64,000 bases of DNA from Sphagnum magellanicum (taxonomy: Eukaryota; Streptophyta; Sphagnopsida; Sphagnales; Sphagnaceae). The number at the start of each line of letters is the position of its first letter. The stretch's first letter is position 1. Below are positions 1 to 64,000 of this stretch, one piece after another. The notes under the pieces are model-generated. The model was not told where the DNA came from. It saw only the letters and a list, made by a program, of their open reading frames with translations, and made no database searches. The position numbers and the translations under genes are program-made. The stretch is taken from the NCBI GenBank assembly GCA_021904315.1, contig CM038911.1, positions 1,118,501 to 1,182,500 of the forward strand. Reading direction: 5' to 3'.

Positions 1-102
1 GACTTGGATAATGAGATTTAGAAGCACAGAAACTACAAGATGTTATTAATTCATGATAGCTCTTGCAAAGGAACTCCCAAATTAAAAGCAATGTCATTTT
101 AC

Positions 103-3100
103 CTGGAAATTTGCAAGTGCAGAAAGACCAGATGCTTCCTCTCCAAACTCCTTGCCAAAATACTTTTCAAGACCTTTTAGTTCTGTGGGGCATTTGATCT
201 CCAAACCAACTGGTGGCATATTTCGTGTTTGTCGACGATGTTTTGTGGCCATGGGTGAAACACTTTGTATAGCTTCAGGATAAGTTAGATCCCCATCTAA
301 ACTAAGCCCTAACTTTGTTCGTAGCATTTTATTCTCTTCTCGCAAGTGTGCTATTTCCTTTTGAAGTTTCATCATGATCTGAAAGGAGGATTCCAAAAGG
401 AGAGCACATTATACACATATACTAACAACAAAACACAGGGGTTAAAACTAAGCTGCCACACCTGAACATAATACATATGGTGTAGACAAATATGGGTCAA
501 TCAACTTTCATTGTCATCATCCCCCTATTCCCATGTTCAATTCTACAGCTTATGAAGGTCATTGGGTCATTGAATGATTCAAGTGCTTGTTGAAGGTACA
601 TGATACAGCCTCCAGTTTCAATCAATCACATGACTCCATATATGATATTACTTCTTGAGTCAATACTTTGGTGTTGTTGTGCTAGTCATGACCTTTTGGT
701 GCTTCATGTGTTTTAAAAATTATCTTGATGTACACAGTCTAAACAGAGGAGGATGATTGTATGCATGGCAATGGAGCATAATTTGTGTCTTAACCCATTC
801 CTTCTGTTAAAAGTGGGCACTTTCCAACCACCTTAATGATGCATTAGGGTTTCCAGTGTTTTCCCAAGAAAACAAAACATCTCCTTTCAGAGTGTTCTGA
901 TTGTGCAAATTAAGGCAAACTAAATGCCCAAAAATGAGGCCCAGCACCCTCCAAATTTTATTGCACAGTGATTAGCTTATGTCAATGAATAAGGAATGGT
1001 TAAGCTCAACAGAACTTATAAAAGAAATACCTTGTCACGGGCATCCATGTTGATTGAAGGAGCATTGACAATATTCTTGGCACATGTTGCATAGTGTAAG
1101 GTACTGAGTGTTTCATCAACTGCAGAGGCAGCAGATGAGACACAAGCTATCATGAGGGCCAAGCTATTTCCTCCAAGACTTTCCATCAATAGCTTTGTCA
1201 GCATACTTTCCCTGTGAAACATGTAGATGGATAAAAGAAAAATGGTTAGGGTAGCACACAGTTAGAATCTGTCACAAGTGAGTTTGTTCTCCAATAACTT
1301 ATCTAGTAATCTCCAATAGATCAATTAATGTGAGCTAGAACAAGGAGAATGGGAATACATCATTGTTTGCAAAGGTGAAACCATCAGTGGTAAGTTTATT
1401 TTGTCCTTTCTCTATGTCAGGTTATGGAAAGATATTCACAAGCTTCTTTTGGGCAGTCATAGTAGCCTTCATATGACAATTACAAGGTTTCAATTCCTGA
1501 AATTGAGAATCAGATATGAAAAAGCTGTGTATCAACACACTAAGTAGGTAGCTGAGGAAAGCCTCATCAGCTACCAAAACATGAAGCAGGGTCAAAACAT
1601 GGGCAAAAACAAAAAATGTGCTGCTAGGACACTTAATCCAGGGCACCGCAAAGAAAAATGTTAAGTAATCTGTGCACAGATTGTGTTGTGACCAAGGAAA
1701 ACCAAATTTTCTCGATGAAACTCCATGCATTTGGTAGAAGAATCTAACCTGTATGGCACCACATCACCTTTCTTGCCTTCACTCAAAGCTGAAATGACCT
1801 GCAGAAGAACAATGGATAGGATGGTAAACTTCAAGGCAGTCCAGGGTTGCCTCAAGACTGCAGAATCAAGACCAAATGCACTTCAACATTTGAAAGTTTG
1901 GATAACTTTTTCCTAGATATGAGAAAACTTACTTGTATATTATATGATTGGAAAGCTCTCTTTCGTAATCAAACAGCATGTCATAAGGAAAACAAAAGTG
2001 GTACCAAACAGAGCAAATACTCCAGACAGAAAGTATGACTTACTTTTCCAAGTGTGAATAGAGAACGATTGATGCTACCAGTTTCCTTCAGCATCTCACC
2101 AGAGCTTTTGCTTTTTTTAAGTCTTTCACTCCCTGCAAGATCCACAAAAAGCATGCGACCATACCTGCAAATTTATGGGGGATCAGAATCAGGCAACCTA
2201 AACCATGTAAAAAAGATGTCTAAAGAGTTGTCAAGCCATCACACCAAAGAAAGGGTGTCTGCTGAGGGTTGAAAGAAATAGAGTGGGAGGTTAACATAGA
2301 CTACAAGCACATGTTTTCTTTTCTACATCAGCATTGAATCAAATGTGGATTTCAGAGGATAGTATAGCAGGTATGACTTTGTGACTAGGAAAGTAATTTG
2401 GTCATATTTATGGAGATCTGAGCTGATCATGCAACAGATGTTTCCACACATTAAGAGCTTGAAGTCTAAGGCTTGTAATGGTTGAGGTATACCTCACAAT
2501 GGGATGTCCATCTCCAGTGATGTCACAAAGTGAGTCCACATGGAGTGTCATGATGCAATGGCTACGACTACTATCCTTGTTCAACTCATGTGAGCCAACC
2601 TGCACAAATGTGGTTTTCCACAATTTCTTACAATGCAGTAAAAATTTCTTTCTCCCATGAAGTCTCATGAAGCAAACATATCCAGTACACTTTCAAATAA
2701 GATGTAGCTGGATATTTTTAACCTTTCGGTTCTTGCCACCTTCATTGAGAACAGAGAAAACATCCTCCAGTGTATCACAATCCACCAACAAAAGGTTTTC
2801 TACATAGAATCCATCTCTGGAGCTCCATTTCACATCCCTTGGTGCAGCATCAAGACGAAGTAAATCATTCACCTGCCCCAGGTTTGCAATCTCATACAAA
2901 ATCTGCTGATGTATAATTTGTGGCATGTGCACCCTTGGAATCACAGTTGCTTGGTACTAATTTGTTTTGTTGATGCAGCTATTTCTATTACCAGTTCAGC
3001 ACTTAAGACTAGCCCCAATTGATGTGGATCTCTGTACCTGTTCACAGTAGATTTCAAAATATGAAGCTCTCAATGTATAAGGCTTTGTTTGGTCCTTGTT

Positions 3101-4815
3101 GAAGGAGCGAGCTTTAATGGCTTCAAATAGATAAATTGCAGACCGTGCAATAAGTCCATCATCCCCCCAACAATCCTCATAGCCTTTTTTATCATGCATT
3201 CCCTACAAGGAAGACAGAAAGCCCAATCAATATTCTTGAGTACAATGTAAGGTAGGTCAGACTCATGGGATATTGAACCCAGCATGAAGGGACAAAAAAG
3301 ATAGTCCACATCTCAGATAACTGGTGGTCTGTTGGTCTACATTGCTTAAGGTATTGGCCAATGACAATGTACACCACAAGAATAAACAGCAATCAAGAAG
3401 ACAACAAGAAGCATATATGTTATTGTGTCTGAGTGGACCTAACCTCTTCTCTCCCAGACATGGTGAAAGTCTTTCCAGAGCCAGTTTGCCCACATGCCAT
3501 GACTGTAGATGAATAACCTTCAAGCACCTTGTCTAACAATTTCTTCATCTCCACTGTTTGCATGACTTCATGTTGTTCAGCTGCCGGGCCAACACATCCA
3601 TCAAACTGCCATCATGTGATTCATCAATCAGAATACTTGATCAATTGTTGCAAACAACATTGCACGTGGAATCCATGCGACTCAAAAAGAAAGAGTTCTA
3701 TACCTGTCACACTAGTAATCTACCATATCCTCTTCTCAGACACACCTTCGAGAGTACATACCTAAAAGTCATGCTCATAACATTCCTAAAAGTTTTGCAC
3801 ACAGCCCCCTTCACAAATTTGCACAGAGACCACCTAAAAAATCTGCAAAGTACAAAGTTTAAATTTTCCATAAGGATATTGCAAACAGAATTATACGGGA
3901 CATTGATGTTTCCTATGATTTAAACCTTCTATTTGCACACTTTCAATGGTAAAAACTGTGGCTCCTTCCTGTGCAAGTCTCTGTCTATGTGGGGAGGTTC
4001 AGATGTCAGTTCATCAGAAGCTCAGAGAGCTTTATTGTGCACTTACAATGGCCAGACACAATACAAAACCAATTGCTTTGTTATGTCCTCTCGACACCAT
4101 GCAAAAAAACTAGGATTATTGTGAGTAACATGGAGTAGCTGCTGCTGATATCCAACTTACTTGAAAAGAGCGAGTTGTTGTGTTGTATCCATATCCTTGC
4201 TCCACAACCTAAACAGGTCACAAAATATTTCACAAAAGCAAATCAATATCCAATGGCATGACATGACATACTGTGGACAATGACAGCCAGCTCAATGTCA
4301 ACTAATTGAAAATGCAAGACAGAATTGCACCTAAACCTCAAATGAGATGCAGAAGTGCAAAGCATGGCAACTTGAAACCAAACACACATGACACATTTAA
4401 ATATAATAACATGTACCATAATGAATTAGGCAACAGAATCTGGGATTGTATGCATTGAATGTATGAGTTCCTCAGATGTCTGTCTTGTAATTACCATATG
4501 TACACTGCCATAAAGGATCTGTATATGTTCTGTTTATCTCTCCCATAAATTTTGTCTCTGAGAAATCCACATGCATTGATTGTAGCTTTGGAACTGGGAG
4601 CACAGGTTCAAGGCCCCTGAAGCTCCATATCTCAAGCTTTGCTATTTTGTGAGACTTTGATTGTACATATTGAGTTGATGCCTCCTTTTACTTACCTTCA
4701 CAGAGTGTTCGTCCCTTGCTATGTGGACACAAGAAGTTTCTCCTCGAGCATACTCATCCTTTGAGAGAGGCCGTATCCTTACATACACCTTGATGTTGTT
4801 TGCAGATCTGAACAT
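103..4815 (-). CDS. Kinesin motor protein, KIF12-like, 3' end outside window
   Basis: Microtubule motor ATPase. Ten exons join in frame on the minus strand: 4815-4696, 4208-4161, 3605-3444, 3202-3038, 2872-2723, 2599-2493, 2164-2044, 1798-1749, 1211-1031 and 378-103, all with GT-AG introns. They give 460 residues before the window edge. The P-loop GQTGSGKT is at about residues 95-102, switch I (NKDSSRSH) at 222-229 and switch II (DLAGSE) at 259-264. After the motor the neck ([19 protein letters not shown]) looks like a coiled coil. No motor segment is missing, so the gene appears functional. Stretches such as [32 protein letters not shown] and [11 protein letters not shown] resemble animal KIF12 as I remember it; that family call is from memory. 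The ATG at 4815 lies just before the motor; a CTGCAG acceptor upstream allows an earlier exon, so the true start is uncertain. The last exon ends at a donor at 103, and the stalk and tail lie beyond base 1. Confidence 0.93.
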
Positions 4816-5203
4816 GTCAGAACCAGGTGACCTGGGACAAGTGTTGCCTGCAGCAGCAGGACATAACACAAACTTCTTTTCACCAAATGATGTAGCAGTC
4901 TTACAGAATAAAGCCAAAAGCATGAGATGCAGTCTGAACTTGTACATTTATTATTCCCTCCACAAACTTGTGCAGTGGAGTCTGGAGATAATAATAAGTG
5001 CTTAGTGTGCAAATGGTTCTTGTCACTGCAGTCACCATGAGAGAGATGTCTTACTTGCAGAAAAATGCAATCATATTCCAAGCATGTGCAGGTTTTCAAT
5101 GCAATTCAAGTGTAGAAGGTGCCTCACAAATGAATTGAAGTGGAGAGTCTGGAGGTTGCTGAAGCATGGAGAATGATGAAGCTAATGATATTTTGACATA
5201 ATT

Positions 5204-5388
5204 TACTGTGACAACAAAGTGCTTCATGAAGAACGTCATGTACTGTGACGACAACAAAGTGCTTCATGAAGAACGTCATATACTGTGACAACGAAGTGCT
5301 TCATGAAGAAGGTCATGTACTGTGACAACACAGTGCTTCATGGAGAAAATCATATGCTGTGACAAAGGACTTCATGAAGAACTATGTG
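5204..5388. repeat. Minisatellite, five copies of a 37-40 bp unit
   Basis: Tandem units begin at 5204, 5241, 5281, 5318 and 5355. Each starts with a form of TACTGTGACAACAAAGTGC and continues with CTTCATGAAGAACGTCAT. The second unit has a 3-bp insertion and the last is shortened and most diverged. It lies about 400 bp upstream of the kinesin ATG. Confidence 0.9.
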
Positions 5389-6930
5389 CGAAGGAACAGG
5401 TTTACTACCTTCTTCCTTCTCATTTTGATATTCGTTGCCGTTCTCTCGTGCCTTGAATGACTGTGTCGCCATTTTATCTGCTTCTTATGCGATCTCCAGT
5501 AGGAGGGAATAGTGTTGTTCCAAACAGTTTTGGCAAAATCCAATTCTTACACTTCCTTATGATGGTACTCTTTCACGAGGTTACTATCAACGTTGCTAGG
5601 ATTCCAACACCATACTATGGTATGCACCATTATCTGCCGTGTCTGGAACACTGCAAAAGCTGCTGCACAATCTCACTTGCCTTCTTCATCTATGTTCCAT
5701 AATCCTGATCAATGACCAAATTCCAATTTGTCTCTCTACCAAGGCGTGAAGAACTTGCTTGCTGACTTCTCAAATCAAGCTCCAAACCTTGGCATCGATT
5801 CTCCTCCTCCTCCTCCTCTTTTCCAAGCATCTCAAACTTGTTGGATTCATCCTAACTAGTGACAGTCCACAATCGAAACAAGAGGGAAGGTATAGTGTAC
5901 TTCTCTGTTTCCTGAATGTTGCTCAAAGCCAATTGCAATATCACGGTTTGTGTTTCCTATCCTTGTTATAGATCCTAATTTGCAGTCCCATCGCCTTCTC
6001 CATTTCTTGTCTGTATCTGAAGTTCAATTCTACACTGATGTCTTGTCGTAAATCTGGTCGTGATCACGGTGTCAGAGTCCTGTTGAACACAGGAAACTAG
6101 TCCTCAGGAGATCGGGGCAGGTGCAAATCTGTACAGGATTCCTTTCTCAATTCAGCGATTTTTGTCTTGCATGAATATGAAGCGGCCCTTGTCTGCCCTA
6201 ACCTAATCGAGCAGCAGCGCTTGATCTTTGCAGATCCTTTCCGTGCAAGCATTCCGCTTTCTTTTTCATGATGTTCAACAAGCTGGCTATCTTGCGAGAG
6301 ACGACTTTGAGGGAGGGATATGTAGGAAGCAGAAATTTTTATACGTACAATCGACAACACAGCAGTTGGAGACTACTTCCGCTAGTTTGATTCACCGCTC
6401 CGCATGCAAACTTTAGATCGATTGTTCAAACTGCAAATCTGCAAACTTATTTTCCGTGGGTGGTAGTTGAGTTCCCTAGAAAGTCCAGTCTTTTGGGGAT
6501 GTACAACAAAAGAGAGATCTGCGGAGTCGGGACGGGCGCGCCTGGAACAGAGAGTGCACTGCACCAAATTGGGTGCATTGAGAGAGCCGCTGACCATCGG
6601 GAATATGCATGCCTTCCACAAAACTCTATCAGAAAAAAAAACCTGGGCAGACAACAACAGAGGTTGAATTAACAAAGGATCAATGAAATATGACAAGAAA
6701 GCCCAGCATGTGCAGTTTTAGCACCGTGGTCAGAGGGGAAAATTGGTAAGGACTGGGGGTGTTAGAGGTGTGTGAGGTGAAGGCAGTTGGTGGCTTGTGC
6801 CAACCAACTACCTCTTTTCACACAACCACAAACAACCCTACATGTTTTACACTCACTGCAGCAGCCACCCAGCTGGTGTCAACTCCAAGCAAATCCACCT
6901 CTGTAAACAAATACTGAGTTCCCCCGGGAT

Positions 6931-7053
6931 GCAGGATTCTTGTTTCCACTTTGTGTCCCACAGGAGCAGCTGTAGGATTCTAGTTTCCACTTTGTGTCCC
7001 ACACGAGCAGCTGTAGGATTCTCATTTCTACTTTGTGTCCCACAGAAGCAGCA
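6931..7053. repeat. Three tandem copies of a 41-bp unit
   Basis: Units at 6931-6971, 6972-7012 and 7013-7053 share GTAGGATTCT and CACTTTGTGTCCCACA with a few substitutions each. The array lies about 560 bp downstream of the synthetase stop codon, between the two minus-strand genes. It can be read as an open frame, but only because the 41-bp units happen to lack stops in some frames. Confidence 0.9.
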
Positions 7054-7613
7054 ACAACAAAGACACACAAAGATGCTAGCAAAAGCCAGCAAGCCAGTAG
7101 GCTAAGTAAGCCATCAATGCCACTAAGCCATTTACTTTGCTGCCAGTACCCATTTCAGGGATTTTGGTGAGCCTCAAACTGTTATAAAGGAGATTGGTAT
7201 TCGCTGCAAGACCTGGATGAATCAATCCTTTCCTTTCAGCAAAGAGATAGATTGGCAAGTGAGATTGCTTTGATCTCAAATCAATAAACAGTATCATTAA
7301 TATCAATGTGAGAACCCTTGAAGGATTTTTTACACAAATTTTTTCCACTTTACAAATGCCCCTCCATGTAGTGTCCTAACTGTTCAGAAAGCATCAGTTA
7401 ATACATATCTTCAGCACTGGAAATAATCTTTCATCTGCTGCTTTCACTGATCATTATTATGTCAAGAGAACAAATACAATTTCATGATATCAAGGTGCTA
7501 TAGTGACTGACTGTGACTGACTGGATAACCTGTATCCTTTTAAGCTACAGAATACTTGCTGGAAGCTGATGGCAACCCATGAAAGGGTGAAAGAAAAACA
7601 GAAACAGTATCTC

Positions 7614-10600
7614 TCACTTATCCTGGAGACCAATGAGCTGATCAACAATGCTGGGATCTGCCAGTGTACTGATGTCACCTAGTTCATCCAGCTGTTTGGC
7701 TGCAATTTTCCTCAGTATTCTCCTCATGATTTTCCCACTCCTTGTTTTAGGTAGGCCAGGGGCCCAATGGATCTTGTCTGGTGCTGCAAATGGTCCAATC
7801 TAGCACAAGACAGAGCACCGATATTCAGGTCAAATACACAATCAAGCAATGGCATGCACAACTATTAGTCTACAACTACCTCTTGGTGGGTTCAGAATCC
7901 AGCAATTTGAAGTCTTGGCAAGTGGCACAAAGAGATGCCATAGCATTCACTCTTAAAAGATGTGAACTCCTTATCCTTACAAATCAGACCTACTTGTAGA
8001 TGGGATTTAGAAACAGCTGTTAGCCATAAATGTCCACGTACATGGGTGCGCACAGCATTAACCAGACTTGCCCGAAGCTGCTGACTGTACTCCACTCCCT
8101 CAAGAAGTGTGACAAAGGCATATATGCCTTGCCCTTTTATCTGAAAGCAATAGAAATATCATTGTCAGTATCAATAACTTTCACTACAATTTTGAAGTGA
8201 CCTCAGTAACAAATAGGACGTTGTACAACAGAAACAATTGCACACCAGTCAAAATTCAGTTTCTCAATGGAAGTTGGGACATGTAAGTGAATATTCCAAG
8301 CCTTGGATTATTGGCACCAGAGCACCCTCATGTGCTATTGGCCTTACCAAGTATGTGGTGATTTGGTGTGAAGGATATGGAGGGTGTAGAACCGGGGAAG
8401 CTAAGTACATGAAGACCAGCTAGCTGAGACAATTCAACTGGAGAATCCCATGTGCCTGGGATTGAAGTGGCCCTTGATGACTTTGGATAAACATTACAGA
8501 GCAATGTGGCACAAGCAAGATCTATTGATATGAAGTGCAGAAATTTCTTGTAGAGCATACACACAAAGGGAAACCATGTACCAAAAAGATGAAAAAAGTG
8601 AAGTGTCAACAGTAACTACAACCCAAGAGAAATGATCTACCTCATGATCAAATCCAACAACAGCTGCCTCAGCACATTGTGGATGAGACACCAGAGCTGA
8701 CTCAACCTCTGCTGTGCCAATCCGGTGCCCACTAAACCTCCCACCACAAGAACCCAGTCAGAATCCATGCTTAGTAAAGAAAATGCCAAAGCTACCTAGA
8801 ATGGACTGAGTTGGTGCCAACTTATAAGCAGCAACCAAAATGTGCATGTTAGAAGGCATGGCATAGGTTGCCCACTATTGAGAAGAAATTAAGAAGGAAA
8901 ATTAGCATGAAAATCTCAATAAAAACACACCTGACATTGATCACATCATCAACTCGTCCAGTGAGCCAATAATAGCCATCTTTATCCCTGCCAACAGGAT
9001 CAATTTTGCTTCAAAAAGCTCCAGAGAGATAAAAACATGATTTAAAGAGTTTCACAGCACCAAAAATTCTCATCATGGCAGTTGCTCAACAAAACAACCC
9101 AGGGTTGAACAAACAGAGTTTCAACTTGACCTATCTGCCATGCTATTTAGCTAATATGGGCAAAGTTCTATTTGATATATGATCAAAAGATGCAACTCTG
9201 ATATCCTGGTGAAACCTTGACCAGATACCATGACAATGTCGAGTGAAGGAAACTATATGTGAACTAACAACTGACCTGCGGCAACCATCACCACTAAAGT
9301 AAAACCCTTTAAATGGTGCAAAATATGTTGTTTCATAGCGTGCATGATCTCCTTGAAGGGTCCTCATCATGCCAGGCCATGGTGCTTTGATACACAAATA
9401 GCCACTGCACTCACCAGAAATCTCAAGTCCATTCTCATTCACTATTGCTGGCTGTCAAAGTAGCAGATGCATTAGTACCTTGGAGAACCAGCTTGCCAGA
9501 TACGAATAGCAGAGAACAGGTACCACATTGAAGTTTTCCCAGCTGAGAAAGTTGTAAGAAGAATCTGTAATATAGTGCTCTAAGAGAGTGTGAGGCACTT
9601 GCTCTGGACCGTCAACATACAAACTGACAATTTATAGTACATTGACTTGGGGACAAAACTGTATTGAAGACTTGACTGCAATTGAAGACAACTGCATTGT
9701 ACCTGGACACCAAAAAATGGGAGGGTTGCAGAGCCAGGTTTCAGTGGCCAACCACCTGGCAGTGGTGTGATCTGGGTAGCAACAGCACCATCCACTTCTC
9801 TTAGCAGAGATACACAAATACTTAAACAATCTAATTTCTAATAGTGGAGCTTCTAGACAGAGATTCTCACAATATGTCAAAGACATTTACCATGAAGCCA
9901 CCCGTCTCAGTTTGCCACCAGGTATCTGATATAGGGCAACGTGAATCACCCACCACATCATAGTACCACCTGCCCCCAACAAAGTGAACATCTCTCCTTG
10001 AATATCACTAACAAAAGTGCATGTGGGCTTGGTCATCCATGCATTGCAGATCAATAAACCAAATTGACCATAATGGCTTTACAGTATCTTCAAATGCAGA
10101 GGACTCGGCTAAAATAAGATCCAGCATGGGCAGCTATTCAATGTTATCTCTCTAGTTACTGCAAGTTGTTTTGCAATATGGTCCATCCTTACTGATGTAG
10201 TGTGAATTGGACAGACAAGCAAGGAAATACACCCTGGAGGGAGATAAATGGAGGAAGGGTTTACAGTGCCTTGCCTCCAAGCACTTGGATTGATTGGCTC
10301 TCCCACACTCCCCAAGACTCGTAGTGACTTCCGTGAATGCCGCTTTACAGGCTGTTGACAAAATTTACAATGATACATTATCAGCTGGCTTCCACAACAG
10401 GAGGGAAATTGTGATTGAGTGTCCCCAATTTGAAAAAGAGCTATACTTCTTTTGCCCTGCAACACATGCTTAGAATTTCCAAGTCAAGGCAAAGACTTAC
10501 ATAAACATTGTGAATCAACTGCATCACTAACATACCTCATTGCCAGACCGCATGAGAGAGCGGATTGCAGTAGGAGCAGTGTAGAAAATGCTAACTTTAT

Positions 10601-13600
10601 ACTTGTCAACAATCTCCCAGCAACGTCCTGCATCTGGATAGTTTGGCACCTGCCCATGAATTCCACCCAATCCATCTAATGTAAAGAGTATGACATAGCC
10701 TTCATGCCAACTACTTGGAAATCACTCGGTGAAAAGAAGGATGAAAACGAGTCTAAGTGGGTAGAGGGATCAGATGCACAGAACCAACACTGCTCATCTC
10801 TCATCAGAAAACACATTCCAAATGTCCAAATCACCTGAGCAATTTGTCCATGACATAACCACAGATGCTTCCAAGCTCAAACCCAGGAGCTTATTCCACC
10901 AACCAACATATACTTAAGTATTGGACATAACTGTTGCTTTTGATCGTACATAGATTGAGACACACCAGACTTGCAACAACCCCAGTTTGTACAACCTTAA
11001 TTGATGTATTCTACTAAGCACAGCACATCATGAACTGTAAGATACTTACCCCTTCAAAAACAACTATGGAGGCTCCATTGAGTAATGGGCCATATGTAAG
11101 GTAGCTGTGCCCTGTGATCCACCCACAGTCAGCTGTGCACCTGCACATTCACAAGTTTCTGTATAAAGGACACAATTGTCTGATGAACCTTTGCAGCAAG
11201 AATTTTCAGACGTACTCATCTTCATGCATCACTCTTGGATTCAAGACTTGATACAAGCAGGAGGTATTCACCCAGATGTATTGTGAAGAACACTTCCCAA
11301 AGCTTGCCACCTTGTGGGCAGCTGCCAGAGGTTATACATAAGAAAAATACATTTTAGAAGCCAATTAACCACTTTCTACAGTTGATAGAAGAAATACCAA
11401 TAAATATCATCATCATGATAGTCAAATGCATATTTAAAGGTTGTAGCCGTATAGACCATATAACCTCCTGTTGTGTGCAATACACCCTGCCAATTTGTGA
11501 CAAAAGAGACACACAGAAGAAATTGTCAGTGGTTTATAAGCATGCAGACATCATTACTTTTCTTTCCCAGTTCAAGTGCTCTAGTTTTCATGCAGCCTAC
11601 AATCACAAAAGGTCCATTCTGGTACACTTCATGGACTAGGCATGAAATGTCAAACATGAAATTTTTATTTGACAGAGACGGGAATATGAGAGAAGAGTAG
11701 TTCTCATAGCATTTTTCATGTGATGACAGATAGATCATGCATCAAATTTTATCCCTTGTCATCAGGAGATTTTGTGAAAGGTTTTCAGAATAAGAGCCAA
11801 GAATTCAGTTGAATGTACTTTTGGCTTCCCAGTGCTCCCACTTGTGTAAAGTAGGAACAGAGTGTCTTCTGCATCCATCCATTCCACTGCACTCTCCTTT
11901 GGATAGTTTGGTACAACATCCTGCAATGTTTGTTTGCATCTTCATATGAGAAAAGATGACAACTACCCAATGTGGGAAGGCATAGCAATTGGTAAGGAGA
12001 TTCCAGGAAAACAGGTTCCATCATCAGCAATATAGACCAATTATGCATAAAGATGACTCTTGGCTGAAAGGGCAGTATTTCCACACAGAGAATAATATCT
12101 CTCTGATCTAGGAATCCAACAGAGACTTATCCAGGGCTATAAGATCAGAAGATAGAAGAGAGGGTAGAGAGCAGGTCAGTAGACCTTAAGATGCACAATT
12201 GAAAAAACAACATATCAAATGTACAAACCATTAGAACTTTATGAGGTTAGATGTTATTCCTGGGAGCAACAACCTGCCACCAGATATCTCGGCCTTTTTG
12301 CCATGCTGTGTCCTCCCTCTTGACAGCTGAGTCATTTGCATATGTCAAACATGTACCTGTGCATAACAACCATTAATGCTTGTGTGGCCCCTTTCTTGCC
12401 TCGTTCTTAATGTTGCTGCATTTTCATGGCAAAAATCACAACCATTAATCTTTGCCTCATTCTTAATGTTTATGCATTTTCATAGCAAAAAATGTTCTAA
12501 TGACACAAGTTCTGACCACTGCAACAAAATGGGACCCATGTTCATGGGCTGTTGGGCAAAGTGCGAGAAATTGGGGACTACTTGTAAAAGGCGAAGGAGG
12601 CACAGGGACAGATGTGCTCTTCATATTACTCTGGAGACAATAACATTTTAGAGAAGACATTTTACAGACTGGTGTACTACTGTAAAGGGCATACCAACTG
12701 CAAACCCTTCACTGAGCACACGTTGCAAGGCATCATCAACAATTTCCTTGAGTTTGATAACTTTGGAACCTCGACGGACACCACTGGTTGTCAGTACAAA
12801 ATTGGGCCTGCAGTCCAAGATTCGCTGTGATAGTGCCTCTGCTGAAAACCCAGCAAAGACTACCTGCTCACAAATGCACCTCAACCTTGTAAGTGTGGAG
12901 TAAATAACTATGAAGAAAATCTGGTCCAGAAGGCAGAAACATGCACAGCATAAGTCCCAAAGCTGTATCACCCTACACCTCAACATGATGGCAGACAGAG
13001 AGGGTTATGACATTATGCCAGAAGCAACAATGATGTGCAACAAGGGACCACATTCTTACTGAGTGAACAGCTCCAATACGTGCACAAGCAAGCATGGCAA
13101 TGGGCAGTTCAACAAGCATGGGCATGTAAATAGCCACTGCATCACCCTTCTTCACTCCCTGATCCCGCAGGTAATTTGAAAGCTGCAAAAGGCTCCAATG
13201 AGGCATATCTATGAGATGGCAGAGAAGACTCCACAAGAACACTTTGAAGGTAACTGTTGTATCACTCCAGCAAAAAGAGTAACACAAAAAGAATGAGTGT
13301 GGTCATAACCTTGTAAGTTTCACTCACAAACTATCCAAACATCACCATGAACGGCAGGGACTAGCTGCCATGACTTCCCACTGACTTCATCAGCTCCAAC
13401 AGTGGCTGTAGATAAGCATATAATAATCTGCCAAATTTGTCAGGCAAACCAGTATAAGAAAATCTGCATCCTGAGCTTCTGTTGCAATTTTGGAAGCAAG
13501 GTTTCAATAAGACCTGTGAATTCAGACAAGTCTGATTGATACTGCAGGGATTCTTAGATGAGTCATGCAAATTGAAGATAAGAACTCAACAGACAATCAT

Positions 13601-15871
13601 AAACAGACAGAGATTTGATGCTCAAGAACATAGGCAGAAAGTAGCTATCATTCCTGTGCCTTATATCTGAACTCTAGAAAGTTTTGTCAAAAAGAAGGCA
13701 CGAGCTTGCTTTGCCCAAGATTACTAAAACCACATTTCCATGCAACACAACCATTTGAAAAATGATTAAGTTTACCCTGCAAGCTCACAGCTCAAAGCAA
13801 CACATGGTGAGTACCTGGCAAACACGTTCCAGAAGCTCTTTGTAGGTCAGCTTATCATCCACTCCAGGATCATTGCCCTCCCAGAAAAATGCAATTTTGT
13901 CACCCAAGCCTGCGTCCACATGTCTGTCTAAAGAATTATAGCAAATGTTGGTTTTCCCGCCCTTGAACCACTGCAACATAGCAATGCCATTCTTTTAGTG
14001 TTTTGATAACACAACAGTTGAACCATTGCAACATAGCAATGCCATGCTTTTGGTGTTTTAATAACATAACAGGGCAATAGATTAGGAAATGCAAGTGTTT
14101 GCCAAGGTCAGCTCCACAACATCAACAACAACTATTAAAAACTATGGTAACAAAAATTCCCTCCAAACAAGCAGCCAGAATTTAAAGGACAGCAGGAGAC
14201 AGATTGCTTGTGTCAACAGAGAAGGGTTCCAGAATAATCCTTAGTTTTTGACAAAGAAGTCTCCAATGACACTTTGCATTGCCCTATGACACTCTTATTA
14301 CAACTGAGGGTCCTGGAGTATAAAAGGGTACCTGGAAAGTAAGACTCATTAGGACATACATCAAATGCATACCTCAATAGCAACTTGCCCATTGCGAACA
14401 TCCATGTTTGCTGAGTGTATTTTCCCATCTTCTGATTGCCATTTTGTCTTCCAGTAGAAATGAGAAGCAATATCTGCCCAGAAACCATCTGGATCTTCCA
14501 CTGATCTCTGGTACATTGCAGCATACTGCACATCCAACCCACTCATGTCATTTAATCATGTGACACAGATTGCTTGCTTGCTTCACAAGCCTCCTAACTG
14601 TACTGGTTGCCAGTGTACATCAGCATTAGCTGGCATCTAAGAAGGAACTGTCACTGGCTGCTCCCTTTTCATGCTATGATAATTGTTCAAACTTGGCAAC
14701 CTGAAATCTGGATCAAATTCAGAATTCAACATCCCAAACTCTGACATTCTTTATCAACCAAGTAGTGTGGAGTATATACTATGCTCTTGCTCAAGCAATT
14801 TTTCCTGGATTGACTATCTCAGGTCCTTGCAAACAGATACAAGAGAAAAAACCAATGGACACTATGCCATTGCCATTGCTCTAAGAGAGTTGCATTCTCT
14901 ATATCACATCCCAGGGAAATAGTCGCAGGAGAACATGAGATTAGAGTTATATCCATGAAATTGTTCCCTTTTAGTGCTTTTCTCTGAGGAACCCAAATCT
15001 TAACATCCACCAATTCTTGCATGCATATGTACTTCTGCTCACTTAGATTTTGCTATCATTCAATTGGGTCACTGTAGCTTGTTCCTCACGGCCATCAGAT
15101 TTGCTACTTACATTCACCACAAGCCAATTCCAACCCAAAACAATTGCACTTAACCGTATTCATCTCTTTCACTTCAAAAGAAGAGGTTATTGCTCCCTCA
15201 AGATTACTATGCTACTCCCAAGAGGGCAAAACAACATTTGTCTCCTTGAACAGCCTTCCAGGCAGCATTTCGTAGACCCTAAGAATCAACATAGCAGGGG
15301 TTTCTCGCACCCATATCGGTTCAAAGGTAACAAACATCCTGCAAAATTTCCCTGTACTGCTGCCCATCATCCGGCAAATTCTAGCTCCAAATTTGCAACA
15401 GAAACACAATACGTGAGGAAGGGTTGCGACTTTCAATACTTGCTCTCTGCTAGAAATCAACGCAGTGGCCCGAAATTCGTCACTGGCAACAACTCTATCC
15501 TCCACCTCCTCTCCCACATCGACCACGGCTTCTGTCACACCCATATCCCCCGCATTCAAGACGAACATGTCCCTTGTGGAATTCTTCTCCAGGTGGGCAA
15601 ATGCCGCCGATCCTCCGCTTCCGGAACTGTGGGCCGGAATCGGCCAACGCGCAAAGGCACGCGGCAGGTAGGAAGAAGCCATGATCCCCATAGCCAACTT
15701 TCTACCACCATCGCCACCCCCACGACGGATATCACAACAAACACCACCCGCAGCTACCACGAAAGGTATGGAGTGCATCAACTGAACAGGCGTAATTGCG
15801 AAAGGAGAACAAGAGGAGCAATTGTGTGGGAGCTGGAGACGGATTCGTAACAATAAGTCTGCCATCGCCAT
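7614..15871 (-). CDS. ACS: Acetyl-CoA synthetase (acetate-CoA ligase), probably plastid
   Basis: Makes acetyl-CoA from acetate, ATP and CoA through acetyl-AMP. Eighteen exons join in frame: 15871-15440, 14525-14373, 13970-13815, 13182-13060, 12863-12695, 12356-12274, 11920-11819, 11486-11398, 11140-11050, 10649-10536, 10351-10275, 9969-9891, 9771-9703, 9451-9276, 8987-8931, 8731-8641, 8140-8042 and 7799-7614, giving 781 residues and a TGA stop. Seen motifs: AMP-binding [10 protein letters not shown] (397-406), [10 protein letters not shown] (about 545-554; the Trp pair limits substrate to acetate in bacterial Acs), [16 protein letters not shown], and C-terminal PKTRSGK whose Lys743 matches the lysine that is acetylated in bacterial Acs. 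About 140 residues precede the conserved core and are rich in Ala, Ser and Arg, as expected for a plastid transit peptide (inference; the Arabidopsis protein is plastidic). The first in-frame ATG is at 15871; the frame stays open upstream but without ATG. Intron 11 has a GC donor. Confidence 0.96.
13965..14074. repeat. 55-bp tandem duplication at the exon 3 splice acceptor
   Basis: Copies 13965-14019 and 14020-14074 are about 87 percent identical. The first (lower-coordinate) copy contains the working acceptor of synthetase exon 3 and its first bases (TTGCAG then TGGTTCAA on the minus strand). The second, upstream in the transcript, has TTGCAA in place of TTGCAG, so the duplicate acceptor lacks AG. 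Confidence 0.85.
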
Positions 15872-16195
15872 CACTGCCCGTGCCGTGACGAGTTTGGATC
15901 CAAAACCCCGACTGCCACTCTGCTGCTGCACCTTAACTTACTTCACAAAAATTATTTTTGCGGAATGAATTGAGAGAGTGAAAACTCGTTTCAACGAACT
16001 CGATATGAGCTTCTTCTCCATGCAATTTCCACGGGGTTGCAACTCTGCTTGTGACCACTTTGGTAGTGTACCAAGCTTGCTCATACAGGGGTCGCCAAGG
16101 TGCGAAACTGGTCCGGCAACTCGGTGTCCGTGTAGGGTAAAGCCCGCCCGGGCACTCCGAAGATAAAGGGCCTCGGATGGATGAGGCGGTGGCAA
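15872..16195 (-). promoter_or_regulatory. GC-richer 5' flank of the synthetase gene
   Basis: The 320 bp upstream of the synthetase ATG are clearly richer in G and C than the DNA beyond 16.2 kb. They probably hold its 5' untranslated region and core promoter. I could not fix a TATA box or start site. A dispersed hairpin-type repeat (16130-16172) lies within it. Confidence 0.4.
16130..16172 (+). repeat. Dispersed short repeat, copy A (near synthetase 5' end)
   Basis: The string GTGTAGGGTAAAGCCC, followed by GGGCACTCCGAAGATAA, matches 59993-60037 (GTGTAGGGTAATGCCC, then GGCATTCCTGAAATAA) with scattered changes. A weaker match continues to the left (16081-16130). The core GCCCGCCCGGGC is self-complementary. 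Confidence 0.6.
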
Positions 16196-18789
16196 AATGT
16201 TTTTTTAAAGGATTTTGTGAATTTTTTTAAGGTGGCGATCATCCAGGAAATAATTTACCCAATTTTGGTTACATACCATATATGAAAGTTTTCTTTTTAA
16301 AAAACACATGTTCTTCTATATTCTTGGCTACCTGCTGGAAGTTATCATATATTTCTGGTGTTATTGGATTTTTTTTCCCTTAAAATCTGGCAGATTTGGG
16401 TCATTTTTTCTTGAAAAGTCCTTTATATATGTCAAAATCATATTTTTCCGGTCAAAATTTGGCAAAACTTTGTCAATTATAAAATCACCGGGCAGTGGTA
16501 GCTGAGTCTGGCTCAGCATTCTGGGAATATTCTCACCTATGGGCTTTACCCATAGTAAATCACAAGGTGAACTTGAACATGAACTTAAACATTCATAGAT
16601 CACCAGGTGTAGGAGGGGACACTTACGTGTAGGATAACACTCAAGGGCTGGGACACTCTCCAAAGAATGGGCCCCCAAGACCAGAGGCCAAAAGCCTATT
16701 ATTTTGGAATGATGCGGCCTGAGGGTAGTGCACGATGTAATCCGCACCTGATGAAGCCATGAAGTTCTGGATGAAGAGACAATGATACCATGAAATCATG
16801 GTCATAAACTAGAATGTCCAATCCTAAAACAAAATTGTCAATAACAAAATGAAACTCCCGGAAATTTCATGTTATAAGACCTTTTGCCTGGTAGAGTTAA
16901 ACAACCAGCCAAGAGCATTACAGTTATGAGCTTAAGAGTGGGAGGGATCTTACACCTATACAAAGGCATAATTTTCTTCCCACTCTATGAGGAGCTGGCA
17001 CAAGACTCCTCTTTTGTACTAGGGTTATTCATGGATATAAGGTACCCTCTCAAAGAAATTTTCTCTATGTGCTTCATGTTCATTCTTTCTTTGTTCTGTT
17101 TTTGCAGCAAATATGTGTACATATTTGGTACGATATTTGATGTGCAACTGCCATAAGATTGCTTAATGGCATTTTAGTTATTGGGATGTCATTTCACCAC
17201 TCTTCATAATTAATGCCCAATGTACCTTTCAAGCATGTTGACAATTGTTTGTGTGATAAATCCATTTAGTGAATAATGACAAACAACCATATGGTCAATT
17301 CACACTCATAGCCAATGAAAATCATAAATTTTCCTTTTACAAACATTGTTCACATATGGAAACCTTTTTTATAAAGTAGCTAACATGTCCTAATAATATG
17401 GCATGCTGTCAATAAGTTATCAATAGCAGATAGTGTGAAATGATAAGCCATCATTGGATTAATAATTTTTTTCAAAAATGTACATTTTGGTGCCTATCAC
17501 CTTTGATAGCTTATCGAACTTGATTGCAAAGTGCAGAATTATTAATCTACAAGTTTGAGTATCGTCCTCTTCTTTTGGATCTCAAGCATAAGCATCTTTC
17601 ATCTTCTTCCATTTTCCTTATTGTCTACAGTTGCCTCTAAATCAATTGGCCTAACCCACAGTCTTTTCTGATCTTTGTGAGAAATGATTGAGTTTTCTTG
17701 TACAAGGAGAGTGGTGGTGGACATTGCTACATCTATTCATGGTTGCATCTATTCATGGCTTGTTTTGTTGGATTGGTTTTTTGCAGGGTTATAGAATTTT
17801 CTTTTTACATCTACTTTATACATTGTTCCTCACTGACTAATGGTTGCCTTTAATAATAAAAATGTTCATCTTATTTTTTTCATTGCCCCATATTCACCAT
17901 TTGATCCCTCTACAAATTTGACTCTTGTGAGTTTGTTCCAATTTGTAGTTTCATACATCATAGAAGCTAGTCTAGCCAAAAGAAAGGAACTGGAATGATC
18001 ATGACCTAAAGAAAACAAGTTACAACCACAACACAAAATTGTGCATAAAGGAACACAATGCATGGTGTATCATCAAGACAGAAACTATCATGCTACAAAG
18101 TTACAAGCTTGAGATGAATCAAGACTCTCCAAATTCACTCTCATGGAGCACAACAATTTTATTCATGCCATAACTTCCCACCCAAGTCCATCCTCAACAA
18201 GAATGATTCCTTTCACAAAAACCCAAAAGCTTGCAAAAGGTAAGAATTGCAGCCCATCTTTTATTTAACAATTGAATAATTCCCCATTTTAGCCCACTCC
18301 TCGAATCAAGGTTAATTGCAACACTTATCTTGAAGTGTCCACACAAGTACTTACTCCCATCCCATGTAAAAAAAAATTCCCCAATAACCTATATCTCAAG
18401 CACAATTGTTCTTGAAATGATGCCAATCCAAGGTAGCTCTAAAATCACTTTGTTCATCATCATGTTCACCAATAGCCCATACTTCACATCCTATCCAAAA
18501 CCTTAAATCTCCAATGCAACAAAAAATTGAAAACCAGAGTATGGACAAAAAGCATCATTTTCCCAAATGCATCAAACACACAAACAACTATTCCTAAAAA
18601 CCAAAAGCAATGTTGATTAAAGTATTTAACTTTGGCCAAAACAAAACAAAATCCTCCACTTGTGAACCATCCTATTTATTATAATCGAAACTCCACTTCA
18701 CCATAAGATCTTTCAATCCAATTGGAATCACAACACTTCAATCCACCATGAAGAGTAAAAACAAAAATGATAAATTTGTTAACTCATCA
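16196..18789. other. AT-rich intergenic DNA, no gene seen
   Basis: No domain-bearing frame was found. A 7-bp hairpin CTATGGG-CTTTA-CCCATAG sits at 16537-16555, and its GGGCTTTACCC core resembles the reverse complement of the dispersed repeat at 16130. The rest is unremarkable AT-rich sequence with short A and T runs. Confidence 0.6.
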
Positions 18790-21010
18790 TTACACAAGAA
18801 TACATTTTGAGTTTTGCAACTTGCTTTATGACTATGTATTAGTTAAAAAGGACATTTGTGACTAATGACTATTGAGTTGCTAAACCCATGTTGTTTTCAC
18901 CTATTTAGTCGCAAAGGACATATAGTTACAAAATTCAGTCATTTTATTAACTAAGATTAGTTTATTTTCTAATAATATTGAAATTCCATGTCATCATTTA
19001 TTTTGATTTGACGTGTGAAATGCATGCCATGTCAACCTAATCATTTTACTGAACTAAGAATTACAAAAGATGCCTTGATAGATGAATGAAATGTATCAAA
19101 AATTTACAAACACATGTTCAATTATGAATCATCACACATGAGCAAAAGTCAACCTAGTTTAGCCTAGCCAAAAGTCAACCTAGCATGGCTAGCCTAGGTC
19201 ATGTAACCTAAACTAGGTGGCCTAGGTTAAAAAAAAACTTCAACCTCCTAGCCTAAGTAGCTTAAATTAAATGGCCTAGGTATTAAAATTTGTAAAAATG
19301 AAGATTTGAACCCTTCACCTCCACTTTGGGATTCAAGTTTTCATCCATTGCATTGCCACATTTTTTTATATTAAATCTATTAAACACAAAATTATAAAGA
19401 TCAAAAATCTTAGCCTCAAATTAAATTAAGCTATCCCTAGGTTGACATAAGTTAACCTAAACTACCTACAAGCCTAGCCTAGGTTAACCTAGGCCTCCCT
19501 ATGTTAAAAGTAAATTAACCTAGTTTAATTTAGCTAAGACTATTTAGGCTCTTGGCTAAACTTATATTAAGTTAAAGTAGGCCTAGTTAGGTTAAATATA
19601 AATTAAATTAGGTTAATTTAAGCTAAACATAGACTAAATTAGTCTAAACATGGCTAAACTAACATAAATGAAACTAAACATAATTTTTATGCCAAACATG
19701 GTTAAACAATGATAAATTAAATGAAATTTGAATATTATGGTTATATTTGGCTAAATTTGGATAAAATAAAATAAAGTTCATTATTGAAGCAATACATGGT
19801 TTAATTTAGCTAAATTGTGATAAAACTATAAACTAAACTAGGATATTTTAACTAAATTTAGCTAATAAAATGATTGGTCATATGTGATTGTAGAACTTTT
19901 TTTTTTTTAAATTGTTAATTAGATGAGTCATAAGGTTGATTATTAGTTGTTAAAAACATTCTTAATCATTTCTTTAATCATGTTAAACATTATAGTTAGA
20001 TATGACAAGTCACAAGAGACATGTTTCAACATTATGAACATTTTTGATTAATCAATAAATGTAATTTTTTTGAAATTAATGTCTTGAAGTTGACTACTTG
20101 TTATAACACATTATTAACACACAACAAGGTGAAAGCACATTAAGGTCGAATACATAATCTTGTCACAACTTGTTGGATTATAATCATGGGCCATGGAACA
20201 AAATATAAATTAATTAATGTGAAAAGGACTCAAAAAAAATAATATTACATGTGATATGATTACATTGTATGAATTTCATGAATAGATTTTGAATTATCAT
20301 AACATATTGGACTTTTGAAGTGCCAAAAATTTAATGTCACAATCCATATCATATGATTGTGGACTCGTTATATTTACTAGAATGTTTAATTGAATGATTT
20401 TTTTTGACATAAAAGTAGTGTGATACCATTGATACAAAAGAAGACATTTTTGAAAGATTTTGAAAACCATAAATTGAGATATACAATGAAATATGGAATT
20501 TTTTATAAAGTCTTTTATTCATTTGAATTAATAATTCAACTTATGTTTATATATATATAATTATTTACAATTAATAGAATTTAGAAGTTTAAAAAAAAAA
20601 TTAACCTTGCCATTTGACTCATGCAATATAATATATTTTGCTATATTGTAAAATGGACTTTTATTTTAACATTAGTATGGACTCCACATATGCCGGAAAA
20701 TACTCCACCTTAAGACATGCCACATCATCATCATTAGAAATTGAATCATTATTAATTATTATTAATTGTAAAAATAAATGTTATTTTTGAATTCTTAATT
20801 TTAAATCATTAAAATATATTAAAATAATTTCAAAAATAAAAATATATTTACCCAAAAATTGAACAAGTTATCATATTGACTATAGTCATAAAACCATGAT
20901 GGCACATGGCATCTTGATGTCCTTTCTAACTACATAGTAATTTTTGTGACCAAGTAGTTATAAACATAATCGAAAAAAACAATATCATTTTTTAAATTAG
21001 TTGAAAAACC
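18790..21010. mobile_element. Possible decayed CACTA-like element (weak)
   Basis: The left part (about 18.80-18.96 kb) carries TTTTGCAACTT and GGACATTTGTGACTAATGAC, words like the subterminal repeats of CACTA elements. A section near 18830-18862 (GACTATGTATTAGTT, then AAAAAGGACAT) is matched in inverted orientation near 20915-20945. The expected CACTA ends cannot be read cleanly, so both borders are estimates. No transposase is present. Confidence 0.35.
19143..19690. repeat. Low-complexity block of CTAGG and TTAACC words
   Basis: About 550 bp made mostly of variants of GTTAACCTAGG, CCTAGCC and AACTAGG in both orientations, without a fixed period. Similar CCTA or TAGG-rich patches recur at about 26.54-26.66, 31.90-31.97, 40.44-40.59 and 48.71-48.77 kb. 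Confidence 0.65.
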
Positions 21011-22304
21011 TAAGATGTGTTGTTGTGTTAAAACATACAAACTAGGCGCCCACATTTCTTCCTTCTTCATGAGTATAAGCACTTACAAACAAAACATACA
21101 ACAAACAAAACAAAAGTTATTTTGAACAAAGCATGATCAACATGAGAATGAATGATCATGGTGATTCAACAACACTATTTTATGAGTGTGTGAGCGTGAA
21201 CATGAATAGGTGAGCAAGATGGAACCTATTGGAAAACCTTTTGATGATGTGGACAACATATTTCAAGAACATTCATTGCCATGCATGATAGAATCTTTAT
21301 TGACATGGCTAAATCTTGATTGATGTGGCAAAATATTTTGCCGCATCAACATGGATGAAATTTACAATAGATAATATTTAAGGATGAAATATCTCATTCA
21401 AAAAGATGTTTGGATGAATAATTCCAATGGAATTTTTTTTTTTACAAGGTTTAAAGATGAAAGGCGGGTGAAAAAGGTTTATGTTGATAATAAGAAATTT
21501 CATGGTATGAATAAATCAAGATGAAACGTGAAAACCAACACTATTGCACTATTAATTGGGTCCATTCAAAGTTGGGGTACAATTAAAAAATGTCTCAACC
21601 AAAAATCACTCAGAAAACCCTTAGATTTTTCATTAAATATTCACATGTTTGTTGATTAAAATACTAATGTTATTTTGTGGGCTAGATGTTTACAAAATGT
21701 CATTTATATTTGAAAAGAACATTCAATAATATTTAAGTGGATTTTTATCATTGAATGGAAAACATACATATCCCTTTCATTGATTTGCAAGACACAAAAC
21801 ACATGACATGACAAAGATAAAAAGGTTCAAACTATGGTGCCCCACCCATCAATGCACCCATTACTAATTGGGATCCTTTACACACACATACACCTAAGCC
21901 AAATAGCCTCTTCATTTGCACAAACAACAATAAGTATTTCAATTCATTATGTGTTACATGGGACAAACCATCTTGCACATCCGACTAGTTTTTCAACTTT
22001 ACAAATTGAATTTAATTCTTCTTTGTCACAACTTGAAGCACCCCAAATTAATTTCGAACAACAACCCTAACACAATTCATTAAGTGTTGCACTTCATTCT
22101 AACTCCAAGTCAAAAAATGAATGAAATTTTTTCTAATCACAATACATCACAATTTGCAAAATGTAATATAAATGTTTGCAATGCACCCACTTCCCATGAC
22201 CACCCAAAGAACATGCCCTCATTGTTGTGAAGTCATTACAAATGTAGGTAGGGAAATTTCCAATTGTCACTTCATATGGCTTTGTGGTAGGTGGTGGATT
22301 AGAG
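21011..22304. other. AT-rich intergenic DNA, no gene seen
   Basis: One ATG-initiated plus-strand frame (21834-22070, 78 codons) is open but shows no domain or coding bias I can support. The stretch appears to be older DNA into which the solo LTR that follows inserted, because the same kind of sequence resumes at 23146. Confidence 0.5.
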
Positions 22305-23145
22305 GTGATTGTCACAACCCCACTTTGGGCAAAGTGGGAGAATGCAACTCCCACTCCCAAAAGTGGAGACTTGGAGTCCTCCGGGACTCCCGAAAATTCA
22401 GAAGACGATTTGAGGAGTCAAATCTCCTCGCCTTGTTGCGTTCTTTATGTCATTGGAAAGGTCTTAAAGAGTAGATGTCCAAAATGGCCTCGCATTGGCC
22501 ATTTGGACATCTGTAGCCCAAGTTATGGGCAAAAGAAGGGCCGGGAGTCAAACTGCCAGTTTGACTCCCGATCACTAAAAGTCGAGAATCGACCTCTTCC
22601 CGACGTCGCCTGAAAAAGTGCGACACAAAGAGTGCGACATGGCGTTGGAAAGCTCTCGACGAGAGCTACAACTTTGATTCAGGATCGTCCCAATCCGAGT
22701 TCGAGGCGAAGAGATATGGTCGTCCAAAGTCCCGGGACTCCAACTTGGGACAGTTTCGGGACTCCAACTTGGGAGTCCCGGGAAAAAGAGCCATTCGGAT
22801 GTAGCCTCTACGGTGAGACGCAGAGAATACTATATGGGGGAAGGTGGTGGCTTCCCCCGAGTCCGGGCCGTGGTGAGTCAAGTAGTCCAAGTTGCCCGTG
22901 GTTTGTCCCAACACCCAAGGGTGTTCCCGAATGTGAACTAACCTTCTTGTGGTTGGTTTTGGATGCAGATTCGTGCTTGATCTTCTAATCCATCTTCCTA
23001 GTCTAATCCCGGGACTTCTAGCACGCTCCTCTACCCCTCTTTAGTGCTGGAAGTCGGGAACGCCCCTCGAGTCCCACTTTTCCGCAATCACACATAATTG
23101 GACCCTCAAGTGGGTTCAACCCGGGACTTGGGAGTCGTCAGTGAT
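22305..23145. mobile_element. Solo LTR with 5-bp target-site duplication
   Basis: An 831-bp GC-richer segment (22310-23140) begins TGTCACAACCCC and ends GTCGTCA, the TG...CA form of long terminal repeats. It is bordered on both sides by GTGAT (22305-22309 and 23141-23145). No internal retroelement sequence is attached, so it looks like a solo LTR left by recombination. A possible TATA-type motif (ACTATATGG) lies near 22830. The body has three strong hairpins and repeated GGGACTCC words. The exact duplication suggests moderate age. I cannot assign Copia or Gypsy from the LTR alone. Confidence 0.8.
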
Positions 23146-23796
23146 GATGTAGACCTATCCATACCTTGGTGGAAGAGCTTATATGGGTGGCAAAATACTA
23201 ACCCCCAAAGTTCAACCAGCCTCCCACATTTGTTTGTTACATTGAGAGCTTCAATGTTGTTGCCCATTAGATTATTTTGTTATTACAAAATTTTGGCCAA
23301 ACATTTGGATTGGTAGGTTAGTTCATAGGGGTAGAATTATCAATCCCAAAAATAGTCCAAGGGGCACATTTTCGCACTTCACATAAAAGAAATTATGTAT
23401 CTTCCAAGGTTGTGACCTCATATTAAATCAATTCGGTCACTAGTTGCATAGGCCATGTTGTAGGCACAAGTGGTTATCAATTACATATTTTTTCTAGTTC
23501 CTCCAACACAATGATTCAAATCATCTGCACAAAACCAAAATTTGTGATGGATTGGCTTAAACCCTTTGAATTCACACTACAACTTATAGGATGGGCTAGG
23601 TATGCCATGAATTATAATCTTTGAAGTAATTTGAACATCGTGGTGTTTCAGTAAAGTATCTTTGAATTGGAAAACACTAAATATTGGACACTCGTGTGCA
23701 CGTTTAAATTCTTTAAACACCATCTCCACAAACATGTTCTTGGACCTTCAATCCTTGAAAAGTAAAAACAAAAGGTTCATCTTTCACAATACCACT
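23146..23796. other. Repeat-derived flank, no gene seen
   Basis: Sequence between the solo LTR and the 242-bp array. It continues the older AT-richer DNA interrupted by the LTR. No domain-bearing frame on either strand. Confidence 0.5.
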
Positions 23797-24776
23797 AAAT
23801 TGGCTAGCATGAACATTTGGACTAATGATGAAGGGGCTTGAAGTTGTGTTCACTTTCGGTCATGAGAAGTTCACATGATCATGCCTATGAAGATCCCCTT
23901 TTGCAAGGTGGGGGTATGTTAGCCTTATATTTAATGGATCCAAAAAACCTTTTGACCTTCCGAATGAAGTATCCTCATAGTGAAAGAGGAGCTAAAGGTG
24001 TATTTTGTGATGGCAATTGCCATTTCCAATGGGTCACCAAATTGGCTAGCATGAACATTTGGACTAATGATGAAGGGGCTTGAAGTTGTGTTCACTTTCG
24101 GTCATGAGAAGTTCACATGATCATGCCTATGAGGATCCCCTTTTGCAAGGTGGGGGTATGTTAGCGTTATATTTAATGGATCCAAAAAACCTTTTGACCT
24201 TCCGAATGAAGTATCCTCATAGTGAAAGAGGAGCTAAAGGTGTATTTTGTGATGGCAATTGCCATTTCCAATGGGTCACCAAATTGGCTAGCATGAACAT
24301 TTGGACTAATGATGAAGGGGCTTGAAGTTGTGTTCACTTTCGGTCATGAGAAGTTCACATGATCATGCCTATGAGGATCCCCTTTTGCAAGGTGGGGGTA
24401 TGTTAGCGTTATATTTAATGGATCCAAAAAACCTTTTGACCTTCCGAATGAAGTATCCTCATAGTGAAAGAGGAGCTAAAGGTGTATTTTGTGATGGCAA
24501 TTGCCATTTCCAATGGGTCACCAAATTGGCTAGCATGAACATTTGGACTAATGATGAAGGGGCTTGAAGTTGTGTTCACTTTCGGTCATGAGAAGTTCAC
24601 ATGATCATGCCTATGAGGATCCCCTTTTGCAAGGTGGGGGTATGTTAGCGTTATATTTAATGGATCCAAAAAACCTTTTGACCTTCCGAATGAAGTATCC
24701 TCATAGTGAAAGAGGAGCTAAAGGTGTATTTTGTGATGGCAATTGCCATTTCCAATGGGTCACCAAATTGGCTAGC
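23797..24776. repeat. Tandem array, four 242-bp units
   Basis: Units start at 23797, 24039, 24281 and 24523, and 12 bases of a fifth (AAATTGGCTAGC) close the array. Units 2 to 4 read as identical; unit 1 differs from them at two bases seen (23891 and 23925). Such uniformity points to very recent expansion or to an assembly artefact. Each unit holds an 81-codon open frame that starts at a TTG and closes in the same TTGA; 242 is not a multiple of three, so the frames do not fuse. Confidence 0.95.
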
Positions 24777-25021
24777 TTGTCGCAATTACAATTCATCTCA
24801 ATAAGGACCTTTTCCATGTCTTCCACTATTCAAGTATTTCTTATACAAGGCATTATATTTGAAAACATGAACATAATCATCATAAGTCATAATATAAAAC
24901 ATCCACCTTTTTTTCCAGATTATTAATTATAACCAAATGTTACAAACTATTTCTAATAGATTACAAGTCAGCGTGTTTATAATCTTTTCATTGTTGAATT
25001 TCTGCAAATGATTTTTAAAAT

Positions 25022-27090
25022 CACTAGTAGAAATTGGCCAAAGTGTAACCACATTATTTGCAATTACATGCGACTATTAATCATTTGTGACTAGCATTGG
25101 ACATTTTTGCAACTATTTCTTATATTGGTCAGATTTGATAATACACAACATTTAATTTACTACTATTTTGGTTTTCATCCCAAAAAAACCACTTATGTCC
25201 CATTAGTTAAAAAATTTGCAACCAATTTAATTACAACTATATGATTATACAAAGGTGTATTTTGTGTATTCTAAAGGGGATAATTAAGTATATTAAGATT
25301 TACAAATGTCTACTTTCAATATATATGAATGGCCATATTACATGTGTATTCAAAGATTATTATTAGCATTAAATGGCCTTGATGTTATGGTTACACTAAG
25401 TGTATATTTTGATTATATTAAAATTTTATGTAAAATATTTACTAAATATATTACAACCATATTACAAGTTTATCCAAGCTATTTTATTATACTTCCTACA
25501 ATTATTACAAATGACATTCATTATTATTTATATCATATCATATCATTTTTATTTTTATTAATTTCATTATAGTAAAAATTTAATTTTTAATACTATCATT
25601 GATTACAATTTAAAATAATAATATTTTATTACATAATAAAGATTATGATGACAATACTAATATAATAGAAAAATAACAATATAATTACTGAAATTAAAAC
25701 TATTATGCCTACTAAAATTATTATGTAAATGTAGAAATTATTTTCAAAGGAGAAATATACTTACTAAAAATATAGTTTTTCTATGATTAAAAATGAATAT
25801 TTATTATAATAGTTCATAAATAGCTATAACAAATGAAATAAAAATAAAATAGTTAGCCTAAGCTAGCTATTAATTACATTATTAGAAAATTTTAAATATA
25901 TGATTAATATAAAATAATTATTAATTATTTTACATTTCAGTTATTAATTTATTTTCTTTGAAATATCAATTAATAGGTCATTAATAAATAAATAATTATT
26001 TAAATATTAGCCAATTACTAGTTAATTAAATTAATTATAGATCATTATATTTAATAAGTAATTAAAAATAAATATTTATTACTGTTTATTTAACTAATAA
26101 ATTTTTCAATGTTTGATAATAACTAATAATATAATTACTTATTTAATGATATAATTATGTAATTAAAGTTTTTTATGATTACTATTATAAATGATTAGTT
26201 TGTTGGTTAGTTTATTAATTGATTATTTAGTGATTAATTAATTAATTAATTATTATTATTATTAGTTAATTTATTAGTTAACTAGTTAGTTAATTAGGTT
26301 GTCATTTACTTGCCTAATTACATAATTTTAAATAATTAGAATGAAGATAAAATTTTGGGATAAACTTTTTAGTTGCAAATAGTTTGTAACTAAAAATGTT
26401 TAATCACAAACTATTTATAACTAAAAAGTTTATTTCATATGTTTTGCTTTACATTTTCATATTAAGAACTATGGGCATATGGGGTGAGATAATAAAAGAA
26501 GCTAACCCCAAAATAAAATATAAATATTCATGTACTTACACCTAACTTACCTACCTTAATTAGGTATTTAGCCTAGGTAGGTAAGTAGGTCCTTCCTAGA
26601 TAGGTGTCTAGTCTAAATAGAGGGGTATGTAAATCTTACCTACCTACTAACCTAATTCAACCTACATATTTAAATATGATTTAAATTTATTTTGGACAAA
26701 TTCATTTAATATGCCACAACAAATTTATATTACACCACGTTCACAATCTAATACCATCCAAACATAAAAATTAGATATCTTTAAATATTTTAAAATTATA
26801 ATAAAAGTATTTGAAATTATGAAAATATGGGACATGTGGCAACACATCACTTGCTCCCATTGTTCACCAAAAAAGTTGCATCTTAATTGCAAGCAACAAT
26901 ACTATATAATTATTCAAAGTGATGAAGTATTTCATTGATTTTTTCTTTCATCCAAATTCTTTGTTGTTTGTAATTAGTGTCATATGCAATTTGTCTAATG
27001 TGACTATTAAAATTTAAGTCACAAATGTCACCTACGACTAAAAATTAGTCATAGGATATTAGCAAAGGTTTGGCTAGATTTCTTACATCA
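25022..27090. mobile_element. Decayed CACTA-like DNA transposon, non-autonomous
   Basis: The left end CACTAGTAGAAATTGGCC has the form of a CACTA terminal repeat. The proposed right end (27067-27090, TTTGGCTAGATTTCTTAC) resembles its reverse complement with substitutions and has lost a clear TAGTG. Inside the ends, GCGACTATTAATC and TTGTGACTA on the left are mirrored by AAGTCACAAATG and TACGACT on the right, like subterminal repeats. The 2 kb between is over 75 percent AT and has no transposase frame. The right border and any target duplication are uncertain. Confidence 0.5.
26360..26433. repeat. 28-bp inverted repeat, 18-base loop
   Basis: The left arm 26360-26387 (ATAAACTTTTTAGTTGC...) matches the reverse complement of the right arm 26406-26433 at 26 of 28 bases. 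It lies inside the CACTA-like element and would form a long, AT-rich hairpin. Confidence 0.85.
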
Positions 27091-27203
27091 AGCATGAATC
27101 CCCCCCAATGTCTCACACAAAAGTGCTAGAAACCCAACCAATTACTAAGCTCATGAATTGCACTTTCAAAAGTTATCCCAAAAAAAATACCATTGACACC
27201 AAA

Positions 27204-27860
27204 TTACAACATACTGAACATCAACTTCTTCGAAAGAGGTGGTGTTTTATAATCATAACACAATGCCTTGTGCCATTCTTGGGAATTTGATGTAATCAAT
27301 TGTTTCATGTGTCTACCAAATGATTGAGTCCAATGGGAAAAGTAAGTTCCTTCCTTGCCAACCATCTTCACGAAAGGATTTCCAAAACCATAAACAATTA
27401 ACATTCTAGTTGCTTGCGCACTATCCACCATGAAACTTTTGAAATTGGGATGAACAATACCAAACCTAAGCAACACTTGGTTGAGTTTTGTCCACATGAC
27501 ACATTGTGCTTCATGGATTCAGATTGCATGTCATAAATTGCAATGGTGAACACTTTATAATACATTGGGTCCTAAATATGACATGGTGGTCCATTCCTTA
27601 GGATGCTTCGTGTGATCAAACATTTACCATGCATTTTGAAAATCACCACCAGGTTGCATCCGCTTGACCAAATCAACCCCACTTGCCAACCCATGAATTG
27701 ACATTTTGAAAAGAAGCAACTATTTTGGACATAGTCATAAGGACTTTTAGACTTGAGGAGAATTATATTTCCATAGAACCTTTACTACCTAGATAATGTT
27801 TAAAGGATGCAACAAGGTTATGAATGATAGGAAAACACAAAGCTTGGAATTTGTCCATCA
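27204..27860 (-). pseudogene. Relic of a DDE-type (perhaps MULE-like) transposase
   Basis: On the minus strand a 97-residue frame (27497-27204) contains FMVDSAQATRMLIVYG and GTYFSHWTQSFGRHMKQL. I recognise this pattern, an Asp followed later by HWTQS, from a repetitive plant protein family that looks like a transposase core. Upstream, 27860-27500 still shows pieces such as LVKRMQPGGDF and FDHTKHPKEWTTMSYL, but these are in separate frames with stops between. It is therefore a broken DNA-transposon gene. The MULE assignment is a guess from memory; a profile search would settle it. Confidence 0.5.
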
Positions 27861-28173
27861 CCTTGTCAAGTTTTTCACCCTAGAAGAAAACTAGGTTTTT
27901 GTAACCAATCAATTTGTGACTACTTGTGACTATTTGTAATTTGCAACTATCATTAGTTCTTTCTTCAAGTACTTTTTCCATTTGGTTGTGCTTGCAACTA
28001 CACTACAATTATCTTGTAACTAATGTTTTTTTCATTCTTCCATTTGAACAATTTTTAACATGGTTTTCATCCAAGAAGACCCATTTATGTTCCATTAGTT
28101 GCAAATGTGGTTAAATGAGGTTTTTGGTTCATTTGATTATGATCACACCCTATTCATCATTCTACATTGTTCA

Positions 28174-28500
28174 TTAACATTTACAAAATGCTTGTTTTAA
28201 ATTTGTAAATCTACAGTTTAGGTGATTTCTCATGTAATTGTTACACCAATTTGATGCATTATCCTTCAATGTGAAATTAAACAAATTTGTTATTTCTTCA
28301 TTTATTGTTTCACCATTAACTTTAATGGTGGTTTCAAATACTTGTACATGAGCATCCAAATCAAAACCTTTTTTATATTCAAGATAATTTAAAGGTCTCC
28401 TAGAAGTTTTAGAATATGGTATTATAGGTTGCACAAATGTTATTACAACACTTTTTAGGGGTTCAAGAAAATCTCCTCCTAGATTTGGTGGTATTGTTAT
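28174..28500 (-). mobile_element. Ty3/Gypsy-type gag fossil fragment
   Basis: A minus-strand frame contains RRPLNYLEYKKGFDLDAHV and INEEITNLFNFTLKDNASNW, the same gag-like family seen on the plus strand near 33.9-34.2 kb. Only a fragment of about 100 residues is left, without LTRs nearby, so it looks old and broken. Confidence 0.65.
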
Positions 28501-28640
28501 GGTAATAATATTGTGTGTGACGATATCCCTATGGTCAACTATATAGACCTATATAGATCTAGGTGGATAATACAAACCACACCTACTGCTTGAGGGACTA
28601 CTTTTGGGGGAATATTTTTATGAATATTCTCACAAAAATA

Positions 28641-31140
28641 GTATAAAAATCTTTAAAAACCTTGAAATTTTTCTTTATATTATTATGTCAAGGTTTATGT
28701 AAAAGATTTCAAAAAAAATTCATTTTCAAAAGTTTTGAACCCCATATACAAACCATTACAATGTTTAATTGGATATTTTGAGAATTTTTAATTCATTACA
28801 TATTTTTCAAATTGATTCACATGTTTCAATGATATATTAAAAACCTTACAATATAATTTATTTGTTAAAAGTAAGATTGTGTTATTGTAATTAGGCAGAT
28901 AGGGATGTATGAAGATAGTGAGAAGGTATTGTGATGTCTATTTTAGGATAGGTTGGATAGAGCACATTTAGTAAAAATAAGGTAGGTGAGATTAGGACTA
29001 TTGAAGTGGAATTCAAATTAATTTAAGGCGGAAGAATTGAGGATCAAAGGAGGCTTTGGAGTTTTTTAAAGGAATTCTTGTTTTGAATGTTTTGTTTTTT
29101 GGAGCACAAAGTAGAGAGAAAACAAAGTAGTAATTTTAGAAATATAGAACAATTTTGACAATGAACATAGAGTTGTTGAACTATGTTCTTTTGTATTTTG
29201 AACTATACTTTTCCATGATCTATTTTTTCCCTTTATATCATATGAGAAGTAAAACTGTGGCAAAATTATGACAAATTCATAATTGTGTAGATACTTTGGT
29301 TATGAGAAATGTTGTTGAAAAACATTCTAAATTATGTAAGGATTTTAAGTATAGATTTTATGACTGAAATTGAACTTGTTACAAGAATAGAAAGTGTAAT
29401 TAAAACATTGTTAAAATATTAGGATTTACCATTTGGCGACCATTCTCGAGATGAATTTGGGGTTGTATGAATTGCTTTGGTTTTATTGTTTGGTAATAAG
29501 TATAGAAAGGTTATTACAAAGAATTTTGTTTTATTTTTTTAACTATAGATTTTGAATTAATGAAGAAAAATTGTTCGGATTTAGATCTAAGCAAATAGTT
29601 GTTGTAAGGATTTAAATTTATGGCAAAAAAATAAATCCAAGGAAGAATGGTAGAATGGCGGCAAACATAAATCAAGTAATAATTTGAAATTTGTAGAGAC
29701 CATTAAATCAGGTAGCCATGCAACAAAATGAAAAAAAAAATGTACTAAAGGATGAACTGCAATTTGTAAATGATGAAACATAGTTCCATACTCCAAAAAT
29801 AATACAATATATATGCAAAGAATACCTAGGACAGAGGAGTGCCCTATAGGGTGCATGATGTTGTATGTAATTGTTATGGAACCTTGGGAATTGTTCATTG
29901 GCAAAGCAATCAGGCAACCCCATGTTCAAACAAGGTTGCCATGAAGGTAGAACCTCCAAAAGTTAAACCAGAGGATGGGGAGGCAATGCAATCAAGGTTA
30001 TCATTGTAAATCTACAACAAAGGGAATGGGAAAAATTAGAGATGAGTTTGTCAACCCAAAGACATGGTAATTAATACATATTTGAGGACATGCTACATAT
30101 GCATCAAGAAGTGTAAGGGGGTATGGAGACAAGATCCACAAATAGAGGTTTTACTTGGTAATCTACTTCACCTTAGTACCATCACAATCACGATAAATGG
30201 GATGAAGAATTGGATAATGATGAAGTTGAACAAATATTATCACAATATGCTGAGATTGTACTATAGACTAAGGATCTAAATAAACATGTTTTCATAGCTG
30301 AAATAGTGTATCAAACCCAAATGGAGAATAGAGTTGAACACAACATTCCACTAATGATGATGGTTACACCTAAAATATGACAAGTATACAAGGTTAATGT
30401 AATGTAGACCACTAAGTCCCAGATTAGACCTAGCCATCAACCCATATTACTACTAGGAGAACAAATAATTTGGAGTAGATCTTGTTAAAGCATAAATTAA
30501 CATTATAGACTCACAACTAATCATTGTAGCTTCTATAGACAAGAAGATCATTCACTTATGGATTTTCCATTCATTGAACGAAATGTGCAAAATTCAATGA
30601 TCAATCATTTCCATATTCAAGCACAAAACCACCAAAAATCTAAAAAATGATCAGAATTTGTTGGCCACTCATTATGAAAATCAAGGGAGTTTTGTAACTA
30701 ATTTTGTAATTCAATTTTTGAACTATAAAGGACATTTGCAACTCATTGTATTTATATGTTGTGAATGATAATGAACAAATTGCATGAATTGCAGAGTTGC
30801 AATTCACCATATATACAATGCAACTCATTGCAATTCAATTACAACTCTATTAAAACAACTCATTTTCAACTAATATAAAATTCCATTATAATTGCACCCA
30901 TGATGTCATGTTGACATCATTGATTATCATCCATTTATTAAAATCTGACATGTGGCATTATGAAGATTTTTGACATTTGTTTTTTTCAAAATTTTGATCT
31001 CCATTGTTCATTATGATTGTTAATGATGATCTGAAATTGTGACATGTGACACATTATTTTTTTTTGCCACATGGCATATTATTTATATTTTGGAATAAAT
31101 AAATAAATATAAATATCTATTTTAATAGTTAAGTAGGAAG
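28641..31140. other. AT-rich DNA, no gene seen
   Basis: No convincing coding region. A short stretch near 30060-30280 reads openly on the plus strand (KGVWRQDPQIEVLLGNLLHLS) and may be retroelement debris, but I cannot name it. Words like TTGCAACTCATTG cluster at 30.69-30.85 kb, again resembling subterminal repeats of DNA transposons. Confidence 0.5.
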
Positions 31141-31880
31141 TGTTAAGGGCACAAAAAGCCAAAAGATAAAGGTTAAAGGAAAGGCTTAAGTTTAATTTTC
31201 ATATAAAGAACAGGACAAAATTATGTGATTCAAAAATAAAAACACAAAAAATTTAAACAAAAACACAAAATGTGCAAGACAAATGTAGAAACGAATCTTT
31301 ATTATGTTAACATATGCAAACATGAACATGAAAAGAACATGACAAGGCTATGGTGTAAGACTATGTTTAAAATTGGTGTTAAACAGATTGAAAGAAATGA
31401 GGGGTCCTACTTTTATTTATACCCTTTTGGGGACTTAATTCAAAGAAGCTTCCAAGGATGTTTCTATGTGTGCATCGAATAAAGATGTTTTTTGAGAGCC
31501 TTTTTAACTAAAAGTCAATTATGAATTAACTAAAATTTAATTAAAAATCAATTAGGATTTAAGTAAGAGTTAACTAAAAGTTAATTGGGAGTTTAACTAA
31601 AAGTTAACTAAGAATTAATTCGAAGTTGACTGGGAGTTAACTAGGAACTAATTGGGAGTTAACTCAAACTTAATTAAAAGTTAATTAGAAGTTAAGTAAA
31701 AGTTAACTAGAAGTGAATTAAGACTTAGATAAAAATTATCTAAAAATTAATTAAAAGTGAACTAAAACTTAACTGGAAGTTAATTAAGAGGTAATTAAAA
31801 AAACTAAAAATTAGGTAAAAGTTCAATACAAGTCATGGATGAACATTCAAAAAAATGAACCCAATGGCATTGACATCCAT
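31141..31880 (+). repeat. Dispersed repeat, copy 1
   Basis: Shares, in the same order and orientation with 35560-36090, the strings TTTATTTATACCC, a run of AAGTTAACTAA-type words, and ACAAGTCATGGATGAACATTCA. The two copies lie on either side of the Gypsy gag fossil (33.26-35.4 kb) and might be its remote LTRs, but clear LTR ends are not visible. Confidence 0.5.
31507..31830. repeat. Degenerate minisatellite of 10-12 bp units
   Basis: Roughly 28 consecutive variants of AAGTTAACTAA (for example AAGTTAATTGG, GAGTTAACTAG, AAATTAATTAA). A shorter run of the same type is at 35885-36015 in the second copy of the surrounding repeat. Confidence 0.8.
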
Positions 31881-33259
31881 GATAGGTTATACATAACCAT
31901 AGATAAGTAGGTTGGTAGGTTTTAAGACCTACATACCTACATATTTACCTAGGACCTAATTGGGTAGGTAGAAAAATAAAAGAATAAACATGATTTTTAA
32001 AAAAAAAATTATGTTTTGCTTTCAAGTTAAGCTTTCTTGAGCTCATCCCAAAATGACATTTGTATTTTAATGTGAGATTATGAAAGAACAAATTTTTTTT
32101 ATATACTTTGTAACATGGGATTTGAAAACAAAGCACATGGGTTAAATATTTAAGTTGTTCTTTAATTGCAAATTAAGTTGTAATTGAGTTGCAACTATAA
32201 ACTTAAGCATTCAAGGTAGGTTAAATCCAAGGGCCCTCCATTGTTTTTGGTGTCCAAACAAAACTTGAACTAGTTTTATTCAAATGAACCTCTAGGACAT
32301 TCAAAATCATCAAAAACATATTAGAGTTGAGAAAGTTATGGCCCCCCAAAGTAGAGGGGGTCAAAAACTCAGAAAAACAAACCACTGAATGCTACAAAGG
32401 CTAGTTCCCAAACACCTAAAAAAGTTTTTATATGTTGTTTTATTGTTATTAAAAGTCAAAGATGATTTGTAAAACTTCATAATAAGAAATAAAATTGTTA
32501 TGAGGTTTGAAAGTAGGAGGGGTCCAAAGGAAAAAAATGTGTTTTATAAGTTGGAAAATTTATTTATCTTCTTGTTATTTTTTCATTACTCCTTTTCATT
32601 TACATTTCAAAGATGATTTTTGAAGCTTGAGGTAGCGATCCCATAACATTTTAAATCACTCAAAATGGAACACATATGATGAAGATATAAATAACTAATG
32701 AATATGTATATTTTTTAAATTATAAGTGGTTGTATTATAACATAACATAGTTGAATAGTAGTACTTTATCAGTGGCACACTAGTGGTTGGGTTAATTGTA
32801 TCATTGGGAATCACAATTGAAATTAGTTACAAATGTATTCCATAATGGGGGGTGGAAATGTGGACATGTGGCATGATCACATGTATGTACATTGTATTTA
32901 GTTTCAACATAGTTGTTGCTTTAGTGGTACATTTACAATAGTTCTAAAATTGTTACCACATGTAATTACAATGCAACTTCTGAAAAAATCAAACATGGTT
33001 GGCTACATATATATGTATGATGTGTATAAATTACCATATAAAAGATCCATTTTCAACTCACTTACAACTATAATACAACTAATTGATTTTCTAACATGGT
33101 AATTTATTTATTAATACACAATATTTCTAAAGGGATAGTTACACATTAGATGTAATACCCAAGAGATAATTGCACAATAGTTCTATATGAGTTATTTTTT
33201 GAGTTTTAGTTACAGGGTAGTGTGGTTTTGAAGAACATGATTTTTCATAGTGATATCAT
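31881..33259. other. AT-rich DNA, no gene seen
   Basis: Contains short GTAGGT/ACCTAC patches near 31.9 kb and several GCAACT-type words around 32.2 and 32.8-33.0 kb. No open frame with recognisable content. Confidence 0.5.
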
Positions 33260-35400
33260 AGAATGTGGTAATAACAACACAATTACAAAACTATAGAAAT
33301 CTATGTAACATTGTTGAGAAGGGTGCTGCATGGAAGACACCTTTTGAAGGTAGGATACCCCAAATCACTGGACTATGTCATTCCACACTAGAGGGAGTTA
33401 AGATGACTACCAATCATCCTACTTTGAGTAATGCAAAACTTGCAACTTTTAAAACTACAAAATCTATGTCTAGATTAAGGAATAGAACAATATTAGATAC
33501 CACAACATTTAAAAGCAGTGGCATACCCATTCATGGAAGATAAATGCCATAGTTTTTCATTACAATTATTAGTTGGGTGCAAAGAATTCATGTGATGACA
33601 ACATACCCAACCAGATTTGTGCTTGTGACTATGGCAGGAAATCTAGTATCTACACGAAATGATGGAATTCTTATAATATTAGTTGAAAATAGTTCTTTTT
33701 ACAATACAGTTCGTACAAAACTTGTTGAGATTTTAAAAGGAAACCATTATAGTGGCTTTAAAGTAATACCTGTTGGTTTTGGTGTTAGAAAATTTGTAGT
33801 AGTAAACCATGATGTGGAGTTACTAGTGAACTTATTCTCAAAAAAACCTTTCCATTGTGTAGTTACTACTAAATCTATACGACCAAACCTAGGAAGATAT
33901 CCTTTAAAACCTCCAAGAGGTATTACAATGTCATATGTGCAACCTACAGTACCTTATTATAGACCTTTTAGGAGACCACTAAATTATCTTGAGTATAAGA
34001 AAGATTTTGATCCAGATGTTCATGTATGAGTATTCAAAGCTACTATCAAAGTTAACGGTGAAATGGTAGATGAAGAAATAACTAATATGTTCAATTTTAC
34101 ATTAGAAGATAATGCATTTGATTAGTGTAACAACTACATGCAATATAATCACAATTGTAGATTCATAGATCTAGAGCAAGCTTTTTGTAGATGTTATCAG
34201 ATGATGCAAATGATGAACACCTATATTTAAAACTAAAGAACTTGAAACAAAAATCCATAAAGTTTGTTGAGGTGTATTATGAAAGATGATTGAAACTGGC
34301 CAATTGTTTACAAATGCCTACTACAGACAATTTCCTAACCACAATTTTCCAATTTGGACTACAATCTTACTTACGCATTGCTACTATGAGACTTTACAAT
34401 AGCACAAGGAGTTGAGGTTGATTTACAAAAAAGGTATTGTTATGCCTAAAGCACAAAGTGCATTCTTTGTACCATAAACCGCAGGGATAGGGAGCATAGC
34501 TAAAGGAAACCAAATAGTCACAAAGTTGAATATGTAATATATTAATTATCACACAAATCACAATGTGGAGACTTGTAGAAACAAGAAGGGGGAACCTACT
34601 ATAGCTACTACCTAGGCTAGTAAACCTTTAATACCATTAAACTACCCTTGTCACATTTGTGGAATAGTGGGTGACAAATTGACGAACTATTTAAGATTTG
34701 GTGAAATGCAAAACATGTTCAAGGGTAAAAGAGGTCAAACCACAAAATCTAAACCAGTAGCTGAGGTTAAAGATATTATTGCCTTAGTTAACATGGTGGA
34801 TGTCAATGTTATCATTCAAAGTAAAACAAGTGAATAACAGGTGTTCAAATATCGAAAGCCAAGGAAGAACAAATCTACAACAAATTAGGAAGTTGAAGAG
34901 AAGTTGAAAGGGTCTATGGTGGAAACCATACAATAGATGTAGGCAACTAGTCTGCCACCAAACTTACCTACTCCTTTAGTAAGAAAATGGACCACCAATT
35001 AGGCTAGGATGCTAAGCTCAGTAGAATTTGTAAAACCAACAAAACTTCAAGAAGTTCCTTTTACCTCTCCAAGTAAAATCATTTCTATGGAAGAGATTTT
35101 TTAGGATATAAATAAGCAAATGCTAGAAACCAATTATACTTTCAATTGTGGATAGTTGATTAAGATAGTACCAAATCTGAAGAAATATCTATGGTAGAAA
35201 CTAAAGGCTAATAAACCACAAATTAATACCAAGTTAGTGAATGAGAAAACAACCATGTTTATAATACCTGACATTAGCATAAGAATAGTTGCTAATGTTG
35301 GGTACATTGATGAGACACCAATGAAGGTCTACTCAAAATATACACTTAGTGTAACCATAATATTGAGGCCATTTAATGTTCAAACATTAGTACAACCATT
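33260..35400 (+). mobile_element. Ty3/Gypsy retrotransposon fossil: gag to protease start
   Basis: Plus-strand gag-like sequence (RRPLNYLEYKKDFDPDVHV near 33.97-34.03 kb) is followed near 34.64-34.72 kb by a zinc-knuckle-like stretch (CHICGIVGDKLTNYLRFG). A region near 35.2-35.3 kb resembles the join to the protease. Reverse transcriptase, RNase H and integrase are not seen. The element is old and broken many times. It may be bounded by the related repeats at 31141-31880 and 35560-36090. Confidence 0.65.
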
Positions 35401-35559
35401 AGTGCCATTAACATATTTGTTTGTAATTTTTTCTACAAATCTCATATACCACCAAGTTCCTCAAACCATAATTCTTCTTTTGTTATGCCAGAGCTTAAAC
35501 ATTAGACTAAGATGTCATGTCAAAATTAATCTATGTTTTCATTGTCATGGGCATGAAAA

Positions 35560-36090
35560 GAACGAAACAATAAGATTTCCAAATCACATGAATGAAGGCA
35601 GGGCTTGTTTTCAATCCAGGTCATGGAATGAAAAAATCAAAAGTGAAAACATGATGTGTGCACAATGTGAATGCAAAAGGATTTTATTACAAAAATATGA
35701 CAAAAGCATAACAAGATCATAACAAAGATACATACCCAACATTGATGTTGAACAAATTGAAGGTAATGTGAAATTCTATTTCTATTTATACCCATTGGGC
35801 ACCTAGTTCAAAAAATCTTTTCAAAAAACTTAGAACCTACATGTGACCCATGTTCACCCATGTGCAACCCATGTCCATCCATGTGTGAATTAATAGTGAA
35901 GTATGAATTAATTAAAAGTGAATTAGATGTTAACTGATATTTAATTATGAATTAATTGAAAGTTAACTAAAAACTAACTAAGAGTGAATTGAAATTAAAT
36001 TATAAGTTAGGTACAAATTAATTACAAGTCATGGATGAACATTCATATGAATAAACTTCATAATATTAGCATCTGTGACATTCATCATAT
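35560..36090 (+). repeat. Dispersed repeat, copy 2
   Basis: Counterpart of 31141-31880: it shares TTTCTATTTATACCC, AAGTTAACTAA-type words and ACAAGTCATGGATGAACATTCA in the same order. It also contains four short CCCATGT-type tandem words near 35850-35885 that the first copy lacks. Confidence 0.5.
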
Positions 36091-37313
36091 ATCTAGAAAG
36101 GTTCATGTTTGCACCCATAGAATAATCATATACACATGAATTGGAAAGAATTACTACTTGGGCATCAAAGGCTAAACTTGTGGGTTTGTTTGAAGTTTAA
36201 TGGAGAACACCAAGGCATGACTTATTGGTGGAGTTTCTCAATATTTAAAAAATTGAAAGAGATGAAATAATTTTTACCAAGATAAGAAAGAAAATAGTCA
36301 TAGATACATCATAACATAAATTATGTTTAAGATTTCTATCATAGGTTGGAAAAAAAAAGAATGTTAATAAGTAAACTATAGAAGCCATGTGTGAGACATA
36401 CCGACACAATCGTGTGTGGTAGTTTTAATTTTTAAGAGTTGCATTAAGGATATTCGAGTATGGTAAGGTTATTAAGGGTTTTTAACAACTTCATGTTAGA
36501 GTAAAGGATGATGAATGCGCATGGTTGCATGGGGGGGTTGTTTTCTTTTTCAAAATATGATATTGGTGAATAAGGTGGTTGGTTAATTCCTTTCTTCAAC
36601 AAATAGCTGATAACCATAGTTTTAAGACCTTAGTTGCATAATTAGGGGTGAGAGATCTTTAAAGGGTTGGGGGTGGAAGTAGACATCAAAATTTGTGGTG
36701 CTCAACAAAACATTGGTTTTTTTTAGTATTTAGTGAGTAGTAAGGATGTTGAGATTCATGAAGTAGTGAAAGAGGTGTCAATGGAGGGTCCAATAGAAAT
36801 AGAATAATTTTCAAGCCCATGGTTAACACTAACATTTCACCATGATAATATTAAATTAATTCTCCAAGAATAATCTTCAAACACTAATGATGTGCTAGTA
36901 AGATTTTTATGATGTAATCTTAATACACCCTTACTCAATCAAGTCTTCAAATATAATCGAAATCGAATTTAAATCCTAACATTTTCATTTGAATAGCCTT
37001 AAGTGAATTATAATTCAGTGAACAACTTAAAAGGGATAAATCACAATTGCAAGAAATCCAGAAGGTGATGACTGATGTGAACCAGGTATTCGGTTCGATG
37101 CTCCATGGGAAGGGGGTTGATCAGGCCTTGTAGGCAATGATAATGGCCGTCATCGAGAACCCAAGTTCGACAATGAAGACGAACCTCATTGTTTTCACAT
37201 TGGCACTTTTCAAACCTTTTTGGCGTAGTTCCACAAGCAGGAACAAATTCTAAGTAGATTGTTAAAGCATGTGGGTTAAGAGATGATCATTAATCCCATG
37301 TCGAACGATTGAC
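36091..37313. other. Repeat-like intergenic DNA, no gene seen
   Basis: No domain-bearing frame. From about 37.05 kb base composition becomes GC-richer, leading into the minus-strand frame that follows. Confidence 0.5.
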
Positions 37314-37673
37314 TCAAATGTGCACCACTTTTTGGAACGGTTCTTCGTCGCGCAACCGTTGGAAGACATTCACATCAAGTGGTTTTTCTTCAAGTTTTTC
37401 CTTTTCTACTAGTGCAACTGAAGGATTCGAAGGCGTAATAACATAATCCACCATGACTGAATCTTCACCTACATCAACAAAAACCAAAGGAGTAGCTGGA
37501 ACAATTTGGTACTTGCATGTAGAGGGGGTCTTTTTCTTATGTGATTTTTCTTGGGAAGGGGAGGAAAAGGATGAAGAGTCTTGGTAGATGGTTGAAAAGG
37601 GGAGAGTGGGTTGGATGTTTGGGGTACTTTGAGGAATGTAATTGAGTAGGATAGTGTTGTGAGCTTGAAAATT
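37314..37673 (-). CDS. Unidentified 119-codon open frame, Pro/Ser-rich
   Basis: A minus-strand frame runs from a stop at 37676 to a TGA at 37314. It reads through IPQSTPNIQPTLPFS, SQEKSHKKKTPSTCKYQ, VFVDVGEDSVMVDYV and EEKPLDVNVFQRLRDEE. The composition (mixed acidic and basic segments, low Cys) looks more protein-like than the surrounding AT-rich DNA. The only ATG is internal, so it is probably a fragment, either of a transposon protein or of a host exon. I recognise no family. Confidence 0.35.
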   Translation of the reverse strand, partial: NFQAHNTILLNYIPQSTPNIQPTLPFSTIYQDSSSFSSPSQEKSHKKKTPSTCKYQIVPATPLVFVDVGEDSVMVDYVITPSNPSVALVEKEKLEEKPLDVNVFQRLRDEEPFQKVVHI

Positions 37674-37689
37674 TTATAGGAATTTCACA

Positions 37690-38062
37690 AACCCTCTCAG
37701 GTTTTGTAACACAACTTCTTATTAATTTGGCTGTAGAGCCTACAATTTGGTAGGCAAATGCGTCTTGTAGTTAGCTTTCTAATGAGCTAAGGCAAGCTTG
37801 ATTTGGACAACATATGCAATAGGAGTGATATTTTAAGTGATTGGTGGTCTACAACCAAGTTGAACTTACTACCTTCATAAAACCTTTTTGGGTTTGGTAG
37901 CATAACTTCTTACTAGTTTGGGTGTAGAGCCTATAATTTGGTAGGCAAATGCGCTTGTAGGTAACTTTTTAATGAACTAAGGCAAGCTTGATTTGAACAA
38001 CATATGTGATAGGAGTGATATTTTAAGTGACTAGTGGTCTGCATCGAAGTTGAACTTGGTGT
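37690..38062. repeat. Tandem duplication, 191-bp period
   Basis: Two copies, about 37690-37870 and 37881-38061, share TGTAGAGCCTA-AATTTGGTAG, GCTAAGGCAAGCTTGATTTG and AGGAGTGATATTTTAAGTGA. They differ at roughly one base in eight, so the duplication is not recent. Confidence 0.85.
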
Positions 38063-39533
38063 TGAATCTTTAAAACTTAGTTTGAAGGGGTGACAATTTA
38101 ACATAAAATCTAGGATTTGGAATGTTCAATCTTGGAAGATATATCTATCAATTTTAAATCGTAAATCATGCATAAGAAGCAAGCTATCAGGTTTTAACTA
38201 CAAACACAACTTAACATTTAGAAATACATTTGTACTTTTTTTCCTTCATCGATAGCATATGTACTTTCAAGTATAATCACCTCATAAAACCGAGGGTAAA
38301 GGGACAAAAAGTCGCCTCACACCATGCTTCAAAGTATTGCTTTGGCAAGTGCTTATATCACCCTTAAAGTAATGGAGTGTTAGCAAAATGAAGTCCCCAT
38401 ATGATGTTCATTTCTTTTTCATTCAAGTTGTACACTAAAAGGATAAGATGTATTATTTCAATAACAAAATTGCAATATCCATGATGATGGTAGATTAGGG
38501 TAAGCCTATAGATTAGACAAATAATATGTTTAAACAATTCAAAGAATTGGTTAGGTGGACAATAACAAAAACCAAGGTGTTGCAAGGTATAGGAAAATTT
38601 GATGTTAAGAAAGATGTTTACCATTATACATTAATCATTGAAGTGTTGATGTAGCATTTTTTCCTAGAAAAAAATCCATAGGTGTTAATCATGTCAATGA
38701 TTGCTCAACCACAAAAACCTTCAACATCTAAACTTGATGTTTTAGGGTTGAAGGAGAGGCTACAAAAGAACAAGTGTCCTTTGAGGTTATACAACAACTC
38801 TTTAAAAAACAATCCAATGTTGGAAAAATGCCAACAAGGAGGAGAACAACGAATTACAATTGAGGTTGATGAGAAGGAGAAAGAGGATGATAATCCTTTA
38901 ACCTTCAAAAGGACAAGGCACATGAAAGGATTTTTACATAACCTTTTAGTAGTCACAAGGCCATGTATATAGTTCCAAGGAAATAACAATTTCAAGCAAA
39001 AATAGAAAAACCAAGGTCACCACAACTTGTTCCAACAATGGAGTTGCATGCCAAGTGGGAAATAGATGTTCTAGGGCGAAAACATGATGTATTATACCAA
39101 AATGGATGTCACAAACACTATTTTTTCAAGAAATTAAAATTTACAATAGGCCACATGAAAATTAATTGGATTGAATATTTCATGGTTTGGATTCAGATAA
39201 TGTATTTTTTTCAATCACATGAGTTGATCAAAACTATTATATGTGACATGTGGAAACCGAAATTCAAGAAAAAATATTTTTATTGTGCTTTGGATTGAAA
39301 TATATTTAAAAGTCCATAATGGACATAAAAATGAAAAATTGGAAAAAACTATTTATGAATAATATGATTGTATTATGAATATGAAAAATAATGTGAAACC
39401 AATAATCACATTCAAGAGGCCAAAGGCATAATGAACATTTAACAATTTTCCTATCTAGACATAACTATCATTATAAAAATAAATAAATAAATAAATAAAT
39501 GAAATGTAAAAAAAATCCACATTGATATTAACC
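38063..39533. other. AT-rich DNA, no gene seen
   Basis: A plus-strand ATG frame (38682-38972, 96 codons, Lys/Glu-rich) lies here without recognisable motifs; I would not call it a gene. An (AAAT)n microsatellite is at about 39478-39501. Confidence 0.5.
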
Positions 39534-40842
39534 CACTAGAAGAAATTATGTTTTTTGCAATCAAGAAATCTATGGCTACAAGTTCTAAATGATTATATGT
39601 ATGACTTTAGTCATAAACTATTACTTTGAATCCTATGTGTAAAAAATCATAATCATATATTAGTGGGGCATGTGATTAATGGATGATGAAGTGGTAAAAA
39701 GATGGGGGATGCTAATTTTCATCACTTTTATTTCATCTATATGACATCCATGACTGATGACAAAATGACATGAATGTCTAATTGTCATTACAATGATTAA
39801 AAAATGATTACAAGTCATTTGACATGAACATAAACAACCCTACCCCCACCCCCCACCTACCTATGTACCTACCTATTTACCTACCCACCCACCCACCTAC
39901 CTACCACCTATTTACGCACCCACCCATCTACTTACTACCCAGTTACCTACCTAGCAACCCACCCACCTACCTACTTATTTATTTACCCACCCACCCACCC
40001 ACCCACCTACTTACCTACCTACTTACTATCCACTTACCTCCCTACCTACCTAGTTACCTACTTACTACCCATCCACCTACCTACCTGTTTACTTATCTAC
40101 CCACCCACCCACATTGCACACATGACCCACCTACTTACCTACCTACCTAACCACCCACCCACCCATCCACTTATTTACTTATCCATTCACCCACCTACCT
40201 ACTTTATCAATGTACCTATTTACCTATTTACCTTTTATTTCCTATTTCATGTAACCTACCCATTTCTTACTTATCATCCTATCACTTGTTAGCTAACTCA
40301 TAGTCTTGTAATGATATGAAATGAACATGTGAAATAAAAAACTTGATTGAAATTGGACACCTTTTGATGTTGTAGTCCATTAATAAGGACTTGGTTTATC
40401 ATTGTGAAGGCAAAGGGTTCAATTCATAATACTTGGAACCTATACATTCATTCCTAAAAGGCTAGGGTAAATAGGTTAGACTAAGATAGTTACATAGGTA
40501 GGTTACATAGGTTACATAAGTTTGATTAGGTAGATTAAGTTACTACCTACCTACCTGCCTTTTTCAACCTACCTAAACCTATTGCCTACCTACTTATTAA
40601 AAATCATTGTTTAATAATAATCCAATTTTTAAAATAAATTTAGGTATAAATTCAAGTAAACAAATGGTTATGTCTACCAATCATATTTTAGTCATTCATT
40701 ATATGACACTTCAACATTATATATGGCTTGTCCATTGTTATTCATCCGTTACAACTAAGGGCCTTTAATCATATAATGTTTGATATGATTACAAAATCAA
40801 TCATATATGGAGTCATAGGTTTAAGGATTTCTTCTAGTGACC
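39531..40842. mobile_element. CACTA (En/Spm-type) DNA transposon, non-autonomous
   Basis: The element 39534-40839 (1306 bp) begins CACTAGAAGAAAT and ends ATTTCTTCTAGTG, a perfect 13-bp inverted repeat. It is flanked by ACC on both sides (39531-39533 and 40840-40842), the 3-bp target duplication expected for this superfamily. There is no transposase frame; the middle is a CCTA/CCCA microsatellite block. Movement would have needed enzymes from an autonomous relative. Exact ends and duplication indicate that it is the youngest DNA transposon in the window. Confidence 0.88.
39838..40215. repeat. Compound (CCTA)n/(CCCA)n microsatellite
   Basis: Nearly 400 bp of ACCT, ACCC and ACTT tetranucleotides on the plus strand, inside the CACTA element. 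It produces a fake open frame full of Tyr, Leu, Pro and Thr. The strand asymmetry (C-rich against G-rich) is extreme for this AT-rich neighbourhood. Confidence 0.95.
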
Positions 40843-41269
40843 ATTCTAGTAAATTTATATAAGAAGAAAATAAGTTATGGACCAAGGTGATTGAACTATT
40901 TTTAAAAAAGTTACAAACTTTCAAAAATGATTATAATCAAATGTTGGAATTGTGAGAAGTTTAACAAATGGATTGAAGAAATTGTGTACTATTGTGTGGA
41001 TTTTGCATGTGATATTTTTGGTCCACCACACCATGCTTAAACACTGTCTAGGAATAAACAAATTGTAATCATCATAGCCCGAACCTATAAGGGAACCACA
41101 TGCTAAAAAAAAAGGACACAGTCTCAATTTCTAGAACTAAAAGTTTCCACCTAGACCAAAAACCCTAGTAGCACAACAATAGATAAATACACAACTTGTG
41201 TGGGCAACTCAATAAAAGGAGAGGCCATCATCATCTATGGGCTTTTATGAAAGAGGAGCCCAATTTGGA

Positions 41270-42880
41270 TCTTACAAGAGTGTTGTACCATCCAAAGATA
41301 CATATAGAGAAGGTATTCATGTATTTTAGACTCCATAGACTTCAAGATCTCTAAGTTAGGAGGTGAAGGAACATTTAAAAGTAGCTAAATTGTTTGAACA
41401 CATAGCACATTACAATAGAAACATGGAACAAATGATGGTTGAATTGTTAAGACTCAAATTTCAATAACAACATGAAAGTAAGAAGTTGGAGTTAGTTATT
41501 ATAAGTAAGTCTGCAATAGAAGAGATGGAAGCTCTAAGGCATCAATTGTAATTTTATGAGATTCAAACCAAGAAGTTGTTACATACCAAAAAACAATAAT
41601 TGAACAAGCTACAAATGGAACTCTTTTAATTGAATAAGAAGAAGCACAATGTAGAACAATAGTTAGAAGTCATGGAAAAGATTAGGACATAGAGAGACTT
41701 GTTGTGTAGCAAAATTAGGAGAAGGAAGATCAAAAGTATTAGGCTTTGAAGAAACAAACATATGAGTTTGAAACGCAATGTGCAACACTGCTACTAGACA
41801 ATAGCAAATTTGATCACACAATGGTGGAACAAGAAACTAAGATTTTGTAGCTCAAATAGGACATCCAGATGGTTTTACAATAGAAAAATGATGCATTGCT
41901 TGCAAAGGATTAGACTTAGACTTTAATCATAACATGATAATGCAAGGACTCCAACATGCTAGATGTATGTAGAAAATTATGGATAAGTTGAAATGTTTGG
42001 AGCTATATTCTTCAAGGTATAGACCTCGAAAATGTGACAATTTATTGATGTAGAACACTATCCCAAGACCAAGCATTAGTCCATAGAACTTGTAGCATCA
42101 CACATTGATGTTATGTGGAATTTGGTACAAGATATTATGTAGAAGGATGTGCAAAGTCACAAATTTAATGAACACAAAGTTAATGAAACAAGGTATTGAA
42201 GAAAGCTCATTGAGGCATATAGGGAAGTTTTTCCAAATTTTGTTTATGAATCCCTTCCTATGACCCCAAAAAACAGTTTTGCAAAATCAAACAAGGAACA
42301 ATATTAAGCAAGTCCTAATGGGGAACCACCAAAAGTGCAGTTTAAAGCACCTAAGGAGATGAAAGGCAAAGGTGGATTGAAGGATGTCCTTGCTGAGCAA
42401 AATGATGTATAGTTAACAATTCAATTTACAAAAGTGCCCATAGTAATTCAAGAACAATTGAAACCACAAGAACTAATAAGTTTAGATTTTACTGAATACA
42501 TGCTAATTCAAATTGCATCTCAATTTGTAGATTATGGTACACCCATTACAAAATGATCCAATTTTCCAAAAGATGGTGATAATGGTTATACAAAGACCAT
42601 TGAAGAAGCACAATAGTTCTTACATCAACAAATTCCATATGCTTAACCTTAGACAAAGGAGTTACCTAAAATAAATGTGGCACAATTAGTACCTCAAAAT
42701 GTTAATACTATAGCACATGAGTCTATTCATATAGTTGTTACTCAAGATGCATATCTAGCCCATTCAAAATATGATGGTACATTGGTATTTGTTTTATTTC
42801 TATTTTCAACTTCCGATTGCTTTGAATTATGTTTTCATTTCATTGCAAAAATGATTCTAGTATAGAAATAAAGTTTTCGT
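41270..42880 (+). mobile_element. Decayed protein-coding repeat with coiled-coil character
   Basis: From about 41.34 to 41.92 kb the plus strand retains a protein-like pattern rich in Leu, Glu, Lys and Gln (for example KLFEHIAHYNRNMEQMMVELL and SAIEEMEALRHQL), typical of a coiled coil. Further debris runs to about 42.88 kb. It is broken many times. I suspect a transposon-borne gene, possibly gag-like, but cannot name the family. Confidence 0.4.
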
Positions 42881-43058
42881 CATTTTGATAGATTTGATTC
42901 TCATTTTTCTATAGTTTTATTGTTGTTACATATTTTGATAGTTTTAATGACAGTATGTTAAAGAAAAAAAATACGAATAATTAGAAGAGTATAAAAAAAT
43001 TAACATTTACCACAATGGTGTTCATTTAGAAACCCATGCATAGAAGAAAAATTGTTGT

Positions 43059-43147
43059 TTATAACCAATTTGTGCAACTAAATTATGTATTTTACAAGTA
43101 AAAACTAGTTGCAAATAACTTTTTTTAGTTGAAAAAATTGGTTGTAA
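43059..43147. repeat. 24-bp inverted repeat, 41-base loop
   Basis: Arms 43059-43082 (TTATAACCAATTTGTGC...) and 43124-43147 pair at 21 of 24 bases. It may be a miniature transposon or the subterminal part of a decayed one. A (TA)n run follows at about 43156-43174. Confidence 0.75.
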
Positions 43148-43374
43148 ATGATATTTATATATATATATATATATTCTAATGATAGCTTGTTTTTATTCAC
43201 ACACATGGGGTTCCTCCATAATTGATGAATTAGAGTCCCAAATCATCCCTAAGCTTTCATCCCAAAAGGTATGAAAATGTGAAAAACTTACAAATGTTGG
43301 TAAAGTTGTTCGTGGGAATTCAACCTTATTGACCATTGCCAATGGTGGTTATGTGACCGAATAGCGGGTCACCA

Positions 43375-44452
43375 CACAATGGAGCTATGTTGTTTCTGAT
43401 TCTAATTTTTGCAACCATCACTGGTTTGGCTGCGCATTACTCTCATTTACTGCAGGAATGCATGGCGGCTACTTCTGGAGGACCAAGGAGGCTCATCGCG
43501 CGTGAGGAAGACGGCGCACAATTATGGTTAGGGGAGGTGCTGCAATTATGATTTGAAGCGGTGGAAAGCGCATGGCGACGGAGGAGCTAGCAATTCAGAG
43601 GCTAGGAGAAAAGTTTTGGGGTAGCAGATGGTGGTGGTGCGAAGGGTAGAGCTGCAGAGGAAGTGGCAAGGTTTTTGGAGAGAGCATGTTGTTGGAGAGG
43701 ACGAAAACAGATTGTGCTAGATGTTCACAGAGAGGTGTTAGATTGAGGGGTAGATCGGTTGGTTTGGAAGAAGATTGGACTGGTTACAGACTTTTTCCGT
43801 TGTGCCAGTAGCCAGCCAAGCACTTGCAATTGGCATTAGGAAGCATAGTTTGAAGGAGTAACGGAGTAAGACTAAAAACCAGAGATAGATTGAAGTTGTG
43901 TGCACGAGCTGCTAGGATCTGTGAGGAATGCTGGGAGGATAGCCCTTAGCTATCTGTACATTTGACGTTTTTGTATATATTCGCACCTTTAATGTTTGCA
44001 GTACATGAGCTTTGGGTCGAGAAGAGTGCTGTCAAGGTCTTGCTGTTGCATTTTTTTGAGGAGACAGGTCTGTGGTCTTGTTGAACATGTGTATGCCAAG
44101 AGTCACTAGTTGAAAGGACCAAGTCCTGTGAGCTGTCCGATGGGTGGCAGATCGGCAGAGATCGAAGGCAATCCGAGTCTGTACATTCTGTGAATAAAAT
44201 TCAAGTTCTGAGTTCCATGATCGGAGCGGTGAATGTTTCAAGAATGCAAACTGTGTATGTTTGAAGATCTAGGTGTGCATACAGATTGAGTCTTGAACAA
44301 AGTCTTAGAGAGAGAGAAGATCAAGGACCGTAATTCAGTTTCGGGACCTCAGAAATTTGAGCTTTGTGAGGGTCTGTGTCTTGCCAGGGTGTTCGATTAG
44401 ATTGTGCACCCTCCTTTTTGGTTACAGTTAGTCATCACGATGGATCACACAA
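43375..44452. mobile_element. Probable solo LTR with 5-bp duplication CACAA
   Basis: A GC-richer island, 43380-44447 (1068 bp), starts TGGAGCTATG and ends GGATCA, with CACAA on each side (43375-43379 and 44448-44452). It contains a TATA-like TGTATATATTC near 43971 and, about 220 bp later, AATAAA near 44193. That is the order expected for LTR promoter and polyadenylation signals. No gag or pol is joined to it. The border choice rests on the duplication, so it is less certain than the LTR at 22310. Confidence 0.5.
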
Positions 44453-46180
44453 GATTGCCTACCTAAATTTAATATATCATCCATCAAACATATAAGTATC
44501 CACAAAATGAGTTGGTATACTCTTTGGATTGACCTTTGGTGGTGTTAAGTTAGTTCACATCCAATGGAACCAATGGGGCATGTGAATCAACTAGTACAAC
44601 ATCCAACTACATTGGTTTGTTGCTCCAAGCCTTGATATATTACAATGTTATTATCATTACTAGGTTTTTTTTTAATGGCGAATTTTCGCCACCTAGTGAC
44701 AAAAAAAAAGGACTAGCAAATCCAACAAAAGGATTTTTGAGAAATTAAAAAAACAATTCACCATATCTTGAGAAAAAAAAGTTAGATTTTGCCAGATTTA
44801 AACAATGTGTTCCATTAGGTCACTAGAAATAAGTAGGATTTCAAAAAAGATCTATTAGTCCACGAGGACAATTGCCATTTATTGCTAAGTAATGCCGAGG
44901 ATCCTCACCAATACATCTACTTGAGGAATTTCAAAAAAAAAACCCCAATGGTGAAACTTTTTCCATTAAATATGCAAATGGGTGCATTTGTGTTGTTTAC
45001 AAATGTTACAAAATGCAAATTAACTCTTAAAAAAATGATGACTTGGGGTTTGAAAGGGCACATGACTAGTGTTGGCTTGTGAACGGCTCTAGTGTGGTCA
45101 TCTTAAAATGATAAAATCTATTGGCCCAATCTTATGCAAATCTAACACCCCCAAGAATGTGATATTGCTTAGTAAGGTGTGTTGAAATCTTGTAGCTTGT
45201 GTATTAAAAATAGGAACATACCCCCAAAGGTTATTTGGGTGATTCTTAAGATTGATAATCATGATTTAAAAAAAAAATCAATGATTTGATTTTGGTATAT
45301 AATCATGATTCTCAAAATTTTGAAAAATCAAATAACCAACCATAAAATCCTTGGTCCTTTATTGATTCTTTCATGAAAATCATGGGTTCTTTAAGGTTTT
45401 GAAAATAGTTAAGATTTACAAATTTTTTGTTGGATTTTTTTCAAAGAACTGGAATTGATGGTTCTTTGATTTTGAAATATTTAAAATACCAAAACTGATG
45501 GTTCTTTAAAAATTCAAATAATCACATAATACTGGAAATTACCAAACTCCATACCTAGGGCAACTTTTTTTTGCTATCTAATGGGCAAGAGGCCACCCTA
45601 AAGCAAAAGAAAAGAAAGCTTCTTCTATGAAGGTGGTATCCAGAGCTGATGTGTTTTTGGATATTCACCTTCCAACTAAGGGAATTCAGCCTCACACGTA
45701 AAAAATGCTTTAGTACATTGGACACAATACTTATGATCATAAACCTACATAATTTTAAAGCCAAAGTGAACCAATGAACTGCCTGGTGTATGTAAAACAT
45801 TCAAAAGAATGTGTATTTGGGGGGCACCTTATATTCATGAATATCCTTCTTACAAAAGAAAATATTTTCTGCACACTCCTCAAAAGTGGGAGAGAAATTA
45901 TGCCTATTCATAGGTTTTAGATCCCTCTCACTCTTAAAAAGTAGGTGTAATAACATTACTACAAATAACTAGACTGTATATGGTCAACATATATGTTGAC
46001 AATATTCCTGTGTATTTTTATATACATATAAAAATTAAAATATTTAGATTTGTAATTAGAAAATTAAAAAGAAAAAAATTAGTAAAAATAAAAATGATAT
46101 ATAAGATAATTATAAATGTAACTTAAGATTATATTTACAAGTTCAAAAACATGGCAAAAAAACATTGATGAATTGAATAT
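44453..46180. other. AT-rich DNA with one nested hairpin, no gene seen
   Basis: At 44659-44697 an outer stem ACTAGGT/ACCTAGT encloses an inner stem TGGCGAA-TT-TTCGCCA (44676-44691). Nothing else was recognised; open frames are short and without motifs. Confidence 0.5.
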
Positions 46181-47200
46181 ATTTGTAGCAACCCATTGTC
46201 AATCACTGAGCAAGAGGGTGTTTTGAGTGTGCAAAAAGCACTCCTACTTAATTAAAAATCCTAATGAATTATTCAGTGAATTAAGACTCTATTTATAATA
46301 GTGTAACCTTCCCCTCTTACATCTTGTATTTAGGTATGCTTAAGTTCATGATAGGTTAAAAGCCCATGCATGGGGAGAGATGCCCAAATATGTGAGGTCA
46401 GACTTGGCTATTGTCTCATCCTATATGCCCCTTGGTTTGGGAATGCCCCATCCTGGGGCTTTATGCTACACATCTTGATTCCACTGTTAAAGTCTGCTAA
46501 TTAAGGGCTGCACTCTATGTTTGAAAGACATCATGGCTTGTCTTAAAGTTCCACAACAGCCGGGTGAGGAAGTGACAATTTCAGAGCAATTGAGGACACT
46601 CAGCTTTCCCAACAATAATTTCATTGGGGAACCCTGAGTAGTCTCAGGAGTCTGAGGTCAGTGGGCTGCACTGTGTCATAACCCTGTTAGGTCGGACATC
46701 CACTGGAAAAATGTCCCCTCTGGCCCTGTGCACTCTGGAGCTGAGTTCATACAAATTGTCCATAATTCTCAGGGGCTTGAAATCAGCTGACAGCTAACGC
46801 ATTGCGGCTTTAGAATTTATGTTGTGGGTTGAGGATCGGATATGGTGATCTGTACACTCGGGAAAGTTTTTTGATCCGATCTTGCATGGCAAACCTTGAT
46901 AAGATCCCAACACAAAATATTGGTCCTTTTTGAGAATTTTAGAACAGATTTGTTGACTTGCAACACACCTTGGCCTCAAGTACAGGAGCCAAGTTTTTGG
47001 CCATTTTTCTTTGTGAACATGGAACCATTGAACCGCTTTCTTCTGCATGTGTGAGGGCTTCAAAGCTGGTCATTGATGGCTGTCCAGTGGGCTGGCAATG
47101 AAATTTTTTGCAGTCAACCAGTTGTCTAGCTTTTCAAAACTCTGAGTGAGTTTTTGGCAAATCATTAGCCTAACCTTTTGGGCAATGTTGAATTGGTGGA
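46181..47200. other. GC-richer island, possible old LTR or gene remnant
   Basis: From about 46.3 to 47.1 kb the sequence is clearly less AT-rich than its surroundings. It includes a TATA-like ATTTATAATAG near 46290. I searched for TG...CA borders with a 5-bp duplication and did not find a convincing pair. No domain-bearing frame was seen on either strand. Confidence 0.35.
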
Positions 47201-50200
47201 ATTGGTGGACACTTTAGACACCATTATTGTCGTTTCAATAAATTTAGTCAACTTTAGCTTGTTCAACATGATAACTTTATGAAGCCTTTAAGAATGCCCA
47301 ATAAGGTTGGAATATTCAAGAATTTTGGAACAACAACAGTTGTCATAACTTTTGCCAAATGTAAAAGTTCAACTATTAAAGGAGAATTGTTTATCCTATG
47401 GTTCCATTGTCGTCTACTCTTACATATAAGGTAGGGCTCTCACTACAATGCAACGTGAATTTTCATTATCATGTTAAAATGATGGATGCTATGTCAAAAG
47501 TATCATCATGTGATGCTTTCAAGAGTGAAATTTGGGTTATTTATCTTCAATGACATTTTGCTTGTTGGATGTCAATATAGTAACACAAACTAAAACATTT
47601 GAAACCATTGAAGTGATCTTAATGAGTTTTCAATTCGTATAAAAGGATATATATGTACACATCAATGTTTTAATATATCATGTTGAAGCATTTGGATAAA
47701 TTTGAAGTGAATCTAATGCTTATAGATTATTAAAAATCTATTTTAAGTAGCGTAACTAATGTTTTAAAACATTGTTCAAGCAATACGACTAGTTCCAATT
47801 TACTAATCCCAATTTGCCACATCAACCTTAAGTAGTCAAACAACTAAGTGGGCATAGTAGGCTTGCATTATGTCGATGTTCATAATCAATCCCTTTTTCA
47901 TATAAGTGAGACAAGAATTCATTGCAAAATAATATTATGGAAATGGACAATTCATTTTTGGGACATTCTTAGCCTTGGGCCTTGGACAACCCAAATTGTA
48001 CATGTCACATTGAAACAAATGAATATGAAACCACATCATGCATATTGAAGGTGATGAAATGAATTTCATCTTCACTTCATGATTAAAAAAAGGCTATCAA
48101 ATAAAGAACAACTACAATTTAACATTCTTGCTTTGACATTTTTTAGAAATAATCACTTAGCCTAATTTCCCAAGAAAGAAATTGGTTTAAAATTCCATTG
48201 TTGTTCAGGCTTTAAAACATAATAAAATCTTGCATCTTATTTCGCACCTGTGAGAAAATGGATTTCAAATTTTTTATTTATTGTCAAATCATGGTTCACA
48301 AAGTTTGTTATGTGAACTAATTTTTGTTGCCATTATCCAAGTCAAGAAGATAAATATGACCATGAGATGTTGTGATCACAAAACACATAGTAGAAACAAT
48401 TGCAAGTCATTTTAGACATTTCTTTGTCTCCTTTCAATGGTTTTAACTAGTGTTGGTTGAGTCACAACATTACAAAAATCATGGTCCTTTCTTCTAAAAA
48501 AATTAATAAAAAAGATCCTTATGTGATTTTTTTGCCCCCATTCCAACTTAACCAAAGTGTCATGTGGAACAAGTTGATTTTGACATGTATGCTCGTTTTG
48601 ACTAGGTGTTTTAATTGGTTAAATGAAACAACAATATTTGAATAGTAGTTTTACATATGTATTATTTTTAACTCTTAAAAATACTAAATAATTTATTTGC
48701 TTATCTACTTTATTTAGGTTACTAGGCTAGCCTAGAAGGTTAAGTTAGCTAAGCACATTCATGTAGGTTGTAAGTGTGAAGATTTGAACCCATCATCTTC
48801 ACATTAATAGTTCAAGCCTTTAACAATCCCTACAAAATGTGTTAAAAAATGTTTATATTCTTGCCTTGCAAGTTGGCCCCTCATATTCTGTTTCCACTTT
48901 ACATTTCAAAAAGATAATATGAAGCATGGTGTGAAAGCACATTAAAGTGGTGCCAAGGTTGTTGTCACATTGTACTATTTTTCAAGGGTCCCATGTTTGA
49001 ACTTCAACCATGTCATTATTATGAAAGATTTTCACAATGCTTTTGTATATTATGGTAAGTCAAAACTTAAAGAAATGAAATGCTGAACAAATTATATATT
49101 TTTATTTCATATGATGTGATGTTAGAGTATATTTGTGCTAAAAAATACGTGTCACAATGTACCAAAAAATGTAAAAGTTTGTAAACCATGTCAAAAGTTT
49201 GATAAATATCATATGACAAATGGATGTTTTTTAGGGCGATAACCATGTATGTGGTAAATTAAAATTTTGACAAATAATCATTCTCAAATGGAAGATGAAA
49301 ATATATGTGAAGTTAGCCATTTTTTAAATTTTCATTTCAAACATTTTTTTGTTGACTAATTTAAACCAAAACCTAATGCAGTCCAAAAACAAAATTGGGC
49401 TTTATTATATTACATATACCATAAATATACCAATTATTCCTTGAATTTAATCCTTAAATATGTTTTTTCAAATAATATTAAATATCATTATCTTTGTGAA
49501 AATAAAAATATCAAACCCAAACACCAAAAGTGAAATCCAAAATTAAATGCAACACATTTTGCACGTGTATATTTTATGCACATGTCATGAAATTGCCTAA
49601 ATTGGCCCCATTGTATTATGCTTTCACCCCATGTATAAACATGATAAAAGAATTTTCATCTATAAATCCAAGGCATTCTGTTTATATATGCTTCATATGT
49701 GTTTTAAATGCATGTTTGTATTTAAACAATACAAACCTATGTTAAGTAAGAAAATTACTAGGAAAAGGAATAGAAAGGCAAACTGGCAAATAATATGCAA
49801 ATCAGTAGACCTACAAACCAATTATGTGGGTAATCAATAGTAATTGATAGTTGACAAATGTTTTTGATAGTTTCAAAGGCTAAATCAACTTCGATTGAAA
49901 CAATTCATATGGTGTTGGAAGGCTCTTTCCAAGGGTTATAAAATGAATCTTTAAAATGTTCAAATTAAGTTCTTTTTGAGGAAGTTATGAGTCTTTGAAA
50001 CTTTTGACCTCTAAATAGTCAACATGACAATTAGTTATAATTGCTTAATTAAATTTAGAGATGGTGAGAGTTGAAAAGGCCATTGTAAGACAAGAAAGGG
50101 GGCATTATGGGAGGAACTAAAAGAGAGCAATCTAGGAGGAGGAGGCAATGTGATTATGTGTGGAGTTTTGAAGCATGGGAGAAAGATGAAAAGTGTGTTA

Positions 50201-53200
50201 GACAACTAAATAGTGGTGAGGATTTATGTTGTTTGGTTCTAAGGCAAAGGAAGAGGGTATTAGTTGACTAAAAAGTAGAACCATTCATTGGAACATGAAG
50301 ACATGGAAATCAATGTGGACATAGATTATTCTATTATAATCATTTTGGTGTAGTAAATGATAGAACATTCATGCATCTATGTAAGGTGTGTTTGTATGTT
50401 TGTGCGTGTCCACAATATTATTTCTTGTTTCTTAATTGAAATAATTTGTAGGTGTGTGTGAAGTTTTACCAAAATAATTGTTGATCACATGTAGCTTAAC
50501 ACATAGAAGTTGTTACGTTGGTTATTATGGATACATGGTATTTGTAATAATGGCAAAAGGCAAGAATCTAGTAGTGATGCATTTTTAATGTGTATGATTA
50601 ATTGGGTGTACAAATGTATCGCTAATAACCTATGAAAAAAATTATTTCACACAACTATTATTATTAAATCATGGACTCAGAATTTTGTGATTGATGATGA
50701 TGTAAACAATTGAGGCAAATGTATATTTTGAAAAATTATGTATTTAGGCTAAATGGAAACAACAATTTAGAATTCATGCATGTTGATTAAGGAACAAGGT
50801 TTATCTAACACTACAAGGATTTTATTTTTGAAAATTAACAAATGTTGAGAGGAACTTTTGAGTCTTTTTGAACTCAATGGATGTCATGAATGTTCAACCA
50901 AATGGTGATTTTTTTTGAAAGATGAATGGTTGTATGTTTGAATGATGTTGTTTGGTACATTATAATAATTACATTTTTTTTTCTTTTGGCTATCATCATT
51001 TTTTCATTTTTTTCCTATTACAAAAGCTTAGAGAAATGATGAAAGCATGTGCACACTTTTGGTGTTCAGACTTAACAAGAAAAACTAAACCTTAGAATTT
51101 ACATGGGTCATATACTAACCACTTCCCAATTGGTGGGTATTTGATAAGTGACCCATATTCATAACACATGGATAACACCCAAAAAAATTGAGTTAGTAGT
51201 AACCAAAGGTATTACTTTGAGAAGGAAATTGTTAGTAGGCACATCTAAACAATTTTAACTTTTTGATTCATATTTTATGTGTTGCCAAAAAAAGGGAAAA
51301 AACAAAATTACTTCACAAGTTTTGAAAAGAAAGGTAACAACCATTTAAATAGCCAAAGCTAAAATTAGTACTATTTGAGTTCACCAATAATAATCTTCAT
51401 CATCATAAGGCAAAAAAAACCAAAATTATCATTGTTCTATAAATTTTATCAACCATTGCCTATAAAACCAAATTTTCATATCACTACTTGTTTATAAATA
51501 CAAGAAAATCCAATGTGCAATTGCTATGATTTAGATGAATGTTAACTAAAGCAAAACTCTTCATTGAATTGTTTAGGGTGAAAACACACTATAGTGTCCC
51601 CCTTTGGGATGTCACATTGTAGTACTTTCTAGGGGTGTTCATGTTTGAATGTATTCCACTTCAAACTTTTGAAAACATTTCACAATATTTTTGTATGTGA
51701 GATTGGAGTATATTTGTGGAAACAAATGTAATGTATCTATGTATTTAAAAACACAAATATATTAAAAATAATTTAAATGATGTTTAATTTTTGTGAAAGT
51801 TGAAGGTATATTTAACCATGTCATTTCACATAGTTTGAGCCATGTTTGGATACCATGTGATTAATTTGAAAATTTTCATATCAAAAAATGAGTTTTTTCA
51901 ACAAAAATGTGATAAATGTGTGGTAAATTGAAATTTTGACAAGTAATCACATTCATAATATATGGAAAATGATAAGCTCAAATAGATGGACCATTTTTTA
52001 AATTTCACTAAAATCAATTATTTTAATGATTAATGAAGCCTTAAAGTTAGTGTAGTCAAAATGAGACAATGGCCCTATTATACCAATACATATTGTAAAT
52101 ATACTCATGAATCCTTCAATAAATAATATTACATAACATTAGTTTTGTAAAAATAATAATTGTAAAGCCCAAAATTGATATCCAAAATTAAATGTACCAT
52201 ACTTTTGGAACAATTATACTATATGTATTATAATACAAGACCCAAAAGTGCCCCAAAGGGAGCTCACCATAGTGTGTTTTCACCCTTTATCTATATTATA
52301 ACATACTATCAACAAGGGCTTAGGGTGCTTACAAGACACATTTCACAAAGTAGGTGAATGTCAAAATTAAGTTAGTAGATATTGATGTTGTGATTCATGA
52401 TGAAACCTTGGCAAGATCCATTAAGCAAAACACCCAGGAAAGGGGGAAAGGAAGTGCAAAGAGAGAGGACCTAGGTCCAAGTTAGAAAAGCAAAACCCAA
52501 AGTGGGTTGCAAAAGGTTTTCAAAGGAACAAATTATGTTTTAAAGCCTTCATCAATTGCAAAAAAAATCAGAAAAGCATTGGGAGGTCATTCATTGTATA
52601 TTTTAGGAAACATTTCAAGCAAAAGGATATTTTTAAATGTGCTAGAAAATAATGGCATATTACTAACATGTTCTAGGTATATTTTCAAAACATTTTCAAA
52701 ATCAAATATTAACATTCTATTTACATTTAATTTTTATTTTTTTTCATAAAGTTGCACCTTATATTTTTTTGCGTGTCGTTTGTAATAAAATGGAAGTGAC
52801 CTCTTTAGTTGAAAAAGGAAAAGAAAGGGAAGGTTGAAAAAATAGTTAGCCTAGAAAAACCTTCACTTGTAATCACAATGCATTTCAAAATAAAAATGAC
52901 ATGCAATCTTTGCAAAACTACTAACACACTTTACTTATAGAAGGCTCACAGAACTGCCAAAGGAAGGCCATTAGTGCACTTTGTTGACCATGCCACTTTA
53001 GCACATCAATGAAAAAAATCATTTATTTTTTGGTGCAGGCAATCAAGAACCTTTATGGCAAGGGGAAGAAACACATTTGTTAAATGTTGATCGTGGTGAA
53101 GTCCTTCCTTTTTTTAAGCCACCATCATTGTGGTCACCTTGAAAGAAAATGTAGCAAGTGAAACCAAATTTGCTCGAATGGGATTGGTAATGACCTTGTT

Positions 53201-54268
53201 GACTAATGTGTGAATGCCATCAACCAATAACATGATGTCAACATGTTGGTAAGAAGACTATAGGGAAGGTGGCAGAAGGACATGAGATGGCAAGATGCGG
53301 TGTGATTTGGTTCTAAGTTTTGAGTCAATCCCAAGTTCAAGGTTTTTAGGGCTGATTTTGAGTTCATAAAACCAAACTTGGACTTAGAACTAGCTTTAGA
53401 ACTAGATTTGTATGTAGATTTGCAAATTGGCCTCTAGTTATAGTTGGCCTCAAACTTGAACTTGGTTTTCAAACTTGTTTCATGTAAATTCTAAATTTTT
53501 ATGCAATCAATTTTTTATTTTTTGTTTGGGGGGTTTATTTTTGTTTATTGCTTGCTTCAATTATTTTTCTTCTTTAGGTCAGTTGTAGACATGCCCAACA
53601 CCAAGTTCACAAGTCGATATCAAGATAGTTATCCATTATTCTTCATTTCTTGTTTTTATTTAATGATTTTCATGACTATGGGTGTGCCAAATGGAAGATT
53701 AAAATATGTGTTTAAATTCCAAAGGCAACTAAACAACAAAGAAGTAAGAAGAGAATGAACATGTTCAAAGAACAAAATGTTCGAAAAAAAATCCCTCAAA
53801 GCTTTAGACCCCATATATTCTTTTTTTTTTGTCCGTTTTGAATGACTTAAAAAAATATGGGTGCACTAACTTGAGTTTTACAATCTCTTTTAGAAACTCA
53901 AAGGAAATTGAACTACATCCAAGGATCCTAAGCTCCAAAAATTTATCTGCCAAACTAAACAGTTATTGTTCCAAACAATTATCTTGCCAAATTGAACACC
54001 TATTGTTCCAAATTGAAAACTAGATTTCCAAATTTGGTATCTTCCTCAAATTTGTCCATTTTGAGCGACCTTCATGGCAATGGGTGTGCCAAGTGGAGGT
54101 CCACAATGTCTCTTTGAACTTCTAAAGCAACTACGGTACATCCAAGGATTTACGTTCTTTAAGAAAGCTTAAATGTTTGAACATTAACTTGTTTACCTTA
54201 GCTAGACATGTTAGTTTGTGATTAAAATTAGGTTTATACATTTTCAAAGTTTTAAGTAATAGATTTGT
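47201..54268. other. Long AT-rich stretch, no gene seen
   Basis: Seven kilobases of AT-rich DNA with short frames only. The segments near 48.90-49.30 and 51.58-51.97 kb resemble each other (GTGAAAGCACATTAAAGTG... against GTGAAAACACACTATAGTG..., then GTGGTAAATTGAAATTTTGAC-type strings), so an old dispersed repeat is present. No known protein pattern was noticed. Confidence 0.5.

Positions 54269-54312
<44 letters not shown>
54269..54312. repeat. Poly-G run of 44 bases
   Basis: Uninterrupted G from 54269 to 54312, followed by TGGCTGGGGGGG. It stands in DNA that is about two-thirds AT. It could be a true homopolymer able to form G-quadruplexes, or a sequencing or gap-closing artefact. Confidence 0.95.
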
Positions 54313-54313
<1 letters not shown>

Positions 54314-55546
54314 GGCTGGGGGGGATGCAAATAATACAAATGGCCAAGTCTCGATAACAAGAAATTTGTAATTTTGGCTTATGTGTAGGTGGGCATAACT
54401 AGAGTCGACTTGGAATTAAATGCAACTAGGACAAATTTTTTTAATATATGAACCAAGAACTTGTCATCTAGAAATATGAAGGTTGGTTTTGGAACCATAC
54501 CCAAAGTTCTTTTGTTTTTTGAAAAATCCTTAGATTGAAATTAGAGGTCTTCAAGATTCTTTTTTTAAGTTTGGAACTAGGATTGTATGTTCTCTCAAAA
54601 AGCTAGAATGGATAGTTCACTAGTAAACAAAACATTCTTTTAAAAATCATAAGTCATTCAACAAAAGTCCAAAAATTACAATTCCACTTGGAGTACACTT
54701 TACATCCTTTTGAAAATACTTTACAAGAAAAAAATACAAGGTAAAACTTAGAGTTGCTCTTGCCAAGGGATTTAGGTGTTTCTATTATACTTTGAACTAA
54801 AGTTCACATTGACCTTGTAACTTTTAATGCCATTGTTTATACATATTAAGATATTGACAAGAAGGGCTTGGGGTGCGAAGACACATTTCATGTAGGCAAT
54901 TGTCAAAACTAAAATTAGTCTACCACAAAATGTCAAGAAATCATAATTAATTCTACAAAAGTTCAAATTTATAATTTTGGATATTTTTGTAGTTGGTGTA
55001 AAAAATAAGTGCAAGGTAAAACTAAGAGATATTCCTAACCAAACTACTTATTTGATGGTCCTAAGTGCTTTTACTTTAATGCAAGCAACACACTGCCCAA
55101 AAATTATCACCTTGCAGCTTCATAACCTACTAACAAAGCAAAAAAGCAAAAAGAAGGTGCTCCTAGAAACATAATCAAGGGTTGCCTGACCAAAATTTGC
55201 CGTCCTTCCCATCCAAACCTCAACTCTAATTCTAAAGCAAATTCTAATGCCTATTTTACTAGCTATCCCATTGTGGCATGACATGGTATCGAAGTGGAAG
55301 TGTGTGCACGCTTATGAGCCAAGAAGCTAAGTTACCTTTCAGGTATAGCTTCATCTCACATTGAGTTCAAAGAAGATTTAGAAACTCATGGGGAAGGGAA
55401 GACATACAGTTCTGCAATGAGAAGGAATAAAATTTGAATGAGACTTCCAGGACCAGGAGAGCTCAACTTTTGCAAAAACTCAACCATGGTTTGAAACTCA
55501 GGTGTCAGTACTGCAAAGTCTGTTCTACTTGTAGAGGGCCACCAGC
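54313..55546. other. Intergenic DNA, no gene seen
   Basis: AT-rich to about 55.2 kb, then of average composition. ATGGTATCGAAGTGG at about 55283 resembles the primer-binding sequence of Copia elements and may be debris of one. No coding region was recognised. Confidence 0.45.
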
Positions 55547-56095
55547 TGTCGGAATGTTCACAACAAGGCCAAAATTTAAGAAAGCTTAACTGGGTTTAGG
55601 GCAGGCAGGGCGGGGGGGAATACAGTGACAGAACAAACAAAACTGAGACAATGTGGCAGGTGCGAATGTGAGCCCTCTTGTCAATCACCTACTGAGGTCA
55701 CCCATGTCAGCCCCAATTACTTCAAAGAAAACTTACTTAATTTTGAACCAAAGTGGCACATTTAGTTCGACATCAAATACCAACTCAAATACAGAATGTG
55801 AGAAAGTTGAGATGGCCCACTTAGGCTGATACACTAATAAGATTGTGGAAGCTTGTAGGGTTAGAATTGTAATTAGGGTTAAGTAGGGTGATTAGGTGAA
55901 TCTTAAGACTGCTGTCCACATGATGCTTATTCTTGACTTTATGTTAGTTTTGCAACATATTAAGAGTAATCAACATTTCCATGTATTATTGTAAGTGTGG
56001 GCCTCACTACTTGTAAACTACTCACAGGTTTCTTCTCTCTCAATGTATAATATGATCCAGATCCACGAGGGTGTAACAAAAGATGCAATCAGAGC
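55547..56095 (+). mobile_element. Copia-like LTR remnant with primer-binding site
   Basis: A 532-bp segment from TGTCGGAATGTTCAC (55547) to GGGTGTAACA (56078) has the look of a Copia LTR, including a TCTCTCAATGTATAATATGATC tract split near 56037-56058. Five bases later TGCAATCAGAGC (56084-56095) resembles the TGGTATCAGAGC site that binds initiator Met-tRNA. No gag or pol follows, and flanking 5-mers do not match, so it is the 5' end of a truncated element. Confidence 0.5.
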
Positions 56096-58811
56096 TTGCA
56101 AGGATGCCCACCAATAATGTTAGAAAGCTGGGCTCAGATAGCCACTCGTGTTGCTCCTGTGGGTGTGCCAGCTTTGAACCCTTCTATACTCACCTAACAT
56201 GTGTCAGTCAAAAGCTTACCTAGTGTAGCAGCAAAAGCAAACGCAAAAAGGGAGTGAGGGGAAATAGGGGTGGACCAAAACTAATTCTTTGATTGAATGC
56301 TCCCCAACAGAAGATGGATATAATATTATTATTGACTGTAGAAGACGGTAAGAAATCACAAGACTCTGAACTTGTACCCCGGGAACTTAACTTATTTATG
56401 CTCAATTTTAGAGGGAACCTAATGAGAAATTGGTCTCCCCCACAACAACAGTAATGTCCAATTGCCTTGCACATATGTTGTATGCATCCAGCATGAAAGG
56501 AGGGGGAGAGGGGCTTTTGTGCAGTAGTTCTTCTAAACATCCAAGAAGTGTGAATTTATTGCAATAGTGGCTTTAAATGTATAAGGCAGTGCCCCAGGAG
56601 CACGGTGTTCCTGAAATAAGCACCTGCACTCTGGAACTGCTCTTCTGAGGGTGTTACCCAACATATTTAACATTGACAGAAACTTGTTACTTTTCATTTG
56701 AGGCATGAAAAAACACCAGCGATATTACACAAAATGCTCGTCTGAGCAGGTGTTTTGTTTTTCAAAAATTGCCGTGCCTCTTGGGAAGGAAAAATTCTGC
56801 TGGATAACTAGCTCTCAAGATACACTAGAAATTTTCTGCTGCTGCTTTAAGTCCAAGTATATTTATGGATCCAGAACTGACAATATGTATGGATCCGGAA
56901 GGGGTGGGATGGGGTGGGGTGGGTTGTTTTGGTTTTGTTTTTTTTTGGAGCCGTGCAGGAGTTCTTCTAAAGGTGAAAGGTGAAATGGGTTTAGGGTTTC
57001 AGAATCAGAGAACCGCGGAATCAGAACTAGCTGGTAACTACAACTACTCAATCCGAGCTCATGAGTAAAGTACTGGTTCTGGACCCCAGCGGACCAGCAG
57101 AAGGAAAGGCCCATCAGCAGGCCAGATGATTGAGGAGGGGGTGACGTGGGACGGGCTCATTTATTCTTGCGGAGGAGGAAATTGGCAGTCGCGTTGAACG
57201 AGTCATTAAGAGATCGATCGATGGTTGAAGCCAAAAAGAAAACGCCTTTGGAAAAAAAAAAAAAAAACTGCAAAAAGATAAACTATGACGGCGGTGATGC
57301 ATGCATATATGCGCGCTCGCTCACAAGAAACAAATTGCAGCCGGCGAACAACAGCAGTGGGCTTCCCGGGGTCCGAGCCTCTCTGAAGGTGTGGTCTGCG
57401 CGGGACCCAAAGTCACGGCCATTGTTGTTTTGATTCTAGAGGCTTGAACTGTGTGTTCGGTGCATGACTGGGGCCCATTGAAGGGAATCAGACACCCATT
57501 AGTTGGCTTTGACTGGGAAAAAGAAGAAGAAGAGCGGCACTTGATGGTGCCATATTGACGTCAACAGCGCCGCATTCCCATCATTGCTCGGGGTATGTTA
57601 CATGCATACGGACAAGCCGCGTACCTACAGAAGGACCGTACCTGATGTCTCCATCTAGAAGGGAAAGACGTGTGTGGCAGAAGCGTACTTACATGGTATG
57701 TATAGAACCCGGGGATTTGATCCAAGCTGGGTGTACAAGTCTAGTACAAAGGCTGAAGGGTAGCTGGAGATTGAATGGTTGTGCTAGTGATAGTCTGGGC
57801 TTGGAGAAGGTGTAGCTGGAAGTGGCGATTGAATGTGGTCGGATCATTGATGACGGATCAGGGGCGGGCCAGAAGGACCACTGGCACTGGGCAGCATGCA
57901 GGAAGAAGCACTAGCTAGCTGCTGGAGTTGTTCCGCGTGGCCTGTCACTTTGTGCCTGATATTCCTTCAGATTCGGAGTCTTCCTTGAGATCTACGGGTT
58001 CTCTTGCGGCTTTCCTTCTCGTCATCACTCTATTCTGAACGTATCCACTTGATTCGGATTCTAAGCGAGTCTATACTTTGGTGTTTTGGTCGCTGGGAAA
58101 CCGGAAGCGAGATAGAGCACATTTTGAAGCCACATCCATAATCCATTAGCCAACTAGTTTCAGTGAGAGAGAGAGAGTCTCCGAGAAAAAGCAACCGGAA
58201 AAAGAAAAGAAACAATATGACCATTGAGGAGGCGTGAAACCATGAATTTATTCCGAAGGTTAGACTATTAACGGCCAATGCAAGGCAGCTGGGAGGATCA
58301 GATTACACATTGAATCAGCGCGGTCAGATGTTCAGTGCATGGAGTACTGTGCAATCCTTTGATGAATGCAAAATCCGTCACTAGCAGCTGGCAATACTGA
58401 TGTGCAAGGATCCGCTCGATCGGCTACGTTGGTACATGAATCTGCTGTTGCACCAGGAGCTTCCATTTCTGCGATGCAATCGACAAGTACTTGTGCATCG
58501 TCACTTATTTTAAAGGTGCATATATGTAAATCTCTTCAAACTGTTGCCAGCCAAACTACAAGCAGCCCGACAATACATGTCAATGTTGGCCTCAGAAGAT
58601 CATGAATGTCTTGAATTGCTGCAGGCTCAAACGTCCTCTTGATCTCGTCGAAGTTTGGTTGATTTCTTCTTGTTGGTAACGAGGCTGGAGTATATTCCTG
58701 ACCCAGCACGACTTCAGCCGAGGTAAAGTGTAGCGTGTGAATTGTTTCAAGAAGATCTATCCATCTAAGAAACAGTTTGATCTGTTGCGTTAGCATCAAC
58801 GTCGGGGCGAC
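56096..58811 (+). other. Intergenic DNA upstream of the glutaredoxin
   Basis: From about 56.9 kb the composition is less AT-rich and the sequence looks single-copy. It probably includes the glutaredoxin promoter. A perfect palindrome TTGACGTCAA (57555-57564) contains TGACG, the core bound by TGA-type bZIP factors, but it is 1.25 kb from the ATG and may be chance. Open frames on both strands lack recognisable domains. Confidence 0.5.
56584..56625 (+). repeat. Dispersed short repeat, copy C
   Basis: GGCAGTGCCCCAGG, followed by GTGTTCCTGAAATAAGCACC, parallels 59998-60037 downstream of the glutaredoxin. Further right, GTGTTTTGTTTTTCAAAAAT (near 56750) parallels GCGTTTTGTTTTTCCAAAAT (near 60037), so copy C carries an extra insert of about 120 bp. 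Confidence 0.55.
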
Positions 58812-59240
58812 ATGCAGACTCAGACGCATTTGCAGACTTATCACAAGTTGGGAGGCGGCAAGAAAGATTTTGTGAGTCGGAAGGGAAGTCGAGATCCAAC
58901 GGCGATTGCAATGGAGAAGGTGGAGAAACTGGCGGCGGAGAATGCAGTGGTGGTGTTCAGTCAGAGCGGCTGTTGCATGTGCCATGTGGTGAAACGCCTT
59001 TTCTGCAGCTTGGGCGTCGGTCCCACTGTGTACGAGCTTGACGAGCTGCAAAGCGGGGGTAGCACCGATGATCTCGAAAAGGCCCTCATGCGCCTAGTGG
59101 GTGAATCGGCACAGGCGGCGGCGGTGCCGGCGGTCTTTGTTGGAGGAAAGCTGTTAGGAGGTCTTGACCGCGTCATGGCCGCCCACATCAGTGGTCTCCT
59201 CATCCCTCAATTGAAGGAAGCGGGAGCATTATGGTTGTAG
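58812..59240 (+). CDS. CC-type (ROXY-like) glutaredoxin
   Basis: A small thiol oxidoreductase of the plant-specific class III. In Arabidopsis its relatives bind TGA transcription factors in the nucleus and control petal and anther development or stress responses. The single-exon frame has 142 codons. The active site CCMC is at residues 54-57 inside FSQSGCCMCHVVKRLF. Further on come the thioredoxin-fold segments TVYELDEL, VPAVFVGGKLLGGLDRVM (with the cis-Pro that helps bind glutathione) and a C-terminus ending KEAGALWL. The ALWL tail is the motif that ROXY proteins need for TGA binding and activity. I take the first ATG (58812) because about 40 residues before the fold is normal for ROXY proteins; the ATG at residue 34 is an alternative. 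It looks fully intact. Class assignment is very secure; which ROXY subgroup is not. Confidence 0.97.
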   Translation: MQTQTHLQTYHKLGGGKKDFVSRKGSRDPTAIAMEKVEKLAAENAVVVFSQSGCCMCHVVKRLFCSLGVGPTVYELDELQSGGSTDDLEKALMRLVGESAQAAAVPAVFVGGKLLGGLDRVMAAHISGLLIPQLKEAGALWL

Positions 59241-59877
59241 GCCGTGTCTCCTCGTTTCTCTTCACCTTCTCTGGAGCTACAAGTGCTATTCTACTACCAC
59301 CTGGTCTCAACGCCTTCTATTACAACCCTAACATTAAGGTCCGGCCGAACTCAGCACAATGGCAAGAATCTTGAGCTTTAGTCTTTCTTTGGCTTGATGG
59401 CTTTTTTTGCACAAACCCAACATAAATGAGACTCCGGAAGAGCAACCAGTCCTTGCCCTTGGGTAGACCAAAATGTGTAGTTTGTATCAGAAGCTTAAGT
59501 TTGTAGGGCATGCATGCAGAGTTGAATCCATTGACTTAGGTCGAGATGTTTTGACACGAAGTAGGAAATTTTCCCATTAGAGAAACAGACAGTCTCGATT
59601 GCAAACTTAGGTTGGGACGATGACCCAATTCTTGGATATTGCAAATTTGCTTACTCCAAACTGAGCCAGACTGTGCAGTTTTGCGTGAATGCTGCATGCA
59701 CTCTGGGTTGCAGATTCGTTCAAGTGGACATGGATTTTTAATGTACTTTTACATTTGTTTAAGAGCAATTGTTCTTGCTCCCTCCTCTCAGACTGAAAGT
59801 TGTTTCTCTATCACAGTGAGAGAGATTCACTGACCTAACAGATCACCAACAGCTGAAGAACAATACTGTGTAAGCTT
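59241..59877. other. 3' flank of the glutaredoxin gene
   Basis: Presumably holds the 3' untranslated region and poly(A) site. I could not fix a polyadenylation signal. No second gene was seen. Confidence 0.5.
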
Positions 59878-60037
59878 AAGCCCTTGACAGCGGGCTTTAC
59901 CAGACTAAGGGACCATGCAAGGTATAGCGAAAAACCTAATGCCTGCAGGCATTTCGAAAGACGAAATCCTGTTCGTGTCCTGCACGAATTCTGTGTAGGG
60001 TAATGCCCTCAGGCTGTGGCATTCCTGAAATAACAGG
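59878..60037. repeat. Hairpin cluster with inverted ends (copy B)
   Basis: Five self-complementary units lie within 150 bp: AAGCCC/GGGCTT (59878-59897), the perfect 16-bp palindrome AATGCCTGCAGGCATT (59938-59953), ATTTCG-AAAGA-CGAAAT (59951-59967), TTCGTG-TCCTG-CACGAA (59972-59988) and AATGCC/GGCATT (60002-60023). The first unit with its following TTTACC (59878-59901) is also roughly the inverse of the last with its preceding GGGTAA (60000-60023), so the whole may be a small foldback element. It begins 640 bp after the glutaredoxin stop. Confidence 0.75.
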
Positions 60038-61094
60038 CGTTTTGTTTTTCCAAAATGCACTGTGGGATCTTATGTGTTGCAACCACTCCTCCAACTACAC
60101 TAAGAATTTCTTTGGAGGTTTTTATGTTTTTGGAAAGGACTTGGGCATAAGGTTTTTCAAAATACCCATCCTTCATGGAGAAAAGATTACGAACAGTAAG
60201 GCACCTTCAAGTATCCTAAAAAAATTCAAGCAGCTCTTTACAAAAGCTTAAAAACTGAGTGTTCTTTACAGCCATTTGTCTTTGTCAGATTCAGCCTGTC
60301 TCTAGAAATTCACAAATGTAGATTAACACTGTTTTTGCACACACCCAATCCCTCTTCCAAGAATTGCAGAGACCTTCAGAATGGGAAACAAGCCTGAGCT
60401 GAAGCATGGAGATAGCTTTAAGCTCCAAAAAAAAAATGTAGGAAGAGCTTTCACAACTCCCAAGTAAAACATTACCTGCTCACATTCTTGCTATGTAGGG
60501 TTACTCCCTGACTCTCCCAACCCTTGCACCCTGACCTAGTTTTATGGTGTACACACAGCACAGATTTGAGTACAAGATTGGAGCCTTCACTTGTTGCTGA
60601 GATCTGGTCTCAGAAAAGCAAATGAACAATGTGCTGGAATAGCATTAAGAGTATTTTGTGAAGCTTGAAATCCTGGTCACTTGCAATACCCATGTTATAA
60701 ATTTGGCCAAACATAGTAGCACATTATATGTTTTTTGGATCTCAATCTTAGTTATGTCAAGCTCAAGGATATTTGTACTATTTGCACATTTTCTTTTCTC
60801 CTCCTAATTTTGTGGAGCCTTTTGGTTGGAATTTTTTAAAATATGTATTTTGTGATCTCGTAAGTATTTAACAATTGGACAATGTTTCACAAAATGCATA
60901 TGTATTATCCAAATTCTGAACTGTTTTTGAAAAGGGAGTAGATCACAGATGTCATCACCAAGAAACAGGATTTCATAAAAGCAATGTTTTCCTCCTTCAT
61001 CATAAATTACAAGCTATAATGAGAATATCTATCTTAAATTGAACACCAATTCATGAGATCTGCCAAAGATGTCTTTTCAATGGCAATTGTCTAA
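60038..61094. other. Intergenic DNA, no gene seen
   Basis: The first 100 bp extend the similarity with the copy near 56.75 kb. Beyond that I see nothing definable. Confidence 0.5.
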
Positions 61095-61364
61095 ATGGTG
61101 AAGATGACTTCCATAGACCTCACCATAGATTTTAACACTTTTGTAGAAGCCTTAAGATTAGTTATAGAAGATTCAAGTGATATAATATTGTGTAAGATAG
61201 TTTCTCCAAAACTTATCTCATCATTCATGGGTGAAGTTCATCCATCAATTTTCTCATCCATTATAGACCTTCATGAATATGAAAAAAAAAACAAAAAATT
61301 AGCTCCTAAAGGTTCAACCATGTCCAAATGCACACGATCAAAGTTTGAAAGTTTTGTGAATTAG
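61095..61364 (+). CDS. Unidentified 89-residue open frame
   Basis: ATG-initiated and stop-terminated. It reads like a real protein segment: LTIDFNTFVEALRLVIEDSS, then VSPKLISSFMGEVHPSIFS and DLHEYEKKNKKLAPKG. There are no known motifs and no membrane segment. It lies 600 bp before the transposase relic, on the same strand, so it may be part of that transposon or of a second one. I would not call it a host gene without transcript support. Confidence 0.35.
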   Translation: MVKMTSIDLTIDFNTFVEALRLVIEDSSDIILCKIVSPKLISSFMGEVHPSIFSSIIDLHEYEKKNKKLAPKGSTMSKCTRSKFESFVN

Positions 61365-61961
61365 AAGTTCCTAGTCATGGGATTTCATCTTAGTTGGTAT
61401 TTAAAACCAATTTAATGTTGGTTTACGAATGGTTAAATGGATGATTGATGGAACATCAATTCCCATTGTTGAATTACTAAATGAAACATTTTTTTGTTAA
61501 CCTTAATGCCATTTCTGGATATTTGGACAAGGAGTATTGAATTTATCAATTAATAAACTTTCATCCTTTTGCTAATGATACATGTTTAACAACTACATAT
61601 GCCTCTAAATTACTTGGCAATTACCTTAAACCTTAATACCCGAATAGATTTTGCAGTTTAGTGCTAAATAATTTATTTATTTATCAAAATGCATTTCGGC
61701 ACATACAATATTAATTTAAAATATTTTTGGCATGCATGAATTTAAGAATAATTTTTCATCCACTCGAAGTTCAATTCAATTGTTATGTTTTTTTATTATA
61801 TTATTTACCTTCACAATTTTGATCTTATTTCCCTCTTAATTAAGTAGCATGTCTATGAAAATGTGGTCAAAGCCTAATCATGAAAGTTTTCTTGAGTGAT
61901 ATTAAAGGTTTTGGTGGAATTTCACTTTTGTGATTTACAAAACTTTTGGTAGAGGTTTGTA

Positions 61962-63740
61962 ATGTCCAAAATGGGAAAAGAAAGACTATTTACAACAATG
62001 TTCAAAAGCATTACAAGTGAGGAAAGAAAAGCAAAATTGAGACGCGATGTACAAAAAAGAGAAAAATTGAGATGTGATGTAAAAATTCTTAATGAGCAAG
62101 TTGTTCAAAAGCAATCTATTGTTGACAAACTAAAGAATGGTCATGTTGGCAAGCCAAGAAAGGTTGTAGTTACAATATTATCTCCACAAGAGATAAAGAG
62201 TTAGGAAGTATCAAAAGAAGAAAGGATTGTCACACCTACAAAGGATGATGGGAAGTTGTAAAAGTTCAAAGGATCATACACAAACTAGTTTCAACTTCAT
62301 TTGTCGCCTCCCATTGTTATTATAATTAAAAAAACATGGTAACAATTCTGGAACAAGTGCTACACTTTCTCTAAACAACATTAAAGAGACCCAACATGCC
62401 AAGTCCTTATGAAAAATTGAATAGGGCATGCTTATGGGAGTGGTTCACTATAAGTGGTGAATTAAAACCAAATTATAAACATGCAATGGAGGTTGGGACA
62501 ATAGTGAAATCTAACAAAAAATCTATGCATGCATTGGAGGACTACCTAGAAGTTTGTGATTCATTTGTTGTCATGTTATGAAAAATTAAAGAAGTTAAAC
62601 AACCGCTTTCAACTAGCATTATGTAGCCTATTTTCCATGGAATGATAAAATCTATAGCACCTAAAATCTTGCAATTCAAGAAGGCCTTAGAAGGTTTACA
62701 GTCACAAAATAATGGACTTGTCAACTCATGAAACAATACATGAATTGGTCTTTTCAAAATGGCCACTACAACAACAAGTAAACTACCACCTAACTGGTAT
62801 AAACAAGGATGCAATATGGCTTATTGGGTAGTTTGTCTAATGAAGGTTTATAACATTACTCTAGCCCTAATTGTTAATAATGACCAAACAAGTGTTCATC
62901 CTGACGACAAGAAAAAGGACTTGGGAAAGTAAAGCATGAAAGCACATTCAAGTTTTAAGGGTTGAAAACAAAAGATAGATTACGATGGTTGTATTTTCAA
63001 CTAAAAATGGTTTCTTACTTCCCCTTCAGATTGTGTTGATAGAAATTATTCATCGCTATCTACCACCATCTAATGAAGGGAAAGAAAAATGCATGAATTT
63101 AGGTTGGGATCTTACCTTTAGTGAAAACCATTGGTCAACATTGGCGACAACAAAATAATCTTATTGCCATACCTGCACACTCAAATTTACCACTTATATA
63201 GGATTGTAGGAAATTCAAAAGATAGTGTGGTTGTTGGATTGTTGGTTTGTGCATAAGGGCCATGATTTTTTGGATTGGACGAAAGAAACACACCCAAATA
63301 TCTTGGAGATATTTATTCCAATTAATTGCACCAATGTCCTCTAGCTAGCAAATGTCATTCTACAACAACCACTAAAGCATGCATTCAAAGTACAATTCAA
63401 CTAAATTAGACTATTGCAACATCAAACAACAAATTAAGGATGACCAAAATCCACAAATTGACAAAATGAATAACCTAAACCCTTGCATTTGTGAATGGTT
63501 ACATGGTGCATGGAAATAAATGCAAGGCATGGAAGAAATTATTATGAAAGGGTGGGATAAGATAGGAAATACTAGGGCATTCAAAGATGAATTTCAACTT
63601 GTTATAATGGAGGCAAATGAAACCATTTCCTTATTTAATGTCATACTAAACATTGAAGAATATGGTAATGGAATTAATAGAAATGGAAATAGATCCAATA
63701 AAAGCAACTTTGACAATAATGGAAGAATGTTTGCAACAAA
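61962..63740 (+). pseudogene. Broken pogo/Tigger-type DNA transposase
   Basis: A cut-and-paste transposase gene of the Tc1/mariner superfamily (DDE_1 type), now in several frames. In order: an N-terminal basic helix region (61962-62204, MFKSITSEERKAKLRRDVQ), a middle piece with RACLWEWFTISGELKPNYKHA (62396-62581), LPPNWYKQGCNMAYWVV leading into NNDQTSVHPD (about 62780-62906; the NxDQTxV motif holds the first catalytic Asp), NGFLLPLQIV and GWDLTFSENHWSTLATT (63007-63150), LLDCWFVHKGHDFLDW (second Asp, near 63240), IFIPINCTNVL and QPLKHAFKVQFN (63310-63400), and a C-terminal GWDKIGNTRAFKDEFQL (63550-63601). Stops and frame changes between these pieces show that it cannot make an active enzyme. 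I did not find the terminal inverted repeats or TA duplication. Confidence 0.75.
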
Positions 63741-64000
63741 CAAGCGGAATCACAACATCAATTGCAACTACAAGTTATACATCTACTAGAAGCACAAGAG
63801 GATTGAAGAGGATTAACTAGGAAACAGAAAACATTCATATAGGTAAGTTTCATGGCTTTGTGATCATACCATGGTAATTGCACTCTAACCATTGTTGGTT
63901 TGTGCCATAAATTGTTTGAGCTACAATCACCCACTAATGCTAACAAGTCCTATAAATTGTCCCAAGAAACAAAAACATTAAAAATCCACAATTCTGTAAA

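Follow-up and report, generated by a model that had tools for sequence, protein, structure and literature searches.

Does the kinesin gene at the edge of this stretch of the Sphagnum magellanicum genome belong with animal KIF12, and does it work in the swimming sperm of the moss? The first-pass annotation of the window (the whole stretch of DNA that was analysed, 64,000 nucleotides) had put forward both ideas. Sequence comparisons support the family assignment well, and a role in the developing sperm cell is the reading that we consider probable.

Structure of the gene

The gene is on the minus strand, occupying 4815..103 of the window together with an eleventh exon just outside it, and is complete, with 11 exons and 616 amino acids. 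The joined exons give a frame of 616 codons from the ATG (A at 4815) with no in-frame stop before the end; exons 1–10, inside the window, encode 460 codons, and position 103 is the final base of exon 10. The gene model is built from the sequence alone, with exon 11 joined from the adjoining 10 kb. All ten introns are GT-AG, and the junctions are in phase 0 except for two in phase 2, with the frame kept throughout. The first-pass annotation proposed that the exons at 103..4815 join into a full motor, and its end points prove right to the base; the 13-residue and 11-residue segments that it singled out are both present as quoted.

Exon 1, 4696..4815, minus strand: start codon (ATG at 4815) and first motor strand (10-residue segment), with a GT donor and open frame
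Exon 2, 4161..4208, minus strand: GT-AG, phase 0
Exon 3, 3444..3605, minus strand: P-loop GQTGSGKT; GT-AG, phase 0
Exon 4, 3038..3202, minus strand: 14-residue segment; GT-AG, phase 0
Exon 5, 2723..2872, minus strand: family signature (13-residue segment), with W and F in 4/4 members and 0/44 other rows with a residue there
Exon 6, 2493..2599, minus strand: switch I NKDSSRSH; GT-AG
Exon 7, 2044..2164, minus strand: switch II DLAGSE; GT-AG
Exon 8, 1749..1798, minus strand: GT-AG
Exon 9, 1031..1211, minus strand: motor end (11-residue segment) and neck linker; GT-AG
Exon 10, 103..378, minus strand: short neck coil (19-residue segment, heptad pattern) and start of the tail; GT donor beyond 103
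Exon 11, G000:C5:1118395-1117925, outside the window, minus strand: end of the protein with stop codon

The Pfam Kinesin domain (PF00225) matches residues 13–355 with E=1.1e-92 and the best PDB match has E=2.7e-65, values that exclude a kinesin match by chance. The catalytic motifs are all preserved: P-loop GQTGSGKT, switch I NKDSSRSH and switch II DLAGSE. In the tail of approximately 220 residues past residue 396, Pfam finds nothing up to E 0.1. Matches to the Pfam entries 'Chibby' (0.029) and 'dynein AAA_7' (0.018) were below the cut-offs and are taken as coil and P-loop noise.

Copy number

The genome searched has 438,994,042 bases (approximately 439 Mb) in 31 contigs, and the kinesin protein has 57 matches in it. 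Once the gene's own exons are set aside, the leading match by E-value has 51% identity over 111 residues and the next 55% over 97, which leaves no second copy among the scored candidates. Among these candidates the KIF12-type gene is single-copy in the Sphagnum genome.

Sequences compared

The human KIF12 motor used in the trees and in the identity and signature comparisons is a provisional sequence, taken to represent that protein; human KIF12 is absent among the 60 matches listed in the PDB searches. As a partial check, p.Met338 of KIF12 is in a motor beta-strand and p.Arg368 is 30 residues on (PMC11914266), and the provisional letters agree, with M and R 30 apart in the expected place. Two further KIF12 variants, V204 and R219, do not appear in that paper; if their numbering is right, R219 fits the provisional letters and V204 does not.

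Single-sequence searches confirmed no relatives in either viral contigs or genome contigs. A two-row alignment of the Sphagnum protein and the provisional KIF12 likewise confirmed none in viral contigs, and in genome contigs yielded three loci from 68 pattern matches: L053, L054, and the short L055, which was left out of the analyses. L053 is in a record titled Desulfosporosinus, where the standard code interrupts the kinesin frame and gives a single frame of at least 100 amino acids; under the ciliate code (table 6), in which TAA and TAG stand for Gln, it has a 563-amino-acid kinesin frame (Pfam 4.4e-92). This suggests that a contig of ciliate origin was deposited with a bacterial assembly. 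The first motor strand of L053 is in another frame and was left out of the alignment. Of the sequences found, L053 is nearest to the Sphagnum protein, with 45.5% identity over 330 columns. L054 is in a Crocinitomicaceae record, where it adjoins a RabGAP-TBC gene and an enolase gene and has its motor spread over more than one frame, so it too looks eukaryotic.

Besides the window gene, at least 58 kinesin places in the moss genome were grouped by eye among the listed ones of 172 matches; 42 of the 58 entered the comparison and the other 16 were left out. The motor exons of the 42 were aligned to a profile and then joined. The trees are without three of the 42 moss rows, L042 because of its length and L031 and L045 as divergent rows removed by hand, and they contain no sequences known as kinesin-6, -11 or -17 and no animal kinesin-1, -3, -5, -8, -10 or -13. 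Six moss families are labelled by their PDB matches: kinesin-12 (L027), kinesin-9 (L026), kinesin-7 (L028, which matches CENP-E), kinesin-8 (L040), kinesin-13 (L023) and kinesin-5 (L030). The same label search gave no match for L043 and L016 at the strict cut-off used. Others are labelled by their grouping in the 49-sequence tree, namely kinesin-2 L015, which joins KIF3B and OSM-3 at 96.6/99, and kinesin-4 L032, L046, L043 and L044, which join KIF4 with a split at 94.6/99. In the same tree KIF15 groups with moss L027, L039, L047 and L048 at 99.2/100.

Family placement

The first-pass annotation suggested placing the motor in a kinesin tree with KIF12 and the plant families, and there it groups with the provisional KIF12. 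In a maximum-likelihood tree of 47 sequences the two form a clade with SH-aLRT 98.9 and UFBoot 99, and with L053 and L054 added (49 sequences) the clade of four has 99.1/100. With KIF12 left out (48 sequences), the Sphagnum protein, L053 and L054 still form a clade at 99.6/100, though both relatives were found with an alignment that includes the provisional KIF12. The four-member clade persists at 96.2/99 after 42 columns around the signature described below are removed. In these trees the Sphagnum gene is outside all of the labelled moss families; support is weak both for the relations within the KIF12 group and for where it stands among the other families.

Placement inside KIN-4, KIN-7 or KIN-12 had been named as the outcome that would speak against a KIF12 relation, and constrained trees reject all three. 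The tests used 5000 replicates, where the program advises 10000, and the constrained trees came from a fast LG+G4 search and were scored under LG+F+R5. Forcing the Sphagnum protein inside kinesin-12 (KIF15 and the PAKRP1/POK type) is rejected with a delta lnL of 72, inside kinesin-4 (KIF4 with moss L032, L046, L043 and L044) with 88, and inside kinesin-7 (moss L028, L038 and L049) with 151; kinesin-2 (OSM-3, KIF3B and moss L015) is rejected with 80. A tree that puts the provisional KIF12 together with KIF15 and plant kinesin-12 is worse by 54 log units and is also rejected (AU 0.0086), but a single clade of the whole KIF12/kinesin-16 group with kinesin-12 loses 11 log units and is not (AU 0.142). 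Kinesin-12 membership of KIF12 is thus unsupported, and a sister relation of the two is possible.

Neither best-hit rank nor plain identity serves as a guide to the family. The Sphagnum protein best matches kinesin-2 and the provisional KIF12 best matches KIF7. Moss L048 (a kinesin-12), KIF4 and OSM-3 are at least as similar to the Sphagnum motor as KIF12 is (40.3% identity), and by identity to the provisional KIF12 the Sphagnum protein is third, after moss L048 and L042. These measures do not reveal the KIF12 relation; the grouping rests on the trees and on a signature in the motor.

This signature, 'KW....GFYVE' in the Sphagnum protein's exon 5 and defined in the present analysis as [KR]W....GF, has its Trp and Phe in all four members (the Sphagnum protein, KIF12, L053 and L054). 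Of the 48 other rows, 44 have a residue at these columns and none carries either W or F, the four moss kinesin-12 rows included. The neck coil begins 23 residues past the '(S/K)TLxYA' motor end in all four members, and positions 0, 4, 7 and 14 of the coil are hydrophobic in each. The neck coil of the kinesin-2 OSM-3 starts at the same 23-residue distance, so the coil position is more general than the KIF12 group. At position 11 there is Asn in three of the four and Ile in L054, and this Asn may be a trait of the family. Taken with the trees, the signature makes the Sphagnum gene a well-supported member of the KIF12 (kinesin-16) family.

Comparison with other kinesins

The Sphagnum protein and animal KIF12 share a common clade, the W/F signature, the neck-coil position and the Asn in the coil, but their motors are about 40% identical and the animal protein is described as acting in kidney, liver and pancreas. 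Kinesin-2 provides the best PDB matches of the Sphagnum protein (OSM-3 and KIF3B, 224 and 221 bits), yet membership is rejected and the moss has a kinesin-2 of its own, L015. Kinesin-12 (KIF15, PAKRP1, POK) also has an N-terminal motor, and KIF12 is filed there by name; here too membership is rejected, with KIF15 grouping instead with moss L027, L039, L047 and L048.

Among plant sequences the nearest parallel is KinesinOrph-III of Physcomitrella (Phypa_441202), which like the Sphagnum gene is a moss kinesin present as one copy and falling in none of the standard families. A 2012 moss survey found this one orphan III in Physcomitrella, left it unplaced between kinesin-6 and kinesin-11, and considered that it might be a pseudogene, a warning that arose from a gene model without the C-terminus (PMC3472504). 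The Sphagnum gene is probably its counterpart, an orthology that we infer, and is complete where the 2012 model of Phypa_441202 has no C-terminal information.

Cilia and published distribution

Kinesin-16 is said to include KIF12, an assignment reportedly made by Wickstead and Gull in 2006. To our knowledge, sperm are the only ciliated cell type of mosses. The published distribution of kinesin-16 is confined to organisms that build cilia, and a ciliary role was predicted for it (Wickstead, Gull, Richards 2010, PMC2867816). Kinesin orphan III has been equated with kinesin-16 and recorded in Chlamydomonas, Physcomitrella and Marsilea, with none in Arabidopsis (PMC4947347). In animals, mouse Kif12 is called primary-cilium associated and human KIF12 is luminal in kidney tubules with alpha-tubulin (PMC9953652). 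For KIF12 in liver and pancreas, scaffolding and enzyme turnover are invoked, and the term cilia does not occur in that account (PMC11914266).

The Sphagnum genome has matches to IFT46 and to a radial-spoke protein, and so carries at least part of the cilium gene set; tektin has no match in it. The tie between KIF12 and cilia proposed in the first-pass annotation is backed by the literature and agrees with these IFT46 and radial-spoke matches; the missing tektin match weighs against it. Given where the family has been recorded, a ciliary link of the Sphagnum motor is a reasonable expectation. The consensus site of DUO1 is RRCSGTT (PMC6290024), and no such site occurs on either strand within 1.5 kb upstream of the start codon, with 0.96 expected in shuffles; with so low an expectation the absence says little. 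The literature searched, which left out most subscription papers, yielded no functional test of plant or algal kinesin-16, and such tests may exist elsewhere.

Dictyostelium is an amoeba that is not known to build cilia. A point against the ciliary reading is a Dictyostelium protein named Kif12, which may or may not be of the present family; during cell division it acts at the cortex, on myosin II (PMC6747500).

Proposed role

The most probable reading is that the gene encodes a dimeric motor of the KIF12 family, most likely plus-end directed, that would work in the developing moss sperm cell; its expression in sperm and its ciliary function are what we infer. Its N-terminal motor, in which the ATP-binding and switch motifs are preserved, is followed by the neck linker, the neck coil and the tail of approximately 220 residues. 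The short neck coil should make the protein a dimer, and an N-terminal motor joined to such a coil suggests walking most likely toward microtubule plus ends. Since cilia are what the family is linked to, and sperm are the sole ciliated cells of the moss, the most likely site of action is the spermatid, where the motor could act at the basal bodies, at the axoneme or at the microtubule band beside the nucleus. A more specific version, in which KIF12 and the Sphagnum protein are orthologues of one ancient cilium motor, retained by land plants for use in sperm only, that in plants acts on plant-sperm structures (microtubule band, basal-body array), is tentative, and we regard it as somewhat doubtful.

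An unlikely but serious alternative is that this KIF12-family motor does general cytoplasmic work, such as scaffolding of cargo or enzymes, and that its retention in ciliated lineages is incidental. The scaffolding of Sp1 and the turnover of lipid enzymes by KIF12 are described in non-ciliary terms (PMC11914266), and the lack of a sperm-type promoter site (RRCSGTT) in the 1.5 kb upstream fits with this. Against such a role stand a published distribution restricted to ciliated organisms (PMC2867816, PMC4947347), the report of Kif12 at primary cilia in kidney (PMC9953652), and the closest relative found, L053, which reads in the ciliate code.

Far less probable is a divergent plant kinesin-12 of the PAKRP1/POK type working in the phragmoplast. 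Some papers file KIF12 under kinesin-12, and the joint clade of the whole KIF12/kinesin-16 group with kinesin-12 survives the constraint test (AU 0.142); the cost of 72 log units for the Sphagnum protein alone inside kinesin-12, the rejection of KIF12 with KIF15 and plant kinesin-12 (AU 0.0086), the absence of the signature W and F from the four moss kinesin-12 rows, and the published lack of support for kinesin-12 as a family (PMC2867816) all count against it. Least credible of all is gene decay or an artefact, along the lines of the 2012 survey's warning about Physcomitrella orphan III (PMC3472504), given ten of ten GT-AG introns, no stop within 616 codons, catalytic motifs that are kept, and signature residues common to the Sphagnum protein and distant eukaryotes.

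Significance

Kinesin-16, or orphan III, is already known from moss, fern and Chlamydomonas, and the Sphagnum gene is a new complete member of this little-studied family. It connects a moss 'orphan' kinesin with KIF12 by a simple motif with which other genomes can be scanned, and if it is the counterpart of Physcomitrella orphan III, its intact state counts against the suspicion of a pseudogene. As an intact, single-copy moss gene with no close paralogue seen among the scored candidates, it offers a clean genetic test. KIF12 is mutated in human liver disease (PMC11914266), and if the Sphagnum motor is truly an ancient cilium motor kept for sperm, a moss knockout would show what a human disease gene first did, apart from its epithelial roles in animals.

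Genes and repeats around the kinesin gene

The window also carries parts of a gene for an AMP-binding enzyme, a glutaredoxin-domain open frame and two tandem arrays, as follows.

5204-5365: tandem array 1, 37-bp unit, 4.3 copies
6933-7052: tandem array 2, 41-bp unit, 2.9 copies
7614-7799 and 12976-13302, minus strand: parts of a gene for an AMP-binding enzyme (Pfam)
58794-59237, plus strand: glutaredoxin-domain open frame (glutaredoxin domain, 4e-10)

Both arrays are located upstream of the kinesin start codon. The AMP-binding gene adjoins the kinesin gene and lies on the same strand; its pieces match Pfam AMP-binding at 2.6e-13 and AMP-binding_C at 1.1e-4, the latter just under that domain's cut-off, and we take it to be probably an acetyl-CoA synthetase gene. 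The glutaredoxin-domain frame includes a CCMC motif of the kind found in the plant CC-type glutaredoxins.

Related kinesins in records with bacterial titles

Two of the kinesin loci grouping with the window gene come from records titled as bacterial. The Desulfosporosinus record (L053) reads as protein when TAA and TAG are taken as glutamine, and is apparently a ciliate contig within a bacterial assembly; a second long frame in this record (5939-6700) matches nothing in Pfam up to 0.01. The Crocinitomicaceae record (L054), which is 603,575 bases long and bears eukaryotic kinesin and RabGAP-TBC genes, likewise appears to be a eukaryotic contig within a bacterial assembly.

Other kinesins of the moss genome

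The kinesin-like protein at L031 (G000:C2:23011700-23013700) has a P-loop reading GQTENENS rather than GQTGSGKT, within an open frame of 577 amino acids free of stops, and is perhaps a kinesin lacking ATPase activity. Two further moss kinesins, L013 and L014, form a pair adjoining kinesin-9 in the tree (SH-aLRT/UFBoot 91.7/95), and this pair is possibly the counterpart of the Physcomitrella orphan class I.
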